From: Porticoccaceae bacterium
Lineage (GTDB): Bacteria; Pseudomonadota; Gammaproteobacteria; Pseudomonadales; Porticoccaceae
Length of the DNA stretch: 64,000 nt
Reading direction: 5' to 3'
Assembly (NCBI GenBank): GCA_024644595.1
Contig: JAHEHL010000002.1
Coordinates: 537,774 to 601,773 of the forward strand
The notes beneath the pieces are model-generated. The model saw only the letters and a program-made list of their open reading frames with translations, made no database searches and was not told the DNA's origin. Positions 1 through 64,000 of the stretch are shown piece after piece; within the stretch, counting starts at the first letter, position 1; each line of letters starts with the position of its first letter. The position numbers and the translations under genes were made by a program.

Positions 1-157
1 GGGTCAGACCTGCATCTATTGCGTGACGAATCTCATCTGAGCGGCGGGTCTTGGTGACAGCCAGCAACAGGATCTCTGATGGATCCCGGCCACACTGGTC
101 TGCGCTCTGCGCGATGCGTTTGCTGACGAGGTCAATGTTATTTCTTATCTTTGGCAT
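1..157 (-). CDS. yggS: YggS-family PLP homeostasis protein (5' part only)
   Basis: Only the first 52 codons are in the window; the gene runs off the left edge. The N-terminus reads MPKIRNNIDLVSKRIAQSAD, followed by CGRDP and LLLAVTKTR. This is the usual opening of the YggS/PROSC family, cytoplasmic pyridoxal-phosphate binding proteins that keep PLP and amino-acid pools in balance. The lysine in AVTKT (residue 36) is the PLP-binding lysine of the family. The gene is divergent from pilT with about 66 bp between start codons, the same arrangement as in Pseudomonas. Confidence 0.9.
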   Translation of the reverse strand, partial: MPKIRNNIDLVSKRIAQSADQCGRDPSEILLLAVTKTRRSDEIRHAIDAGLT

Positions 158-223
158 ATACTTATCAAGAAATTGGACGTTTAACGCAACATTTTTTGCC
201 GCATGGAATAAGCGAGAGACAGT

Positions 224-1258
224 ATGGATATTACGGAGTTATTGGCCTTTAGTGCCAAAGAGGGGGCGTCAGATTTACACATTTCCGCAGGCCTTCCCCC
301 TATTATCAGAATCGATGGTGATGTTAGGCGTATCAATCTTCCACCACTAGAGCACCGCCAGGTCCACAGTTTGATCTACGAAATAATGAATGACAAGCAG
401 AGAAGAGACTACGAGGAGTTTTTAGAAACAGATTTTTCCTTTGATGTTCCCGGGATTGCTCGTTTTCGTGTCAATGTTTTCTACCAGAACCGCGGTGCCG
501 CCGCGGTATTCAGAACCATTCCCTCGCAGGTGCAGACACTAGAGCAGCTGGGTATGGGAGATATCTTCAAGAAGTTGTCGCTGATGCCGCGTGGATTGGT
601 TTTAGTTACCGGGCCGACAGGTTCGGGTAAGTCGACCACTCTAGCCGCAATGATCGACTATGTTAATGACAATCGCTATGACCATATTTTAACCATCGAA
701 GACCCGATTGAATTTGTCCACCAGAGCAAAAAGTGTCTGGTTAATCAGCGCGAAGTGCACCGCGACACTCACGGCTTTAGCGAAGCGCTGCGCTCGGCAC
801 TGCGTGAAGATCCGGATGTCATCTTGGTGGGCGAGCTGCGCGATCTTGAGACTATCAGATTGGCGCTGACGGCAGCCGAGACCGGCCATCTGGTGTTTGG
901 CACACTGCATACCACCTCCGCGGCCAAGACCATCGACCGCATTGTCGACGTCTTTCCCGGGGGTGAAAAACCAATGATTCGATCAATGTTGTCGGAGTCG
1001 TTACAGGCCGTGATTTCACAGACATTGTTAAAAAAAATTGGCGGCGGGCGAGTGGCGGCTCACGAGATCATGATTGGCACACCGGCGATCCGCAATTTGA
1101 TCCGCGAGGACAAGGTGGCGCAGATGTACTCGGCGATTCAGACCGGTGGTGCGCTGGGCATGCAGACACTTGATCAATGTCTGCAGCATCTAGTGGGGCA
1201 GCGTTTGATCAGTCCGGAAGTCGCTCGCGAAAAGGCAAAAATGCCGGACAGCTTTTAG
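224..1258 (+). CDS. pilT: Type IV pilus retraction ATPase PilT
   Basis: Hexameric cytoplasmic ATPase that depolymerises type IV pili and so powers twitching. It has 344 residues, the normal PilT length. The Walker A motif GPTGSGKST is at residues 130-138. The Asp box / Walker B region VILVGELRD is near 199-207 and the His box TGHLVFGTLHT near 220-230. The PilT-typical N-terminal PAS-like domain starts at MDITELLAFS. GAGAGAC upstream of the ATG is a weak ribosome-binding site. The gene lies 73 bp before pilU and is probably cotranscribed with it; the pair divergent from yggS is a conserved pilus arrangement. Confidence 0.97.
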   Translation: MDITELLAFSAKEGASDLHISAGLPPIIRIDGDVRRINLPPLEHRQVHSLIYEIMNDKQRRDYEEFLETDFSFDVPGIARFRVNVFYQNRGAAAVFRTIPSQVQTLEQLGMGDIFKKLSLMPRGLVLVTGPTGSGKSTTLAAMIDYVNDNRYDHILTIEDPIEFVHQSKKCLVNQREVHRDTHGFSEALRSALREDPDVILVGELRDLETIRLALTAAETGHLVFGTLHTTSAAKTIDRIVDVFPGGEKPMIRSMLSESLQAVISQTLLKKIGGGRVAAHEIMIGTPAIRNLIREDKVAQMYSAIQTGGALGMQTLDQCLQHLVGQRLISPEVAREKAKMPDSF

Positions 1259-1331
1259 TTGTCAGTAGTTACAAGATGGCTTCGGGTAAATAGGTCGCGT
1301 TGAAGAGCAAAGGTTTTTAAGGAGAAAAACG

Positions 1332-2480
1332 ATGTTGGACCAAACATTTGAAGGACTGGTCAATTACATGGCGAAAAAAAACGCCTCAGACCTGTTTCTT
1401 ACTGTGGACCTGCCGCCCTGCCTTAAAGTCAATGGCGCGGTGATGCCGATCAGTAAAACCAAGCTCGGACAAAGCGATTGCGAGAAGCTGGTGCTCAGCA
1501 CCATGAATTTCGAGCAAAAAGAGGAATTTAAAAAACGTAAAGAGCTTAATTTTGCGATCAGGAGTGAGACCGCAGGGCGATTTAGGGCGAGCGCCTTTTA
1601 TCAGCGTGGTGAGATCGGCATGGTTCTGCGACGCATCGAGACTCAGATTCCAAGCCCCGATTCACTGCTGCTACCGCCGATATTGAAAGAGCTGGTAATG
1701 AATAAACGCGGCATTATTATTTTTGTCGGTGCGACAGGTACAGGTAAATCGACTTCTCTCGCCGCCCTGGTCGGGCATCGCAACAAAAACAGCCGTGGGC
1801 ACATCGTTTCGATTGAGGATCCTATTGAATTTGTTCATCAGCATCAAGGCTGCATTATCACTCAGCGCGAGGTGGGCGTGGACACCGAGTCGTTTGAAAT
1901 GGCATTGAAAAACACCTTGCGGCAGGCTCCGGATGTTATTTTAATTGGGGAAATCCGCACACCTGAAACCATGCAGCACGCCATTACCTTTGCCGAGACC
2001 GGGCATTTGGTGCTTGCCACGCTACATGCCAATAATGCCAATCAGGCGTTGGATCGCATCAGTCATTTTTTCCCTTCGGATCGTCACAGCCAAATGTGGA
2101 TGGATCTGTCGCTGAATATGCGCGGCATTGTTGCCCAGCAACTGGTGCCGACCATAGATGGCCACGGGCGTCGCGCCGCGATAGAGATCTTGCTCAACAC
2201 ACCACTGGTCGCCGATACCATCCGCAAGGGCGAAGTACATAAACTCAAAGAGATCATGGGTAACTCCACGGAGCACGGTATGCAAACCTTTGATCAAGCG
2301 CTCTATGATCTCTACACCCAGGAGCAGATTAGCTATGAAAACGCCATTGCCCATGCGGATTCAAAAAATGATTTGCGATTGATGATAAAAATGCAGTCAG
2401 ACAACCATATTCAAGAGTTGGGCGCATCGGCGGATAGCCTGTCGATTGAGGAGTCAGAGTCGGATAATCGGCGCTGGTAG
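1332..2480 (+). CDS. pilU: PilT-dependent retraction ATPase PilU
   Basis: Accessory retraction ATPase that works together with PilT on type IV pili. The length (382 residues) matches Pseudomonas PilU. Walker A is GATGTGKST (about residues 132-140), the Walker B region is VILIGEIRT and the His box is TGHLVLATLHA. Compared with PilT it carries a longer C-terminal tail (about residues 340-382) rich in Asp, Glu and Ser, as expected for PilU. An AAGGAG ribosome-binding site lies 7 bp upstream of the ATG. It ends 15 bp before the convergent ruvX. Confidence 0.96.
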   Translation: MLDQTFEGLVNYMAKKNASDLFLTVDLPPCLKVNGAVMPISKTKLGQSDCEKLVLSTMNFEQKEEFKKRKELNFAIRSETAGRFRASAFYQRGEIGMVLRRIETQIPSPDSLLLPPILKELVMNKRGIIIFVGATGTGKSTSLAALVGHRNKNSRGHIVSIEDPIEFVHQHQGCIITQREVGVDTESFEMALKNTLRQAPDVILIGEIRTPETMQHAITFAETGHLVLATLHANNANQALDRISHFFPSDRHSQMWMDLSLNMRGIVAQQLVPTIDGHGRRAAIEILLNTPLVADTIRKGEVHKLKEIMGNSTEHGMQTFDQALYDLYTQEQISYENAIAHADSKNDLRLMIKMQSDNHIQELGASADSLSIEESESDNRRW

Positions 2481-2495
2481 CTTGGCTGAAAACGA

Positions 2496-2933
2496 TTAAG
2501 GCGGGCTGCCGATAGAGGGTGAGTCGAGCCAGCTCTGCACAATAAGCGAGGCCGCTACATGGTCAATCTTGGTGAGATCCTGATAACCCTGTTGCCGGCC
2601 AATTGATTTTGCCTCTCGGCTAGTGAGACGTTCATCGACCATCTGCACTGCGACCGAGAAGCGGCCCTGCAGGCGACGAGCAAATTTCCGTGCCCTTGTG
2701 CTCAACTCGCTTTCGCTGTCATCCATATTCAAGGGCAATCCGACTACGACCAGGTCGGGGTTCCAATCACGGAGTAACTTTTCCACCTCAGACCAGTCGG
2801 GGATGCCATCAACAGCCTTCAGGATAGTCAGGCCAGTTGCGAAACCGGTTAGTGTTTGACCGCTGGCTACACCGATCTGCTTCAACCCATAGTCAAAGCC
2901 GATCAGTCTCTTTGCTCTGGTTACTTCAGGCAT
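2496..2933 (-). CDS. ruvX: RuvX/YqgF Holliday-junction-resolvase-like nuclease
   Basis: RNase H-fold protein of the YqgF family, implicated in 16S rRNA 5' end maturation and annotated as a putative Holliday junction resolvase. It has 145 residues. The signature acidic sites are visible: GFDYG (Asp14), VVGLPLNMD in the middle and VDERLTSREA towards the C-terminus. It overlaps the 3' end of yqgE by 8 bp on the same strand, so translation is probably coupled. In Pseudomonas, pyrR-pyrB-pyrC follow ruvX; here the convergent pilU is the immediate neighbour instead. Confidence 0.94.
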   Translation of the reverse strand: MPEVTRAKRLIGFDYGLKQIGVASGQTLTGFATGLTILKAVDGIPDWSEVEKLLRDWNPDLVVVGLPLNMDDSESELSTRARKFARRLQGRFSVAVQMVDERLTSREAKSIGRQQGYQDLTKIDHVAASLIVQSWLDSPSIGSPP

Positions 2934-3504
2934 GGCCAGCTTGATGCGAGAGCATGCTCAGATCTAGGCCTATGCTCAGTGCCGCAGCAGAAGCGCGCTG
3001 AGCGCAGTCGGTATTAAATATAATTTCAGCATCTGCGGGAATGGTCAGCCAGCTGTTTTCGCCCAGTTCACGTTCTAGCTGCCCGGCGTCCCAGCGTGAG
3101 TAGCCCAAGGTGACCAAAGACTCTGTCGGACCGTTGCCCACTGCTATATCGGAGAGAATATCCCGTGAGGCGGTGAGGCTGATCTGATCAGAGATCGCCA
3201 GTGTTGACTCCCATTTCTGATCACAGCTGAGGTGTAGAATGAAACCGCGATCACGCTGTACCGGACCACCATCGAACAGAAGGGATCGCGCGCAATCCTC
3301 TTTATAGTCCAGTTTCAGTTGATCAAAGATGGCTTTGACTGAGATATCCATCTGCTGGTTGATAATCAGACCCATTGCGCCATCGGCGTTGTGCTCGCAG
3401 ATGTAGACCACAGAATCAGAAAAGGTCGGGTCATTGAGACCCGGCATAGCCAGCAAGAAGTGGTTTTTCAGGCTGTTAATTTTTTTCGGTTTTGATGCTT
3501 CCAT
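2926..3504 (-). CDS. yqgE: YqgE/AlgH family protein (UPF0301)
   Basis: Conserved cytoplasmic protein of unknown biochemical role (UPF0301; AlgH in Pseudomonas). It begins MEASKPKKIN and contains LLAMPGLNDPTFSDSV and GAMGLIINQ, which are diagnostic for the family. The length is 192 residues, close to the usual 187-190. I chose the ATG at 3504; a TTG at 3513 would add three residues but neither start has a clear ribosome-binding site. It sits between the TonB-like gene and ruvX, as in Pseudomonas. Confidence 0.92.
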   Translation of the reverse strand: MEASKPKKINSLKNHFLLAMPGLNDPTFSDSVVYICEHNADGAMGLIINQQMDISVKAIFDQLKLDYKEDCARSLLFDGGPVQRDRGFILHLSCDQKWESTLAISDQISLTASRDILSDIAVGNGPTESLVTLGYSRWDAGQLERELGENSWLTIPADAEIIFNTDCAQRASAAALSIGLDLSMLSHQAGHA

Positions 3505-3553
3505 ATCTATCAATATGGCGTCTTACAGCGCCAAACTCAAGTGGTTGAGTGGA

Positions 3554-4393
3554 TTAGTTTGTGGTCAGGATATTGTTACGCTGGTATTGCCAGGTGCGAA
3601 TAATATGAATTTCATCGCGACTGCGAAGCTCTTTGGGGAATGGTTTAAATGGCGCGGCGAGCTGCACCGAGCGCACAGCAGCTTGATCCAGTACTCTGGA
3701 CCCAGCGCCTTTAGCGACTTCAATGCGCTTGACGCTGCCATTGGCGAGCAGCACAACGACCAACCGAACTTGGCCAAACAGACCGCTTGAACGAGCTTCA
3801 TGGGGATAATGCAGGTTTCCAATCTGTTCGACACGCTGTTCGAAATAACGCATATAGGCAGCTTCATCAGCTGATTTTGCCGATACCGACGTCATCCGCA
3901 GTACTCGTGGCAGATTGCTGTAGGCCTGTTGCAGTCGGTCGAGCTCTGCGTGAATGGCACCAATACTTTTCTGTGTCAGCGGTTGCTGTTGTACAGGTTC
4001 ATCGCTGGTCTTGTTAACAGCATCGTCGGATTCGTCTCTATGGGCCAATATTTGTCGGCTATCAGCCGCTAATCTGTGCTGCTCGATGGCAGGCTGTTGT
4101 TCCTGAATAGATTCGTCCAGCAGTGCTTGCCGTGGGTTTGCCGGCGGCAGTATTTGGGCTTGGTTACCGCTTCCGTATTGATTTTCCTGAGCGACAAAAT
4201 CGGCGTCTAACGGTGCCTTGTCAGTTTGGTATTGCGTCAGGGTGACATCGAGGGAATGGCTGGGCTGCGTGCCGGCGGGAAGCGTACAGCTCAGTCCCGC
4301 GATCAGGATGACGTGTAGTGCCAATGCCAGCGAAAACGTTTTCCGCAAGCGTTGATCATTGGTGTTCCAGAGTCCGTCGATCAGGCCTTCCAT
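3554..4393 (-). CDS. TonB-family energy transducer
   Basis: 279 residues: a short cytoplasmic N-terminus, one membrane anchor (about residues 20-39, LALALHVILIAG), a Gln/Asp-rich periplasmic spacer and a C-terminal TonB fold (about 190-275). The C-terminal domain has GNLHYPHEA, GQVRLVVVL and AAPFKPFP, typical of the domain that contacts TonB boxes of outer-membrane receptors. The spacer lacks the long Pro-Glu/Pro-Lys repeats of classical TonB. This matches the solitary TonB-like protein found between gshB and algH in Pseudomonas, a locus linked there to twitching. No exbB/exbD genes are nearby. The transport role is therefore uncertain. Confidence 0.85.
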   Translation of the reverse strand: MEGLIDGLWNTNDQRLRKTFSLALALHVILIAGLSCTLPAGTQPSHSLDVTLTQYQTDKAPLDADFVAQENQYGSGNQAQILPPANPRQALLDESIQEQQPAIEQHRLAADSRQILAHRDESDDAVNKTSDEPVQQQPLTQKSIGAIHAELDRLQQAYSNLPRVLRMTSVSAKSADEAAYMRYFEQRVEQIGNLHYPHEARSSGLFGQVRLVVVLLANGSVKRIEVAKGAGSRVLDQAAVRSVQLAAPFKPFPKELRSRDEIHIIRTWQYQRNNILTTN

Positions 4394-4418
4394 TGTCCGT
4401 TCCAGTGACGATTAGACG

Positions 4419-5378
4419 TTATTGTCTCTGTTGATTCAGTCTAGCCAGAATCGCATGAATCAGCCGCTCGCCAATCTGGGTATCCTCTGCTGCATCGATT
4501 TCACGGATACAGGTTGGGCTGGTAACGTTTATTTCGGTGAGATAGTCGCCAATAATATCGAGGCCGACAAATACCAATCCGCGCTCTTTAAGTGTCGGCG
4601 CAACCTGTTGTGCAATCCAGAGATCGCGCTCGCTCAATGGCTGAACTACACCCCGTCCCCCGGCCGCAAGATTGCCGCGGAAATCATTGCCCGACGGCAA
4701 GCGTGCCAAACAAAACGGTATCACTTCGCCATCGACAACCAGAATGCGCTTGTCGCCCTGAGTGATTTCCGGCAAATATTTCTGTGCCATTATGGTCTGT
4801 CGACCATATTCGGTGATGGTCTCTAAAATAACATTGAGATTCTGGTCACCTTCAATTACACGGAAAATGGATGTCCCACCCATGCCGTCAAGCGGTTTGT
4901 AGACAACATCCTTGTGCTCTTTTAAAAACGCCTTCAGACGCTGCTGATCGCGGCTCACCAAGAGCGGTGGAGTGCACTGTGGAAATTGTGTTGCGAAGAC
5001 CTTTTCGTTGCAGTCGCGCAGGCTTTGCGGCCGGTTAATGATCAGCGAGCCACGCTTTTCCGCAGCCTCGAGAATGTAGGTGGTATAGATAAACTCGCTG
5101 TCAAAAGGCGGGTCTTTGCGCATAAGCAGAACATCCATTTCTTCAAGCGCGACGGTTTTGCTTTCGCCCAGCTCAAACCATCTATTGGCGTCGTTAAACA
5201 CTCGCAGTGGATGCAGCTGTGCTTTAGGCGCACCGTTGTCTAAAAACAGATCTTGTTGCTGCATATAATACAGCTCAATACCTTGAGCTTGCGCTGCCAG
5301 CAAAATGGCGAGCGTAGAATCCTTTTTAAAAGAAATGGTTTGAATCGGGTCCATGATGACCCCAAGCGAAGTGCTCAT
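4419..5378 (-). CDS. gshB: Glutathione synthetase
   Basis: ATP-grasp ligase joining gamma-glutamylcysteine and glycine in the second step of glutathione synthesis. It has 319 residues, the family norm. GVIMDPI and the KKDS element at the N-terminus, LLMRKDPPFD, VYKPLDGMGGTSIF (ATP-grasp glycine loop) and FVGLDIIGDYLTEINVTSP are all family signatures. The N-terminus aligns with GshB from residue 1, so the upstream ATG is kept. It is divergent from pilG with 209 bp between them; that space must hold both promoters. Confidence 0.96.
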   Translation of the reverse strand: MSTSLGVIMDPIQTISFKKDSTLAILLAAQAQGIELYYMQQQDLFLDNGAPKAQLHPLRVFNDANRWFELGESKTVALEEMDVLLMRKDPPFDSEFIYTTYILEAAEKRGSLIINRPQSLRDCNEKVFATQFPQCTPPLLVSRDQQRLKAFLKEHKDVVYKPLDGMGGTSIFRVIEGDQNLNVILETITEYGRQTIMAQKYLPEITQGDKRILVVDGEVIPFCLARLPSGNDFRGNLAAGGRGVVQPLSERDLWIAQQVAPTLKERGLVFVGLDIIGDYLTEINVTSPTCIREIDAAEDTQIGERLIHAILARLNQQRQ

Positions 5379-5587
5379 ATAATTGACGACCTTAAGCTGA
5401 GATTTGCGCTATAACTAAGTGTGGCAACTGAGATGCTGATGCCTCAAAAAAATCTGTGACCTGCAAATCAAATCTACGATTAAATTTAGAGGTCTGTGGA
5501 TTATATATTACAAGTGTGTTTAGAATTCCATTACTTGAGTGACATTGGCAGTACTTAAGGCGTTAAGTAGTTAACGGTGGTGATAAT

Positions 5588-5965
5588 ATGGATGTTCAGG
5601 GCCTCAAGGTTCTCGTCGTAGATGACAGCAATACAATAAGACGCACAGCCGAAACGTTGCTGGCAAAAGCTGGGTGCCAGGTGTCTACCGCGTCAGATGG
5701 TTTCGACTCTCTGTCTAAAATCGTCGATCTCAGACCAGATGTTATTTTTGTCGACATCATGATGCCTCGCCTGGATGGCTATCAAACCTGCGCGTTAATC
5801 AAAAACAATCCCGAATTTAAATCTATCCCGGTCATTATGCTATCGAGCAAAGACGGTCTTTTCGACAAGGCTAAAGGCCGTATTGTGGGCGCCGATGACT
5901 ATCTGACCAAACCCTTTGGCCGAGCCGAGCTGATCGATGTGCTGGAGAAGCATACTCACAACTAA
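5588..5965 (+). CDS. pilG: Twitching response regulator PilG
   Basis: Stand-alone receiver domain (125 residues) of the Pil-Chp chemosensory pathway; in Pseudomonas PilG acts on pilus extension and cAMP signalling. The acidic pair Asp12-Asp13, phospho-acceptor Asp56 (VDIMMPRLDG) and Lys108 (TKPF) are all present, so phosphorylation by ChpA should be possible. It is first in the pilGHIJK-chpABC operon. The GGTGG ahead of the ATG can serve as ribosome-binding site. Confidence 0.95.
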   Translation: MDVQGLKVLVVDDSNTIRRTAETLLAKAGCQVSTASDGFDSLSKIVDLRPDVIFVDIMMPRLDGYQTCALIKNNPEFKSIPVIMLSSKDGLFDKAKGRIVGADDYLTKPFGRAELIDVLEKHTHN

Positions 5966-6030
5966 TGAAAGCGCTGGGAAAAGACACCCACACAAGGATT
6001 ATCAATTAAAGGACTATGAGGTTTGATGAA

Positions 6031-6393
6031 ATGGCAAAAATATTAATTGTGGATGATTCCCCTACGGAAACGTACAAGCTGATCAGTATTCTCGAGCGAA
6101 ACGGGTTTTCGGTGCTGTCCGCGGACTCCGGCGAGCAGGGTGTTGATATGGCCAGAGATGAGCAGCCGGATGTCATTCTTATGGATATTGTAATGCCGGG
6201 CTTGAACGGTTTTCAGGCAACTAGGCAGTTGAGTCGCGGCCAGGAAACCAAGCATATTCCTGTGATTATCGTTACCGCCAAGAATCAACAGGCAGATCAG
6301 GTGTGGGGTGAGCGTCAGGGTGCGAAGGCCTATCTGGTCAAGCCGATCGATGAGAGGCAGCTGGTCTCTGCCATTACGACCGTTCTCAATTAG
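6031..6393 (+). CDS. pilH: Twitching response regulator PilH
   Basis: Second stand-alone receiver of the pathway, linked in Pseudomonas to pilus retraction and to draining phosphate from PilG. It has 120 residues with Asp7-Asp8, phospho-acceptor Asp52 (LMDIVMPGLNG) and Lys104. I chose the ATG at 6031 because the protein then begins MAKILIVDDSP, as in other PilH. GAGG also lies 9 bp upstream of it, whereas the in-frame ATG at 6016 has its AAGGA only 2-3 bp away. It lies 65 bp after pilG. Confidence 0.94.
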   Translation: MAKILIVDDSPTETYKLISILERNGFSVLSADSGEQGVDMARDEQPDVILMDIVMPGLNGFQATRQLSRGQETKHIPVIIVTAKNQQADQVWGERQGAKAYLVKPIDERQLVSAITTVLN

Positions 6394-6404
6394 GCGGATT
6401 TGCT

Positions 6405-6938
6405 GTGGCCAAAGTGGAGAAATTATTCACCGCAATTAGCCGTGTTGCCACTCGGTTTAGTGAGTCGGCCTATGGGCTCCCTGCACAAAAGCAGATCGTA
6501 GCCACTCGTAAACTGCTCGGGTTTCGACTTTTGGATCAGGACTATGTGGTCCCGCTGAATGAAGTGAGTGAAATTCTAGAGCTGCCTGAATGCACCAAAT
6601 TACCCCGTGTTAAACCTTGGGTCGTCGGGCTGGCAAATGTTAGGGGTCGGCTATTGCCTATTATCTGTCTCGCAACTTTTCTCGATGGTAGTCCAGCGGT
6701 TGCTGCGCGCGAGCGGCGAGTTTTGGTTCTGGATATGAATCATATCTATGTCGGCATTATTGTCGACGCTGTTCTAGGGATTAAATCGCTGGCAGTGGAC
6801 GTTTATCAGGCATCCTCGGGCGAGGGCGCAATGGCTGCCTTTACCGATGGCAGCTTCACCTCAGGTGGGCTCCCAGTGCCGTTGTTCTGTGCTGGCAAGC
6901 TGATTGAAAACGATCAATTTATGAATGTTGCCATCTAG
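6405..6938 (+). CDS. pilI: CheW-like coupling protein PilI
   Basis: Single CheW domain (177 residues) that couples the receptor PilJ to the kinase ChpA. RKLLGFRLLDQDYVVPLNEV and VVGLANVRGRLLPI are the two CheW hallmarks; the latter is the stretch that contacts receptor and kinase. It starts at GTG 6405 with GGCGGA 6 bp upstream, 11 bp after the pilH stop. Its position between pilH and pilJ fixes the identity. Confidence 0.94.
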   Translation: MAKVEKLFTAISRVATRFSESAYGLPAQKQIVATRKLLGFRLLDQDYVVPLNEVSEILELPECTKLPRVKPWVVGLANVRGRLLPIICLATFLDGSPAVAARERRVLVLDMNHIYVGIIVDAVLGIKSLAVDVYQASSGEGAMAAFTDGSFTSGGLPVPLFCAGKLIENDQFMNVAI

Positions 6939-7010
6939 TCCAGTTGCTGTCTAGGTGAGTTTCTATATGGCTCATAATCGCCCAGCTCAGGCAGCTGGAG
7001 GCAAAACAGA

Positions 7011-9392
7011 ATGAACATGGAGGATCATATGAGTAACAGCGAAAGCAAAGGCGCGTCGCGACTTCGAAAGACCATTATCGGGTTCGCCATTTTGTGTATG
7101 GCTGTGACGGGATACAGTATTATTGAGGTCAACCGTCAGGCAAAAAATGACCACGCCAATATTCAGAGTATCGTGGATCTCCGGGTTAAGGCATTGGGTA
7201 TTGCCAAGCTGGCTGACGACGCCAGCGCCGCAAACGACGAAGCATTTGACTCGTTGATTGGTTTGACGTCTGAAATGGATTCGTTATGGGAAGCGTTACA
7301 GCGCCGTCTCTACAATCAGGGCGAGATTCCGTCAACGGATATCAAGGTTGTTGCTGGAAGCTGGCAAAAAGTCCGCAATGAGCTTAAGCAGTTAGTCGAC
7401 AGCCGCAATACGGTGATGTTTGTATCAACCGTTGCCAACAAATTGAATGCCAAATTACCCCAGTTGCAAGATTTTTCCAGCCAGGTTGTAGATTCCCTGA
7501 TCGCGCAGTCTGCGCCAGCTGGGCAGATTACGATTGCCCAGGAACAGCTGTGGTTGATTGAGCGTATCGGCAGAAATATCGACAAGATGATTCTTGATAG
7601 TGGTGACGCCAATGTTGCAGCTGATCAGTTTAAAGGTGATTCCAATATCTTTCGCGATACCCTTGATTCGATGAAAAATGGCAACTTTATTCTTGGTATT
7701 ACCAAAGTGACGAATAAAGAAGCGCTCGCGAGTATCGATCAAATCGAGCAAATTTTCGATGTCGTGGCAAATGATATAGATCGTATTTATGAGTCTTCTC
7801 AGAACCTCTCAATTGCACGTCAGTCTGCTGTAGCTCTACTCGCAGATGTCCCGGATTTACTGACTCGGTTGGATAGTCTGGATGATACCGTGGCCGGGCT
7901 GACCAACTCAAAGAAGCGCATTTTCAATGATATAACCACACTGTCTGCGATGGCGGCTTTCCTGGCCGCTTTGATAATATTGGGATTACTCAACTACAGA
8001 GCTACCCGTCTTAATCTGATCGAATCGGAGAGAGTAAAAGATAAAAATCAGCAGGCTATTCTGCAGCTGCTCGATGATATTTCCGATCTTGCTGATGGTG
8101 ACCTCACCGTGGAAGCGACAGTGACAGAGGACTTTACCGGCACCATTGCCGACTCGATTAATTTTGCCATTGGTGAACTGAGGAGTTTGGTTGAAAATGT
8201 TGCGGGTTCTTCGGCGAAAGTGGCGCGGTCGGCGGACTCGACGCGCACAATCTCACTCCAGCTAGCGGAGAGCGCGGAGCATCAGGCTCAGGAGATCGCG
8301 GGCGTTTCGGCGGCGATCAATGAGATGGCGATCACAATTGATCAGGTTTCATCTAATTCGGCAGAGTCGGCCGCGGTAGCAGAGCGGTCGGTGTCGATCG
8401 CAAAGAATGGTTCACAAGTTGTGCGCAATACGATCGAGGGGATGGATACCATTCGCGAGCAGATTCAAGACACTTCAAAGCGGATCAAACGTCTGGGTGA
8501 GAGCTCTCAGGAAATTGGTGACATCGTATCGCTGATTAATGAAATTGCGGAACAGACCAATATCCTCGCTTTAAATGCGGCAATTCAAGCCGCCATGGCC
8601 GGCGAAGCCGGGCGTGGTTTTGCTGTAGTGGCGGACGAGGTTCAGCGCCTTGCAGAGAGATCGGCAACAGCGACTAAGCAGGTTGCCGGATTGGTAAAAA
8701 CCATTCAGACCGATACCAATGAAGCGGTGAGCTCCATGGAGCAGACCACCGCAGAGGTGGTGAAAGGAGCTGAGCTGGCTCACAGCGCGGGCATTGCCCT
8801 GGAAGAGATTGAAAATGTATCAACCAATCTTGCCGAGTTGATTCAGGATATCTCTGAAGCGGCTAAGCACCAAGCCACTACATCAGCCCATATCTCCAAT
8901 ACGATGAATGTTATTCAAGAAATCACTTCACAGACGCTCTCTGGTACCAATGACACGGCTAGCTCAATTGGAGAATTGGCTGAGATGGCGGTCGAGATGA
9001 AGCACTCTGTGAGTGGATTTATTCTGCCTGGTTCGCGGCATGAGGCGCAAAGCTATGAATATAGCAGAGAGGAGTCAGAACCTATATCCCCGGATCAACT
9101 CGACGACGACAAACTGGCTGCAATGTTTGCTGTTGCCAGCGAACCCGATAGTCAGTATGCGGATATTGATGCTGAGGTGTTTGGTGAAGATGCACAGGTC
9201 GAAGGCCGGTCCGATATCGGTGATGAGCGGCTGATGAACTCTCATTTCGACTCTGCATCGCTGGCTGATGGAGAGTTGTCTCAAGAAAAAGAACTTGAGG
9301 TTGACATCAATGAAGACGACGACCTTTTACATCTCGAAGAGTTTGAAGCTGAAATTGAAGCAATACTATCTGATGGCGAAGGGAAGCGTTAG
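7011..9392 (+). CDS. pilJ: Twitching methyl-accepting chemotaxis receptor PilJ
   Basis: Inner-membrane chemoreceptor of the Pil-Chp system. TM1 is at about residues 21-40 and TM2 at about 308-331, with a periplasmic helical sensor between. A HAMP region and a long coiled-coil signalling domain follow, whose tip reads [15 protein letters not shown] and [20 protein letters not shown] (about 511-550). The tip has QAAMAGEAG where most receptors have EAARAGEQG, a known PilJ trait. At 793 residues it is about 110 longer than Pseudomonas PilJ; the excess is an acidic tail after about residue 665. An alternative ATG at 7029, with GGAGGA 4 bp upstream, would shorten it by six residues. Confidence 0.94.
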
Positions 9393-9417
9393 ATAATTGA
9401 CTAACAAGGGCTAATCA

Positions 9418-10302
9418 GTGGCCAGTCAACTAGATCGTAAAGTGTTTGCTTATGGCGATTGGGGCTATTTCGATATCTGGAAAAGCGCTATTGAGGCGCG
9501 CACGGGAGTGCAGATTACACCTGACCGTGAGCGCGCATTGACGCTGTTACTTAAGCGCAGGATGGCGGAGGCGAACTGCTTTGATGTCGAGGATTATTTA
9601 AATGAAACGCTCGACGATATACGAGGGGCAAAAGAGTGGAGTGAACTGGTTGACCACCTGCTGGTCAAGGAGACCAGTTTTTTTCGGCACCGCGCTTCTT
9701 TCGAGTTTGTTGCGCAGTGGGTTAAACAGACAGTAAATAACCGCGACTTTGTTGCGCCACTCTGGGTTTGGAGTTTGGGTTGCTCCACGGGAGAAGAGGC
9801 CTATTCACTTGCGATGACTATTGATCATTCGATGCGCATGATGGGGCGAGAGCCCAACTTTGGTGTCATCGGGACTGATATCAGCAGGGAAGCAATTTTT
9901 CATGCGCGCCGTGGGATTTACCGAAAAAGCAAAATAGTTGCTGTCGATGAGTCTACCAGACGAGATTATTTTACTCAGGTCGGGGAACAGCTTTGGCGAG
10001 TTAATAGTGATTTGCGTCGCAGAGTTTGTTTTTTGACGAGCAATATATTGACGGATAAATCGCCTCTGATTCGGCGCAAGCTGCATCTTGTCTACTGCCA
10101 GAATATGCTGGTTTATTTTCGCCGCTGGAAACGCCGCGAACTGGTCAATCAATTGACCAGCCACCTGGATAAAAAAGGTAGCCTAGTACTTGGCCTAGGG
10201 GAATTGAACAACTGGGTTCCAGAGGGATTTAGACGCGAGGCGCCGCGCAGTGTCCAAGCCTATAGCAGGATTGAAAGTATTGAACAGGGAGACTCTTTAT
10301 GA
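9418..10302 (+). CDS. pilK: CheR-type chemoreceptor methyltransferase PilK
   Basis: S-adenosylmethionine-dependent protein glutamate methyltransferase expected to methylate PilJ. It has 294 residues: a helical N-terminal CheR domain followed by a Rossmann methyltransferase domain with the SAM loop SLGCSTGEEAYS (about residues 119-130). GTDIS and YCQNMLVYF (the CheR CRNVxIYF position) follow. It starts at GTG 9418, where no strong ribosome-binding site is visible. The end overlaps the chpA start codon by 4 bp (ATGA), indicating translational coupling. Confidence 0.93.
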   Translation: MASQLDRKVFAYGDWGYFDIWKSAIEARTGVQITPDRERALTLLLKRRMAEANCFDVEDYLNETLDDIRGAKEWSELVDHLLVKETSFFRHRASFEFVAQWVKQTVNNRDFVAPLWVWSLGCSTGEEAYSLAMTIDHSMRMMGREPNFGVIGTDISREAIFHARRGIYRKSKIVAVDESTRRDYFTQVGEQLWRVNSDLRRRVCFLTSNILTDKSPLIRRKLHLVYCQNMLVYFRRWKRRELVNQLTSHLDKKGSLVLGLGELNNWVPEGFRREAPRSVQAYSRIESIEQGDSL

Positions 10303-13300
10303 GCAACGTTCAGCTGAAAAGTGTCAAGACATTCACCGGGCTTGAATGGCTGGTAGGGGAGATTGAAAGTAGCCTGAATGCCGCTTTTTCTGAGTTGGAA
10401 AGTTTCACTCGCAATACTGGTGATGAAACTAAAATTCGTTTTTGCATGGGCCATCTGCATCAAATTAATGGCCCCTTTAAAATACTCGAGTGTGAAGGAT
10501 GTATTTTACTGGTTGAAGAAATGGAGGCTTTAACTCAAGCCATCATTGATAAAAAAGTGTCCAATATTGATGAAGCTAGTGAAATTCTTGTGCAGGCTAT
10601 CGTCAAGTTACCGATCTACCTCAGACAGCTGCTTGCGACTAGGGAAGATCGTGCTGAAACGCTCATTTTATTGCTCAATGATTTACGCGCAGCGCAGGGA
10701 AGGCCTTTGGTTTCTGAAGGTGTGTTGTTCTCGCCTGATTTATCTTTCTTTGAAACTCCAGCTGAAAACCAGGTTCCCGTCGACGCCGATCCGGCAACTG
10801 GAGATCTGATTAAGCGCCTTCGACAGGTCTATCAATTATCTCTTATCAAAGTGATCAAAGAGCAGGAGGTCGAGGCCAACTGGTCCAACCTTAAAAAAGT
10901 ACTGCTGCGAATGGCGGAGTTATCTAGAAGTGGCTGGCGGGAGAAACTTTGGCATATCGCGGGTCAGACATTGAATCTGGTAGCATCCGGTGATGTTGGG
11001 TTTAGTCTGGCCTTGAAGAAGCTTTTTCGTGCACTGGATACACAGTTAAAGATTCAGGCCAGAGGAGTCACGTCTGGCGAATATGATAAGCCAGATCTCG
11101 GACTGTTAAAAAATCTTCTCTGCTATCTCACAACCATCGAGCCACAGTCTGCAGAGCTAAGTGCTATCTGGAACGAGTATAAATTAGCTGAAGCCTTCCC
11201 CTCCGGAACTATTAATCCTGATTACGGGCGACTGATGCCTCAGTATGATCCGCAGGTTGTACGCTCTCTGGTTTCTGCGATACAGGGGGAGTTGGCGACG
11301 GTGCGCTCGGCCCTCGAAAGATTTTCCCTTGAAGGTGGTCTGTCTGCCGATGAGGTACGTGACACGTTGCCAATATTGGCCAATATGTCCGATTCCCTTG
11401 CGCTGGTTGGTCAGGGAAAACTGCGTGACGCCACCAGCAAAGTAGATCAAAAACTGTGTAAAATTTTTTCCGCAGAAGGACTGGGAATAAATGATCGAGA
11501 TGTCGCAGAGGCAGTTCAGAGTCTGACTCAAATAGAGCTGGCTTTAAACGCCTGGGCGGCCAGTCCAGATAAATTTTCCGGAACAGTTGATCTTGATAGT
11601 CAGCAGAATCAGTTTGAATTTGATAGTGCCAGCAAGGCGCTACTGTATGAATCTAGAACCGGCATCGATCAGGTAAAGGAGGCAGTAGTCGGTTTTATTA
11701 ATTCGCATTGGGATATCCAGCTACTCGCTCGGGTGCCGGGCATTTTCAGGGAGATGCATGGGGCATTAAGCATAATAGGTTTGTCGCGGGTGGCAGCTGT
11801 GGTCGCCGGCTGTGCGGATTACATTGACAATATGACTGCGCAAGATGAGCACGCGCTTGATTGGCATCACCTCGACACCTTGGCCGACGTGATAACCATT
11901 GTTGAATATTATCTCGAGCAATTTGATGCCGATGCAGAACGCGAGCTAGACGAGGTATTGGTCGCTGCAGAAGAGAGTATCTGTTCGCTGTTAAATGGAT
12001 TGGGTGCTCTTGAAGACACCAGTCAGACTCCGATGCCAGACTCAAACGATGCGGCACTGCACAGTCGGCCCGAAGAGATAATTGACGAACTCGTCGGTCT
12101 ACAGATCGAGGAGGAGAGCCGCACTGATCAACTACCTGAGCCGGAATGTGCGACTGAAGAGCAGAATGACATCACTCAGGGGAAAGATCTTCATGCGCAA
12201 CGAGAGACGCCAAAAGCAGATGATGAAGAATTTGTTGATGCTGAAATTATTGAAATTTTTGTTGAGGAAGCTAACGAAGTTCTCGATTCCCTGAATACAT
12301 TGTTGCCAGAGTGGAAAGGTCAGTTGCAGAGCGGTGAGTTGCTGGCAGTCGTTCGCCGTTCATTTCACACGCTTAAGGGTAGTGGCCGCATGGTTGGTGC
12401 TACGTATATCGGTGAATTGGCCTGGTCTATTGAAGATATGTTCAACCGCGTGATCGATGGTCGGGTCCATTGTAGCGAGATGATGTTTGATATTACTGTG
12501 CTCGCCATCAAGTCACTCAGCACTATGATTGCAGCGTTTGCCGGGAGTCAGTCTAAATTCGATTGTGAACAGGTCGCCATGATTGGGGAAGCCATTGTTG
12601 AAACCGCAGGGCGACTCGGTACTGGCGAAATCTTGGATCAACTTCCCGATGTGCTTGTTGAAGAGATGTGTCCAGACAGGCAGCCTAGTCAAGACGTAGA
12701 GTCGGAAAAACAGGCGCAAGTGGTTGTCAGTGAAGGCGAAGATGCCGAGGTTGATAAGCGTGCAAAAGACGCTTCTATCGATGCGTCAAAACAGAGTACT
12801 CAAGCAACAATAGTTGCGTTAAAGCCTGAAGATCGCGTAGAGGATTCAGAGGCTCAGGGAGAGCAGCAAGACGATTCTCAAGACGATGATCACGAAGCGA
12901 TTCTTCTGGAAATTTTTGTCAGGGAAGCTCAGAGCCACTTGCAAACTATTGATGACTTTGTCGTCAAGGCACACACTGCTGCGCCACTTTTCAAACCGCC
13001 TCCTCTCGCTGTGCAACGTGCTTTGCACACATTAAAAGGTACCGCGGAAATGGCTGGTTTTTTTGAGTTAAGTCAGCTGGTGTCACCTCTCGAAGAGTTT
13101 ATTAAGGAGCTGCATCACCACCATATTTGTATCGATGAAGATGTGGTTTATTTTGTGAAAGATGCCGTCCATTTTTTCCGTATCATTCTGTCACGGATGA
13201 CCGAGGGTGGATCGGCGCAACTGGACGGTTTACCCCTGTTCCGTGCGCGCCTTACCGAATTGCGTGAAAGAGCGCTTGGCCACATTCTGCGGGGCGCCGA

Positions 13301-16300
13301 CAGTGATCGCGACGGTAAGGACTACAGCGCAGTCAAGCGACTCATGGCCGAAGGACTACTGGCACTGCAAAACTATCCTGATCTCTATGGTTATTTGCAG
13401 CGACAGACGGCGCCACCACGAGTGATTTATCAGGAGTTCCTCTCTGACCTTGATGCAATCGCTGCCCTTGAAGCAGAAATAGAGCCAATCCAGCAACTCG
13501 CCGGGCTAATTGGCAAAATCTACAACTTACTGTCAGAAATTGGTCAGATCCCTGCTCAGGATGAAATTGATACCCTTAAAGAGAACCACGAAAAACTCCT
13601 CAACCTCTTCGATATGCTGGCAGCAGATCAAGACCTGAAGCCGCTGTCGGAAGAGGAAAGCGATCGCCTCACGGACATAGAGCAGCGACTCGCTGACACA
13701 GCAGCAAAAAAACAGCAGTTGACAGATCTTGCCGTCACGCAGACGCCTGAACCGGTGACTGACAAACAAGCTCCTGCAGCGAACGCCCCGATAGACGAAT
13801 CCTGGCAACAATCACAAAACGAGCCAATATCGGAACTGGAGTCAGAGTTGCAGGAAGAGGACCTTCTTCAGCCCAAGGAAGAGAAGGATGCTATTCCTGA
13901 CCAGCCCAAACCTGAGGGCGAGCCGCTAGAAATTAAACTTCCAGTTGGCGAAGGTAACTCAAGACCACTGGTTGATACCGAGTTGGATCCCGAAATTGTT
14001 GCCGTATTTGTCGAGGAGGCAGACGATATTGTCTCGCATATTGAAGAACTTTTTGGTGCCTGGCGTATTAGCCCCGAAGAGATGGAGCTGGCTGATCGCT
14101 TAAAACGTGATCTACACACTTTAAAGGGCGGCGCGAGAATGGCTGGGTTTAGCGCTCTCGGAGATCAGGCCCATGCGATTGAGTCTTTGATTGATGAGGC
14201 GGATGACTATGACAAGAGCTTCTTTAATACGATGGCGTCACATCAGCAGAGACTAATCGGCACCTACGATATTGTTCGACAAATTGCCGAAGGAGGGGAT
14301 ATTGATTTATTGCGTGAACAGTTGACGCACCTCGACATAGGCAGTGGGAATGGCGAAGTGGACGAGGCTGATTCGGTAGTGAATTTCATCCACTCATTGA
14401 CCGCCCCGGAAGAGAGCGAACCCCGCCCTGCTCAGCGCCGAAAGCCAGCAGATCAGAATGCCGTTAAAAGCGAAATAAAAGAGGTGATTAGAATTGCTGC
14501 TGATGTGCTCGATACGCTGGTGAACCTGTCGGGTGAAAACATCATTTTCCGAGGTCGTGTGGAAGAGCAGCTCAGTGAGTTCGGTCAGTTTCTCGAGGAA
14601 ATGGATAGCACCATTGATAGATTGCAACATCAGGTCAGGCGACTCGGCACAGAAACCGAGGCGCAGATCGATTATCGCCGTGAGCAGATTGAAGCCTCAG
14701 GACAACAGCAAGATTTTGATCCTCTGGAAATGGATCGATATTCCCAATTACAGCAACTAACGGGCTCTCTGATGGAGTCTGCTTCAGACCTGCGTGACCT
14801 CAAAGAAACCCTGAATGACAAGCTGATCAGCACTGAGAGTCTGCTTTTACACCAATCGCGAATCAACACTGACTTGCAAGAAGCCTTGATGAAGACTCGA
14901 ATGGTACCCTTTGTGAAAATCGCCCCTCGCCTGCGCCGAATTACTCGCCAGGTCAGTGCAGAACTAAAGAAAGAGGTTGAGTTTCGCTTTGACGATGTTC
15001 AAGGGGAGATAGACAGAACGGTTCTTGACCGATTGTTCATCTGCCTCGAACATATGATTAGGAATGCTCTCGACCATGGTATCGAAACCAAGGAAGAGCG
15101 CGACCAATTGGGTAAACCATCAGTTGGAAATATTGTACTGGCCAGCTATCGGCAGGGCGGTGAAGTGATCATTCAGCTGGCCGATGATGGGCGTGGTCTC
15201 AATGTTGAAAAAATACGTCATCGGGCACTGGAAAAAGGTCTGATGAGTGAAGACGCGGCCTTGTCGGCGCATGAGATCGCCCAGTTTATTTTTCATCCCG
15301 GTTTTACTACATCCGATTCCGTTAGTCAGATTTCCGAGCGCGGTGTAGGGATGGATGTGGTCAACAGTGAAGTCCGCCAATGTGGCGGTCGCGTGGAGAT
15401 TGAGACCTCTGCCGGTGAGGGAACTCAGTTTACAATCGTGTTGCCCTTTACTCTGGCGGTTAACCGCGCCTTGATGATCAGTGTCTCCGGTGATCTCTAC
15501 GCCCTTTCTCTCACCTCAGTTGATGGCGTGCACTTTATGCCGCACAGCGATATTGAGGATGCCCTGCGCAATGGCGGTGTGATTAATTATGCCGGCATCG
15601 ACTATGAGCTCTGCTGTCTTGGCAGTTTGCTTAACTCCGAGATAACGTCTCGCCCCGGTGAGCTTGATAGCGATGCCGCGCTGGTGCTTTTCCACTCGGA
15701 CAACAGGCACTTTGCGGCACAGGTTGATTCGGTAATTGGAAGCCGCGAGATCGTGGCAAAAACCTTGGGGCCACAGTTTTCAGGGGTTCCGGGATTAGGG
15801 GGTGCAACCATTCTCAGTGACGGCCAGGTAGTAGTCATTATCGACCTCAATGAGCTGGCGCGGGTGGCACTTGTCGATTTGCCGCGTCCGGAACGGGTTG
15901 ATGGAGACGGTCTGCTCGCTGATAGTCATGCAATAGTCTCGATCGGCGCTGCACCGAATATCCTCGTGGTAGATGATTCGGTAACGGTGAGAAAAGTCAC
16001 CAGCCGAATTTTACGACGCAATGGTTATCGAGTGTCCACTGCCAAAGACGGTGTTGAAGCAATGGAGATGTTGCAGGAACAAATCCCCGCCGTAATTTTG
16101 CTGGATATTGAGATGCCTCGCATGGATGGGTTTGGTGTTGCTACACGTGTTAGAGCGAGAGACGAATGGAGTAAAGTGCCTATTATTATGATCACCTCGA
16201 GGACGGGTGAAAAGCACCGGCGTCGCGCTATGGAGTTGGGTGTGGACTACTATATGGGCAAGCCTTATCAGGAAGATCAGTTGCTGGAGACGATTGACGA

Positions 16301-16322
16301 GTTACTGATGGCGCAGAGTTAG
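10299..16322 (+). CDS. chpA: Hybrid chemosensory histidine kinase ChpA (PilL)
   Basis: Giant CheA-type kinase (2007 residues) at the centre of the twitching pathway. Three canonical Hpt domains carry HTLKG phospho-histidine motifs at His690, His910 and His1273. Two earlier Hpt-like helical bundles, around HQINGPFKI and MHGALSIIG, lack the full motif. After about residue 1390 come the dimerisation helices and the HATPase domain (N-box MIRNALDHGIE; G1 DDGRGLN; G2 ERGVGMDVV). A CheW-like domain follows, then a C-terminal receiver with phospho-acceptor Asp1936 (LLDIEMPRMDG). Pseudomonas ChpA is about 2470 residues with more Xpt domains, so this is a slimmer version. Long Glu/Gln/Asp-rich linkers separate the Hpt domains. 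Confidence 0.95.
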   Translation: MSNVQLKSVKTFTGLEWLVGEIESSLNAAFSELESFTRNTGDETKIRFCMGHLHQINGPFKILECEGCILLVEEMEALTQAIIDKKVSNIDEASEILVQAIVKLPIYLRQLLATREDRAETLILLLNDLRAAQGRPLVSEGVLFSPDLSFFETPAENQVPVDADPATGDLIKRLRQVYQLSLIKVIKEQEVEANWSNLKKVLLRMAELSRSGWREKLWHIAGQTLNLVASGDVGFSLALKKLFRALDTQLKIQARGVTSGEYDKPDLGLLKNLLCYLTTIEPQSAELSAIWNEYKLAEAFPSGTINPDYGRLMPQYDPQVVRSLVSAIQGELATVRSALERFSLEGGLSADEVRDTLPILANMSDSLALVGQGKLRDATSKVDQKLCKIFSAEGLGINDRDVAEAVQSLTQIELALNAWAASPDKFSGTVDLDSQQNQFEFDSASKALLYESRTGIDQVKEAVVGFINSHWDIQLLARVPGIFREMHGALSIIGLSRVAAVVAGCADYIDNMTAQDEHALDWHHLDTLADVITIVEYYLEQFDADAERELDEVLVAAEESICSLLNGLGALEDTSQTPMPDSNDAALHSRPEEIIDELVGLQIEEESRTDQLPEPECATEEQNDITQGKDLHAQRETPKADDEEFVDAEIIEIFVEEANEVLDSLNTLLPEWKGQLQSGELLAVVRRSFHTLKGSGRMVGATYIGELAWSIEDMFNRVIDGRVHCSEMMFDITVLAIKSLSTMIAAFAGSQSKFDCEQVAMIGEAIVETAGRLGTGEILDQLPDVLVEEMCPDRQPSQDVESEKQAQVVVSEGEDAEVDKRAKDASIDASKQSTQATIVALKPEDRVEDSEAQGEQQDDSQDDDHEAILLEIFVREAQSHLQTIDDFVVKAHTAAPLFKPPPLAVQRALHTLKGTAEMAGFFELSQLVSPLEEFIKELHHHHICIDEDVVYFVKDAVHFFRIILSRMTEGGSAQLDGLPLFRARLTELRERALGHILRGADSDRDGKDYSAVKRLMAEGLLALQNYPDLYGYLQRQTAPPRVIYQEFLSDLDAIAALEAEIEPIQQLAGLIGKIYNLLSEIGQIPAQDEIDTLKENHEKLLNLFDMLAADQDLKPLSEEESDRLTDIEQRLADTAAKKQQLTDLAVTQTPEPVTDKQAPAANAPIDESWQQSQNEPISELESELQEEDLLQPKEEKDAIPDQPKPEGEPLEIKLPVGEGNSRPLVDTELDPEIVAVFVEEADDIVSHIEELFGAWRISPEEMELADRLKRDLHTLKGGARMAGFSALGDQAHAIESLIDEADDYDKSFFNTMASHQQRLIGTYDIVRQIAEGGDIDLLREQLTHLDIGSGNGEVDEADSVVNFIHSLTAPEESEPRPAQRRKPADQNAVKSEIKEVIRIAADVLDTLVNLSGENIIFRGRVEEQLSEFGQFLEEMDSTIDRLQHQVRRLGTETEAQIDYRREQIEASGQQQDFDPLEMDRYSQLQQLTGSLMESASDLRDLKETLNDKLISTESLLLHQSRINTDLQEALMKTRMVPFVKIAPRLRRITRQVSAELKKEVEFRFDDVQGEIDRTVLDRLFICLEHMIRNALDHGIETKEERDQLGKPSVGNIVLASYRQGGEVIIQLADDGRGLNVEKIRHRALEKGLMSEDAALSAHEIAQFIFHPGFTTSDSVSQISERGVGMDVVNSEVRQCGGRVEIETSAGEGTQFTIVLPFTLAVNRALMISVSGDLYALSLTSVDGVHFMPHSDIEDALRNGGVINYAGIDYELCCLGSLLNSEITSRPGELDSDAALVLFHSDNRHFAAQVDSVIGSREIVAKTLGPQFSGVPGLGGATILSDGQVVVIIDLNELARVALVDLPRPERVDGDGLLADSHAIVSIGAAPNILVVDDSVTVRKVTSRILRRNGYRVSTAKDGVEAMEMLQEQIPAVILLDIEMPRMDGFGVATRVRARDEWSKVPIIMITSRTGEKHRRRAMELGVDYYMGKPYQEDQLLETIDELLMAQS

Positions 16323-16331
16323 CACTGACCC

Positions 16332-16961
16332 ATGCACTGCTTAAACGAAGATCGTCAGCAACAGCCTAAGACAGACCGTGACGCAACAAAAGTGTGGCTG
16401 TTGGGTGCATCCACGGGTGGGTTGCATGCGGTACGTCAATTTTTAAACCACGTTCCGGTGCGTAATGATCTAGCTTTTATCTACGCTCAGCATATCGATG
16501 TGCAGCAGTTAGCAGTCGTAGTGAAGATGATTGAAAAGCATACCGAATGGCCTGCTCGGGTGTCCGCCACTGGGCAATTTTTAAAGCCCGGAACAGTGAC
16601 GATTATCTCTCCAGAGGTTGAGACCAGACTCAGTAAGCAGGGTTGGATATTGCGCTTTTCCTCTCCTTGGCAGGGCAGATACGCGCCATCTATTGATCAG
16701 CTGGCTAATCGCCTTGCGCAGCTTTACCGTGAGCGTTGCGGGGCAATCATTTTTACCGGCATGGGAAGTGATGGTGTAAGAGGCTGTCAGGCAATTAAGG
16801 AATATGCCGGTCAGGTTTGGGTTCAGAGTCCGAGTGGCTGCACGGCACCGGCTATGCCCAGAGCGGTAATTGAGCGCTGTAAAACTGACTTTGTCGGCAC
16901 TGTTGGAGAGCTTGCGCAAAAATTACAAGACGACATTGTAGAAATGGAGGCAAGTCGCTAA
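16332..16961 (+). CDS. chpB: CheB-type receptor methylesterase ChpB
   Basis: Receptor methylesterase opposing PilK. It has 209 residues and consists of the CheB catalytic domain only. The catalytic triad is visible as Ser27 (LGASTGG), His54 (YAQHID) and Asp147 (TGMGSDG). Pseudomonas ChpB is about 340 residues; the regulatory half is lacking here, so activity cannot be controlled by an attached receiver. It starts 9 bp after chpA, and its TAA shares one base with the chpC ATG. Confidence 0.92.
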   Translation: MHCLNEDRQQQPKTDRDATKVWLLGASTGGLHAVRQFLNHVPVRNDLAFIYAQHIDVQQLAVVVKMIEKHTEWPARVSATGQFLKPGTVTIISPEVETRLSKQGWILRFSSPWQGRYAPSIDQLANRLAQLYRERCGAIIFTGMGSDGVRGCQAIKEYAGQVWVQSPSGCTAPAMPRAVIERCKTDFVGTVGELAQKLQDDIVEMEASR

Positions 16962-17479
16962 TGAGTTTCTTTTTCCTCGATCAAAAACCCCCTGTTGCCC
17001 AATTGGATTGTCTGGCGGTGAGTACCGGGCAGTCTAACTTGTTGGTGCCTATGCCTGCAGTTGCTGAGATTATCCTCAATCAACTTCCGATAGAGGATGA
17101 GTCGTCGCCAGAATGGATGCTTGGCTGGATCAGCTGGCGCAATCTGACTATTCCCCTAATCGACTTTTCCGCTCTGCAGGGTGCAGGGTCGTGTAAAGAC
17201 TTTGCCGACAGTATGCATATGATAGTTCTTAACAGTCTGGTTGAAGGGCATCAGCACCGTTACTACGCAATTGTCTGTAAAGGGTTTCCCCACACTCTCA
17301 GAGTTGCTGAAGACAGCGCCCTTAGCGCGGAAAATAGTGGCGCGAATAATGGTGCGCAGAACACGCAGCAAAAGCCCCTTTGTATAAGCTTCTGCTTCTC
17401 CCTCGATGGGCAAATTTTGCAACTGCCTGACTTTGAAGAGATCGAAACCTACCTGTGTGAAATCCCGAATAATTGTTAA
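16961..17479 (+). CDS. chpC: CheW-like protein ChpC
   Basis: Second coupling protein of the cluster, 172 residues, last gene of the operon. It is weakly conserved but retains the CheW pattern: LLVPMPAVAEII, WMLGWISWRNLTIPLIDF and a C-terminal strand set. Start and chpB stop overlap by one base (TAATG). In Pseudomonas chpC is thought to link further receptors to the ChpA complex. chpD and chpE, which follow there, are not present here. Confidence 0.86.
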   Translation: MSFFFLDQKPPVAQLDCLAVSTGQSNLLVPMPAVAEIILNQLPIEDESSPEWMLGWISWRNLTIPLIDFSALQGAGSCKDFADSMHMIVLNSLVEGHQHRYYAIVCKGFPHTLRVAEDSALSAENSGANNGAQNTQQKPLCISFCFSLDGQILQLPDFEEIETYLCEIPNNC

Positions 17480-17633
17480 CCAGTTCATTGGCTTGACGCC
17501 CCTCCCGCCCCGCCCCCCGCAGCAGCAGGGGTGGGTGACCTATCGTCCACAGATTAGTTGTTTTAAGCAGCAGCGCTGGATGTTAGTCTTGTTCGCTGAT
17601 AACTATAACTAGAATTGCACTGAGGTAAGAACA

Positions 17634-19256
17634 ATGAATGGCTTAATAATGGATTCTCAGCTGACCATCACATCAATAATGAATCACGCTGATCGAATTA
17701 ATGGCAAGAGCGAAATCGTCTCGGTTACAGCTGACAATCCTCACCATCGGTGCACCTACAGCGATGCTTTTAGACGCGCACGTCAGATGGCCAATGCGCT
17801 TAAGGGCGTTGGCTTTGAGTCCGGTGACCGCATTGCTACATTGGCCTGGAATGATTACCGCCACTTTGAACTCTACTACGCAATATCTTGTTCAGGCCAA
17901 GTCTGCCATACAATAAATCCACGACTGTTCCCGGAACAAATCGAATATATTATTAATCATGCTGAAGATAAGTTTATCTTTACTGATCCGATGTTTGTCC
18001 CGCTGCTGGAGGCGCTGCAGGACAAGCTGACCTCGGTTGAGGGATTTGTTGTGATGACTGACGCCGCGCATATGCCTGATACCAGTTTGAAAAATGTGCA
18101 CTGTTACGAGACCTTTATTGAGGGACAGCCCGACACCTTCGTTTGGCCGGATCTGTCTGAGAACAGTGCCAGCTCGATGTGTTACACGTCAGGGACAACC
18201 GGTAATCCAAAGGGTGTTGTATACAGTCATCGCAGTACGGTATTACATTCTATTGTAGGCTCTCTGCCCGATGTGATGAACCTCTCCGGTTCAGATGTGA
18301 TTATGCCTATTGTTCCCATGTTCCACGTCAATGCTTGGGGTACAGCCTACAGTGCGCCTATGGTGGGTGCTAAGCTAGTGTTCCCCGGCTCAAAGATGGC
18401 TGATGGAGAAACCCTGACTAATTTGATTAATGCTGAAAAAGTGGGCTATTCACTCGGTGTCCCCACGGTTTGGCTGGCACTGGTCGGTTATCTCAATGCC
18501 TCAGGCCGTACTGTTGAGACGCTTAAGTCGGTTGTATCTGGTGGTTCTGCCTGCCCGCTGTCGCTGATGAAGGAAATGGAGAAGCATGGCGTGATGGTGC
18601 ACATGGGATGGGGTATGACCGAGATGAGCCCGCTAGGATCCTACAACCGCCCAATGGATTGGATGCAGGACAGTACAGAAGAGCAACAAGATACCTACCG
18701 TGTTCGTGCAGGACGTGTGGTTTTTGGTGTCGAGATGAAAATTATAGATGGCGATAACAATGAACTGCCTTGGGATGGTGTCGCCTCTGGCGTTTTATTG
18801 GTTAAAGGCCCCTGGGTATGCAGCGGCTATTATCGGTTGGACGATAAGCCTGCAGTCGATGCCGATGGTTGGTTTAACACTGGCGATATGGCGTCAATCG
18901 ACGAGTTTGGTTATGTCACTATAACCGACAGGATCAAGGACGTAATCAAGTCTGGTGGTGAATGGATCAGTTCCATTGATGTAGAAAATGCAGCGATGGC
19001 GCATCCCGATGTCCAGGAGGCTGCAGTCATTGGTGTGCCGCATCCGAAGTGGACCGAGCGGCCGCTACTGATCGTGATACCGGTTGAGGGTTCGACACCG
19101 GATAAAGCCAGCGTGCTCGCCTCTCTGGAGGGCCAGATTGCCAAATGGTGGATACCTGAAGACTGTGTTTTTGTGGACGAGATTCCGCACACGGCGACCG
19201 GTAAAATCAGCAAGAAAGATTTACGCGATCAATTCAAAGATTACGAATACTCCTAG
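17634..19256 (+). CDS. AMP-dependent acyl-CoA ligase, AlkK/medium-chain type
   Basis: Adenylate-forming enzyme (540 residues) that activates a carboxylic acid, probably a medium- or long-chain fatty acid, to its CoA thioester. The AMP-binding P-loop YTSGTTGNPKG is near residues 184-194, GWGMTEMSP near 325, GWFNTGDMA in the hinge region, and DVIKSGGEWIS follows. The conserved C-terminal lysine lies in TGKISKKDL. The opening (SQLTITSIMNHADR) and AWNDYRH...CHTINPRLF match the AlkK group best, so medium-chain substrates are a reasonable inference. GAGGTAAG lies 8 bp upstream of the ATG at 17634; an ATG at 17649 is possible. It stands alone downstream of the chemosensory operon. Confidence 0.9.
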   Translation: MNGLIMDSQLTITSIMNHADRINGKSEIVSVTADNPHHRCTYSDAFRRARQMANALKGVGFESGDRIATLAWNDYRHFELYYAISCSGQVCHTINPRLFPEQIEYIINHAEDKFIFTDPMFVPLLEALQDKLTSVEGFVVMTDAAHMPDTSLKNVHCYETFIEGQPDTFVWPDLSENSASSMCYTSGTTGNPKGVVYSHRSTVLHSIVGSLPDVMNLSGSDVIMPIVPMFHVNAWGTAYSAPMVGAKLVFPGSKMADGETLTNLINAEKVGYSLGVPTVWLALVGYLNASGRTVETLKSVVSGGSACPLSLMKEMEKHGVMVHMGWGMTEMSPLGSYNRPMDWMQDSTEEQQDTYRVRAGRVVFGVEMKIIDGDNNELPWDGVASGVLLVKGPWVCSGYYRLDDKPAVDADGWFNTGDMASIDEFGYVTITDRIKDVIKSGGEWISSIDVENAAMAHPDVQEAAVIGVPHPKWTERPLLIVIPVEGSTPDKASVLASLEGQIAKWWIPEDCVFVDEIPHTATGKISKKDLRDQFKDYEYS

Positions 19257-19354
19257 ACACGAATACTCTTAGTCGAGAGCTTATTGTTAGGATTGGTCAA
19301 CCGCTTCAGGAGTTTAGCGTTACTGCCTAAGCAAACTTTTTGAGAGGATAGGTT

Positions 19355-19675
19355 ATGCGTAATTTAATTGTTTTTACAGCCGTCTTTATATGCTCGACCA
19401 TGGCCTTAGCTGATCATCACAAAGGTGGTGACAAGGGAATGGAACAATCAGCTAAAGGTTTGTTCAAAATGGCTGATAGCGATGCTGATGGAGCGATTTC
19501 AACTGCAGAGCATGAGCAAGCTCTGGCAAAGATGGTTGAGCGCCGTCGTGCACGCTTCGCTGAAATGGATGCAGACGGCAATGGTTCTGTGAGTAAGGAT
19601 GAGGCTCAAACTGCCAAGAAGGAACGCAAACTTGAGATGAAAGAGCGTCGCAAGAAACATATGCAAGATATTTAG
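19355..19675 (+). CDS. Small secreted EF-hand calcium-binding protein
   Basis: 106 residues. A signal peptide (about 1-19, ending MALA) is followed by a short His/Lys/Asp linker. Two EF-hand loops follow, DSDADGAISTAEHE and DADGNGSVSKDEAQ. Both have Asp/Ser/Asn ligands at loop positions 1, 3, 5 and a Glu at position 12, so calcium binding looks intact. A basic C-terminal helix (KKERKLEMKERRKKH) ends the protein. GAGAGGATAGG precedes the ATG. An intrinsic terminator 26 bp downstream marks it as the end of a transcript. No partner or pathway is evident; expected location is periplasmic. Confidence 0.85.
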   Translation: MRNLIVFTAVFICSTMALADHHKGGDKGMEQSAKGLFKMADSDADGAISTAEHEQALAKMVERRRARFAEMDADGNGSVSKDEAQTAKKERKLEMKERRKKHMQDI

Positions 19676-19701
19676 GCGAAAGTTAGACATCGGCTAGCGA
19701 T

Positions 19702-19733
19702 AAAAGACCATTTGGAAGCAAATGGTCTTTTTT
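19702..19733 (+). terminator. Intrinsic terminator after the EF-hand gene
   Basis: A perfect 12-bp stem (19703-19714 with 19719-19730) closes a GAAG loop and is followed by a run of T on the plus strand. Since A-runs also precede it, it could act in both directions. Confidence 0.9.
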
Positions 19734-19835
19734 GTGGCGCAAATTGTCCCGAGAGAGGCAAAATTTCCCCTATCACTATTTGCACCCTTTAGCGAACTCA
19801 CGCATAGTTAGGCCCTAACTGAATTGTGGTGTTTT

Positions 19836-20504
19836 ATGACTGATTTTTTGATTGCTCCCTCCATCCTCTCCGCCGATTTTGCTTGCCTTGGCGCAGAAGT
19901 CGATGCCGTTCTTGAAGCTGGGGCTGACGTGGTTCATTTTGATGTGATGGATAACCACTATGTCCCCAACTTGACGATCGGGCCGATGGTCTGCAAAGCG
20001 CTGCGTAATCATGGTGTGACTGCTCCGATCGATGTGCACTTGATGGTGCAGCCTGTCGATGATCTGATTAGGATGTTTGCCGATGCTGGCGCAACCTACA
20101 TTACTTTCCATCCCGAAGCATCTAGGCACGTCGATCGGTCGCTGCAATTAATTCGTGACCTCGGCTGTAAAGCGGGGCTGGTTTTAAATCCTGCCGTTGG
20201 CCTCGATACTGTGCGCTGGGTGATGGACAAAATGGATATGTTGCTGCTGATGTCGGTCAATCCAGGCTTTGGTGGGCAAAAATTTATTCCGGCGACGCTC
20301 GACAAGCTGGCTGAAGCGCGCAAGCTAATCGATAGCAGTGGCGAGGATATTCGCCTGGAGATCGACGGCGGTGTCACAGTGCAAAATATCCGTCAAATTG
20401 CGGCGGCCGGAGCTGATACCTTTGTCGCTGGCTCGGCTATTTTCGGCGTGGACGACTACGCGCAGGTTATCGAGGCGATGCGAACTGAACTCGCCAAAGC
20501 TTAA
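19836..20504 (+). CDS. rpe: Ribulose-phosphate 3-epimerase
   Basis: Pentose-phosphate enzyme interconverting ribulose 5-phosphate and xylulose 5-phosphate; TIM barrel, 222 residues. [31 protein letters not shown] (metal-binding His/Asp), [14 protein letters not shown] and LEIDGGV are the family signatures. I chose the ATG at 19836 rather than an in-frame TTG 12 bp earlier because the protein then starts MTDFLIAPS. In Pseudomonas gph lies between rpe and trpE; here it is absent and the trp leader region follows directly. Confidence 0.96.
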
Positions 20505-20542
20505 TAGACGGCAGAAAGTTTTAAATCTTACCGTGCGGACGG

Positions 20543-20571
20543 TTTGTTGCGCCATCTCAATTGATTACAAT
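20543..20571 (+). promoter_or_regulatory. Candidate trp promoter
   Basis: A good -10 (TACAAT, 20566-20571) lies 16-17 bp downstream of a weak -35 (TTTGTT or TTGTTG at 20543-20549). Transcription would begin near 20578, just ahead of the trp leader peptide, giving a leader RNA of about 150 nt before trpE. Confidence 0.5.
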
Positions 20572-20598
20572 AGCAACCAAATGTATCGGAGACAGGTC

Positions 20599-20661
20599 TT
20601 GAACGACTCGCGTTCTAAACAGTTTGACAGTAAATGTCGCACCTGGTGTTGGCGCCGCTAG
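20599..20661 (+). CDS. Candidate Trp leader peptide of the trpEGDC operon
   Basis: A 20-codon ORF starting at TTG 20599 with GGAG 7 bp upstream. It reads as a short polar peptide ending CRTWCWRR, with Trp codons at 20644 and 20650 just before the stop. Two Trp codons in 20, adjacent to the stop and 70 bp ahead of trpE, is what a trp attenuation leader looks like. An in-frame ATG at 20581 would make 26 codons but lies almost at the predicted transcription start. Two mutually exclusive hairpins follow (20650-20657/20670-20677 and 20671-20678/20685-20692). Confidence 0.6.
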   Translation: MNDSRSKQFDSKCRTWCWRR

Positions 20662-20669
20662 ACAGGCCA

Positions 20670-20693
20670 CGGCGCTATGGCTTGATGGCGCCC
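20670..20693 (+). promoter_or_regulatory. Alternative hairpin in the trp leader RNA
   Basis: Segment 20671-20678 pairs with 20685-20692 (8 bp, one G-U, 6-nt loop). The same bases can instead pair with 20650-20657, which includes the second Trp codon. This is the alternation expected of attenuation. No T-run follows the downstream hairpin, so it is not a standard intrinsic terminator. Confidence 0.45.
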
Positions 20694-20730
20694 GAACAAC
20701 ACCATACTGTTACAGAATCAGGACTCTATT

Positions 20731-22251
20731 ATGACCCCCGAAAAATTTGCTGATTTAGCTCGCCAAGAATACAACCGTATTCCCGTGACCCGTGAAGTGC
20801 TGGCGGATCTCGAAACCCCGCTTAGCGTCTACCTGAAACTGGCTCATGGGCCAAATTCCTACCTCTTTGAATCGGTTCAGGGTGGTGAAAAATGGGGTCG
20901 CTATTCGCTTATTGGCCTGCAGACCTCTACCGTTCTTAAAGTGTTTGGCGAACGCCTCGAAATTGTCCGTGACGGCAAGCCCATGGTTAGTCGAAAGACA
21001 AGTGATCCGCTCGCTGAAGTCGAGCGTTTTCGACGGCTGTTTAGTATGCCGGAGCTGCCTGACTTGCCGCGTTTTACGGGCGGTCTGGTGGGTTATTTTG
21101 GTTATGACACCGTACGGTTTGTTGAGGCTCGATTAGCTCACAGTGCGCCGACCGACGTATTGGGAACACCCGACATCTTGCTGATGGCCTCCGACGAAGT
21201 GGCAATTTTTGACAATCTATCTGGCACTATAATGCTGGTTGTTCATGTCGATGCCAAAGATCCCGACTCTCTGGCTAAGGCCGAAGCGCGACTCGATGAA
21301 CTCGAGGGTAAGCTGGCACTACCGAAGCCGGATTTGCCGCCAATGAACATGCATGGCGATGGCATATCTGAAGAGGAATTTGTTTCCAGTTTTGGCGAAC
21401 GCGAATTTAAAGAGGCAGTGGATAAAATCAAAGACTATGTGATGGCTGGTGACGTAATGCAGGTCGTTCCGTCACAGCGACTCTCTGCCCCTTTTGACGC
21501 CGCGCCAATCAATCTCTACCGTGCGCTTCGCCGACTCAACCCCTCGCCTTATATGTATTTCCTTGATCTTGGTGACTTTCATATTGTGGGCTCCTCTCCC
21601 GAGGTGTTGGCGCGGCTTGAAGATGGGCAGGTCACTGTGCGGCCAATAGCTGGCACGCGCAAACGCGGGGCTACCGCGGAAGAAGATCAAGCTATGGAAA
21701 ATGAGATGCTCGCTGACCCTAAAGAGATTGCAGAACATCTCATGCTAATTGATCTCGGTCGCAACGATGTAGGCCGGATTAGCAAGACCGGTACTGTCGA
21801 AGTCACCGAAAAAATGGTTGTTGAGCGCTATTCTCATGTTATGCATATCACCTCTAATGTCGTAGGGCAGGTGGATGAGGAGATGGGAGCTCTTGAAGTA
21901 CTCAAAGCAACGCTGCCGGCGGGTACCCTAAGTGGTGCACCAAAAATTCGCGCGATGGAAATAATCGACGAGCTGGAGCCAGTAAAGCGTAATATCTATG
22001 GTGGCGCAGTGGGTTATATCGGCTGGAATGGCAATATGGACACCGCCATCGCGATCCGCACGGCTGTGATCAAGGACAATATGCTGCATATTCAGGCTGG
22101 TGCAGGTGTGGTTGCCGACTCTGTTCCCGAGCTCGAGTGGAAAGAGACCAACAATAAAGCGCGCGCTTTGATGCGCGCAGCGGCTATGGTGTGTTTTAAA
22201 GATGCTTGCACAAACGGGCCAAGCGACAGTGCCTGTGGAGAGTCACAATGA
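20731..22251 (+). CDS. trpE: Anthranilate synthase component I
   Basis: Large subunit of anthranilate synthase (chorismate to anthranilate, with TrpG supplying ammonia), first committed step of tryptophan synthesis. It has 506 residues. The N-terminal region has [17 protein letters not shown], the place of the tryptophan feedback site (LLES in most TrpE, LFES here). The chorismate-binding core shows [27 protein letters not shown] and [19 protein letters not shown]. The stop overlaps the trpG start by 4 bp (ATGA). Confidence 0.96.
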
Positions 22252-22826
22252 TACTGATGATTGATAATTACGACTCGTTCACATACAACGTGGTGCAGTA
22301 CCTTGCCGAGTTGCAAGCCGATGTGCAGGTCTATCGCAATGATGAAATCAGCATTGCCGATATCGAGCGTCTGGCGCCGGAAAAAATTGTTATATCCCCT
22401 GGGCCCTGTACACCCAATGAAGCAGGCATCTCGGTGGAGACAATTACGCATTTTGCTGGACGGCTGCCGATTCTTGGAATCTGTCTTGGACACCAGAGTA
22501 TCGGTCAGGCTTTTGGTGGCAAAATTATTCGCGCCAAACAGGTGATGCACGGTAAAACATCGCCGATTTATCACGCCAACGATGGAGTGTTTAGAAATCT
22601 TGGTAACCCTTTTGAGGCCACTCGTTATCATTCGCTGGTGATTGAACAAGAGAGTCTTCCCGACTGTCTCGAGATCACCGCATGGACACAGGATGAAGAC
22701 GGCAGTCTGGATGAAATTATGGGTGTGCGTCACAAACAGTTGGCGATTGAAGGTGTTCAGTTCCACCCCGAATCGATTCTCACTCAGCACGGCCACGATC
22801 TACTCAGAAATTTCCTCGAGGATTGA
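22248..22826 (+). CDS. trpG: Anthranilate synthase component II (glutamine amidotransferase)
   Basis: Class I glutamine amidotransferase (192 residues) feeding ammonia to TrpE; may also serve PabB for folate. The catalytic triad is Cys79 (GICLGHQ), His173 and Glu175 (QFHPES). I chose ATG 22248, which overlaps the trpE stop and has GGAG 7 bp upstream; the protein then starts [14 protein letters not shown] as in the family. The stop is 2 bp before the trpD start. Confidence 0.96.
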
Positions 22827-22828
22827 GT

Positions 22829-23866
22829 ATGGATATCAAGCAAGCACTCGAAATTGTTGTTAGCGGCAACCATCTGGCCGCGGCTGATATGCGCGCTGTG
22901 ATGCGCCAGATCATGACGGGTAATGCTACTGAGGCTCAGATTGGTGGGTTTTTGATAGCACTGCGCATGAAGGGTGAGAGCATTGACGAGATTGCCGGTG
23001 CTGTTGAGGTTATGCGGGAATTGGCCACAGGGGTCAAAGTTGTGGGAGAGAACCTGGTAGATATCGTTGGTACCGGTGGTGACGAGTCCAATCTGTTTAA
23101 TGTCTCCACAGCATCGACATTTGTGGTTGCCGCTGCCGGCGGTCGGGTTGCCAAGCATGGCAATCGTTCGGTCAGCAGCAATAGCGGTGCCGCAGATCTG
23201 CTCGAGGCTGCAGGCGTCAACCTGAATCTAAGCCCCGATCAGGTTGCGCTGTGCGTGCAGGAATTGGGTGTTGGCTTTATGTTTGCGCCAGCCCACCACA
23301 GTGCCATGAAGCATGCAATCGGCCCACGTCGAGAGCTTGGCTTGCGCACAATTTTCAATATTCTTGGGCCGATGACCAATCCGGCTGGTGTTACCCGACA
23401 GCTTATTGGGGTCTACGATCAGGCGCTGTGCAAGCCGATGGCTGAAGTATTGGGTCGTCTTGGTGCCGAGCACATCATGGTTGTGCACTCTGCCGACGGT
23501 CTCGATGAAATTAGCATAGCGACCGAGACCGCCGTTGCCGAATACAAAGATGGCCGCGTCAGTGAATACACTATCGCGCCCGAAGATTTTGATATTCAGC
23601 GTCAGAGCCTTGAGGGCCTTGCAGTGGACAATGCCGAACAATCGCTGGCTCTGATTAATGATGCGCTGGGCAAGCAAGCAACTGCCAATGGCGCCAAGGC
23701 GGCCGATCTGATTGCACTTAATGCGGGCGCAGCACTCTATGTTGCCGGGTGCGCAAGTAGTGCCGTAGAGGGTGTCGCCATGGCCCAAGATGCCATTGGT
23801 TCAGGACTGGCTCGAGCAAAAATAACTGACCTGGCTACCTTTACGCAGGTTCAGCAAGACGTCTAG
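22829..23866 (+). CDS. trpD: Anthranilate phosphoribosyltransferase
   Basis: Transfers phosphoribose from PRPP to anthranilate, the second step of tryptophan synthesis. It has 345 residues. The PRPP loop GTGGDE is at about residues 81-86. [26 protein letters not shown] and [11 protein letters not shown] are the substrate-binding signatures. The ATG at 22829 has GAGG 7 bp upstream and gives the usual [10 protein letters not shown] start; an in-frame TTG at 22823 lies inside the trpG end and is unlikely. Confidence 0.96.
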
Positions 23867-23884
23867 CAATAAAGAGATTTTGAA

Positions 23885-24685
23885 ATGAGTGCAAATACGC
23901 CCACCGTATTGAGGAAAATTCTTGCCCGTAAACTCGAAGAGATCGCCGAACGTAGTTTGGTGGTACCGATTTCGGCGTTAATTGATAAAGCTCAAGTTGC
24001 CTCTTCACCACGAGGCTTTGCGGCGGCGTTGGCAGCCAAGTTGGCCGCGGGGCAGCCGGCTGTCATTGCGGAAATTAAAAAAGCCTCGCCCAGCAAAGGT
24101 GTGATTCGTGAGAATTTCGACCCGGCCGCGATAGCGAAAAGTTATCAGCAGGGCGGTGCGGCCTGCCTTTCTGTGTTGACGGACGTAGATTTTTTCCAGG
24201 GCGCCGATGCCTATTTGCAGCTGGCGCGCGCAGTGACCGAGCTGCCGGTTATCCGCAAAGATTTTATTATTGATGATTATCAGGTCTATGAAGCCCGCGC
24301 GATGGGAGCAGATTGTATTTTGTTAATTGTTTCAGCCCTCAGCGAGCAGCAATTGATACAGTTGCATAACTTGGCAGCGGACCTTGGAATGGATGTATTG
24401 ATTGAAGTTCACGATGCGGAAGAACTCGATGTTGCATTGAAGCTGAACAATAGGATGATCGGTATCAATAACCGAAATCTGCACAGTTTTGAAGTATCAC
24501 TTGATAACACCTATCAGCTACTAGACAAAATTCCGGTCGGTAAAATCGTGATTACTGAGAGTGGCATAAACAGTGCTGAAGATGTCGCCGCCATGCGCGC
24601 GCGCAATGTAAACAGTTTTCTGGTCGGCGAAGCATTTATGCGCAGCGAACAGCCGGGTGAACGGCTGGCGGAGCTATTCAGTTAG
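23885..24685 (+). CDS. trpC: Indole-3-glycerol phosphate synthase
   Basis: Monofunctional TIM-barrel enzyme (266 residues) converting CdRP to indole-3-glycerol phosphate. Signatures: [11 protein letters not shown] (catalytic Lys), [20 protein letters not shown] (catalytic Lys), LIEVHD, GINNRNL and ITESGI. It is last in the trpEGDC cluster; trpF, trpB and trpA are elsewhere, as in pseudomonads. The last four bases overlap the 3' end of the convergent crp/vfr gene. Confidence 0.96.
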
Positions 24686-25317
24686 CGAGTGCCGAATACC
24701 ACCATGGTCTTTCCCGCCACCGACAGAAGGCCCTGACCCTCGAGCTCTTTTAGCACTCGGCCAACCATCTCTCTTGAGCAACCAACAATACGACCGATTT
24801 CCTGGCGCGTAATCTTGATCTGCATGCCGTCAGGGTGGGTCATGGCGTCGGGTTGCTTGCATAGTTCCAGCAGTGTTCTGGCGACGCGGCCCGTGACGTC
24901 GAGAAAGGCCAAATCACTGACTTTGCGAGTTGTATCTCTCAAGCGTTGAGCTATCTGCTTGCTGATAGCAAAGAGAAAGGCCGGGTGCTTATTGCTGAGC
25001 TCGATAAACTTTGCGTAACTGATTTCCCCTACTTCACATTCGGTTTTGGTGCGAATCCAGGCGCTGCGATGTTCTTGGTCAAAAAGACCCATTTCGCCAA
25101 AAAAGTCGCCCGGATTCAGGTATGCGAGAATAATTTCTTTGCCGTCATTATCATCCTCGATCATCACAGTGACCGAGCCTTTGATAATGTAATAAAGAGT
25201 GTCACCCTGGTCTCCGGCGTAGATAACGGTGCTTTTTGCCGGGTATCGGCGTCTGTGGCAATGGGACAGAAATTCTTCCACATTCTCAATATGTGGTGTC
25301 AGAGGTGCAGGCGCCAA
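24682..25317 (-). CDS. vfr: CRP/Vfr-type cAMP receptor transcription factor
   Basis: Global regulator of the CRP family, 211 residues. The cyclic-nucleotide-binding domain (about 12-130) keeps FGEMGLF and HRSAW with the phosphate-binding arginine. The helix-turn-helix [20 protein letters not shown] (about 165-185) is very close to Vfr, as are [14 protein letters not shown] and the C-terminal KTMVVFGTR. The start is TTG 25317, supported by GGAG 8 bp upstream; no ATG fits. In Pseudomonas Vfr sits at the same spot beside trpC and osmC and controls virulence and twitching genes together with cAMP from the Pil-Chp pathway, which is also in this window. Confidence 0.93.
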
Positions 25318-25479
25318 TTTGTTTCTCCGTTTACATTTTTAGCAACATGCCGCTTTCTATAACTTATCCAAGATTTATGCGCGACTCCTAAGCTTAATAC
25401 TAGTCAAAAAAACTTTGCCACGAGTAAATATTGGCCAGTTGCTATGGTAATCTTTGCGCTTCAAAAAATGGGGTAATTT

Positions 25480-25899
25480 ATGAAAGCAACAGTCAAATGG
25501 GTGGATGGAGTCATGTTTCTCGGCGAGTCCGGCAGCGGTCATACCGCAGTGATGGACGGTGCGGAAGAACAGGGTGGACGCAATATGGGTATTCGTCCTA
25601 TGGAGATGTTGTTGCTTGGCCTTGGTGGTTGCGCATCCTTTGACGTGATGACAATGCTGAAAAAGAGTCGTCAGCAGGTGACAGATTGTCGCACTGAGGT
25701 GCAGGCAGAACGAGTTGATGCGGTTCCGGCGGTGTTCAGCAAAATCCATTTGCACTTCCTGGTAACCGGCACTGCCCTCAAGGAGAGTCAAGTCAAGCGT
25801 GCGGTGGAGTTGTCGGCGGAAAAGTACTGCTCGGCATCGATTATGCTCGAAGCCGCGGGCGTGGAAATGTCCCACAGCTATGAGCTGATTTCCGCATAA
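25480..25899 (+). CDS. OsmC/Ohr-family protein (YhfA-like)
   Basis: 139-residue OsmC-fold protein. The two family cysteines are present as Cys51 (GLGGCASFDV) and Cys117 (EKYCSAS), consistent with thiol peroxidase-type chemistry. The sequence is closest to the YhfA subgroup that lies beside crp in many gammaproteobacteria, whose substrate is not established. GGGGTAA precedes the ATG. It is divergent from vfr and convergent with the candidate small RNA downstream. Confidence 0.9.
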   Translation: MKATVKWVDGVMFLGESGSGHTAVMDGAEEQGGRNMGIRPMEMLLLGLGGCASFDVMTMLKKSRQQVTDCRTEVQAERVDAVPAVFSKIHLHFLVTGTALKESQVKRAVELSAEKYCSASIMLEAAGVEMSHSYELISA

Positions 25900-25924
25900 T
25901 AGAGCAGGCTAATAGATTTAAGAT

Positions 25925-25952
25925 AAAAAAAAGGAGCCTGAGGAAGGCTCCT
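25925..25952 (-). terminator. Intrinsic terminator of the candidate small RNA
   Basis: A seven-bp stem (25932-25938 with 25946-25952, AGGAGCC/GGCTCCT) is followed on the minus strand by eight T. On the plus strand it is followed by A, so it serves the minus-strand transcript, not osmC. Confidence 0.85.
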
Positions 25953-26047
25953 AAAAAATTCCTTGAATGAGTTTCAAAGGAAGGGGTAGGGGAAAAACCG
26001 TTAAGAACTGCCGAAGCGAATCTTCAAAAATCTTAAAAACTTCAATG
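25925..26047 (-). ncRNA. Candidate LysR-controlled small RNA (~120 nt)
   Basis: No gene is evident between 25900 and 26278, but the minus strand shows a full transcription unit: promoter (26053-26081), predicted start near 26046, and a strong intrinsic terminator with eight T at 25925-25952. No ORF with a ribosome-binding site exists inside; the longest is a 14-codon TTG frame without one. The RNA has a GAAG/CUUC hairpin, a near-palindromic CCUUUGAA/UUCAAGG stem, and a C/U-rich unpaired stretch (CCCCUACCCCUUCC) that could pair with Shine-Dalgarno sequences. Function unknown; existence is inferred from signals only. Confidence 0.5.
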
Positions 26048-26052
26048 CCGCT

Positions 26053-26081
26053 ATAGTAGAAATCTGTCAGCCATACTACAA
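26053..26081 (-). promoter_or_regulatory. Predicted promoter of the candidate small RNA
   Basis: Minus-strand -35 TTGTAG (26081-26076) and -10 TACTAT (26058-26053) are separated by exactly 17 bp. The -35 abuts the proximal LysR box, the arrangement of an activator-dependent promoter. The predicted start is near 26046. Confidence 0.55.
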
Positions 26082-26118
26082 ATGCATTATTTGCATTTTA
26101 GGTATACCATTTTGTAAT
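26079..26118. promoter_or_regulatory. LysR-type operator, copy 1
   Basis: A 40-bp element with two T-N11-A boxes: a proximal ATGCA-N5-TGCAT palindrome (26082-26096) and a distal ATACC...GTAAT box (26104-26118). Their centres lie near -43 and -65 from the predicted small-RNA start, the classical activation and recognition positions of LysR-type regulators. It matches copy 2 (26474-26513) at 32 of 40 positions with no gaps. Confidence 0.65.
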
Positions 26119-26197
26119 ATCTTTGCGAGATCTTCTCAGTTCTTGGTGCGGGCGGGTTCGCTGAAGTTCAGGTTGGGTAAATTACTTTTTGTGGGGC

Positions 26198-26223
26198 AAA
26201 AAAAAGGGCCCAAAGGTGGGCCC
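26198..26223 (-). terminator. Intrinsic terminator of the 40-residue peptide gene
   Basis: A GGGCCC/GGGCCC stem (26206-26211 with 26218-26223, 6-nt loop) is followed on the minus strand by eight T. It lies 56 bp after the stop codon of the small gene. Confidence 0.85.
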
Positions 26224-26278
26224 CATAAAAGAATCCTATAGCAAGGATTAAGAGGGGTTTGGTTCAGAAGTCTCTGGT

Positions 26279-26401
26279 TTACTGGGCCAGAGGCTTTTCG
26301 GAAATTTTGAGTTTTGGTGCTTTAACATTGGCGAAGTCATCTTTCGCAATTGCAGCACCCGCTAATCCAATAAATCCAATTAGTATGTAAACGAGTGTCA
26401 T
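26279..26401 (-). CDS. 40-residue single-span membrane peptide next to LysR regulator
   Basis: A small gene with a near-ideal ribosome-binding site (AAAGGAGAT, 6 bp before the ATG), its own promoter and its own terminator. The product starts MTLVYILIGFIGLAGAAIAK, one hydrophobic helix (or uncleaved signal) of about 18 residues, then a short polar tail (DDFANVKAPKLKISEKPLAQ). I do not recognise the family. It is divergent from the LysR gene, and the operator between them is placed to control it. Other in-frame starts upstream lie inside the operator-promoter region and are not credible. Confidence 0.7.
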   Translation of the reverse strand: MTLVYILIGFIGLAGAAIAKDDFANVKAPKLKISEKPLAQ

Positions 26402-26447
26402 GGTGTATCTCCTTTGGTGTTTATGGGCCGGTCGCCCTATGTGTGAC

Positions 26448-26476
26448 AATATACTGCTCACCATGTCATAATCCAA
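26448..26476 (-). promoter_or_regulatory. Predicted promoter of the 40-residue peptide gene
   Basis: Minus-strand -35 TTGGAT (26476-26471) and -10 TATATT (26453-26448) with 17-bp spacing, giving a start near 26441 and a 40-nt leader. As at the small-RNA promoter, the -35 begins at the edge of the proximal LysR box. Confidence 0.55.
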
Positions 26477-26513
26477 ATGCATTGTTTGCATCATTTGCAT
26501 ACCAATATGTAAT
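26474..26513. promoter_or_regulatory. LysR-type operator, copy 2
   Basis: Second copy of the 40-bp element: proximal ATGCA-N5-TGCAT palindrome (26477-26491) and distal ATACC...GTAAT box (26499-26513). Their centres are at -43 and -65 from the predicted start of the small peptide gene. It also lies 28-67 bp upstream of the LysR start codon, so autoregulation is likely. Confidence 0.7.
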
Positions 26514-26540
26514 GGCCCGTTAATCGTCACAGGAATTCCC

Positions 26541-27515
26541 ATGAATCTACAAAAACTATCTCGGCTTGACCTCAATTTGCTGGTGGCATTGCAGGCATTG
26601 TTGGAAGAAAAAAGTGTCACCCGTGCCGCGCAGCGTCTGTTTATTACTCAGCCGGCGATGAGCCGAGTGCTTCAGCGGTTGCGTCAGCAGCTGGATGACC
26701 CGCTGTTTACACGGACCGGTAATATACTGATTCCCACACCCAAGGCGCAGGAGTTACAGCTTCGGCTGCCTGCGATGCTTGAGGGTATACTCGATCTTGT
26801 TACCGAGGGAGAATTTGATCCCGCGACTTATGTCGGTGAAATTACAATCGCGATTCCTGAGTTTATCGCTATATCTCTGGCGTCCCAGTTGACTGCGGTG
26901 CTCAATAAATACGCGCCGGGTGTTGTTCTATCGATTTCCAGTGAAACGGACTCGGTTGAGGGTGAGCTGTCAGATGCTGTGCTGGATTTTGCCATCGATA
27001 TTAAACGCGATATTTCAGCCGAAATTACCACCCGCCACCTAGCGATTTTCAGTCCTTCGATCTGGATGCGCGAGGGTCATCCGCTATCGAAAAAAAGTCG
27101 CATCACATTAGATGAGATTCTTGAATATCCATTTGTTCAATACTATCTGTTGATTTCTAAGCGAGTGAGTGCCAGAACCGATGCGCGTTTTGACCGAGCG
27201 CTTCGCAAACTGGGTCGTCGGCGTAAAAAGGCAATGGTCACGAATCAGTTGATGACAGCAATTGAAACGATATGTGCGACCGACAGCTTAATGGTATCTG
27301 CCAAGTTTGGCTCGGGTATGGAGCGAGACCTCTATCGAGTAGTTACTAAGAGCTACCCCGATGATCTTCCTCATGAGGGTCATGTGCCTCTGGTTTTATT
27401 GCAACACAAACGCACCATGGGCTCACCGATTCATCGCTGGTTATCTGAGAAGATTGTTGATTTGGCTCGGGATATGGAAAATCCGCACGAACCGCAATCA
27501 ATGTTGTTTGATTAA
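26541..27515 (+). CDS. LysR-type transcriptional regulator
   Basis: 324 residues. The N-terminal winged helix-turn-helix (about 8-66) is typical: [40 protein letters not shown] and [10 protein letters not shown] periplasmic-binding-protein-like effector domain follows to about residue 300. The N-terminus resembles the LeuO/NodD-like branch, but I cannot name the effector. It is divergent from the 40-residue peptide gene with twin operator boxes in the 139-bp gap, and a second operator lies about 395 bp away. The 3' end overlaps the convergent coq7 by 4 bp. Confidence 0.9.
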
Positions 27516-28156
27516 ATACGGTAGCTGGTCGCGGTCATTGCGTTTGAGACAAGGGTCATCAGTTTTTTTACCGGCTCAGGGAAAGGGTAGCCGCCGGCAG
27601 CCAGTGCAGAGTCGGCGTGGCGTCTTTCATCGGTCAGCATCTGTTCGACAACTGCTCGGCTCTTGTGATCATTTTCTGGCAGCCTATCTAGGTGTTGTTG
27701 CAGATGCTGACAGACCTGATCCTCAGTCGCGGCAACAAACCCGAGGCTTAATTTATCGCTTATTAATCCAGCCATCGCACCGATGCCAAATGAGGCTGCG
27801 TACCAAACTGGATTGAGCAGACTGGTGCGGCCATCAAGTTGGTTAATACGCTCTTCACACCAAGCCAAATGATCGATTTCTTCGGCGGCAGCTTCTGACA
27901 TTTTCTGTCCCACTTCAGGCAACTTAGCAGTCAGTGCCTGACCTTGGTAGAGCGCCTGAGCACAGATTTCACCTGCATGGTTAACACGCATCAGACCTGC
28001 GGCATGCTGTTTTTCATGGTCCGATAATTCTCTTTCTTCCATTTTCCCGGCAGGTGACTGTCGCGCTGGCTCTGGGCTGCTGCTTGCTAGCATGCGCAGA
28101 GCCTGGTCGGCTTGAACAATTAATTGATCAAATGTTGAGAGTCGTGGTTTTTGCAT
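27512..28156 (-). CDS. coq7: 3-demethoxyubiquinol 3-hydroxylase Coq7
   Basis: Di-iron hydroxylase of ubiquinone synthesis (214 residues), introducing the C6 hydroxyl of the ring; the bacterial alternative to UbiF. The di-iron ligands are visible as [22 protein letters not shown] and DERRHAD. The membrane-associated hydrophobic stretch near residues 117-135 ([14 protein letters not shown]) is present. The other ring hydroxylases, ubiH and ubiI, are at 53.6-56 kb. Confidence 0.95.
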
Positions 28157-28238
28157 AAGCTGCGGCCTGGCGGTTAACTAAAGCCTGCTAGTACAGGCAC
28201 AGTAGGGACTTTAGTGACTTTGTCCGGGATTGTCTAGA

Positions 28239-28967
28239 TTACGTCGGGTCGCTGTCTTTGGCTTTCTTGATAAAGTGAAAGGGCACATAAGAGATGGCAA
28301 AGAACACCATGGCCACAAGTTCTGCGATCACAATATAGATCGGCCAGGGACCCAGGAAATCGAGAATCGAAGGATTCCCCGGTTTGCTGATCAGGTAGAA
28401 ATAATTTGCATCAATTGCCAGATTAAATCCATAAAGCAACGCCGCGTAGAGATTGAGCCAGCCAAACGTCACCAGCACCCCCTTTAGCCGCGGATACATC
28501 TGGAACGAAAAAATATTGTGTAGCACCAAGATCACTAGTCCTCCATGCACAATCCAGTATTTGAAGAACTCGTTACTGGGAAAGCCGACATAGAGATCGG
28601 GGGTGATGATCGCCTGTAGTGTTCCGCTCATTACAAGAAAGTAAATGACCTCGAGTCGACGGCGGTTGGGTTGCCAGAATAGTAATGGTGCCGTTGCTGC
28701 AAACAGATTACAAAGTGAGAGTGGTAAATCGACCAATAGATTAAAGCGGTCATAGTAGAGTTTAATCAGTGACCAGAGGATTACCGTAAAGAGTAAGAAA
28801 ACAGCAGTAGCTCTGCTCACCAATAGATTTTGTGCGGGGTTAAGATTGCGCACGCACCAGATGGCGGCAACGATAAAAAGCCCCCAGACAATCACCGCGC
28901 TGAGATGCTGTGTACCAAAGGAATGGAACGCGAATTGATTACTGGTGAACTGCTGCCAGATACTCAT
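28239..28967 (-). CDS. TIGR02206 (YwaF-like) integral membrane protein
   Basis: 242 residues with about six to seven predicted membrane helices. It matches the TIGR02206/YwaF family of uncharacterised membrane proteins: HLSAVIVWGLF near the N-terminus, LPLSLCNL, a GTLQAIITPDL motif, FFKYWIVHGGLV and the C-terminal WPIYIVIAELVAM. Function unknown. It starts 7 bp downstream of the purD stop on the same strand, so it is probably cotranscribed with purD. Confidence 0.85.
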   Translation of the reverse strand: MSIWQQFTSNQFAFHSFGTQHLSAVIVWGLFIVAAIWCVRNLNPAQNLLVSRATAVFLLFTVILWSLIKLYYDRFNLLVDLPLSLCNLFAATAPLLFWQPNRRRLEVIYFLVMSGTLQAIITPDLYVGFPSNEFFKYWIVHGGLVILVLHNIFSFQMYPRLKGVLVTFGWLNLYAALLYGFNLAIDANYFYLISKPGNPSILDFLGPWPIYIVIAELVAMVFFAISYVPFHFIKKAKDSDPT

Positions 28968-28974
28968 GCCCGCG

Positions 28975-30264
28975 CTAGCTTTGCTGCTCGCGCTCTATTG
29001 CACGCCAGGCAATATCGGAGCGTTGGTAGGCATCTTTAAACTCGACCTTAGCTGCCAGCTCATAGGCTGCTCGTTGTGCGTCCGCGACACTGTCGCCCAG
29101 AGCCGTGGCACAGAGTACGCGACCACCACTGGTCACTACCTGACCATCGCGCAAGGCAGTACCAGCATGAAAGACTTTTTCGCTGCTGTTCTTTTCATTG
29201 CCCAGACCGTTGATTACTTCACCTTTGGCATAGCTGCCCGGATAGCCTCCGGCGGCCAATACCACACCGACAGCGGGACGTGTATCCCATCGTGCTTGCT
29301 CGTGGTCCAGAGTGCCATCGAGGGCGGCGAGACAATGGCTGATCAGGTCGCTTTGCAGACGTAGCATAATGGGTTGTGTCTCAGGATCGCCAAACCGGCA
29401 GTTGTACTCGATGACCTTGGGAGTGCCATCTGCCATAATCATGAGGCCGGCATAGAGAAAGCCGGTATAGTCATTGCCCTCTGCTGCCATTCCATTGACG
29501 GTTGGGTAGATCACCTCATCCATTACCCGTTGATAGATGACCTCGTCTACCACCGGTGCTGGTGAGTAGGCGCCCATGCCGCCGGTGTTGACACCGCTAT
29601 CGCCATCGCCAACGCGTTTATGGTCCTGGCTGGTCGCCATCGGCAGCACATTTTTGCCGTCCACCATGACGATAAAGCTGGCTTCTTCGCCGTCGAGAAA
29701 TTCTTCTATGACCACACGGTGCCCGGCATCGCCAAAGGCATTGCCGGCTAGCATATCTTTCACCGCCGCCTCGGCTTCTTCAATGCTCATAGCGACGATA
29801 ACGCCTTTTCCGGCAGCTAAACCATCCGCTTTGATAACAATCGGTGCGCCCACTTTGTGCAAGTAAGCCATTGCTTCGTCGATGTCGGTAAAATTCTGAT
29901 ACTCCCCGGTTGGAATCTTGTGACGCAGCAGAAAATCTTTGGTGAACGCTTTGGAGCCCTCGAGTTGGGCAGCTCCTTTTGAAGGGCCAAAAATAGGCAG
30001 CTCACGCTGATTGAAAAAGTCGACAAGTCCGTCGACCAGAGGCTGTTCAGGACCAACAATAGTCAGGCCGACACCGTTGTTTGACGCGAAGGCTGCCAGC
30101 CCTGAAAAATCCTCGACGCCAATAGCAATATTTTGCAGCTTTGCCTCGCTGGCCGTACCGGCATTACCAGGTGCGACAAACACTGTTTCAACGAGGTCGC
30201 TTTGAGCAGCTTTCCATGCAAGTGCATGTTCACGCCCGCCTGATCCGATCACCAATACATTCAT
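28975..30264 (-). CDS. purD: Phosphoribosylamine-glycine ligase
   Basis: ATP-grasp enzyme (429 residues) making GAR in purine synthesis. Signatures: MNVLVIGSGGREHALAWK, VAPGNAGT, IVGPEQPLVDGL, IKADGLAAGKGV and YNCRFGDPETQ. In many gammaproteobacteria it directly follows purH; here a photolyase gene in the opposite orientation lies between them, so purD must have its own promoter in the 215-bp gap upstream (30265-30479). Confidence 0.97.
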   Translation of the reverse strand: MNVLVIGSGGREHALAWKAAQSDLVETVFVAPGNAGTASEAKLQNIAIGVEDFSGLAAFASNNGVGLTIVGPEQPLVDGLVDFFNQRELPIFGPSKGAAQLEGSKAFTKDFLLRHKIPTGEYQNFTDIDEAMAYLHKVGAPIVIKADGLAAGKGVIVAMSIEEAEAAVKDMLAGNAFGDAGHRVVIEEFLDGEEASFIVMVDGKNVLPMATSQDHKRVGDGDSGVNTGGMGAYSPAPVVDEVIYQRVMDEVIYPTVNGMAAEGNDYTGFLYAGLMIMADGTPKVIEYNCRFGDPETQPIMLRLQSDLISHCLAALDGTLDHEQARWDTRPAVGVVLAAGGYPGSYAKGEVINGLGNEKNSSEKVFHAGTALRDGQVVTSGGRVLCATALGDSVADAQRAAYELAAKVEFKDAYQRSDIAWRAIEREQQS

Positions 30265-30367
30265 TTGTTTTCATCCAAATTACAAAAAATAATGGCCGAG
30301 ATTGTAGCAGAGTAAACTGCCAAATAGGCTCTAAAATAACCCCTAAAATTGTCTCTAATAAAGCAGC

Positions 30368-30397
30368 TGAGAGTGAGCTTGAGAGTGAGCTTGAGAG
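30368..30397. repeat. 12-bp tandem repeat in the purD-photolyase gap
   Basis: TGAGAGTGAGCT occurs twice in tandem (30368-30379 and 30380-30391), followed by a partial third unit TGAGAG. It lies between the divergent purD and photolyase starts. No function can be assigned. Confidence 0.7.
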
Positions 30398-30479
30398 GGC
30401 GCTGAGGTAATTGCGCGTCAGTGCATCCAGCAACGGTACTTGTGACGTAAAAAGACTATAAAAAATTAAGGAATTTACT

Positions 30480-31913
30480 ATCTCCACGCCAACAATATTC
30501 TGGTTTCGCCAAGACCTGCGACTACACGACAATCCGGGGCTCAAAGCCGCCTGCGATGCAGGAGAAATTATCCCTGTCTATATTTATGAACCGGGGCAGG
30601 AAACATCTTGGGGGCCGGGCGCCGCCAGCCGCTGGTGGCTGCACCATGCATTGGTTGCTCTGGATAAGAGTTTAGGGGGCTCGTTGACAGTTTTAAGTGG
30701 CGACCCGCTGACCATTATCAGTGATCTTGCACATTCGGTATCGGCACGCGCTGTATACTGGAATCGCTGTTATGAACCTCAGAACATTAAGCGCGACGCG
30801 GAGATCAAGAGCTGCTTGAAGCAGAGCGGTCTCGATGTGCAGAGCTTTAATGGCTCACTGCTTTGGGAGCCCTGGCAGGTCCTGAAAAAAGATGGCACGC
30901 CTTATAAGGTTTTCACCCCCTACTATCGACGAGGCTGTCTGTCACAGCCCGCTCCTAGGCGTCCACTTCCAGTGCCTGAAACCATTCAGGTTGCCAAACT
31001 TTCCTCCCCCTCTGCGAGTATTGATAGCTTGAGTTTATTGCCCACTGTGCGCTGGGATAAGCAGATGGAGGCGCACTGGGATATCAGCGAAGAGGGCGCG
31101 GCTACTCGACTTGAAGAGTTTGTTTTTCAGGGGATTCAAGATTATCGTGAGGGGCGTAATTTTCCCGACAAAAAAAATGTATCACGGCTTTCCCCCTATC
31201 TTCACTTTGGTCAAGTCTCGGTCAACAGTGTCTGGTATGCGGCATCAGATGCCGCTGCGCTGATAGATAACGAAGCCAATCTGGATACCTTTTTAAGTGA
31301 GTTGGGTTGGCGTGAGTTTTCCTACTATCTGCTCTATCACTTCCCACAGCTGCCGGTAGACAATTTGCAGCCACGCTTTAATCAGTTTCCCTGGAATCCT
31401 GATGCACAGGTGGAGCTGCATGCCTGGCAAAAAGGAATGACTGGTTATCCTCTGGTCGATGCCGGCATGCGCGAGCTCTGGCAAACCGGATATATGCATA
31501 ATCGTGTGCGGATGGTAGTGGGTTCGTTTTTGGTCAAAAATCTACTGATACACTGGCATGCCGGCGAGCAGTGGTTCTGGGATTGTCTCGTCGACGCAGA
31601 TCTCGCGAGTAACAGTGCCAGTTGGCAGTGGATCGCTGGATGTGGTGCCGATGCGGCACCGTTTTTCCGCATTTTTAATCCGATCACTCAGAGCGAAAAG
31701 TTCGATAAGCAGGGCGACTATATTCGCCGCTATGTACCAGAGCTGTATCAGTTGCCGGCAAAGCACATTCATGCACCATGGCTGGCGCCGGCTGAGGTTC
31801 TCGCGGCTGCAGGCGTGGAGATTGGTCGCCACTATCCGGCGCCGATTGTCGATATCAAAGCGTCGCGAGAGCGGGCGCTGGACGCATTTAAATTGACCAA
31901 AGATGCGCCTTGA
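30480..31913 (+). CDS. Deoxyribodipyrimidine photolyase, apparent AUC start
   Basis: FAD-dependent light-driven DNA repair enzyme of the photolyase/cryptochrome family, 477 residues if read from 30480. The N-terminal domain opens [17 protein letters not shown]. The FAD domain has [55 protein letters not shown] and [13 protein letters not shown]. The conserved N-terminus is open from 30462, after an in-frame TAA at 30459, but no ATG, GTG or TTG occurs in frame before a TTG at 30651. AAGGAA ends 6 bp before ATC 30480, exactly where an ATG would be expected. The LGWREF...YHFP style suggests the plant-cryptochrome-like (class III) group, which is inference. Confidence 0.88.
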
Positions 31914-31956
31914 TAGCGGTCTTCGCGGCGGGTCAGATTTCGAGTTGGTTTGGCAG

Positions 31957-31983
31957 AAAACCCCGTCACTGCTGGCAACGGGG
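31957..31983 (-). terminator. Intrinsic terminator of purH
   Basis: The stem CCCCGT/ACGGGG (31961-31966 with 31978-31983) is followed by TTTT on the minus strand, 11 bp after the purH stop. It lies in the convergent gap with the photolyase gene. Confidence 0.8.
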
Positions 31984-31993
31984 CAATGTCTTA

Positions 31994-33568
31994 CTAGTGA
32001 CGGAAGTGACGCATCCCGGTAAATACCATTGCCATGCCGTGCTCATTAGCGGCGGCAATCACTTCATCATCGCGCATTGATCCACCTGGCTGAATAACGC
32101 AGCTGATACCAGCTTGTGCGGCATTGTCGATGCCATCACGGAAGGGGAAGAAGGCATCAGAGGCCATCACGGCACCCTTTACTTCCAGGCCAGCGTGCTC
32201 TGCTTTAATGCCAGCTATGCGAGCAGAGTTGATGCGGCTCATCTGACCAGCGCCAACACCGATAGTACGGTTATTCTGTGCATAAATAATAGCGTTTGAT
32301 TTGACCATTTTGGCGACTTTCCAAGCGAACAGCATATCGCTCATTTCTACGTCGCTCGGAACTCGATCACTGACGACTTTGAGATCGCTCTCAGAGACCA
32401 TGCCGTTGTCACGATCCTGAATTAACAGGCCTCCGTTAACACGTTTATAGTCCACGTCCTGAGGGCGCTGTGCACCCCAGCTGCCGCACTCGAGAAGACG
32501 GACATTCTTTTTTGCTGCAACAACAGCGATAGCATCGGCGGCTACTGTCGGAGCGATAATCACTTCGACAAACTGCTTTTCGCAGATTGTCTCTGCAGTC
32601 GCCGCATCGAGTTCGCGATTGAACGCGATAATACCGCCAAACGCAGATTCGGGGTCGGTGGCAAAGGCCAGTTCATAGGCGAGGCCGATATCGGTGGCCA
32701 CTGCGACACCACAGGGGTTGGCATGTTTAACGATCACACAGGCGGGCTGGTCAAACTGCTTAACGCACTCAAGCGCCGCGTCGGTGTCGGCGATATTGTT
32801 AAAAGACAACTCTTTACCCTGTAGCTGCTTGGCAGTGGCCACACTCGCTTCAACGGGGTTGGCTTCAACATAAAATGCCGCCTTCTGATGGGGGTTTTCG
32901 CCATAGCGCATCTCTTGAGCTTTAAGATACTGCACGTTATAGGTGTCCGAGAAACTGCGTGCCTGATTGTCGATATCGCGTGCGCCGAAATAGTTGGCGA
33001 TCATGCCATCATAGGCTGCGGTATGTTCAAAGGCCTTAACCATCAGTTGGTAGCGCGTCGCGTAATCGAGCTGTCCGTGATTGGCTGACATCTCGTCGAG
33101 CACCGCCTGATAGTCATTTGCATTGACTACGATTGCCACATCTTTGTGGTTTTTTGCTGCCGAGCGGACCATTGTAGGGCCGCCGATATCGATATTTTCA
33201 ATAGCTGTGGGCAATGTGCAGTTGGGATCGGACACGGTTGCAGCAAATGGATACAGATTTACTACGACCATATCAATTGGCTTGATGCCGTGCTCATTCA
33301 TTACCTGATCATCTGTGCCGCGGCGACCGAGAATGCCGCCGTGTACCTTGGGGTGCAAGGTTTTGACACGGCCATCCATCATTTCTGGGAAGCCAGTGTA
33401 GTCAGAGACTTCGGTCGCAGCGATAGCGTTGTCTTTCAATAGGCGAAAGGTGCCGCCGGTTGAGAGAATTTCGACACCCTGGCCCGTGAGTGCGCGGGCA
33501 AAGTCGACAATGCCGGTTTTGTCAGAAACGCTGATTAAGGCGCGTGAAACTTTTTTCAGGTCGCTCAT
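31994..33568 (-). CDS. purH: Bifunctional AICAR transformylase / IMP cyclohydrolase
   Basis: Catalyses the last two steps of IMP synthesis; 524 residues. The N-terminal cyclohydrolase (about 1-200) has [32 protein letters not shown] and [10 protein letters not shown]. The C-terminal transformylase has [16 protein letters not shown] and [10 protein letters not shown] (catalytic Lys-His), and FFPFRDGID. It lies 17 bp after fis in a dusB-fis-purH run on the minus strand. Confidence 0.97.
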
Positions 33569-33585
33569 GAAGTCCTCGATAAAAT

Positions 33586-33870
33586 TTATAGAAGGTCGTA
33601 CTGTTTAAGTTTTTTCCGGAGTGTTCCGCGGTTGAGACCAAGCGTTTCTGCCGCCCGGCTTTGATTTTGTCTGTTGTAATCCATCACCGCACGCAGCAGA
33701 GGTGGCTCGACCTCGGCCATTACAATGGCGTACAGATCATGGGTTGCTTGACCGTCGAGGTCAGAAAAATAGCGCCCCATAGCTTCGGTAACACTTTGCT
33801 GCAGGGACTGCCTCTGCCGATTGCCGGTTTCTTGCGGCGTTTCATTGTTAGTGTCTGACGCAGAACTCAT
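33586..33870 (-). CDS. fis: Nucleoid-associated DNA-binding protein Fis
   Basis: 94 residues, the normal size of Fis, which bends DNA and regulates rRNA and growth genes. The C-terminal helix-turn-helix (about 70-92) reads [19 protein letters not shown]. The core MRAVMDYNR-type segment precedes it ([11 protein letters not shown]). Start overlaps the dusB stop by 4 bp, the classical dusB-fis operon. Confidence 0.96.
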
Positions 33871-34856
33871 GCGGCTAATTCCTGGTAGATATTGGGTTGC
33901 TGAAAGAATTGTCGCAGCATAGCCTGTTGCTCAAGATGATTGTCGAGACGGTTGAACTGCCGAGTAAATGGCTTGCCGCCGGGCAAGGTATTCAAATACC
34001 AGCCGATATGCTTGCGCGCTATTTTGACGCCGCTGTGAGCGCCATAGAAGTTATGCAGGGCCTGCAAGTGGTGACAGGCAACCCGCTCAATCTCGACCAG
34101 CGAAGGACCGGCCGCTTCTTCACCATGCTCAAGGAAATGATTTATCTGATTAAAGATCCAGGGATTGCCCTGCGCCCCGCGTCCGATCATAACCGCCGCC
34201 GCACCAGTGTGTTGCAACACGGCCAGCGCTTTGTGCGGAGAGGTGATGTCGCCGTTGGCGAGTACAGGAATTGACAGGGCAGAGACGACGTCGGCAATAG
34301 TGTCGTACTCCACCTCTTTGACAAAGCGGCAGGCGCGGGTGCGGCCGTGTATCGCCAGCGCGGCAATACCAGCGTCTTCGGCTATCCTGGCGATGTTCAG
34401 TGCGTTGCGATTCTGGCGATCCCAGCCGGTGCGGATTTTTAACGTCACCGGGACATCGACGCTGGCGACAACCGCGTGGAGAATTTCGCGTACCAGGTCT
34501 GGTTGCTGCAGCAGTGCTGAACCGGCTGCTTTTTTTAATACTTTTTTCGCTGGGCAGCCCATATTGATATCAATGATCTCTGCGCCTTGCTGGACATTGA
34601 AGCGCGCAGCTTCAGCCATCATCGCGGGATCGTATCCGGCAATTTGCACGGATCGCGGTGCAGGCTCATCAGCAAATTGAATACGCAGTCTCGATTTTTT
34701 GCTCGACCAGGTGCTCGGTTCTGCGGCGACCATCTCTGAAACAACCAGGCCTGCCCCCATCTCTCGGCAGAGTTGGCGAAAAGGTAGATCAGTGACGCCC
34801 GCCATGGGCGCAAGCACTGTCTTTCGCGTGATCTGATAGGGACCGATATTAAACAA
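33867..34856 (-). CDS. dusB: tRNA-dihydrouridine synthase B
   Basis: FMN-dependent enzyme reducing uridine to dihydrouridine in tRNA; 329 residues. LAPMAGVTDLPFR at the FMN site, NMGCPAKKV with the catalytic cysteine, KIRTGWD, IHGRTR, NGDI and MIGRGAQGNPW are the Dus signatures, and the MNxGCP-KKV-KK form is typical of DusB. Immediately upstream of fis and translationally coupled to it. Confidence 0.96.
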   Translation of the reverse strand: MFNIGPYQITRKTVLAPMAGVTDLPFRQLCREMGAGLVVSEMVAAEPSTWSSKKSRLRIQFADEPAPRSVQIAGYDPAMMAEAARFNVQQGAEIIDINMGCPAKKVLKKAAGSALLQQPDLVREILHAVVASVDVPVTLKIRTGWDRQNRNALNIARIAEDAGIAALAIHGRTRACRFVKEVEYDTIADVVSALSIPVLANGDITSPHKALAVLQHTGAAAVMIGRGAQGNPWIFNQINHFLEHGEEAAGPSLVEIERVACHHLQALHNFYGAHSGVKIARKHIGWYLNTLPGGKPFTRQFNRLDNHLEQQAMLRQFFQQPNIYQELAA

Positions 34857-34991
34857 ACTTGCCTCGAAGAGAGTGGGTTAAAGAGAGTGTTTTACAGGGC
34901 GCTGATTACAGGGTGCGCCGTGGTTAAGGGGCCCCAATGATACATTGAGCGTAGCTGATTAAAAAGTGATCAATTGAAAAAATTACTTCAA

Positions 34992-35681
34992 TTACTCCAC
35001 CAGCTCGACTGAATAATTAACTGCGGTCGCCCCGGGGTCGAGAAGGCTGAAATTGACTCGAGTTCGCGCGCGTGCAGGAATTGCATTACGCTTTGCTGGA
35101 AGGCTCGCTGTATCTTCCATCAAATACTGTTGAGCTGAGAAGATGCGCTGCGCGACCAGCTCATTCTGCAAGTCTTCAAATCGAATGAAGAGTTTAGGAT
35201 AGGGTTGATCAAACGCGGCACTGTTTTCGATTATCAGGTCGACGGCAAGGGCTATTGGTTGATTGGGATCAGGGCGAACAATAAAGCGTTTGATGCTGAG
35301 TTGATTGAGGTCGCGGAAGGGATCTATTTGGCAGCCAAGCAAATTACAAAACTGGCGTAATGGCTGACGATAGGTGCTGATCTGACTGAGCTCACGACTA
35401 AAAAAGTAGCTGTATTGCCCGGCCAGCAAGAGGGCTCCGAGCACTACAACCATCGCGGTTGTCAAACGTCGCCCAGTTGGGGGTTGTTTTTCCGGCACAG
35501 GCGGGCGCGTGAATTCATTGTGCAGTAGCGCCGTGACCACCGGCAATGGTACGTTATTTTCGGCATCAAAAACCGCCATGCACTTACCGCAGCGCACCAT
35601 ACCATCGGCCATATCGAGTTGCGCTGAGGCGAGTCGAAAAGCAGTGGCGCATTCGGGGCAGCGGGTGATAAGTTCAGGCAT
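34992..35681 (-). CDS. Zinc-ribbon membrane protein, DUF3426
   Basis: 229 residues. An N-terminal MJ0042-type zinc ribbon has Cys8-x2-Cys11 and Cys31-x2-Cys34. A Pro-rich linker and one membrane helix (about 74-92, MVVVLGALLLAG) follow, then a periplasmic DUF3426 domain ending in a strand-rich GATAVNYSVELVE. Function unknown. The topology suggests a cytoplasmic zinc finger tethered to the membrane. It lies between prmA and dusB, as in many pseudomonads. Confidence 0.88.
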   Translation of the reverse strand: MPELITRCPECATAFRLASAQLDMADGMVRCGKCMAVFDAENNVPLPVVTALLHNEFTRPPVPEKQPPTGRRLTTAMVVVLGALLLAGQYSYFFSRELSQISTYRQPLRQFCNLLGCQIDPFRDLNQLSIKRFIVRPDPNQPIALAVDLIIENSAAFDQPYPKLFIRFEDLQNELVAQRIFSAQQYLMEDTASLPAKRNAIPARARTRVNFSLLDPGATAVNYSVELVE

Positions 35682-35763
35682 AAGCTTTCCGGCAGGACTT
35701 TGAGATATTTTAGCAGGATAAATCGCGCCAGTTTACGACGGCAGAGGCTATGTAAGCCACCAG

Positions 35764-36648
35764 TTAGCGGCTATGTTTGCGAGCCGAGAGCTGTGCCCAC
35801 TCTGACTCGATTGAGGGAGAGTCAAATTTGAAAGCCTCGCGATAAGGCTGACTGACGGCCTCGATCTGATGCTCGAGCAAGCCCGATAGACATAGCTGCC
35901 CATTTGCAGCGGTTAGCGATATTAATCTTGGCGACAGTTGAATCAGGGGGGCGGCTAGAATATTAGCCAACATAGTGTGCCCAACTGCATCTTGTGGAAC
36001 CTCATCTGGCAGATAGGTGCTTATCCGTTGTGCTGCAATATTGTTGCGCTCCGCATTGTCGCGAGTGGCCAGCAGTGCCTGGGGATCATTGTCTACAGCA
36101 ATCACTTTTTCAGCACCGAGAAGCAGGGCGGCAATCCCGAGAATCCCTGAGCCACAGCCATAATCGATAACTGTTTGTCCGGTCAGGTTTTGGCTATCGA
36201 GCCAGCGCAGGCAGAGGTGAGTGGTTGGATGGCTGCCGGTACCAAACGCCAGCCCTGGATCGAGGCTGAGGTTGATGCCGTTCGCATCTGGTGGCTCAAT
36301 CCAGCTGGGGCAAATCCACAGCCGCTCACCGCACTTCATTGGCGAGAAGTATTTCTTCCACTCCTGTGACCAGTCTTTGTCTTCGAGTTGTTCCCAGCGC
36401 AGTTGCAGTGAGCCGTTGAGCATACGCTCGAGCTGGGCGGTGATTTTCGAGGTTTCTGAGTCTGCGGCAAACAGAGCTTTTATTTTACAGAGATCCCAGA
36501 GCGGCATCTCTCCCACACCAGGCGCGAAGATGGGCTGGTCGGCGGCGTCTTCAAGGGTGACAGACACCGCGCCCACTGCCAGCAATGCATCCTCAATGAC
36601 GCCGCTACCCTCGCGGGTTGCGGCAATGATAAGTTGTAGCCATTGCAT
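35764..36648 (-). CDS. prmA: Ribosomal protein L11 methyltransferase
   Basis: SAM-dependent trimethylation of ribosomal protein L11; 294 residues. The N-terminal substrate domain starts MQWLQLIIAA and includes KDWSQEWKKYF. The methyltransferase domain carries LDPGLAFGTGSHPTT, IDYGCGSGILGIAAL and AVDNDPQAL, then NILAAPLI. It lies 36 bp downstream of accC on the same strand. Confidence 0.96.
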   Translation of the reverse strand: MQWLQLIIAATREGSGVIEDALLAVGAVSVTLEDAADQPIFAPGVGEMPLWDLCKIKALFAADSETSKITAQLERMLNGSLQLRWEQLEDKDWSQEWKKYFSPMKCGERLWICPSWIEPPDANGINLSLDPGLAFGTGSHPTTHLCLRWLDSQNLTGQTVIDYGCGSGILGIAALLLGAEKVIAVDNDPQALLATRDNAERNNIAAQRISTYLPDEVPQDAVGHTMLANILAAPLIQLSPRLISLTAANGQLCLSGLLEHQIEAVSQPYREAFKFDSPSIESEWAQLSARKHSR

Positions 36649-36684
36649 GCTTGGTCGCCTGATTGCGAGGGTCTCGGGTGCTGG

Positions 36685-38025
36685 TTAGAGTCCGAGTTTC
36701 TTCTCGAGGTAATGAATGTTAACGCCACCTTTCTTGAACTCGGGGTCGAGAACCAGATCTTGGTGAAGTTGAATATTGGTCTTGATGCCGTCGATCATCA
36801 TTTCATCCAGCGCGTTGCGCATGCGTGAAAGAGCCGAATCTCTGTCGCGACCATAGGTGATGATTTTGCCAATCAATGAGTCGTAGTTGGGTGGCACGCG
36901 GTAGCCATTATAAATATGCGAATCGACGCGCACACCGTTACCACCGGGGGCGTGATAGGCATTGATAACGCCTGGCTGGGGCAGAAAAGTCACCGGATCT
37001 TCGGCGTTAATTCTGCATTCAAACGAATGGCCGCGAAAAACGACTTGTTCTTGGGTGAAGCTGAGCGGTTTACCGCTGGCGATATTCAATTGTTCTTTGA
37101 CGATATCAATACCGGTAATCATCTCAGACACGGGATGCTCTACCTGAACGCGGGTATTCATCTCAATAAAATAGTAATGACCATCTTCATAGAGGAATTC
37201 GAAGGTGCCAGCACCGCGATAGCCGATTTCAATACAGGCGTTAGTGCAGCTTTTAAAGACTGCCTGGCGTGCCTCTTCAGGTATTCCCGGGGCGGGGGCC
37301 TCCTCGAGGACTTTTTGATGACGACGCTGTAATGAGCAGTCGCGGTCACCCAGGTGGATCGCATTGCCTTGACCATCAGAGAGGACCTGAACTTCAACAT
37401 GGCGAGGATTTTGTAAAAACTTTTCCATATACACAGTGCCATCACCAAAGGCGGCTTGTGCCTCGGTCTTGGTGATAGTTACTGCGTTGATCAGACTCTC
37501 TTCATTCTCAACAATACGCATGCCGCGACCACCACCGCCTGCAGCTGCTTTGATGATTACCGGGTAGCCAATTTTATTGGCCATGGCGCGCAGCGCCGCG
37601 GGGTCGTCGTTCAGTGGTCCATCAGAGCCTGGAACTGTCGGTACGCCAGCGGCTTTCATCGCCTTAATCGCAGCTACCTTATCGCCCATGATTCGGATGA
37701 CACTGGCTGTAGGGCCGATAAAGACAAAGCCGCTATTTTCAACCTGCTCTGCAAAGTCGGCATTTTCAGCGAGAAATCCATAGCCTGGGTGCACGGCAGT
37801 GGCGCCGGTAATTTCCATGGCGCTGATAATTGCAGGAATATTCAGATAACTCTGTTGGGATGAGTTTGGACCGATGCAGATAGACTGGTCGGCAAGCTTT
37901 ACATGTTTTAAATCGGCGTCCACTTTGGAGTGAACCGCGACCGTTTTGATGCTCAGCTCTTTACACGCCCGCAATATGCGTAAGGCAATCTCACCGCGGT
38001 TTGCGATCAGCACTTTTTCCAGCAT
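36685..38025 (-). CDS. accC: Biotin carboxylase subunit of acetyl-CoA carboxylase
   Basis: ATP-grasp enzyme carboxylating the biotin on AccB, first step of fatty-acid synthesis; 446 residues. [12 protein letters not shown] at the start, [24 protein letters not shown] (ATP loop), [15 protein letters not shown] and [15 protein letters not shown] are the hallmarks. It lies 20 bp after accB, forming the aroQ-accB-accC operon. Confidence 0.97.
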
Positions 38026-38045
38026 GATTTTATTCCTGGTTACAA

Positions 38046-38501
38046 TTAAATGATGGTGAACAGTGGCTGATCGTATTCAATTGGCTCGCCGTCTTCGACT
38101 AGGATCGCGCCAATGGTTCCCGCTTTGTCGGCCTCGATCTGATTCATCATTTTCATTGCTTCGATAATGCACAGTGCATCGCCGACCTTAACTGAAGATC
38201 CCTCGGTAACAAATGCGCCGGCGCCAGGTGCTGGCGAGGCATAAAAGGTGCCCACCATCGGCGAGCGAACAATGTGACCGGCCAGTTCATCTGGGCTGGC
38301 TGCTGCGGGTGCCGCTGTGGCAGCCGCCGGAGCGGGTGCCGCGGCAGGCATGGCCGGGGCAACCGGTACTGGCGCTGCATAGGCTTGGGCGGGTGCGCCA
38401 CGACTGATGCGCACGGACTCTTCACCCTCGGTAATTTCAAGTTCGTTGATATCTGATGCTTCGAGCAGCTCAATCAGTTTTTTTACTTTGCGAATATCCA
38501 T
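38046..38501 (-). CDS. accB: Biotin carboxyl carrier protein of acetyl-CoA carboxylase
   Basis: 151 residues: an N-terminal helical part, a flexible Ala/Pro linker (about 35-75) and the C-terminal biotinyl domain. The biotinylated lysine is Lys117 in [25 protein letters not shown] begins the carrier domain, including the thumb region typical of AccB. It is 20 bp from both aroQ and accC. Confidence 0.97.
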
Positions 38502-38521
38502 GTATCTCTCTCAGTCTGCGA

Positions 38522-38962
38522 TTAATGGTCAAGCTTGCCGAGCACTGCCTGCAGTGCCAGCTGGTAACTTTTCGCGCCAAAGCCGCAAATCACGCCTTCG
38601 GCAACGTCGGAAAAATAGGAATGGTGACGAAATGCTTCGCGCGCGTAAACGTTGGACAGGTGCACTTCGATAAACGGTATTTCAACGCCTAGCAGAGCGT
38701 CACGCAGAGCGATGCTGGTATGGGTGAAAGCGCCGGGATTGATAATAATAAAGGCGACACCCTCTGTTTTGGCATCGTGGATTTTCTGTATCAGTTCGAA
38801 CTCAGCATTGCTCTGTAGCGCAGTCAGGCTGTGGCCAGCCTCTGCAGCTTGTGCGATTAACGCTTGATTGATTTGGTCCAGTGATTCGGCGCCGTAAATT
38901 TCCGGCTCGCGGGATCCGAGTAAATTGAGATTTGGGCCGTGGAGTACCAGAAGAGAAGCCAT
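38522..38962 (-). CDS. aroQ: 3-dehydroquinate dehydratase, type II
   Basis: Shikimate-pathway enzyme, 146 residues. [20 protein letters not shown] at the start carries the active-site loop (Arg, Tyr). [32 protein letters not shown] (catalytic His) and [18 protein letters not shown] follow. It is the first gene of the aroQ-accB-accC operon, a common gammaproteobacterial order. Confidence 0.96.
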
Positions 38963-39239
38963 TGCGAGTCTCGATCAGTGTTGTTCAGTAGATCAAAGAA
39001 GTCTGCCCGAAAACAAAACCGCTGTCCACGAATAGTTTAAGAAATGACATTTTCGACGACATTTCCCGAAAATGACGACCATATTGGGCAGAATACTGAG
39101 TTTTTGTCTGGTCATTTCGATGCTGAAAACCGACGTTAGACGCTTTTAGCGTGGTTTTCGAAGCGCATATTGGTCTAAAGTCTTAAAAGTCGGCTAACGT
39201 CGAAGAAATGGCTTATTAATGTAGCTAAAATACCCTAAA
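38963..39239. promoter_or_regulatory. Non-coding gap rich in inverted repeats upstream of aroQ-accBC
   Basis: 277 bp with no credible gene. It holds CATTTTCG/CGAAAATG arms (39048-39055 and 39067-39074) and a long-range perfect 9-bp inverted repeat CGACGTTAG/CTAACGTCG (39131-39139 and 39194-39202). A nested ACGC-TTTTA-GCGT hairpin (39140-39152) lies inside. The aroQ operon promoter must lie here, and dsbD ends just beyond. A structured leader RNA is possible. Confidence 0.4.
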
Positions 39240-40982
39240 TTAGTCTAAAGCCTTATTTAAATAGCCGATAACCATGGATTCAGTGAGAATTTGGGGTAAA
39301 ACCTGGGCATCACCCGAACCTTTTGGGTAGATCAGGTAGAGCGGTACGCCGCTGCGATTAAAGCGTTGCAATAGTTCAGTGATTTCGGGATCGCTGTTGG
39401 TCCAATCCCCTTTGAGATAGGTAATGTTGTTGTCTCGCATTAACTGGAGAACTTTGTCCGAGCTGAGTGCGACCCGTTCATTCACCAGGCAGGTAATGCA
39501 CCAGTCTGCGGTCAAATTGATAAACACCGGTTTATTGGTAGCACGCAGTTCGGCGAGCAATTGTGGTGAGTAAACAGTAAATTCAGGCTCGTTTTCCGTC
39601 TCAGACAAGGCGAGCAATGGTGCGGCCAGTGCTGCGCTGATAGCGAAGCTTGCGATTAGTCGGGTTGTTGGTTTGCTGTTAATCTTCCAGATCCATAGCC
39701 CCATCAGCAGCAGTATCAGCCCTACGATTACGGCGGCGGCGATATCAATCGAGGTTTGACGCCCAACTACCCAGAGCAACCAAACTGCAGAGAGATAGAT
39801 TGGGAATGCAAGAAATTGCTTAAACTGATCCATCCATGGTCCTGGTTTTGGCAGGTGCTGAGTGAGGCCGGGAATCCAGGCTAGAACAATAAACGGCAGT
39901 GCCATTCCCAGACCCAGGAAGGCGAATACGAGGAGTGCGATGCCTGAGGATTGACTAATAGCAAAGCCGAGTGCCGGGCCCATAAAGGGCGCGGTGCAGG
40001 GGCTGGCAATGGTGGTGGCGAGCACGCCAGTCATAAACGAGGATCGCAGACCTTCCTTGCGCTGAGGGCTCTGACCTAAAGACATCAAGCTGGTGCCGAT
40101 TTCCAGAAAGCCTGAGAGCCCAAGACCCATAACAAAAAACAGGTAGACCAGAAAGGTGACAAACAGTGGCGACTGCAGTTGAAATCCCCAGCCAATACTT
40201 TCGCCGGCCGCGCGCAATGACAGCATCGCAACGGCGATCGCGACAAAGCTGAGAACCACACCGGCGGTGTAAACCAGGCCGTGGATATGACGACTGTGCG
40301 GGGTTTTATGGTGGGCGGTAAAACTTAATACCTTGATCGAAAGAATCGGAAAAACACAGGGCATCAGATTGAGAATAAGACCCCCGGCCAGGGCAAACAG
40401 TAGCACCATTGGCAGCGGCAGGCTGGATTCTAAATGAGTTATTTCAGGCGGCTGAGCGTTGTCTGGCGGCTGGCTGCTTGTCTCAACGACACCACTTCGC
40501 AGATCAACAGTTAGCCATTGTTTATAGGGTGGGTAGCAAAGCCCGGCATCGGCACAACCCTGTGATTCAATCTGCAGATTCAGTTGAGAAGACGAGGAGG
40601 TAAATGGGAGCTCGACGCTGGTCTGTCGGTAATATACTTCCAGCTCTTGTTCGAAATAGTCATCCCATTTCACCAGGCCGGTTTCGTACTGCGGCTCAGT
40701 TAAAACGGTGCCGTCGTCCAGAGAGTTAAATTTAAAGCGATCACGGTATAAATAGTAGCCATCGCGAATAGTCCAGTTGAACAGCAGCCGCTCTGCTTCG
40801 ACCACTACCCTGACAGAATAGGCTTGTTCAACCGGAACAAATTCAGCGCTCCCGGCCGCCGTTGTCAGGCTGTTGCTTTTTGCCCCGCCGAGAAAATCCT
40901 CTGCCAGTACAGTGCCGCAGGCAAAGACAAGGGGCAGGCTTAATAAAAAATTCCGCAGCAGGTTTTGTGAGCCTTTGTTCAT
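39240..40982 (-). CDS. dsbD: Thiol:disulfide interchange protein DsbD
   Basis: Carries electrons from cytoplasmic thioredoxin to the periplasm to keep DsbC and apocytochromes reduced; 580 residues. A signal peptide (MNKGSQNLLRNFLLSLPLVF) leads into the periplasmic alpha domain with SQGCADAGLCYPP. Eight membrane helices follow, with redox cysteines in LMPCVFPI and ASPCTAPFMGP. A C-terminal thioredoxin-like gamma domain has DWCITC. All three cysteine pairs are intact. I chose the ATG at 40982 because the signal peptide is then normal; an ATG at 41015 would add eleven residues without a better ribosome-binding site. Confidence 0.93.
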   Translation of the reverse strand: MNKGSQNLLRNFLLSLPLVFACGTVLAEDFLGGAKSNSLTTAAGSAEFVPVEQAYSVRVVVEAERLLFNWTIRDGYYLYRDRFKFNSLDDGTVLTEPQYETGLVKWDDYFEQELEVYYRQTSVELPFTSSSSQLNLQIESQGCADAGLCYPPYKQWLTVDLRSGVVETSSQPPDNAQPPEITHLESSLPLPMVLLFALAGGLILNLMPCVFPILSIKVLSFTAHHKTPHSRHIHGLVYTAGVVLSFVAIAVAMLSLRAAGESIGWGFQLQSPLFVTFLVYLFFVMGLGLSGFLEIGTSLMSLGQSPQRKEGLRSSFMTGVLATTIASPCTAPFMGPALGFAISQSSGIALLVFAFLGLGMALPFIVLAWIPGLTQHLPKPGPWMDQFKQFLAFPIYLSAVWLLWVVGRQTSIDIAAAVIVGLILLLMGLWIWKINSKPTTRLIASFAISAALAAPLLALSETENEPEFTVYSPQLLAELRATNKPVFINLTADWCITCLVNERVALSSDKVLQLMRDNNITYLKGDWTNSDPEITELLQRFNRSGVPLYLIYPKGSGDAQVLPQILTESMVIGYLNKALD

Positions 40983-41178
40983 AATCAATCCAGGGTAAAT
41001 CGTCATCTTATTCATGGCTGTATTTTAGCGTTGCGCTAGTATAATGCAGGGTAGTACGTCCGCGCCCGCTAAACTGGTTTCAAGTGTCACGCCGTATTAG
41101 TACCGGATCATAAAACTGAATGTTGCATTTAGCGTCGAGGGAGTTCGCCGAGCGCTAATATATTTAACGAGGAAATCT

Positions 41179-41697
41179 ATGAATAACCGCCTAACTTACC
41201 CGCTTCTGGTTGCTTTCAGTGCTGCTTTCACCTGCTTGACAACGGTAGCTGGTGAGCTGTCTGTGACTAATGCCACTGTTCGTGCCATGCCTCCGGGTCA
41301 GACAACCACAGCGGCCTATCTGTCAGTAACCAATGGTGGCGACAAGGCCTGCGTCCTGGTAGGTGGACGTACAGCGATTGCCGGCAAGGTAGCGATCCAC
41401 CAGCATCAGCACAGTGATGGGATGATGAAAATGCGCCCGGTTGCCTCGCTGGCTGTCGAGCCAGATGAGACCTTGGTATTTCAGCCTGGCGGCTATCATT
41501 TGATGTTATTTGATCTGCAGGCTCCGCTTATGCCAGGTGAAACGCACAGTATTACGCTTGTGTCTGAAAATTGTGGTGAAGCTCTGGTAACCGCCGAAGT
41601 TCAAAGCCTGCTGCAGAAGTCTGCTCCAATCACGCCAATGAAACACCACGCTGGACATAATATGCACTCAGGGCATTCCACTGGTGACCGTAAATGA
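41179..41697 (+). CDS. Periplasmic copper chaperone PCu(A)C
   Basis: 172 residues: a signal peptide (about 1-24, ending TVAG) and a cupredoxin-like DUF461 domain. The copper ligands of the family are visible in AIHQH...GMMKMRPV and PGGYHLMLFDL. A His/Met-rich tail (HHAGHNMHSGHS) adds further likely copper sites. Such proteins deliver Cu(I) to cytochrome oxidase. The following DUF2333 gene overlaps by 4 bp, so the two are translationally coupled. GAGGAAA precedes the ATG. Confidence 0.9.
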   Translation: MNNRLTYPLLVAFSAAFTCLTTVAGELSVTNATVRAMPPGQTTTAAYLSVTNGGDKACVLVGGRTAIAGKVAIHQHQHSDGMMKMRPVASLAVEPDETLVFQPGGYHLMLFDLQAPLMPGETHSITLVSENCGEALVTAEVQSLLQKSAPITPMKHHAGHNMHSGHSTGDRK

Positions 41698-42764
41698 AAT
41701 TCTGGCATCGTCTTCCACTGGGCGGGCGCAAACCCTTTCTCGCACCCAGTGACAAAATATCCGATCAACTGGTTGGCCGCGCAAGCCCGGGTTATGTGGG
41801 TTATGGTTTTGCTGCATTGTTTGTTATCGGTCTAGTCTTGGTTGGTCTTGGCTGGTACTGGAGTGATGAACCAGAGCTGTTTGATGTTCGCGTCGAAACT
41901 GAGCGTGCCCTTGCTGGCAAACCACTGGTGGTGGGAGCGACCACTACTGCTACATTGATTCACACTATTGATGTGTTGTTGAAGAAGCCGGGAGGATATT
42001 TAAGTAATGACATGATGCCCCCCGGGGTTTGGCTGGACAATATTCCAAGTTGGGAGTTTGGTGTGTTGGTTCAGATTCGCGATCTCAGCAAAGCCAATCG
42101 CGAAGCCTTTAGTCGCTCACAGTCGCAGTCGACAGAAGATCCGGATCTGGCTATTGCTGAGCCCAGGTTGCATATCGATCATCGCAGCTGGGCCGTGCCC
42201 TGGCCGGAATCCGAATATGCTGATGGGCAAAAATATCTGGCTCGATATCTTGATCGGTTGGCTGATAGCAATGCGCCCGAGGCACAGTTTTTTGCTCGAG
42301 CCGACAACATCCGCTATTGGTTGAGCACTGTCGAAACCAGGCTCGGCAGTCTCTCGCAGAGATTATCTGCCAGTGTGGGTCAGCGACGTATTAACACTGA
42401 TCTCTCAGGTGATGCCGCGGGTCGCCAGTCGACGCGGACGGCGGGGGAGATTGATGTAAAGACTGGTTGGATGCAAATTGATAATGTTTTTTACGAGGCC
42501 CGCGGCACCAGTTGGGCACTGTTACACTTTTTGAAAGCGGTTGAAGTGGATTTTGCTGATGTGCTTCAGCGCAAGAACGCTATAGCCAGTTTGCAGCAGA
42601 TTATCCGTGAACTGGAAATGAGTCAGCAGCCGGTTAAAACACCGGTTATTGTTAATGGAGAGGGCTTTGGCCTGTTGGCAAATCACTCGCTGGTCATGGC
42701 CTCTTATATCAGTCGCGCCAATGCCGCGATTATCGATCTGCGGGAGCTGCTCTCTCAGGGATAA
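41694..42764 (+). CDS. DUF2333 membrane protein
   Basis: 356 residues with one membrane helix near the N-terminus (about 37-57, GFAALFVIGLVLVGLGWYW) and a large periplasmic domain. VGATTTATLIHTIDVLL, GGYLSNDMMPPG, DNIPSWEFGVL and RGTSWALLHFLKAVE are the DUF2333 signature regions. Function unknown. Start overlaps the stop of the copper chaperone gene (ATGA). Confidence 0.87.
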   Translation: MKFWHRLPLGGRKPFLAPSDKISDQLVGRASPGYVGYGFAALFVIGLVLVGLGWYWSDEPELFDVRVETERALAGKPLVVGATTTATLIHTIDVLLKKPGGYLSNDMMPPGVWLDNIPSWEFGVLVQIRDLSKANREAFSRSQSQSTEDPDLAIAEPRLHIDHRSWAVPWPESEYADGQKYLARYLDRLADSNAPEAQFFARADNIRYWLSTVETRLGSLSQRLSASVGQRRINTDLSGDAAGRQSTRTAGEIDVKTGWMQIDNVFYEARGTSWALLHFLKAVEVDFADVLQRKNAIASLQQIIRELEMSQQPVKTPVIVNGEGFGLLANHSLVMASYISRANAAIIDLRELLSQG

Positions 42765-42818
42765 ATTCCAAAAGCCAGGGAGGCTTGAAAGGATGCGAAG
42801 GACAAGGCGTTATCAGGG

Positions 42819-42947
42819 ATGAATGAGATCTTCCATATACAAGAAGTCGGTGGTGCGGGCTCTGAGCTGAGCCGGGCCCTCGTGGCGGCGCGCCTGCAGG
42901 GCAATCTCAAGGTAAGCGTTTCTATGGGCTATTTCCCGCTCTGCTAG
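42819..42947 (+). pseudogene. Probable 5' end of the PAS-GGDEF-EAL gene, out of frame
   Basis: From ATG 42819 a frame reads MNEIFHIQEVGGAGSELSRA and on through AARLQGNLK, then runs into a short odd tail and a TAG at 42945. The -1 frame from about 42914 reads coding-like RFYGLFPALLGSAF and continues without break into the big regulator gene. One missing base between about 42905 and 42920 would join both. Either a real frameshift or a sequencing error. Confidence 0.55.
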
Positions 42948-42967
42948 GCAGTGCATTTTCCGCCGAG

Positions 42968-45271
42968 TTGCATCAAATTATAAATTCTGCAGGCGGTCGC
43001 AGCTTTACTCGGCCGACGGAAGATCACCTGCTAAATCAATTTGCTGATGCCTTCTCTCGCGATGGCTCTGCCCTGGTAAAAGCGTCAATGGGTGCCTATG
43101 CCGATGGCTCAAATATCTACGCATTGATTCAGTTTGAATTCCAAAACCCTGCCAAATCCGGCCTCGCCAATGCAGTAGAAAAACATTCGCCAGACAGCCC
43201 TGCGGCAATCGCCGCAGGTAAAAAGCATGGTGGCGATAGTGTTTATATCGATAGCAGCTCTGCTTACCTGGTCACCGATCGCTTCGGCTTTATCGCCAGC
43301 ATCAGTCCTAGCGCCCAGGCCCTGTTTGGCTATAGTTCTGGCTCAGACGGTGAGCTATTAATTGGCAGTTCGGTGCGCACTCTGTTTCCCGGCCTCGATG
43401 GGTTGCAAGGGTTTGACCTGGTGGAAAATATCGGCAATCTGATAGCACTCCATAATCAGGGTTACCTGTTAGCTGCAACAGCGCGAGGCGAGAGCCGCTA
43501 TCTGGATATTAAATTATTTCATTCAGCGAAGGACCAGGATCAGTTGATCGTTCTCTGTACTGACTGCACAGAGGTCAGTCAGCAGGCAGATGAATTGCTC
43601 AATCGGGGGCAGCTGTTTGACCTCACGTCGCAACATATTGCCGACGGAATCGCGCTGGTTGATGCGGAGGGGTTTCTGCTCGAGATAAACCCGATTGCCG
43701 AGCAGCTCCTCGGCTTCACTCTCGACAAATCTAAACCTCAGCAAATTCATATCGCCATGCCTCTGGCCAATGAGGAGACCGGAGTAGCGGTGACACCAGT
43801 TCATGATGCCCTGAACAAGGCGATGAATATTGAGTCCGATCAGTCATTGCTATTGAAAGTGCGCGGTGCAACGCCGTTGAGTGTTTCAGTCTCGGCATTT
43901 CCGCTGCGCGACGCGATGGGTCGAATCAATAAATGCCTGGTTGTATTCAGGCCGCTCAGTGAAGCGCGCAGGGTATCCAGTCGTCTTAAATGGCAAGCGA
44001 TGCATGACACATTGACTGGCTTACCGAATCGCGCCTCGCTGTCTAAGCGGCTCCAGAAAGCCATCGAAATTGCTCGTCTTGAGGGTGCAATTCACGCGCT
44101 GCTGTATATCGATTTATACAACTTTTCAGTTATTAATGACACCAGTGGCCACACCGCCGGTGATGAACTGCTGAAACAGTTTGGGCAATTGCTGATCCGG
44201 ATCGCCGGGCCCAGTGATATCGTTGCGCGTATCGGCAATGATGAGTTTGCGCTGTTGCTTCATCGGGTTAATTACGACAAGGCGATGATGCTTGCGGAAC
44301 GCATTCTCTCAGAACTAAAAGAGCTGCATGTCCCCTGGGAAGGAGAGATGCTAAAAATTGGCGCCAGCATCGGCGCCATATTGATCGACGAAACCGCGCT
44401 GTCGGATATTGATCTGATGATCTCGGCTGGCTCTTCCTGTGCAACTGCCCGCGACAAAGGCCGCAATAAGATTCACTTTCAGTCCTATAACGAAGAGGTT
44501 GCCAGGCGTCGAAGCCTGGCAACCAGTATGCCTAAGATTGTCTCGGCACTGGACGAGGACCGCTTTACGTTATTTGCCCAACCAATTGTGCCAATCAATG
44601 GCATCACAGCTTCGGCGAAATGTTATGAAGTGCTGGTGCGGATGCGTGACAGTGATGGCAGCATTTTGCCGCCCTCGGAATTTATTCCCGGCGCAGAGCA
44701 TTTTTCATTGATTGATGATCTCGATAAATGGGTCTTTAGCCACTCTTTGAAATTTCTTCAGAGACTACAGGCTAAGGGGTCACAGCTACCATTGCTATCG
44801 GTTAATCTCTCTGGCAGCACAGTGGGTGACGAGAATGCGATCGATTATATTCTCAAAGGTTTCAGTGAAACCGGGATCGCGCCAAAACATATTCAGTTTG
44901 AGATCACCGAGACTGCCGCAGTAAAACATTTGCATGAGGCCAAGCGACTGATCTCAACCCTGCGCTCGGTGGGCGTGTCGATTGCGCTGGATGATTTTGG
45001 CAGCGGCTTGTCGTCATTTGCCTATTTGAAAGAGCTGCCGATCGACTGCCTAAAAATTGATTCGAGCTTTATTCACACTATGGAAAACAGCGATGTGGAC
45101 TATTCGGTGGTGAGCACGATTAACCATCTCGGCCATATTATGGGTATCACCACAGTGGCCGAGGGCGTCGAAAACGAAAAGCAGTTGCAGCTGCTGAAGA
45201 AGATTGGTGTCGATTACCTGCAGGGGTTTCTGTTTCAGCATCCGCAACCGCTCAATCAGATCAGCCGTTAA
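42968..45271 (+). CDS. PAS-GGDEF-EAL cyclic-di-GMP signalling protein
   Basis: 767 residues counted from TTG 42968, the first usable start in this frame. There is no ribosome-binding site there, so the true N-terminus is probably upstream (see the 42819 fragment). Order: an N-terminal low-similarity segment, a PAS domain (YLVTDRFGFIASISPSAQ), a second PAS (GIALVDAEGFLLEINP), GGDEF, EAL. The diguanylate cyclase site reads RIGNDEFAL, so GGDEF is degenerate. In the phosphodiesterase, EAL is EVL (YEVLVRMR), but SVNLSG, EITET, DDFGSG, LKID and AEGVE are kept. This suggests an active phosphodiesterase with a regulatory GGDEF. No membrane segment is seen. Confidence 0.88.
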   Translation: MHQIINSAGGRSFTRPTEDHLLNQFADAFSRDGSALVKASMGAYADGSNIYALIQFEFQNPAKSGLANAVEKHSPDSPAAIAAGKKHGGDSVYIDSSSAYLVTDRFGFIASISPSAQALFGYSSGSDGELLIGSSVRTLFPGLDGLQGFDLVENIGNLIALHNQGYLLAATARGESRYLDIKLFHSAKDQDQLIVLCTDCTEVSQQADELLNRGQLFDLTSQHIADGIALVDAEGFLLEINPIAEQLLGFTLDKSKPQQIHIAMPLANEETGVAVTPVHDALNKAMNIESDQSLLLKVRGATPLSVSVSAFPLRDAMGRINKCLVVFRPLSEARRVSSRLKWQAMHDTLTGLPNRASLSKRLQKAIEIARLEGAIHALLYIDLYNFSVINDTSGHTAGDELLKQFGQLLIRIAGPSDIVARIGNDEFALLLHRVNYDKAMMLAERILSELKELHVPWEGEMLKIGASIGAILIDETALSDIDLMISAGSSCATARDKGRNKIHFQSYNEEVARRRSLATSMPKIVSALDEDRFTLFAQPIVPINGITASAKCYEVLVRMRDSDGSILPPSEFIPGAEHFSLIDDLDKWVFSHSLKFLQRLQAKGSQLPLLSVNLSGSTVGDENAIDYILKGFSETGIAPKHIQFEITETAAVKHLHEAKRLISTLRSVGVSIALDDFGSGLSSFAYLKELPIDCLKIDSSFIHTMENSDVDYSVVSTINHLGHIMGITTVAEGVENEKQLQLLKKIGVDYLQGFLFQHPQPLNQISR

Positions 45272-45287
45272 TCGAGCCCGCTAACGC

Positions 45288-46283
45288 TTACTGCAAGCCG
45301 TCCTTTAAACCAATGTACTCAGCACTGTGCAGGCGCGGACCATATTGGCTGACAACGGCGCTGGCCGCCCGGTTGGCAAACACAGCTGAAGAGAGGCACG
45401 AGTACCCCTGAGTGATACCGTATAGATAGGCTCCGGCAAACATATCACCCGCGCCATTGGTATCCACTGCGGTCACCGGTTGAGGCGGTGCGTGCAAATA
45501 ATCGGTACCGTCAAATACCACAGCGCCCTGACTGCCAAGAGTCACGGCAAACTGTGCTGCAGTCGTCTGTAAATGTTCAAGTGCCTGATCTAGATTGTCG
45601 GTTTTGCACCAGCTCAATGCTTCTTGTTTATTGCAAAACAGCAGATCAATACCGTTGCCGATAATTGCTTTTAAGCTTTCGTGGAAGTGTTCGACGATAC
45701 CGGGATCAGAAAGACTGAGAGCGATCTTGGTGCCCGCCGCCCTGGCGATATCGCAAGCTCGATGCACAGCTTGGAGGGAGCTCGCGCCGGTGACCAGATA
45801 GCCTTCAATATATAGATATTCTGAATTCTCAATCGCATCGGCGTGAATATCCGCAGTGGACAGATCAGCACTGGTGCCAAGGAAAGTATTCATCGTGCGG
45901 TCGGCATCGTCAGTAATCATCACCAGACACTTGCCAGTAATACCCTCTGTGATCTGTGCCTGTATGTTATGGTCGACGCCATTGTCGGCGAGGTCCTGCA
46001 AATAGAACTGGCCGTTTTCATCGCCGGCCACTTTGCAGGATAAAAAGCTTTTGCCACCAAATTGACTGAGTGAAATAACGGTGTTGGCGGCAGAGCCACC
46101 GCAGGCTCGCTTTGACATAACCAGATGGTCGCTGAGATTTTGCTGCAAGAAATGTTGGCGCTCCTCATCGACTAAAGTCATCAAGCCTTTTTCAATGCCA
46201 AGGGTATTGAGATCACTTTCACTGACTTCAATTTCCGTATCGACCAGAGCATTGCCCAGAGCACAAACATGATAAGTCATCAT
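45288..46283 (-). CDS. PfkB-family carbohydrate kinase, adenosine kinase-like
   Basis: Ribokinase-fold sugar or nucleoside kinase, 331 residues. CGGSAANTV and [16 protein letters not shown] near the N-terminus, NKQEALSW in the middle, and [16 protein letters not shown] (catalytic Asp, anion hole) near the C-terminus. The order of motifs fits the adenosine kinase-like subgroup common in proteobacteria. Substrate is not proven. Start overlaps the rpiA stop (ATGATGA), so the two are translationally coupled. Confidence 0.9.
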
Positions 46284-46969
46284 ATTGCTTGTGCCTTTGC
46301 GCGATGGGTAACGATACCCTGTTGAGTGGCCAAGAATAAAATGTCTGCGGGTTTCAGTGCAAAGAACCCATTGGTGACGACACCGGTGATCTGATTAATC
46401 TTTTCTTCCAACGCTTTTGCTGATCCTACCGGGTAGAGATGATGGACGTCGATAATCTGGTTGCCATTATCGGTAATAACATTTTCTCGCCATACTGGAT
46501 CACCACCAAGCTTGACCAGCTCGCGTGCCACATAGCTGCGCGCCATAGGAATAACTTCTACTGGTAAGGGGAATTGACCAAGATGATCAACCCACTTACT
46601 TTCATCGGCAATACAAACAAATTCATTGGCCACGGCAGTAACAATTTTTTCCCGAGTCAGTGCCGCGCCGCCGCCTTTGATCAGTTCGAGGTGGGGGTTA
46701 GCCTCATCGGCACCATCGATATAGATCGCAATCTCAGAGGCTTCATTGAGTTCGATCACTTCAATACCGTGGTTGCGAAGCCGCTCGGCACTGGCCTCGG
46801 AGCTGGCTACCGCGGATTGGAAACAGTTCTTGTGCTCGGCGAGCAAGTCGATAAAACAGTTTGCAGTAGATCCGGTACCAATCCCGACAATGCTGTCCGC
46901 ATTTATTTTACTCAATGTGTATTCGACTGCTGCGGCAGCTACCGCACGTTTTAGTTGATCCTGATCCAC
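46280..46969 (-). CDS. rpiA: Ribose-5-phosphate isomerase A
   Basis: Interconverts ribose 5-phosphate and ribulose 5-phosphate; 229 residues. [14 protein letters not shown] (phosphate loop), [11 protein letters not shown] (catalytic Asp), [13 protein letters not shown] (catalytic Glu) and [10 protein letters not shown] are present. It is divergent from ilvA, an arrangement also found in Pseudomonas. With rpe at 19.8 kb, both pentose-phosphate isomerases are in the window. Confidence 0.97.
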
Positions 46970-47107
46970 CCTTAACCTCGGCTTTTTTCGCTTATGAAGT
47001 CGAGGATTATACGGCGATCACCACAATAAAACAGATTGATTGCTTTCAGGGTGGCGTAAATGGGTTTATCAACTTATGATTCTTGAAAGTCAAAAGATGG
47101 AACCTCC

Positions 47108-48622
47108 ATGCCGCAAAAGTACATCAAAAAAATTCTCGATGCGCGTATCTATGATCTGGTAATCGAAACTCCGATTGATCCGGCTCCGCTGCTCTCAGGG
47201 CGATTGAAAAATCAGGTTTTGTTGAAGCGCGAAGATTTGCAGCCGGTCTTCTCGTTCAAGTTGCGTGGTGCCTATAACAAACTTCGTCAGCTGTCTGCTG
47301 AACAGCGAGCCAATGGCGTGATTGCCGCCTCTGCGGGCAATCACGCTCAGGGTTTGGCGTTAGCGGCAAAAAAGATGGGGGTGAAGGCTACTATAGTGAT
47401 GCCGAAAACCACTCCGCTTATCAAGGTCGATGCGGTGCGCGCCCGGGGTGCCAAAGTGGTGCTCATCGGCGATAGCTACGATGCCGCCTCAGCTCATGCA
47501 CAGAAATTGGTTGCAGAGAAGGGCATGGTCTATATCCACCCCTTTGATGACCCCGATGTAATTGCCGGGCAGGGCACTATCGGTATGGAAATCTTGCGCC
47601 AGCTGCCCGGAGCGCTCGACGTGATTTTTATCGCTGTCGGCGGCGGCGGCCTCTGCGCCGGCGTTGCAGCCTATGTTAAGTATGTGCGTCCGGATGTCAA
47701 AATCGTTGCCGTTGAAGCCGACGACAGCGCCTGTCTCGATGCTGCCATGAAAGCGGGTCGACGCGTGCGTTTAAAAGAGGTGGGTATTTTTGCTGACGGC
47801 ACTGCGGTGGCGCAAATTGGCAAGGAGACATTCCGACTGCTGAAAGATCTTGTCGATGAGGTGATTACCGTCACTACTGATGAAATCTGTGCGGCAATAA
47901 AAGATGTCTACAATGACACTCGCGCAATCTGTGAGCCCTCCGGAGCCATGGGTACTGCGGGGTTAAAGAAATATGTTGAGCAGCACGGTATTGAGGGGCA
48001 AACCTTACTGTCCATTCAATGTGGAGCCAATGTAGATTTTGATCGTCTGCGCTATATTTCCGAGCGCACAGAGATCGGTGAGAAACGCGAGGCGGTATTG
48101 GCGGTCACCATCGACGAAAAACCCGGCAGTTTTAAGTCTTTTTGCAAGTCCATGCACGGGCGCAATATCTCGGAATTTAACTATCGTTTTAACGATGCCA
48201 GCCAGGCGCATATTTTTGTCGGTGCACAGGTGGCTGGAGACGATGATCGCCATAATCTGGTCGCGGACCTTCTCGGGCAGGGTTACAGCGTTGTCGACAT
48301 GACCGAGAATGAATTGGCAAAATTGCATATCCGCCATATGGTCGGAGGGCGCTCACCGCAGGTCGGTGAGGAGCAGGTGTTCCGGTTTGAATTTCCCGAG
48401 CGTCCCGGCGCGTTGTTGAACTTTCTGACTCAGCTCGGTGGTGGCTTTAATATTTCGATGTTCCACTACCGCAATCACGGCTCTGCCTTTGGTCGCGTGC
48501 TGGTGGGGGTTCAGGCATCGAAAAAAGATCTCAAACAGCTCTCCGGGTTTCTCGACAATCTTGGCTATCAGTATGCCAACGAAACCGACAATCCGGCCTA
48601 CCAGTTTTTCCTCGGCTCCTAA
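47108..48622 (+). CDS. ilvA: Threonine ammonia-lyase (biosynthetic threonine deaminase)
   Basis: PLP enzyme making 2-oxobutanoate for isoleucine synthesis; 504 residues. The catalytic domain (about 1-320) has the PLP lysine in SFKLRGAYNK, ASAGNHAQG, and the glycine loop AVGGGGLCAG. The C-terminal regulatory domain has two ACT-like repeats, recognisable by KREAVLAVTIDEKPGSF and VFRFEFPERPGALLNF, so isoleucine/valine control is expected. It is convergent with pyk. Confidence 0.96.
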   Translation: MPQKYIKKILDARIYDLVIETPIDPAPLLSGRLKNQVLLKREDLQPVFSFKLRGAYNKLRQLSAEQRANGVIAASAGNHAQGLALAAKKMGVKATIVMPKTTPLIKVDAVRARGAKVVLIGDSYDAASAHAQKLVAEKGMVYIHPFDDPDVIAGQGTIGMEILRQLPGALDVIFIAVGGGGLCAGVAAYVKYVRPDVKIVAVEADDSACLDAAMKAGRRVRLKEVGIFADGTAVAQIGKETFRLLKDLVDEVITVTTDEICAAIKDVYNDTRAICEPSGAMGTAGLKKYVEQHGIEGQTLLSIQCGANVDFDRLRYISERTEIGEKREAVLAVTIDEKPGSFKSFCKSMHGRNISEFNYRFNDASQAHIFVGAQVAGDDDRHNLVADLLGQGYSVVDMTENELAKLHIRHMVGGRSPQVGEEQVFRFEFPERPGALLNFLTQLGGGFNISMFHYRNHGSAFGRVLVGVQASKKDLKQLSGFLDNLGYQYANETDNPAYQFFLGS

Positions 48623-48631
48623 GAGCCGGGG

Positions 48632-48656
48632 AAAACAACCTGCTGTTTAGAGCAGG
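48632..48656 (-). terminator. Possible terminator of pyk
   Basis: CCTGCT/AGCAGG arms (48639-48644 and 48651-48656) form a 6-bp hairpin overlapping the pyk stop codon, followed on the minus strand by TTGTTTT. The stem is short, so this is tentative. Confidence 0.4.
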
Positions 48657-50056
48657 TCGGCAATCTGGCGAATTTGAATGGCTTCAATGCCGTCGCCTGC
48701 CAGTGTATCGGAAATGACGACCACACGATCTTCCGGCGAAAATTCATCGCGCTTAATCATAATTGCTGCCGCAGCCGCCAGGGTCTCATCGGAATCCTTG
48801 CCGAACTCGATCTGATAACTGAGCACATTTCGGTTTAGCACTAACTGTCGACGGGTTGAGCCACTGTTGGTAAAGGCGCAGATAATTGGTTCCTGGGGGT
48901 GGCAGTTGGTTACCCGGTTGGCCATACGGCCACGCCTTGTGGGTACAATAATTGCTTTTGCAGAAATCGATTCTGCAAGGTCGACTGCAGCTTTGGCAAT
49001 ATGCTGCTTGTCGCCTTCAACCAACAGATTATCCGTAAAGCGCAGGCCTCGGCTGCTTTCGGTGGAGCGGGCGATCCGGTCAAGAATTTCGACACATTTA
49101 ACTGGATATTTACCGACTGTGGTCTCGCCAGAAAGCATAATCGCATCCGCTTCTTCATAGACCGCATTAGCGACATCGGTGACTTCTGCACGGGTTGGAA
49201 TAGGGTTTTCGATCATTGACTCAAGCATGTGTGTGGCGACAATTGCGCGCTTGCCCATCTCTGCGCACGTGCGGATGATCCGGCGCTGTATTCGCGGCAG
49301 GACTTCCAGGGGAATCTCTACACCGAGATCCCCACGAGCCACCATCACGCCATCGGCCGCGGCAATGATTTCGACCATATTGGTAATCGCTTCCTGGTCT
49401 TCTAGTTTGGCGATTATTTTTGTGGTCTCGGCCTTGTCGCCAAGCAGTTCACGCAGTTCGTGAATATCTTCAGCCTGGCGAACAAACGAGAGAGCGATAA
49501 AGTCGACTTCCTGGGATATGCCAAACTTGATATCGCGGCGATCTTTGTCGGTGATTGCCGGCAAGTTAACACGAATGCCGGGAAGGTTGACGTGACGCTT
49601 GCTTTTTAGCAGGCCGCCGTCGATCACCTTGCACTGCATATTGCGTTCTTCCTTGCTCAGTACTTCGAGATTAATCAGCCCGTTGTCAACAGTGATAATG
49701 TCACCTATATCAACGTCGTTAATTAAATCTTCATAGTTAATGTGAATAGAGGAAGATTCGACATCCTCTGCCCCGCGGGCCACAATCGAAACTGTTTCGC
49801 CGGCATTGAGGTGCAGGTCATTGGCCATATCACCGGTGCGAATTTCCGGTCCCTGGGTATCGAGCAGTACGGCGATAGGATGGTTGAGTTTACGATTGAG
49901 TACTCTAATTGCGTCGATCACCTTGCGGTGCGAATCGTGGCTGCCATGGGACATATTCAGTCGTGCCACATTCATTCCGGCATTGGCCAGCTTCTCCAAC
50001 ATCTCCAGAGAATCTGTTGCTGGGCCAATGGTGCAGATTATTTTAGTCTTGCGCAT
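48647..50056 (-). CDS. pyk: Pyruvate kinase
   Basis: Final ATP-yielding step of glycolysis; 469 residues. RKTKIICTIGPATDS, LNMSHGSHD, LLDTQGPEIRTG, AKLEDQEA, MVARGDLGVE and ATHMLESMIENPIPTRAEV (catalytic and metal residues) are all present. The C-terminal effector domain follows. The N-terminus overlaps the 3' end of the 5-formyltetrahydrofolate cyclo-ligase gene by 19 bp on the same strand. Confidence 0.97.
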   Translation of the reverse strand: MRKTKIICTIGPATDSLEMLEKLANAGMNVARLNMSHGSHDSHRKVIDAIRVLNRKLNHPIAVLLDTQGPEIRTGDMANDLHLNAGETVSIVARGAEDVESSSIHINYEDLINDVDIGDIITVDNGLINLEVLSKEERNMQCKVIDGGLLKSKRHVNLPGIRVNLPAITDKDRRDIKFGISQEVDFIALSFVRQAEDIHELRELLGDKAETTKIIAKLEDQEAITNMVEIIAAADGVMVARGDLGVEIPLEVLPRIQRRIIRTCAEMGKRAIVATHMLESMIENPIPTRAEVTDVANAVYEEADAIMLSGETTVGKYPVKCVEILDRIARSTESSRGLRFTDNLLVEGDKQHIAKAAVDLAESISAKAIIVPTRRGRMANRVTNCHPQEPIICAFTNSGSTRRQLVLNRNVLSYQIEFGKDSDETLAAAAAIMIKRDEFSPEDRVVVISDTLAGDGIEAIQIRQIADLL

Positions 50057-50622
50057 ATGATCTCTTTATCCGTTGCAATGTTGTCGAGGGGAATATCCCA
50101 GCTCTGGGTTGAAATATTGTCTAGTTCTTGGCATTGGTGTGCCAGACCAACGAGAGTCGGCCCTAATTTTTCACTGCAGGGTGCCAGCGTGCGATCGTAA
50201 AACCCGCCGCCCATTCCAATGCGATTGCCATTGCGATCGAATGCGACCAGCGGCACAAGGATAAGGTCGAGCTCGGATAATGGCAGGGTAGCTGCTGAGT
50301 CGAGCTTCGGTTCGGGTATCCCAAAGCGGTTTTTGTGCAGACTATCGCCTTGACGATATTGGGCGAAGTGCAGGCTGTTTCGTGTTGTAGGATCGATCAC
50401 TGGCAAAAAGCAGGTCTTATTCAATTTAAAAGCCGCCGCGATGATTTGTGCCGGATCAATTTCGCCATCATTGGCCAGATACACGGCTATGCGCTCGGCG
50501 CGCAGGAAAAACTCCTCGCGACACAACCGCTGGGCTAATTGCTCCGCTGCACAGCACTGCTGGTCTTTTGTCAGGCTTCGTCGTTTTTCGCGAATAGTCT
50601 TACGGATATGATCAGGATTCAT
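50038..50622 (-). CDS. ygfA: 5-formyltetrahydrofolate cyclo-ligase
   Basis: Recycles 5-formyl-THF to methenyl-THF with ATP; 194 residues. RKTIREKRRSL at the start, AVYLANDGEIDP, FLPVI, LDLILVPLVAFDRNGNRIGMGGGFYDR (split here: LVPLVAFDRNG and RIGMGGGFYDR, the substrate and ATP loop). It lies directly downstream of 6S RNA on the same strand, the ssrS-ygfA arrangement conserved from E. coli onwards. Confidence 0.95.
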   Translation of the reverse strand: MNPDHIRKTIREKRRSLTKDQQCCAAEQLAQRLCREEFFLRAERIAVYLANDGEIDPAQIIAAAFKLNKTCFLPVIDPTTRNSLHFAQYRQGDSLHKNRFGIPEPKLDSAATLPLSELDLILVPLVAFDRNGNRIGMGGGFYDRTLAPCSEKLGPTLVGLAHQCQELDNISTQSWDIPLDNIATDKEIICARLK

Positions 50623-50680
50623 ATGCAGATGGCCGCTCTGACCGGCAATGTAAGTCAGGTTTCTTAGCTTAAAAGAGTAA

Positions 50681-50850
50681 ATCCCAAGGTGCCGCTGTCA
50701 ACGTGGCCTTGAACCGAAAAGTTCAAGGTGGCTGCCCTCGCAATACATCAGGCTTTCCGACGCACGGAAGTGCACAACAGTATTGACGGAGAGTAACCGG
50801 GTAATAATTATCGGCTCAGGGACTTCTTGACTGGCGCACACCCCAGGAAT
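50681..50850 (-). ncRNA. ssrS: 6S RNA
   Basis: Located between zapA and ygfA on the minus strand, the conserved ssrS locus. The minus strand carries AGUCCCUGAGCCGAUA (5' half) and CACCUUGAAC...GGUUCAAGG (3' half hairpin), both diagnostic of 6S RNA. The ends pair (AUUCC...GGGAU) to give the long rod that mimics an open promoter and traps sigma-70 RNA polymerase. A -10 TATACT at 50855-50860 sets the 5' end near 50849. The length, about 170 nt, is slightly short; ends are approximate. Confidence 0.85.
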
Positions 50851-50924
50851 CCGCAGTATATCAGAGCGATTTCAAAAAGACCCTGTAAAACGCGATAACT
50901 TGTCAGTGATATGGGCTTGTAGGT

Positions 50925-51221
50925 CTAGCCGTTGAGGTCGGAGAGTGCGGAGTTGAGTTTTACATTCAGTGATTGCAATAACTGCGAGGTTTCGGCATCT
51001 GCCTTAACCGCTTGTTCACTGCGAATCAGGTCGTGAGCTAGATTGAGCGCGGCCATTACGGCAATGCGTTCAACACCTATGATATGTGAGCCGCGACGAA
51101 TCTCTTCCATTTTTTCGCCGAGTAGCTTGGCCGACATGATCAGAGCATCTCGCTCATTCGGTTGACAGTTAACCTGATAGTCTTTATCCAGTATGCGGAT
51201 AGTGAGAGAAATAGATGACAT
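50925..51221 (-). CDS. zapA: Cell division protein ZapA
   Basis: Small cytoplasmic protein (98 residues) that bundles FtsZ filaments at the division septum. ISLTIRILDKDYQVNC and GVERIAVMAALNLAHDL are the ZapA signatures, followed by a C-terminal coiled coil. It begins 2 bp after the ZapB-like gene stop, upstream of 6S RNA. Confidence 0.95.
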   Translation of the reverse strand: MSSISLTIRILDKDYQVNCQPNERDALIMSAKLLGEKMEEIRRGSHIIGVERIAVMAALNLAHDLIRSEQAVKADAETSQLLQSLNVKLNSALSDLNG

Positions 51222-51223
51222 GC

Positions 51224-51424
51224 TTACTCCGCGTTGAGGTTTTTCAGACGATTAATCATCGTCTCGATTTTTTGTCGTGCCATGTCGTTTTGCTCTATAA
51301 GTTTTCCGCGCTGACCGACCAGGCTGTCCTCTCTTGCTCGCAGTGCGTGGTTCTCCTGCTTTAGCTGGAGGCAGAGCTCAATCAGGTTATCCAGTTTATT
51401 TTCTAGTTCTTCGTAACCACTCAT
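51224..51424 (-). CDS. TIGR02449 family coiled-coil protein (ZapB-like)
   Basis: 66 residues, almost entirely predicted coiled coil: heptads LENKLDNLIELCLQLKQEN then KIETMINRLKNL. It matches the TIGR02449 family found next to zapA in gammaproteobacteria and resembles ZapB in size and shape, so a role in the Z-ring is a reasonable inference. Two bases separate it from zapA. Confidence 0.87.
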   Translation of the reverse strand: MSGYEELENKLDNLIELCLQLKQENHALRAREDSLVGQRGKLIEQNDMARQKIETMINRLKNLNAE

Positions 51425-51638
51425 AGCTGGAGCACTTCTCAGGTTAGGCTTTCAGGCAAATTTTCTTCAGGTTTGATAACAGTCATGGCCGGCTTTTAAG
51501 CAGCTATTAAAACCCCTGCGATTCGACTGTGACTATAGGTAATGGCGCAGTTTTGGTCAATTCCTGTACGAAGTCAATGTGGCGTGCAGTGAAAATCGTA
51601 CAATGTTAGGATGCACGCAGTGTAAACGAGGCAACTAA

Positions 51639-52184
51639 ATGACATTTGAACAGCTGGAAGATCTCTTTTTTAATCTGCAAGTAAAGGCCGATCCGTCCGG
51701 GTTTCATGGCTTTCTCTGCGGCCGACTGTGTTGCGGAACCATACCGCTTGAGCAATTGATCAGCACTTCCACCGACTGGCTCGGTCTGGACGACGAGCAG
51801 GGGGAGGCAGCATCCCATCCGCTGCGCGATTTCTATGAAACTTCGTTGACCAATCTGGAAGACGTCGCCTTTCTGTTCCAGCCTATTCTGCCGGATGATG
51901 AGTTGCCATTGCATGAGCGGCTGGTTGCGGTTGGCCAATGGTGCAGCAACTATATTTCCGGGCTTGGCGATGGGATGAGTGACGGCTTTACGGTGTCGGA
52001 AGATGCTCGAGAGGCGCTGGAAGATATTGCTGCGATTGCTCAAATATCGATTGACTACGAAACCGATGATGACGGTGAACGCGATTACACTGAGCTGGTT
52101 GAGTATATTCGCATCGCCGTGCAACTTATTTTTACTGAGCTGCACCCGGACGTCAGTGCGGATGGCGGCCCGACTATTCATTGA
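51639..52184 (+). CDS. ygfB: YgfB/YecA family protein (UPF0149)
   Basis: 181 residues. FHGFLCGRLCCG, the W-containing GQWCSNYISGLGDG and ALEDIAAIAQI are UPF0149 signatures. It lacks the C-terminal SEC-C zinc motif of longer YecA members, so it belongs to the YgfB type. In Pseudomonas YgfB influences beta-lactam resistance through ampDh3, but the general role is unclear. It heads a ygfB-pepP-ubiH-ubiI run on the plus strand, divergent from the ZapB-like gene. A long antisense frame opposite it has no support. Confidence 0.92.
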   Translation: MTFEQLEDLFFNLQVKADPSGFHGFLCGRLCCGTIPLEQLISTSTDWLGLDDEQGEAASHPLRDFYETSLTNLEDVAFLFQPILPDDELPLHERLVAVGQWCSNYISGLGDGMSDGFTVSEDAREALEDIAAIAQISIDYETDDDGERDYTELVEYIRIAVQLIFTELHPDVSADGGPTIH

Positions 52185-52266
52185 TGGGCTGGTTGTTCTC
52201 GTTGATGTGTTGGTCAATCCTGACGTCACGACGACCTAAAACTCCGTGAAACCCTGAGAGGGAATT

Positions 52267-53577
52267 ATGATTACCGCCAATGAGTACAAGGCCCGGCGGA
52301 GGGAATTAATGTCGATGATGGCTGCCAACAGTATTGCCGTTATTACCGCCGCGCCGGAAAAAATTCGTTCCCGAGATACCCACTACCCTTACAAGCAGGC
52401 TACCAGTTTTAGTTATTTATGTGGTTTTGCCGAGCCGGAATCTGTTTTGGTTTTGCTGCCTGGTCGCGAGCAGGGCGAGTGCCTGTTGTTTTGCCGTGAG
52501 AAAGATAAGCTGCGCGAAATCTGGGACGGATATCGTTCAGGTCCGGAGGCAGCCGTGGTTGATTATTTGGTTGACGATGCTTTCCCAATTGGTGACATTG
52601 ACGAGATTCTCCCCGGTGTTCTCGAAGGTCGAGAGCGTGTTTATTACGCTATAGGCAAAGACCCTGATTTTGACCGTCACCTGATGAGCTGGATCAATGA
52701 TATTCGCGATCAAAAAGACCGTGGCTCTGCGCCTCCGGGCGAATTTGTCGACCTTGATCATCTGGTCAATGAAATGCGTTTGATCAAGACTGCTGCTGAG
52801 CTCAAGCTGATGCGCAAAGCTGGGGAGATTTCTGCTCGGGCCCACTGTCGTGCGATGCGGATCAGTGTGCCGGGAATATATGAATATCAGCTGCAGGCCG
52901 AAATTGAACATGAGTTTATGGTTTCTGGAGCATCGGCTCCTGCCTATACCAGTATTGTCGGTGGCGGCAAAAATGGTTGTGTCTTGCACTATATCGAGAA
53001 CCGGAAAAGGGTTAATGACGGAGATCTAGTATTGATCGACGCGGGTTGTGAATATAACAATTACGCGGCGGATATTACGCGCACGTTTCCGGTTAACGGC
53101 AAGTTCAGTGCCGAACAGGCGGCGATCTACGATATTGTGCTGCAGGCGCAGAGTGAAGCTATTGCGAAAATTGTTCCCGGGGCGCCCTACAACGTCGCCA
53201 ATGATGCCACGGTGGCAGTGATCACTCAGGGTTTGCGCGACCTGGGTTTGCTCGATGGTGAGGTTGCGGAACTGATCGAGACAGAGGCTTATAGAGAGTT
53301 TTATATGCACAGCTCGGGCCACTGGTTGGGCATGGATGTTCACGATGTGGGTGATTATAAGATCGAAAATCAGTGGCGCGTCTATGAGCCCGGAATGGTG
53401 GTCACAGTAGAACCTGGTATCTATATTAGTCCCGACAACACAGCAGTTGCTGAAAAGTGGCGGGGCATGGCCGTGCGAATTGAGGATGATATTGCCGTGA
53501 CCAAGACCGGCCATGAAGATCTGACCAGCGGCGTGCCAAAAACGCGCGGTGATATTGAACTGTTGATGGCGAGTTAA
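52267..53577 (+). CDS. pepP: Xaa-Pro aminopeptidase II
   Basis: Dinuclear metallopeptidase removing N-terminal residues before proline; 436 residues. The pita-bread C-terminal domain keeps all metal ligands: LIDAGCEYNNYAADITRTFP (two Asp), SSGHWLGMDVHDVG (His), VTVEPGIYI (Glu) and VRIEDDIAV (Glu). GAGAGGGAA precedes the ATG. The ubiH start lies 3 bp after the stop. Confidence 0.96.
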   Translation: MITANEYKARRRELMSMMAANSIAVITAAPEKIRSRDTHYPYKQATSFSYLCGFAEPESVLVLLPGREQGECLLFCREKDKLREIWDGYRSGPEAAVVDYLVDDAFPIGDIDEILPGVLEGRERVYYAIGKDPDFDRHLMSWINDIRDQKDRGSAPPGEFVDLDHLVNEMRLIKTAAELKLMRKAGEISARAHCRAMRISVPGIYEYQLQAEIEHEFMVSGASAPAYTSIVGGGKNGCVLHYIENRKRVNDGDLVLIDAGCEYNNYAADITRTFPVNGKFSAEQAAIYDIVLQAQSEAIAKIVPGAPYNVANDATVAVITQGLRDLGLLDGEVAELIETEAYREFYMHSSGHWLGMDVHDVGDYKIENQWRVYEPGMVVTVEPGIYISPDNTAVAEKWRGMAVRIEDDIAVTKTGHEDLTSGVPKTRGDIELLMAS

Positions 53578-53580
53578 TCT

Positions 53581-54843
53581 GTGAACAATACTGGGCAAAT
53601 ACACCATCAGACAGATTATGACATCGTTATTGTCGGCGGCGGCATGGTGGGGATAAGTTTGGCCTTGTTGCTGGCAAGGCAAAATCACGCATGGAGGGTT
53701 CTTCTGCTGGAGGCCAAAGATTTTGGCAATAGCCAGCAGCCTGATTTTAGCCCGAGTTTTGATGCGCGCTCCACGGCTCTGTCGTGGAGTAGTCGCACTA
53801 TTTTTCATGCAGCTGATCTCTGGTCTGAGCTGCAACCTCACTCTAGTGACATTAAAAATATCCATGTCAGTGATCGCGGCCGTGTGGGCTTGACGCGAAT
53901 CAACGCGGAGGAGGTAGGAGTAGAGGCGTTGGGCTATGTCCTTGAGAATCGCTGGCTCGGTTCAGTGCTGGTTAAAAAGCTGGCTGAGACATCAGTTGAG
54001 GTGAGGGCGCCGGAGCGTGTTGCCAAAGCTGAAGTGGTTCAGTCTGGTGTGCGGATCAGTTTGGAAAACAGCGCCGATATTATCAATGCATCGTTACTCG
54101 TTATCGCCGATGGTGCCAACTCGAAAACCGCTCAGAAACTGGGCGTCCACAGCAATCATCAGCCCTATGGGCAGCAGGGCATTATTGCCAATATCGGAAT
54201 TGAAAGCCCCCATAATGGCGTGGCTTACGAGCGCTTTACGGAACAGGGGCCAATGGCTATGTTGCCACTGCCAGACTGTGATGGTGGTGCCCGCTGCGCA
54301 CTGGTCTGGACGCAGCCGCCCGAACGCGCCGAGCAGTTGATGGCGGCCAGTGACAGCGTGTTTTTGCAGGCACTGCAGAACAGTTTTGGCTATCGCTTGG
54401 GCAAGCTGGGAAAAGTTGGTGAGCGAACTGTATATCCGCTCGCACTCACTACCGCCAGTGAACAGGTACGTCGCAGTATCGTTGTGCTGGGGAACGCCGC
54501 ACACAGTCTGCACCCGGTTGCCGGGCAGGGCTTTAATCTGTCCTTGCGCGATGTCGCAACGCTCGCCGAGGTGCTCGGCAGTGCAAGGTCGGAGTGTGAG
54601 TCTGTGCCTGAATCCTTTGCTTCCCTGGAGACCTTGGAGCGTTATCAGCAACAGCAGTTGAGGGATCAGCAGAGGACATTATTATTCAGCGATAATTTAC
54701 CTAAATTGTTTTCCCAATCAGCGTCAGCGGTGGCACTGGGTCGCAACATTGGTTTGCTATTGATGGATTTGGCACCCGGCCTGCGCAGTAGCTTTGCCCT
54801 GTTTGGGATGGGCATGATCAATCGAGAGGCGCGATATGACTAG
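53581..54843 (+). CDS. ubiH: 2-octaprenyl-6-methoxyphenol hydroxylase UbiH
   Basis: FAD monooxygenase of ubiquinone synthesis; 420 residues, starting at GTG 53581. The Rossmann FAD motif is VGGGMVGISLALLLA, the DG motif is VIADGANSK, and the third FAD motif is VVLGNAAHSLHPVAGQGFNL. The name UbiH rests on order (pepP-ubiH-ubiI) and on similarity of these motifs. Its end overlaps the next hydroxylase by 8 bp. Confidence 0.92.
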   Translation: MNNTGQIHHQTDYDIVIVGGGMVGISLALLLARQNHAWRVLLLEAKDFGNSQQPDFSPSFDARSTALSWSSRTIFHAADLWSELQPHSSDIKNIHVSDRGRVGLTRINAEEVGVEALGYVLENRWLGSVLVKKLAETSVEVRAPERVAKAEVVQSGVRISLENSADIINASLLVIADGANSKTAQKLGVHSNHQPYGQQGIIANIGIESPHNGVAYERFTEQGPMAMLPLPDCDGGARCALVWTQPPERAEQLMAASDSVFLQALQNSFGYRLGKLGKVGERTVYPLALTTASEQVRRSIVVLGNAAHSLHPVAGQGFNLSLRDVATLAEVLGSARSECESVPESFASLETLERYQQQQLRDQQRTLLFSDNLPKLFSQSASAVALGRNIGLLLMDLAPGLRSSFALFGMGMINREARYD

Positions 54844-56056
54844 ATCCCAGATGCCGATTAAAGCCCAGCATTATGATGTGATTGTGGTGGGTGCTGGAAT
54901 GGTCGGTGCCGCCTTTGCCTGTCTGTTGGCTCGCTCTAATCCGGCACTGCAAATCGCTCTCCTCGAAGCGCATCAAAGTGGCGGCTTCAGCAAAGATAAA
55001 TTCGATCCACGGGTTGCAGCGCTAACTGAAAAATCGCGGGCGCTTCTCGAGTGTTGTGGTGTTTGGGAACAGATCAAAGCTCAGCGCGTTAGTGCGTATC
55101 GTGCGATGCACGTTTGGGATGCAGAGGGCACTGGAGAAATTCATTTTGACTGTCGTGATGTGCAGCAGTCCAATCTGGGCCATATTGTCGAAAACTCTCT
55201 TGTTGTTGAAAGCCTGCTAGAGCAAATTGAACAGCTCGCTAATATTAACTTTATCTGCCCGGCCACTGTGAATCATTACGCCCGATCGGAGGCCCAAGTC
55301 TCCCTCGAGTTAGATACTGGCGATGTCTTGTCGACCGCATTATTGGTTGCCGCTGACGGTGGCAATTCGGCCATCCGCCAGCACTTTGAGTTTGCAACTC
55401 GCGAATGGGATTATGGGCATAGTGCGATAGTCACGACTGTGCAAAGCGAGGCTGTCCACAAGCAAACCGCATGGCAGAGATTTATGCCCAGCGGCCCTTT
55501 GGCGTTATTGCCCTTAGATAGAGAGGGCGATCAGCATTACTGCTCGCTGGTTTGGTCACAGGATTCGGTCGAGGCGGAACGCTTGATGGCTATGGATGAT
55601 GAGGACTTTTGCGCCGAACTGAGCCGTGCCAGTGAAAACTGTATCGGTAAGGTAATCGCGGTTGATAAGCGGTTTGCTATTCCTCTGCGGCAGCGCCATG
55701 CGACAGACTACATCAGTCAGCGTGTGGCTCTTTTAGGCGATGCGGCACACACAATCCATCCGCTTGCCGGGCAGGGAGTCAATCTCGGTTTTGCTGATGT
55801 GGCGGCATTGGTGGAGACGCTCTCTGCGCAAGCTAAGCGTGGTAATGATCTGGGTTCGCTACTTACCCTGAGTCAGTATCAGCGCCAGCGAAAACCGGAA
55901 AATCTGGCTGTGATGGCGGCGATGGAAGGCTTTAAGCGATTGTTCGGGGCGGACAATATTGCACTGCGCTTGTTACGGAATATAGGTTTGGCCAAGGTCA
56001 ACCGGCTACACCCATTAAAGAATAAAATTATTCGCCAGGTGATGGGCCTGTCCTGA
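54836..56056 (+). CDS. ubiI: Ubiquinone ring hydroxylase UbiI (VisC) family
   Basis: Second FAD monooxygenase, 406 residues, paralogous to UbiH. FAD motif VGAGMVGAAFACLLA, DG motif AADGGNSAIR, and LLGDAAHTIHPLAGQGVNLG. The position after ubiH marks it as UbiI, which hydroxylates C5 of the ring. With Coq7 at 27.5 kb the window encodes hydroxylases for all three ring positions, provided the names are right. It overlaps ubiH by 8 bp. Confidence 0.9.
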   Translation: MTRSQMPIKAQHYDVIVVGAGMVGAAFACLLARSNPALQIALLEAHQSGGFSKDKFDPRVAALTEKSRALLECCGVWEQIKAQRVSAYRAMHVWDAEGTGEIHFDCRDVQQSNLGHIVENSLVVESLLEQIEQLANINFICPATVNHYARSEAQVSLELDTGDVLSTALLVAADGGNSAIRQHFEFATREWDYGHSAIVTTVQSEAVHKQTAWQRFMPSGPLALLPLDREGDQHYCSLVWSQDSVEAERLMAMDDEDFCAELSRASENCIGKVIAVDKRFAIPLRQRHATDYISQRVALLGDAAHTIHPLAGQGVNLGFADVAALVETLSAQAKRGNDLGSLLTLSQYQRQRKPENLAVMAAMEGFKRLFGADNIALRLLRNIGLAKVNRLHPLKNKIIRQVMGLS

Positions 56057-56140
56057 ACCAAAATCGCTATCTTACACCAGCTCATGTTAGCCGCGGTATC
56101 TGGTAAACCCGAGAGCTTTATTTTGGGAAGAGAGCCTTGT

Positions 56141-57190
56141 CTAGGAAGACAGCATTATCAGTTTAAAAGAGCCGCTTCTGGCGAGTTCTGCAACTTTCGG
56201 GAAATAGTCTCGGGCTTTCTTTTCCAGTGCGATAAAGTTATTCACTACAAACAGGGCGCGCCCATGCGGTGCCAATAATCGCTTGCTGGCACAGAGAAAT
56301 TTGTCAGTCAGCTCACTCTCTATATGAAAACCCTGATGAAAGGGCGGGTTGCAGAGAATCGTATCAAAGCGATCATTGATTTGACTGCCAGCATCGCCTG
56401 CTATCACTGTTCCGCTGATCTTCAGGGCGGCAAAGTTGGCTGCGCAAGCCTGCAGCGCTGCCGCATTGTTGTCGGTGGCGAAAATTTGTTTGACGCCTTG
56501 CTGTGCTGCTGCGCAAGACAGATAGCCATAGCCGCAGCCCAGATCGAGCAGAGTTTGTGGCGGGTTAGGCATGGAAGCGAGAAAATTGCCTAGATGCAGG
56601 ATAAGAAAGGCACTGCCCTGATCGATTTTGTTCCAGCCAAAAATACCCGGTTTGCTCTGCAGGGGCATATCCTCTGGCCCTTTGATAGGCCGCAAATTTG
56701 CGTAATCTTTGGCATCGAGAAGCGTTTGATTGCCTGCATGTTTGGTTATGTGGGCGACATAATAATTGCCGCGTTTGTGTGGCTGACACTTATCTGCAAA
56801 CAACTGGCAAGCATGGCCAGTATAGGTTTTTACGCCATCGGTTTTTTCGCCGCTCAGGATCAGTACACCGCCCGCCTTAAGTAGTATGGATGCAGAGTTG
56901 ATAACGTGATGACTGACCGCGCGCTCTTTAGAAACCCGAAACAGCACCGTATCAAAACTGGCGGGGGTTAGGTTAGAAAAATCGAAATCAGTAAATGCTG
57001 TCGGCACGCCGGCCTGCTCAGCAGCAAGCGCAATCTCATAGCGATTACTTACTAACTGCCGATCGGCCGTGCCGGAAAAAGCGACGCTGCTCCAGGCCAC
57101 ACCCTGCCAATTTTCGTCGGCGATAATCAGACAATGGCCTTGAAGAGTGGCCAGTTCCTGAACAAGCAGTTCAACGCTGGGGTCACTCAT
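56141..57190 (-). CDS. rsmC: RsmC-like rRNA guanine-N2 methyltransferase
   Basis: 349 residues in two parts: a degenerate N-terminal methyltransferase-like domain and a C-terminal catalytic domain. The latter has LLDLGCGYGYLSCAAAQQG (SAM loop), TDNNAAAL and the N2-methylase motif NPPFHQG. Length, duplicated architecture and KPGIFGWNKID-type linker fit RsmC/RlmG. Whether it modifies 16S G1207 (RsmC) or 23S G1835 (RlmG) cannot be settled by eye; RsmC is my preference. Its start overlaps the rsuA stop by 4 bp. Confidence 0.83.
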   Translation of the reverse strand: MSDPSVELLVQELATLQGHCLIIADENWQGVAWSSVAFSGTADRQLVSNRYEIALAAEQAGVPTAFTDFDFSNLTPASFDTVLFRVSKERAVSHHVINSASILLKAGGVLILSGEKTDGVKTYTGHACQLFADKCQPHKRGNYYVAHITKHAGNQTLLDAKDYANLRPIKGPEDMPLQSKPGIFGWNKIDQGSAFLILHLGNFLASMPNPPQTLLDLGCGYGYLSCAAAQQGVKQIFATDNNAAALQACAANFAALKISGTVIAGDAGSQINDRFDTILCNPPFHQGFHIESELTDKFLCASKRLLAPHGRALFVVNNFIALEKKARDYFPKVAELARSGSFKLIMLSS

Positions 57191-57881
57191 AATATGCTCG
57201 CCACTTCCTCTTCGGTTAGGGCTCGGTAATCACCGGGCTCAAGAAGTGGGTCGAGGACAATGCCGCCAACCTGTGTCCTATGTAGAGCTTCAACATGGTT
57301 GCCAAGCGCAGCAAACATGCGTTTAACCTGATGATATTTTCCCTCAGCAATACTTAACAGCACTGTGCGATCATCGATAATATCCATGGTAGCAGGCAGG
57401 CAGGGATGTTTTTCGCCTTCGAGCCAGACACCATTGGCGAGCTTTTGTTGATAGTCGGCGGTGATGGGAATGCCCAGCGTAACCCTATAGATTTTTTGAC
57501 AGTCACTTCGTGGCGAAGTCAGGCGGTGATTCCATTGGCCATCGTCTGTCACCAGCAGCAGTCCGGTAGTGTCTATATCCAGGCGCCCGGCAATCTGCAG
57601 TTCCGCACTGCGGTGCTCATAGATCAGATCAAGGGCAGTGGTATTGTTGTTATCCTTGGTTGCAGAGACTACGCCGACCGGTTTGTTAAGCATAAAGTAA
57701 CGACTTTGTGGCAGATGGATTGCCGAGCCGTCGATGCAGATCGACTCAGTGCCGCTGACTTTTTGTGCAGGGTTGGTCGCCGGCTGGTCGTCGATGGTGA
57801 CATCGCCGAACTTTATGTAGCGCTTTACTTCGCTGCGTGACAGATCAGTGGCATTGCTGATGTATTTATCGAGTCTCAGCA

Positions 57882-57882
<1 letters not shown>
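57187..57882 (-). CDS. rsuA: 16S rRNA pseudouridine synthase RsuA
   Basis: 231 residues: an N-terminal S4 RNA-binding domain (RLDKYISNATDLSRSEVKRY) and the RsuA-type catalytic domain with AGRLDIDTTGLLL (catalytic Asp). KIYRVTL, EGKYHQVKRMFAALGN and LHRTQVGG follow. This subfamily makes pseudouridine 516 in 16S rRNA. It shares one base with the hemB stop region and overlaps the methyltransferase gene downstream. Confidence 0.92.
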
Positions 57883-58949
<1,067 letters not shown>

Positions 58950-59038
58950 TCAGGGCGCCATAATACGAAAAATTTGCCACTCAGGTGTGACTATCTTTTC
59001 TCGAACGGCGCCTCAAATCAACGATTCGACTGCGGCGC

Positions 59039-60331
59039 CTAGAGAGTTTTAAATACAGCCTCGGCGGCATCCAAGGTAAATTGGATATCGTCATCGGTGT
59101 GCGCAGCCGACATAAAGCCCGCTTCATAGGACGCTGGCGCTAGATAAATACCGGCATCGAGCATGCCATGGAAAAATTTACCGAAACGTTCGGTATCGCA
59201 CTGCATCACTTGCTGATAATTGATGATATGTTCTTCTTCGGTGAAGAACAGGCCCCACATGGTGCCCACGTGGTTGCTGGTCATGGCGATGCCGGCTGCT
59301 GCCGCGCGTTCGCGCAGACCTTTTACCAGCTGGTCGGTGTGAGTTACCAGCGGATCGAGAAAGCCGGGCTGAGAGACTTGATTGAGTGTGGCCAAGCCGG
59401 CTGCCATGGCAACTGGATTGCCGGAAAGAGTACCGGCCTGATAGACCGGACCCAGCGGTGCAATTTGCTGCATAATTTCACGCTTACCACCAAAGGCGCC
59501 CACCGGCATACCACCCCCGATGACTTTTCCGAGGCATATTAGATCAGGCTTTACACCGTAGTAAGCACTTGCTCCTTGGGGACCAATTCGGAATCCCGTC
59601 ATTACTTCATCGATAATTAAAACAGCACCGGATTCAGTGCAAGAGTCTCGCAGAGCCTGTAAAAACCCGGGAATCGGCGGTACACAGTTCATATTGCCGA
59701 CCACGGGTTCGACGATAATGCAGGCGATCTGATCGCCAATTTCGGCGAAGGTCTGTTTGACCTGCTCGATATTATTGTAGGTCAGGGTAATGGTGTGATC
59801 GGCAAGAGAGGCCGGCACGCCCGGCGAGCTGGGCACGCCAAGGGTGAGTGCGCCAGATCCGGCTTTGACCAGCAGCGAGTCAGAATGCCCGTGATAACAG
59901 CCTTCAAATTTTACAATCTTGTCGCGACCGGTATAGCCTCTCGCTAAGCGGATAGCACTCATGGTGGCTTCGGTCCCAGAATTGACCATGCGCACCATTT
60001 CCATTCCAGGAACCTGCTCGCAGACCTTGTCGGCGAGCAGAATTTCCAGCTCAGTTGGGGTGCCAAAGGTCATGGCTTTATCGAGTTGCTCACGGATAGC
60101 ATCCAACACCACTGGATGGCCGTGACCAAGAATCATCGGTCCCCAAGACATGACGTAGTCGACGTAGCGTTTGCCGTCAGCGTCAAACATATAGGCACCT
60201 TGAGCACGTTCAAAAAACACCGGCGTGCCGCCCACTGCGCGGAATGCTCGAACCGGGGAGTTTACGCCACCGGGAATATGCTTTTGAGCTGCTTCGAAAA
60301 GTTGTTGTGAGCGAGGGCCGACGTGGGTCAT
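59039..60331 (-). CDS. hemL: Glutamate-1-semialdehyde 2,1-aminomutase
   Basis: PLP enzyme making 5-aminolevulinate by the C5 pathway; 430 residues. [51 protein letters not shown] and the PLP lysine in [16 protein letters not shown] are present. I chose the ATG at 60331 ([10 protein letters not shown]), which has AGGAA about 7 bp upstream and aligns with HemL; the frame is open 69 bp further up. With hemB and hemJ it forms a haem group on the minus strand. Confidence 0.96.
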
Positions 60332-60485
60332 TAGAAATTCCTGATTGATTAGTGTGTTTAAGGTGCGAACGGCTGAACCGCTATTATCCCAGAGACGCAC
60401 TTTTTTTGCTGATGAATGTCTGTTCGGTAAGTCACTTGGGAGCGACTTTTAAATACGGCATGATTTGGGCGCTGGATGGCTGCTC

Positions 60486-60914
60486 TCAGGAAAAGGGTTT
60501 AACAACCACTAAAATGACGATGGCGATTAGAAACAGGACCGGAATCTCATTAAAAAATCGAAAGTAAATATGTGATTTTATGCTGGTGCCATCGCGCAGT
60601 TGTTTGAGGTGATAAGCGCACGCAAAGTGGTAGGCAATCAACACCACAATTAGCAGCACCTTAAGCTGAAACCATAGCTGGCTAAGGTAGTAGTCGAGCG
60701 ACATGGAGGCCAGCCAGGCACCGAGTGCAACAGTGGCAATCATCGAAGGTGTGGCGATACCTCGGTAGAGTTTGCGCTCCATGACAATAAAGCGCTCGAT
60801 GCTAAGACTGTCTTCAGACATGGCGTGATAGACAAACAGCCGGGGCAGATAGAACAGTGCGGCAAACCAGCAGATCACTGCAATGATATGAAAAGCCAGA
60901 ACCCACTCGTACAC
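60486..60914 (-). CDS. hemJ: Protoporphyrinogen oxidase HemJ
   Basis: 142-residue membrane protein with four predicted helices, UPF0093/HemJ family. It starts MYEWVLAFHIIAVICWFAAL with the conserved His and Trp of helix 1. LPRLFVYH, MERKLYRGI and LKVLLIVVLIAYHF follow. HemJ oxidises protoporphyrinogen IX with an unknown electron acceptor. It is divergent from argC, as in Pseudomonas. Confidence 0.93.
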   Translation of the reverse strand: MYEWVLAFHIIAVICWFAALFYLPRLFVYHAMSEDSLSIERFIVMERKLYRGIATPSMIATVALGAWLASMSLDYYLSQLWFQLKVLLIVVLIAYHFACAYHLKQLRDGTSIKSHIYFRFFNEIPVLFLIAIVILVVVKPFS

Positions 60915-61096
60915 CTGTTACCCCCTGAAAAATCGTTTTGTTGTTGCACTGTATAGCTGTTCAGGGATACAGGCGAAATGGACGGTTCGGCTAAACAGTT
61001 CAGCTAAAACAGTCCGGCCATAAATCCCACAGCTACTAAAAGATTCGGGTATTATAGACCGACAAAATATTTCTGGATAACGAAAAGAGAAGGCAC

Positions 61097-62146
61097 GTGA
61101 TTAAAGTAGGTATTGTTGGGGCAACAGGCTACACCGGAGCAGAACTGCTCAGGCTATTGGCCGTCCATCCGCAGGCGGAAGTGGTGGTGATAACCTCGCG
61201 CAGCGAACAGGGTAAGCCGGTTGCGGATCTCTATCCGAGTTTGAGAGGTATAGTCGATCTGGTGTTTTCGCTTCCCGATGTAGAGACTCTGGGGCAGTGC
61301 GATATTGTATTTTTTGCCACTCCCCATGGCGTCGCCCAGAGCATGGTTGCAGATATTCTCAATGCCGGCGTTAAGGTAATCGATCTCTCTGCCGATTTTA
61401 GGATCCGCAATGTAGCGCTGTGGGAAAGTTGGTACGGCCAGCCGCACGGTGCGCCGGAATTGATAGCTCAAGCCGTATACGGGCTGCCGGAGCTAAACCG
61501 TGAGGCCATTGCCAGTGCGACCTTAATCGCCTGCCCGGGCTGCTATCCCACCAGTGTGCAGCTGGGTTTTTTGCCGCTGCTCGAGGCGGGCTGTGTGGAT
61601 ACCCATGACCTGATTGCAAATTCGGCCTCGGGCGTCAGTGGTGCAGGGCGACAGGCCAGTATCAATAATTTGCATAGTGAAGTCAGCGACAGTTTTAAAG
61701 CCTACGCTGCTTCCGGACATCGTCATCACCCGGAGATTGTTCAGGGTTTGACCGACATGGTTGCTGCTACCGGCGCCACAGCAGAAGTGGTTAATCTAAC
61801 CTTTGTCCCGCATCTGTTGCCGATAAACCGTGGCATTCATACAACGCTGTACGCAAATCTCACTGATCCTGGCGTGGATGTGCAGGCGTTATTTGAGACG
61901 CGCTATGCTGACGAGCCGTTCGTCGATGTCATGCCGGCAGGCAGTCACCCACAGACCAGCTCGGTTCGCGGTTCAAACTATTGCCGCATTGCCGTTCATC
62001 GCCCTAATGGTGGTACAAAAGTGGTTGTGCTGGTGGTTGAGGATAATCTCACCAAAGGAGCGTCAGGTCAGGCGATACAGTGTATGAATATTGCCTGTGG
62101 ACTCCCTGAAAAGACCGGATTGGCTGCGCCAGCGCTGTTGCCCTGA
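61097..62146 (+). CDS. argC: N-acetyl-gamma-glutamyl-phosphate reductase
   Basis: NADPH-dependent third step of arginine synthesis; 349 residues starting at GTG 61097 with AGAGAAGG upstream. [18 protein letters not shown] is the NADP site. [17 protein letters not shown], and [11 protein letters not shown] with catalytic Cys149 follow. It shares one base with the next gene (TGATG), so it starts an operon with DUF6776 and bactofilin. Confidence 0.97.
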
Positions 62147-62850
62147 TGTCAGAGGTCAAGTCTATCGTTGTCTCATATCGCCCGAGGCTGGTCTACCTCG
62201 CTGTGTTTGGGCTTTGCGCACTGGTTCTGCTGGCGCTCTTTTCTGGCAAGTTCTGGGGTGACCGTTCATTCAGTCAGGAGATGCAGGAGAAGCGGCGGTT
62301 AGAGACTTTGTTTAGAGATCTGAGCAATACGGTTGCTGAGCAGCAAGAGGAACTGGGCCGACTTCGTCTGGGGTTGAAGGTAGATGAGGCGGCGCTGGAA
62401 AATAGCCGACAAGAGATGATTGTTTTGCAGCGCAGTATTTATCAGCGCGATGAAGAGTTAAAGCTTTATCGAGAGCTGCTGCGTGACAAGAATCAGCCCG
62501 ATGGTTTGTCAGTGGCTGAGTTCCGTCTGAGCTCGTTAGATGATGGGCGTATCGAATATCGCTGGGTAGCCCGACAAAAGACAGTGAAGATGAAGACCCT
62601 GCAGGTACTTGCAGAATTGTCGCTATCCGGTAATCTGAATGGCGAACCAACTGACCTGTCATTTCAGGAATTGGATACAGATATTGGAGAGCTCCCGCTG
62701 CGACTGGAGTTCAAATATTTCTCGATTAATCGTGGCATTCTGACGCTGCCGGAAAACTTTGAGCCTGAGTATATAAGGGTGTTGTTACGTTATCCGTGGA
62801 TGGAAAAACCACAGTTTGATCAAAAATTTGATTGGAAGGTAGAGGACTAG
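62146..62850 (+). CDS. DUF6776 membrane-anchored coiled-coil protein
   Basis: 234 residues: one N-terminal membrane helix (about 15-35, LVYLAVFGLCALVLLALFSG), a coiled coil (about 45-115) and a C-terminal beta-rich domain presumably in the periplasm. This is the family encoded between argC and bactofilin genes in pseudomonads. No biochemical role is known. Coupling with the bactofilin gene 3 bp downstream points to a cell-envelope or shape function (inference). Confidence 0.82.
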   Translation: MSEVKSIVVSYRPRLVYLAVFGLCALVLLALFSGKFWGDRSFSQEMQEKRRLETLFRDLSNTVAEQQEELGRLRLGLKVDEAALENSRQEMIVLQRSIYQRDEELKLYRELLRDKNQPDGLSVAEFRLSSLDDGRIEYRWVARQKTVKMKTLQVLAELSLSGNLNGEPTDLSFQELDTDIGELPLRLEFKYFSINRGILTLPENFEPEYIRVLLRYPWMEKPQFDQKFDWKVED

Positions 62851-62853
62851 AAT

Positions 62854-63267
62854 ATGTTTGGCAACGGTAAAAAGACCGGGCCCGCCGGTTTGGGTGAGAC
62901 GACACTAGTAGCGGCCGGGACTACCTTGACCGGTGATCTGGAATTCTCGGGTCATCTGGAAATTGAAGGGACTGTGGTTGGCAATATCACTTCGTCAGAC
63001 GAAAAGTCCAGGTTGCGCATACTTAATAGTGGAACAGTGCACGGTGATATCTCCGTGGGTACATTGATCATCAACGGCAGGGTTAAAGGTAATCTGTTCG
63101 CTAAAAAGCTGATTAAACTGGCCGCCAAAGCTTTGGTCGAAGGAAATCTGAACTACAAGCTGATCGAAATTGAGAAAGGCGCTGAAGTTGCCGGCAGTTT
63201 TGTTTATCATCAGTCCGCGACAAATATCAGCCAGTTTCCGGCTGACTCGAAAGAGTACAAAAAATAG
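62854..63267 (+). CDS. Bactofilin
   Basis: 137 residues. Right-handed beta-helix bactofilin core from about residue 15 to 115: TLTGDLEFSGHLEIEGTVVG, HGDISVGTLIINGRVKGNL and VEGNLNYKLIEIEKGAEV, with flexible tails. Bactofilins polymerise without nucleotide and scaffold cell-shape and envelope enzymes. It follows the coiled-coil membrane protein by 3 bp, which could be its membrane partner. Confidence 0.93.
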   Translation: MFGNGKKTGPAGLGETTLVAAGTTLTGDLEFSGHLEIEGTVVGNITSSDEKSRLRILNSGTVHGDISVGTLIINGRVKGNLFAKKLIKLAAKALVEGNLNYKLIEIEKGAEVAGSFVYHQSATNISQFPADSKEYKK

Positions 63268-63380
63268 TTTTCATTGCAATTGGCCTGGGCCGCATAATCG
63301 GACCTCGGCGCCGTTTGGCTATGGATTGTAGTCAGTCGGGTTAAATGGTCTTAGCTGCTTTCAGCAGGCACGGAGAAATA

Positions 63381-63734
63381 ATGTCAGGTATTGAAACATA
63401 TATCCCTTCACCGCTAAATGTAACCGATAGTGCGGTGGCCAAAGTTCAAGCTCTAAAAGTGGAAGAGGGCAACGACGATTTAAAACTGCGTGTCTATGTG
63501 ACAGGGGGTGGTTGCTCAGGGTTTCAATACGGATTCTCCTTTGAAGAGCTGCAGGCGGAAGATGACACGGCAGTGACAAGGGATAATGTTACTGTATTGA
63601 TCGATTCTTTGAGTTACCAGTACCTTGTTGGGTCGACGGTAGACTATGAAGAGGGCCTGATGGGGTCGCGATTTCTGATTACCAATCCTAACGCCTCGAC
63701 AACCTGTGGATGTGGAGCGTCATTTTCCATTTAA
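63381..63734 (+). CDS. erpA: Iron-sulfur cluster insertion protein ErpA
   Basis: A-type Fe-S carrier, 117 residues. The three cluster cysteines are in GGGCSGFQY and [10 protein letters not shown] chose ATG 63381 ([20 protein letters not shown]) with GGAG 7 bp upstream; the frame extends 36 bp further up without need. ErpA delivers clusters to isoprenoid and respiratory enzymes. It is followed by the convergent anmK. Confidence 0.95.
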
Positions 63735-63781
63735 GTCTCAACACAGACCATTTAGTCTACAGTCACGCCTCGAAAAGCCTG

Positions 63782-64000
63782 TTATGGAAGATAGTGCGCG
63801 CCGAGAATGGTCTCTCTACTGGCGCCTGTGACTGCGGGTAGGTTGCCCGGCAAGCCCTTAATATGTTGATGTGCCAGCCAAGCAAATGCGCAGGCTTCAA
63901 CCCAGGTCGGGTCCATACCCAGAGTGCCAGTTGAGGCAACTGGGGTAACGCCCAGATTTAGTCTTACCTGTGTCATCAACTGATCATTAAATACGCCGCC
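63782..64000 (-). CDS. anmK: Anhydro-N-acetylmuramic acid kinase (3' end only)
   Basis: The last 72 residues of a gene that runs off the right edge. GGVFNDQLMTQ at the boundary, then TLGMDPTWVEACAFAWLAHQ and GLPGNLPAVTGAS match the C-terminus of AnmK, which phosphorylates 1,6-anhydroMurNAc in peptidoglycan recycling. The erpA-anmK convergent order is as in Pseudomonas. Confidence 0.92.
   Translation of the reverse strand, partial: GGVFNDQLMTQVRLNLGVTPVASTGTLGMDPTWVEACAFAWLAHQHIKGLPGNLPAVTGASRETILGAHYLP

Follow-up and report, generated by a model that had tools for sequence, protein, structure and literature searches.

GcvA-GcvB and OxyR-OxyS are pairs in which a LysR-type regulator is encoded divergently from its own sRNA. 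The LysR system closest to the locus described here is VtlR/LsrB-AbcR1/2 of the Rhizobiales, where, according to those parts of the published accounts on which we draw, the LysR-type gene lies beside the tandem siblings AbcR1 and AbcR2 (in S. meliloti these measure 121 and 114 nt), tandem T-N11-A motifs are found upstream of PabcR1 in most sequences, and VtlR directly activates the small-protein gene atu1667 and another sRNA (PMC7486931, PMC8844928, PMC4211561), with LsrB/VtlR driving AbcR1 (PMC8844928, PMC7486931). The closest dual-function system is SgrR-SgrS/T. As far as the relevant part of its description goes, SgrS is a 227-nt RNA with a 43-residue ORF followed by a pairing region, a stem-loop and a terminator, it lies beside the activator gene sgrR, the RNA is retained in some species that have lost the ORF, and SgrR activates at least two other genes as well (PMC4021124). 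Two further systems share single traits, again in the portions of their accounts considered here, i.e. VcdRP of Vibrio cholerae, which encodes a 29-residue peptide and uses four consecutive cytosines to pair at translation initiation sites (PMC8672173), and Rhodobacter CcaF1-CcsR1-4, a single RNase E-processed transcript from an RpoHI/RpoHII promoter in which CcaF1 is an RNA-binding DUF1127 protein (PMC10253847).

The present locus lies in a 64,000-nucleotide stretch of DNA of a Porticoccaceae bacterium (hereafter the window), in the gene order crp (-), an OsmC-family gene (+), T2 (-), T1 (-), lysR (+) and coq7 (-), where T1 and T2 are predicted transcripts. The peptide ORF, lysR and two downstream terminators were recovered by ORF and terminator scans at the places implied by a preliminary description of this DNA. 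The features are as follows:

26541..27515, plus strand: lysR, encoding 324 aa with HTH_1 and LysR_substrate in Pfam, the presumed regulator acting at the two operators
26467..26513, minus strand: operator 1 (proximal), copy of a 47-bp repeat with T-N11-A boxes at 26513-26499 and 26491-26477, predicted to serve T1
26072..26118, minus strand: operator 2 (distal), copy of the 47-bp repeat with boxes at 26118-26104 and 26096-26082, predicted to serve T2
26448..26453, minus strand: T1 -10 element, TATATT, which is TATATT in 24/34 proximal copies
26053..26058, minus strand: T2 -10 element, TACTAT, position conserved, with an alternative TATAGC 3 bases on
26443..26472, plus strand: probable lysR promoter GTGACA-18-CATAAT, facing T1 and overlapped by operator 1
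26198..26441, minus strand: T1, predicted 244-nt dual-function RNA (from -10-to-terminator spacing), with peptide ORF and 3' sRNA module
26279..26401, minus strand: micropeptide ORF, 40 codons with stop, MTLVYILIGFIGLAGAAIAKDDFANVKAPKLKISEKPLAQ, hydrophobic N-terminal half and polar tail
26245..26258, minus strand: presumed T1 pairing seed ACCCCTCTTAATCC, invariant in 30/30 aligned rows, only its first part unpaired
26198..26224, minus strand: T1 intrinsic terminator (terminator scan)
25925..26046, minus strand: T2, predicted 122-nt non-coding sibling sRNA (from -10-to-terminator spacing)
25983..25992, minus strand: presumed T2 pairing seed CCCCTACCCC (type B module alignment, A2)
25925..25952, minus strand: T2 intrinsic terminator (terminator scan), with compensatory changes in the stem

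As in VtlR/LsrB-AbcR, the LysR-type gene here adjoins predicted tandem sibling sRNAs of similar size; however, the present array runs divergently to lysR, with the same operator before both siblings, whereas only one of the AbcR siblings is LysR-dependent in the accounts considered. Moreover, the VtlR box is GCAT-N3-TG-N3-T and its small protein is encoded at a separate locus, while here the peptide lies inside one sibling. The gene of SgrR, which is not known to be a LysR protein, adjoins the RNA it activates, as is proposed for the present regulator, and T1 has a like succession of ORF, presumed pairing region, stem-loop and terminator; in contrast, SgrS is a single RNA without a sibling array in the part of its account used here, and no Rfam family reaches the gathering score for T1. 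VcdRP, a dual-function RNA, offers in its C-run pairing a precedent for the presumed seeds of T1 and T2, but it is CRP-repressed, and neither a LysR partner nor a sibling array is described in the sections of its account considered here (PMC8672173). In CcaF1-CcsR1-4, too, several homologous sRNAs come after a small-protein gene; unlike the predicted T1 product, however, its protein is not a membrane peptide. The Neisseria sibling sRNAs (PMC13104608), to judge from the portion of that account consulted, have no bearing on the LysR question. A LysR operator shared by both tandem siblings and a peptide inside one of them are thus combined neither in the VtlR/LsrB-AbcR nor in the SgrR-SgrS/T accounts, in so far as these were covered. 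Literature searching returned no description of such a circuit, which is weak evidence of absence since mostly open-access journals were covered, and a search for SAR92 together with sRNA returned nothing but a single-cell genomics study, judged by its title.

The preliminary description had proposed a duplicated LysR operator in identical promoter geometry, and on recomputation this holds throughout: positions 26079-26118 and 26474-26513 are identical at 32 of 40 positions without gaps, each copy carries on the minus strand two T-N11-A boxes centred near -65 and -43, the ATGCA-N5-TGCAT palindrome being the -43 box, and in both copies the -35 starts at the palindrome edge and is separated from the -10 by a 17-bp spacer. 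The start points 26441 and 26046, and hence the -65 and -43 distances, are derived from -10 spacing only. The alignable direct repeat exceeds 40 bp, i.e. 26072-26118 and 26467-26513 share 79 % identity over 47 bp, and the two boxes of each operator lie 22 bp apart. LysR-type regulators use sites near -65 and -40. Tandem T-N11-A boxes upstream of a promoter are also a generic LysR-type arrangement, as cited in the part of PMC8844928 drawn on here. Both operator promoters have poor -35 hexamers (TTGGAT and TTGTAG), and a plain sigma-70 scan found no minus-strand promoter at the operator sites, which is compatible with an activator-dependent promoter, though not proof of one; together, the -65/-43 geometry and the weak -35 suggest LysR-dependent activation. 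With a pattern of operator plus -10, these two sites are the only ones in the window when 3 mismatches or fewer are allowed (none in 100 dinucleotide shuffles), and across the 2.38-Mb genome a longer operator pattern at the same tolerance hits just these two (reversed control 0), both patterns having been built from these two sites and relatives of them. The idea of a small regulon is backed by this genome-wide count.

The promoter-like site of lysR, GTGACA-18-CATAAT, is a weak call when taken alone, since one was found where 1.5 are expected in shuffles. Its -35 position averages 4.24/6 matches in the proximal operator copies versus 1.85/6 in the distal ones. This retention in proximal but not distal copies, together with the overlap by operator 1, makes autorepression likely here.

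The 3' ends of T1 and T2 are alike, with a C-run followed by a small hairpin, then a U-tract and the terminator, and by this common ending the two look like sibling Hfq-type sRNAs, with T1 resembling a dual-function RNA. That the peptide transcript, too, ends in a predicted sRNA module, which makes T1 and T2 siblings, was absent from the preliminary description. The latter had assigned the second operator copy to a transcript without a gene, which agrees with our finding that predicted T2 contains no ATG; the frames from its three TTG codons run for fewer than 20 codons before a stop. A module was obtained from 62 of 68 predicted transcripts (none from G007.1, G014.1, G025.1, G027.1, G030.0 and G033.1). 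Type A modules (n=39) fold with two or more hairpins in 39/39 cases and leave CCCC open (mean pairing probability 0.001); type B modules (n=23) do so in 22/23, with the first CCCC open (0.004), and the second C-run is about half paired in the full-length T2 fold. In alignments of 30 of the 33 distinct type A modules (A1) and 21 of the 23 type B modules (A2), the type B terminator stem shows two-sided changes in 4/8 pairs, while hairpin 1 of type A is invariant and therefore yields no covariation.

Conservation along the distal copy was measured in 18 genomes; of the 23 that have a distal module of type B, G031, G005, G008 and G010 had been left out beforehand and G030 was skipped. Mean pairwise identity was 0.77 for operator 2, 0.84 for the T2 -10 and 0.74 for the 3' module; it was 0.48 between operator 2 and the -10, 0.47 in the T2 5' part, and 0.15 and 0.30 in the flanks before operator 2 and after the T2 terminator, respectively. 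Covariance models of the type A (R1) and type B (R2) modules each match 48/50 genus genomes, and all strong matches lie at the lysR locus bar one, an additional type A module of G025 off the locus (G025:C49:3232-3294, E 2.1e-9). R2 gave three further weak matches elsewhere in the 50 genus genomes (E 0.005-0.01). Among 293 genomes of the order, R1 matched 10, strongly only in the five genus members drawn and weakly in five (E 3e-4 to 0.01). Neither T1 nor T2 matches any Rfam family, GcvB and OxyS included, at gathering score. The region has sub-threshold matches to RF04319 and RF00516, which lie on the opposite strand and were taken as chance, and one of the T1 3' module (26191-26254, minus strand) to RF00519 (MmgR sRNA, E 0.26), which is probably chance as well. 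Eleven of the far lysR loci treated below had no Rfam match. The window's sole Rfam match at gathering score is a 6S RNA at 50677-50852 on the minus strand.

The peptide ORF was found in 29/34 genomes with a dN/dS of 0.148 and with codon position 2 changing least, as expected of a conserved small ORF on an RNA, and it is preceded by a purine-rich ribosome site. Residues 2-19 are hydrophobic (mean hydropathy 2.24), and a single-span membrane peptide of 40 residues is predicted. It has no match in Pfam or NCBIfam, and a peptide profile run on 369 genomes of the class returned its own genome and four weak matches inside frames of 364-485 codons.

The regulator itself carries both Pfam domains of the LysR-type family, i.e. 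HTH_1 at the N-terminus (65.7 bits, cut-off 26.6) and LysR_substrate at the C-terminus (53, cut-off 28). Its closest named relatives are from a Porticoccaceae MAG (94 % identity) and from HTCC2207 and other SAR92-clade members (about 90 %). The top NCBIfam models (BsrA, LelA, YidZ and CitR) all stay far under their cut-offs, and an identity as GcvA was rejected at 36.3 bits against a cut-off of 288. No LsrB/VtlR entry is among the best 25 of 42 NCBIfam models or among 22 PDB chains (E 0.001), the comparison having been made against these models and chains. The nearest solved chains include 2uye and 1utb, both of which we take to be DntR. An orthologue of lysR is present in 34/35 genus genomes searched, its own included, and matches of 34-36 % identity were found in 2/21 genomes from other families of the order. 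One match, G020:C32:528-1493, contains an in-frame TAG, yet two operators and modules are present there.

Had LysR-bearing relatives lacked the element, the operator would have lost its proposed meaning; in fact, the operator pair stands upstream of lysR in 34/34 lysR-bearing genomes scanned from the marine SAR92 clade, a count that is not blind because the matrix was seeded with the two window sites. T-N11-A is retained in both boxes of all 68 operators found in these 34 genomes. Among SAR92 strains, HTCC2207, MOLA455, H921 and H231 each have two operators together with the peptide. An operator pattern search matched 48/50 genus genomes, including 14/15 outside the matrix scan, with a reversed control of 0 in every genome; it missed G012 (71 % complete) and G066 (73 % complete). 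The sole operator matches on contigs without an sRNA-module match are G005:C14 and G010:C56, with 2 mismatches each. G007 has a further operator, its third, whose spacing is longer by one base and which was missed by the matrix and caught by the pattern; G007:C71 and G067:C86 each carry three module copies at the locus rather than two.

Within the genus, the array varies in what its members encode. The usual order is a proximal T1 with the peptide and a non-coding T2, while in another sub-clade (e.g. G003, G006 and G015) it is the distal RNA that carries the peptide and the proximal one that is non-coding. No peptide was found in G005, G008, G010 and G014, yet both operators are present and the proximal module was recovered in 4/4. 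Conversely, the distal peptide transcript of G025 and G027 has no C-run while the non-coding sibling retains it, so dual function is not universal; G007 and G033 contain N runs, and G033, whose C-run stretch is masked, is not counted as a loss. The separate loss of peptide and RNA module argues for two functions.

A further dissociation is seen in the sister clade, and it gives the strongest test of the proposed regulon. Of 38 LysR loci from the named collection (at least 69 % identity) searched with a strict pattern, 31 have two or more operator cores, one (L134) has a single core and six (L151-L156) have none; in these six, lysR adjoins a different gene instead of the array, taken by eye to be trpC. 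R1, the module model without any operator sequence, was run on the genomes of these six, the sister clade, and gave eight strong matches (E 2e-10 to 3e-9) in five of them, on contigs other than that of lysR; in the sixth genome, G706, R1 found no module. With the genus matrix, an operator site was located 185-214 bases upstream of the module in all seven cases with enough sequence, scoring 5.9 to 29.2 and in each case above all 200 shuffles, while the eighth module (L278) has 117 bases to the contig end and no operator site within them. That the operator stays with the RNAs once they are unlinked from lysR is what would be expected of a trans-acting regulon. These sRNAs, no longer beside lysR but still preceded by the operator, lend support to the earlier suggestion of a single regulator behind both micropeptide and small RNA. 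A shorter peptide of similar look is encoded at L273-L275; a motif-limited ORF scan found no peptide at L271, L272 and L276, and at L277 it returned an unrelated frame only. Directly upstream of lysR, no site beats the best shuffle in any of the six sister-clade genomes (L151 nearly does), so autoregulation is unsupported in the sister clade.

Beyond these, 40 further LysR loci of 32-53 % identity were inspected, of which 30 have the core AATRCATT no more than 140 bases from lysR. By identity, the loci (L157-L198 without L169 and L195) were split into Porticoccaceae-like and Halieaceae-like, labels that are our own. Core, C-run and terminator occur together in 14/19 Porticoccaceae-like loci against 0.0 in shuffles, under a C-run rule that was set after the loci had been read. 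In the Halieaceae-like loci the core was found in 15/19 and the terminator in 17/19 (0.4 expected), with all three elements in only 4/19; 11/19 of these loci share CATCCAGGTCC instead of the C-run. Core, C-run and terminator are all absent from two Acinetobacter loci. Peptides of similar look, one or more each, occur in 5/19 Porticoccaceae-like loci, e.g. ending in GSAIAWDDLK plus a tail. Three tandem operator cores are present at L173 and L174 (Porticoccus sp. W117 and BRH_c0), where two of the transcripts carry a motif-found peptide. Among the Halieaceae-like loci, a short, terminator-ended transcript lies divergently upstream of lysR at L177-L196, and peptides of 24-28 residues were read by eye at L178, L179 and L190. 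Judged from sequence, a related architecture thus reaches Porticoccus and the Halieaceae in diverged form, beyond the genus, an extension absent from the preliminary description.

The genome encodes Hfq (104.7 bits), and the sequence features of an Hfq-dependent sRNA are present alongside this gene, i.e. a stem-loop, a U-rich stretch and a terminator with a long U tail; stem-loop and terminator are what SgrS requires for Hfq, according to the part of its account used here (PMC4021124). Regarding targets, sites complementary to the seed are not enriched in its own genome (49 versus 43 in the reversed control), where the only perfect match is the antisense of T1 itself. A start-site pattern gave 61 matches in 31 of the 50 genus genomes versus 31 in the control, and 0 in its own genome; ordinary G-rich ribosome sites would give a like excess. 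Identical strings recur in two to three genomes at most, two of the 61 matches are antisense to the sRNA, and six of 30 inspected open a frame of at least 100 codons (L235, L244, L245, L247, L250 and L257). Two of these, L235 (G016) and L247 (G004), are short-chain-dehydrogenase-like frames by eye and may provide a target lead.

Taking these data together, we propose, with a probability of roughly 0.7, that lysR encodes a near-dedicated activator of tandem sibling sRNAs, one of which also codes for a membrane micropeptide. A tetramer of LysR would occupy each of the 47-bp operators, with recognition at about -65 and activation at about -43, at the -35 edge, and this binding would turn on T1 and T2; at operator 1, which overlaps the probable promoter of lysR, LysR would also repress its own gene. 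T1 would serve first as mRNA for the 40-residue single-span membrane peptide, and both RNAs would act by Hfq-dependent base pairing, the unpaired C-run annealing to G-rich ribosome-binding sites and so preventing translation. One signal would thereby be converted into repression at the RNA level and a membrane effector, following the logic of SgrS/SgrT. Should this hold, the locus would be a self-contained regulon. The sequence-based elements of this model are the operator pairs and, all of them conserved, their geometry, the coding of the peptide and the 3' modules, together with the operator kept in the unlinked RNAs, and on these the proposed binding, activation, Hfq use, pairing mode and peptide location and function would build. 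The evidence for this reading is comparative, and as such strong.

The purifying selection on the peptide and the peptide transcripts of G025 and G027 that lack the C-run could also be read as signs of a locus devoted to the micropeptide only, in which C-run and hairpin are a mere 3' UTR and the non-coding copies are decayed peptide genes. This is rather improbable, given that non-coding T2 retains operator, -10 and 3' module amid diverging surroundings, that the four genomes in which no peptide was found have lost neither operator and retain the proximal module at least, and that in the sister clade peptide-less copies, still with operator and module, survive at a distance from lysR. The second operator could alternatively be a decoy that titrates LysR, leaving the T2 RNA without function; titration by spare sites is conceivable for a copy of identical geometry, but a decoy would need neither the -10 (0.84) nor the 3' module (0.74), which are as conserved as the operator, and the pairs of the T2 terminator covary, so that we regard this option as very remote.

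It is also unlikely, on the sequence comparisons at hand, that another regulator reads the operator and that lysR is a neighbour or one more target. The sister clade speaks in part for such a regulator, since lysR is unlinked from the operators there and linkage alone does not tie the two together, but the same genomes still possess both lysR and operators. Tandem T-N11-A boxes before a promoter, moreover, are the generic arrangement of LysR-type regulators in the part of PMC8844928 cited above, and G012 (71 % complete), the sole genus genome without a lysR match, is also without the operator. The reading of lysR as activator of both siblings is the one that we prefer.

It is tempting to speculate further that this locus belongs to an ancient and as yet undescribed regulatory family of the SAR92 clade, the Porticoccaceae and the Halieaceae, although we put the chance of this at somewhat less than even. 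In such a family, a LysR regulator would have sibling sRNAs as its near-only direct targets, built as cassettes of operator, optional membrane-micropeptide ORF, exchangeable seed (C-rich or other) and Hfq module, which multiply, swap their peptide and scatter together with their operator. If this were true, RNA and peptide intermediates would be the sole means by which a transcription factor governs an entire physiology. Relatives in which the peptide is lost, the seed is lost or the array is scattered represent natural experiments that separate the role of the RNA from that of the peptide, a separation that is hard to address in the known dual-function RNAs.
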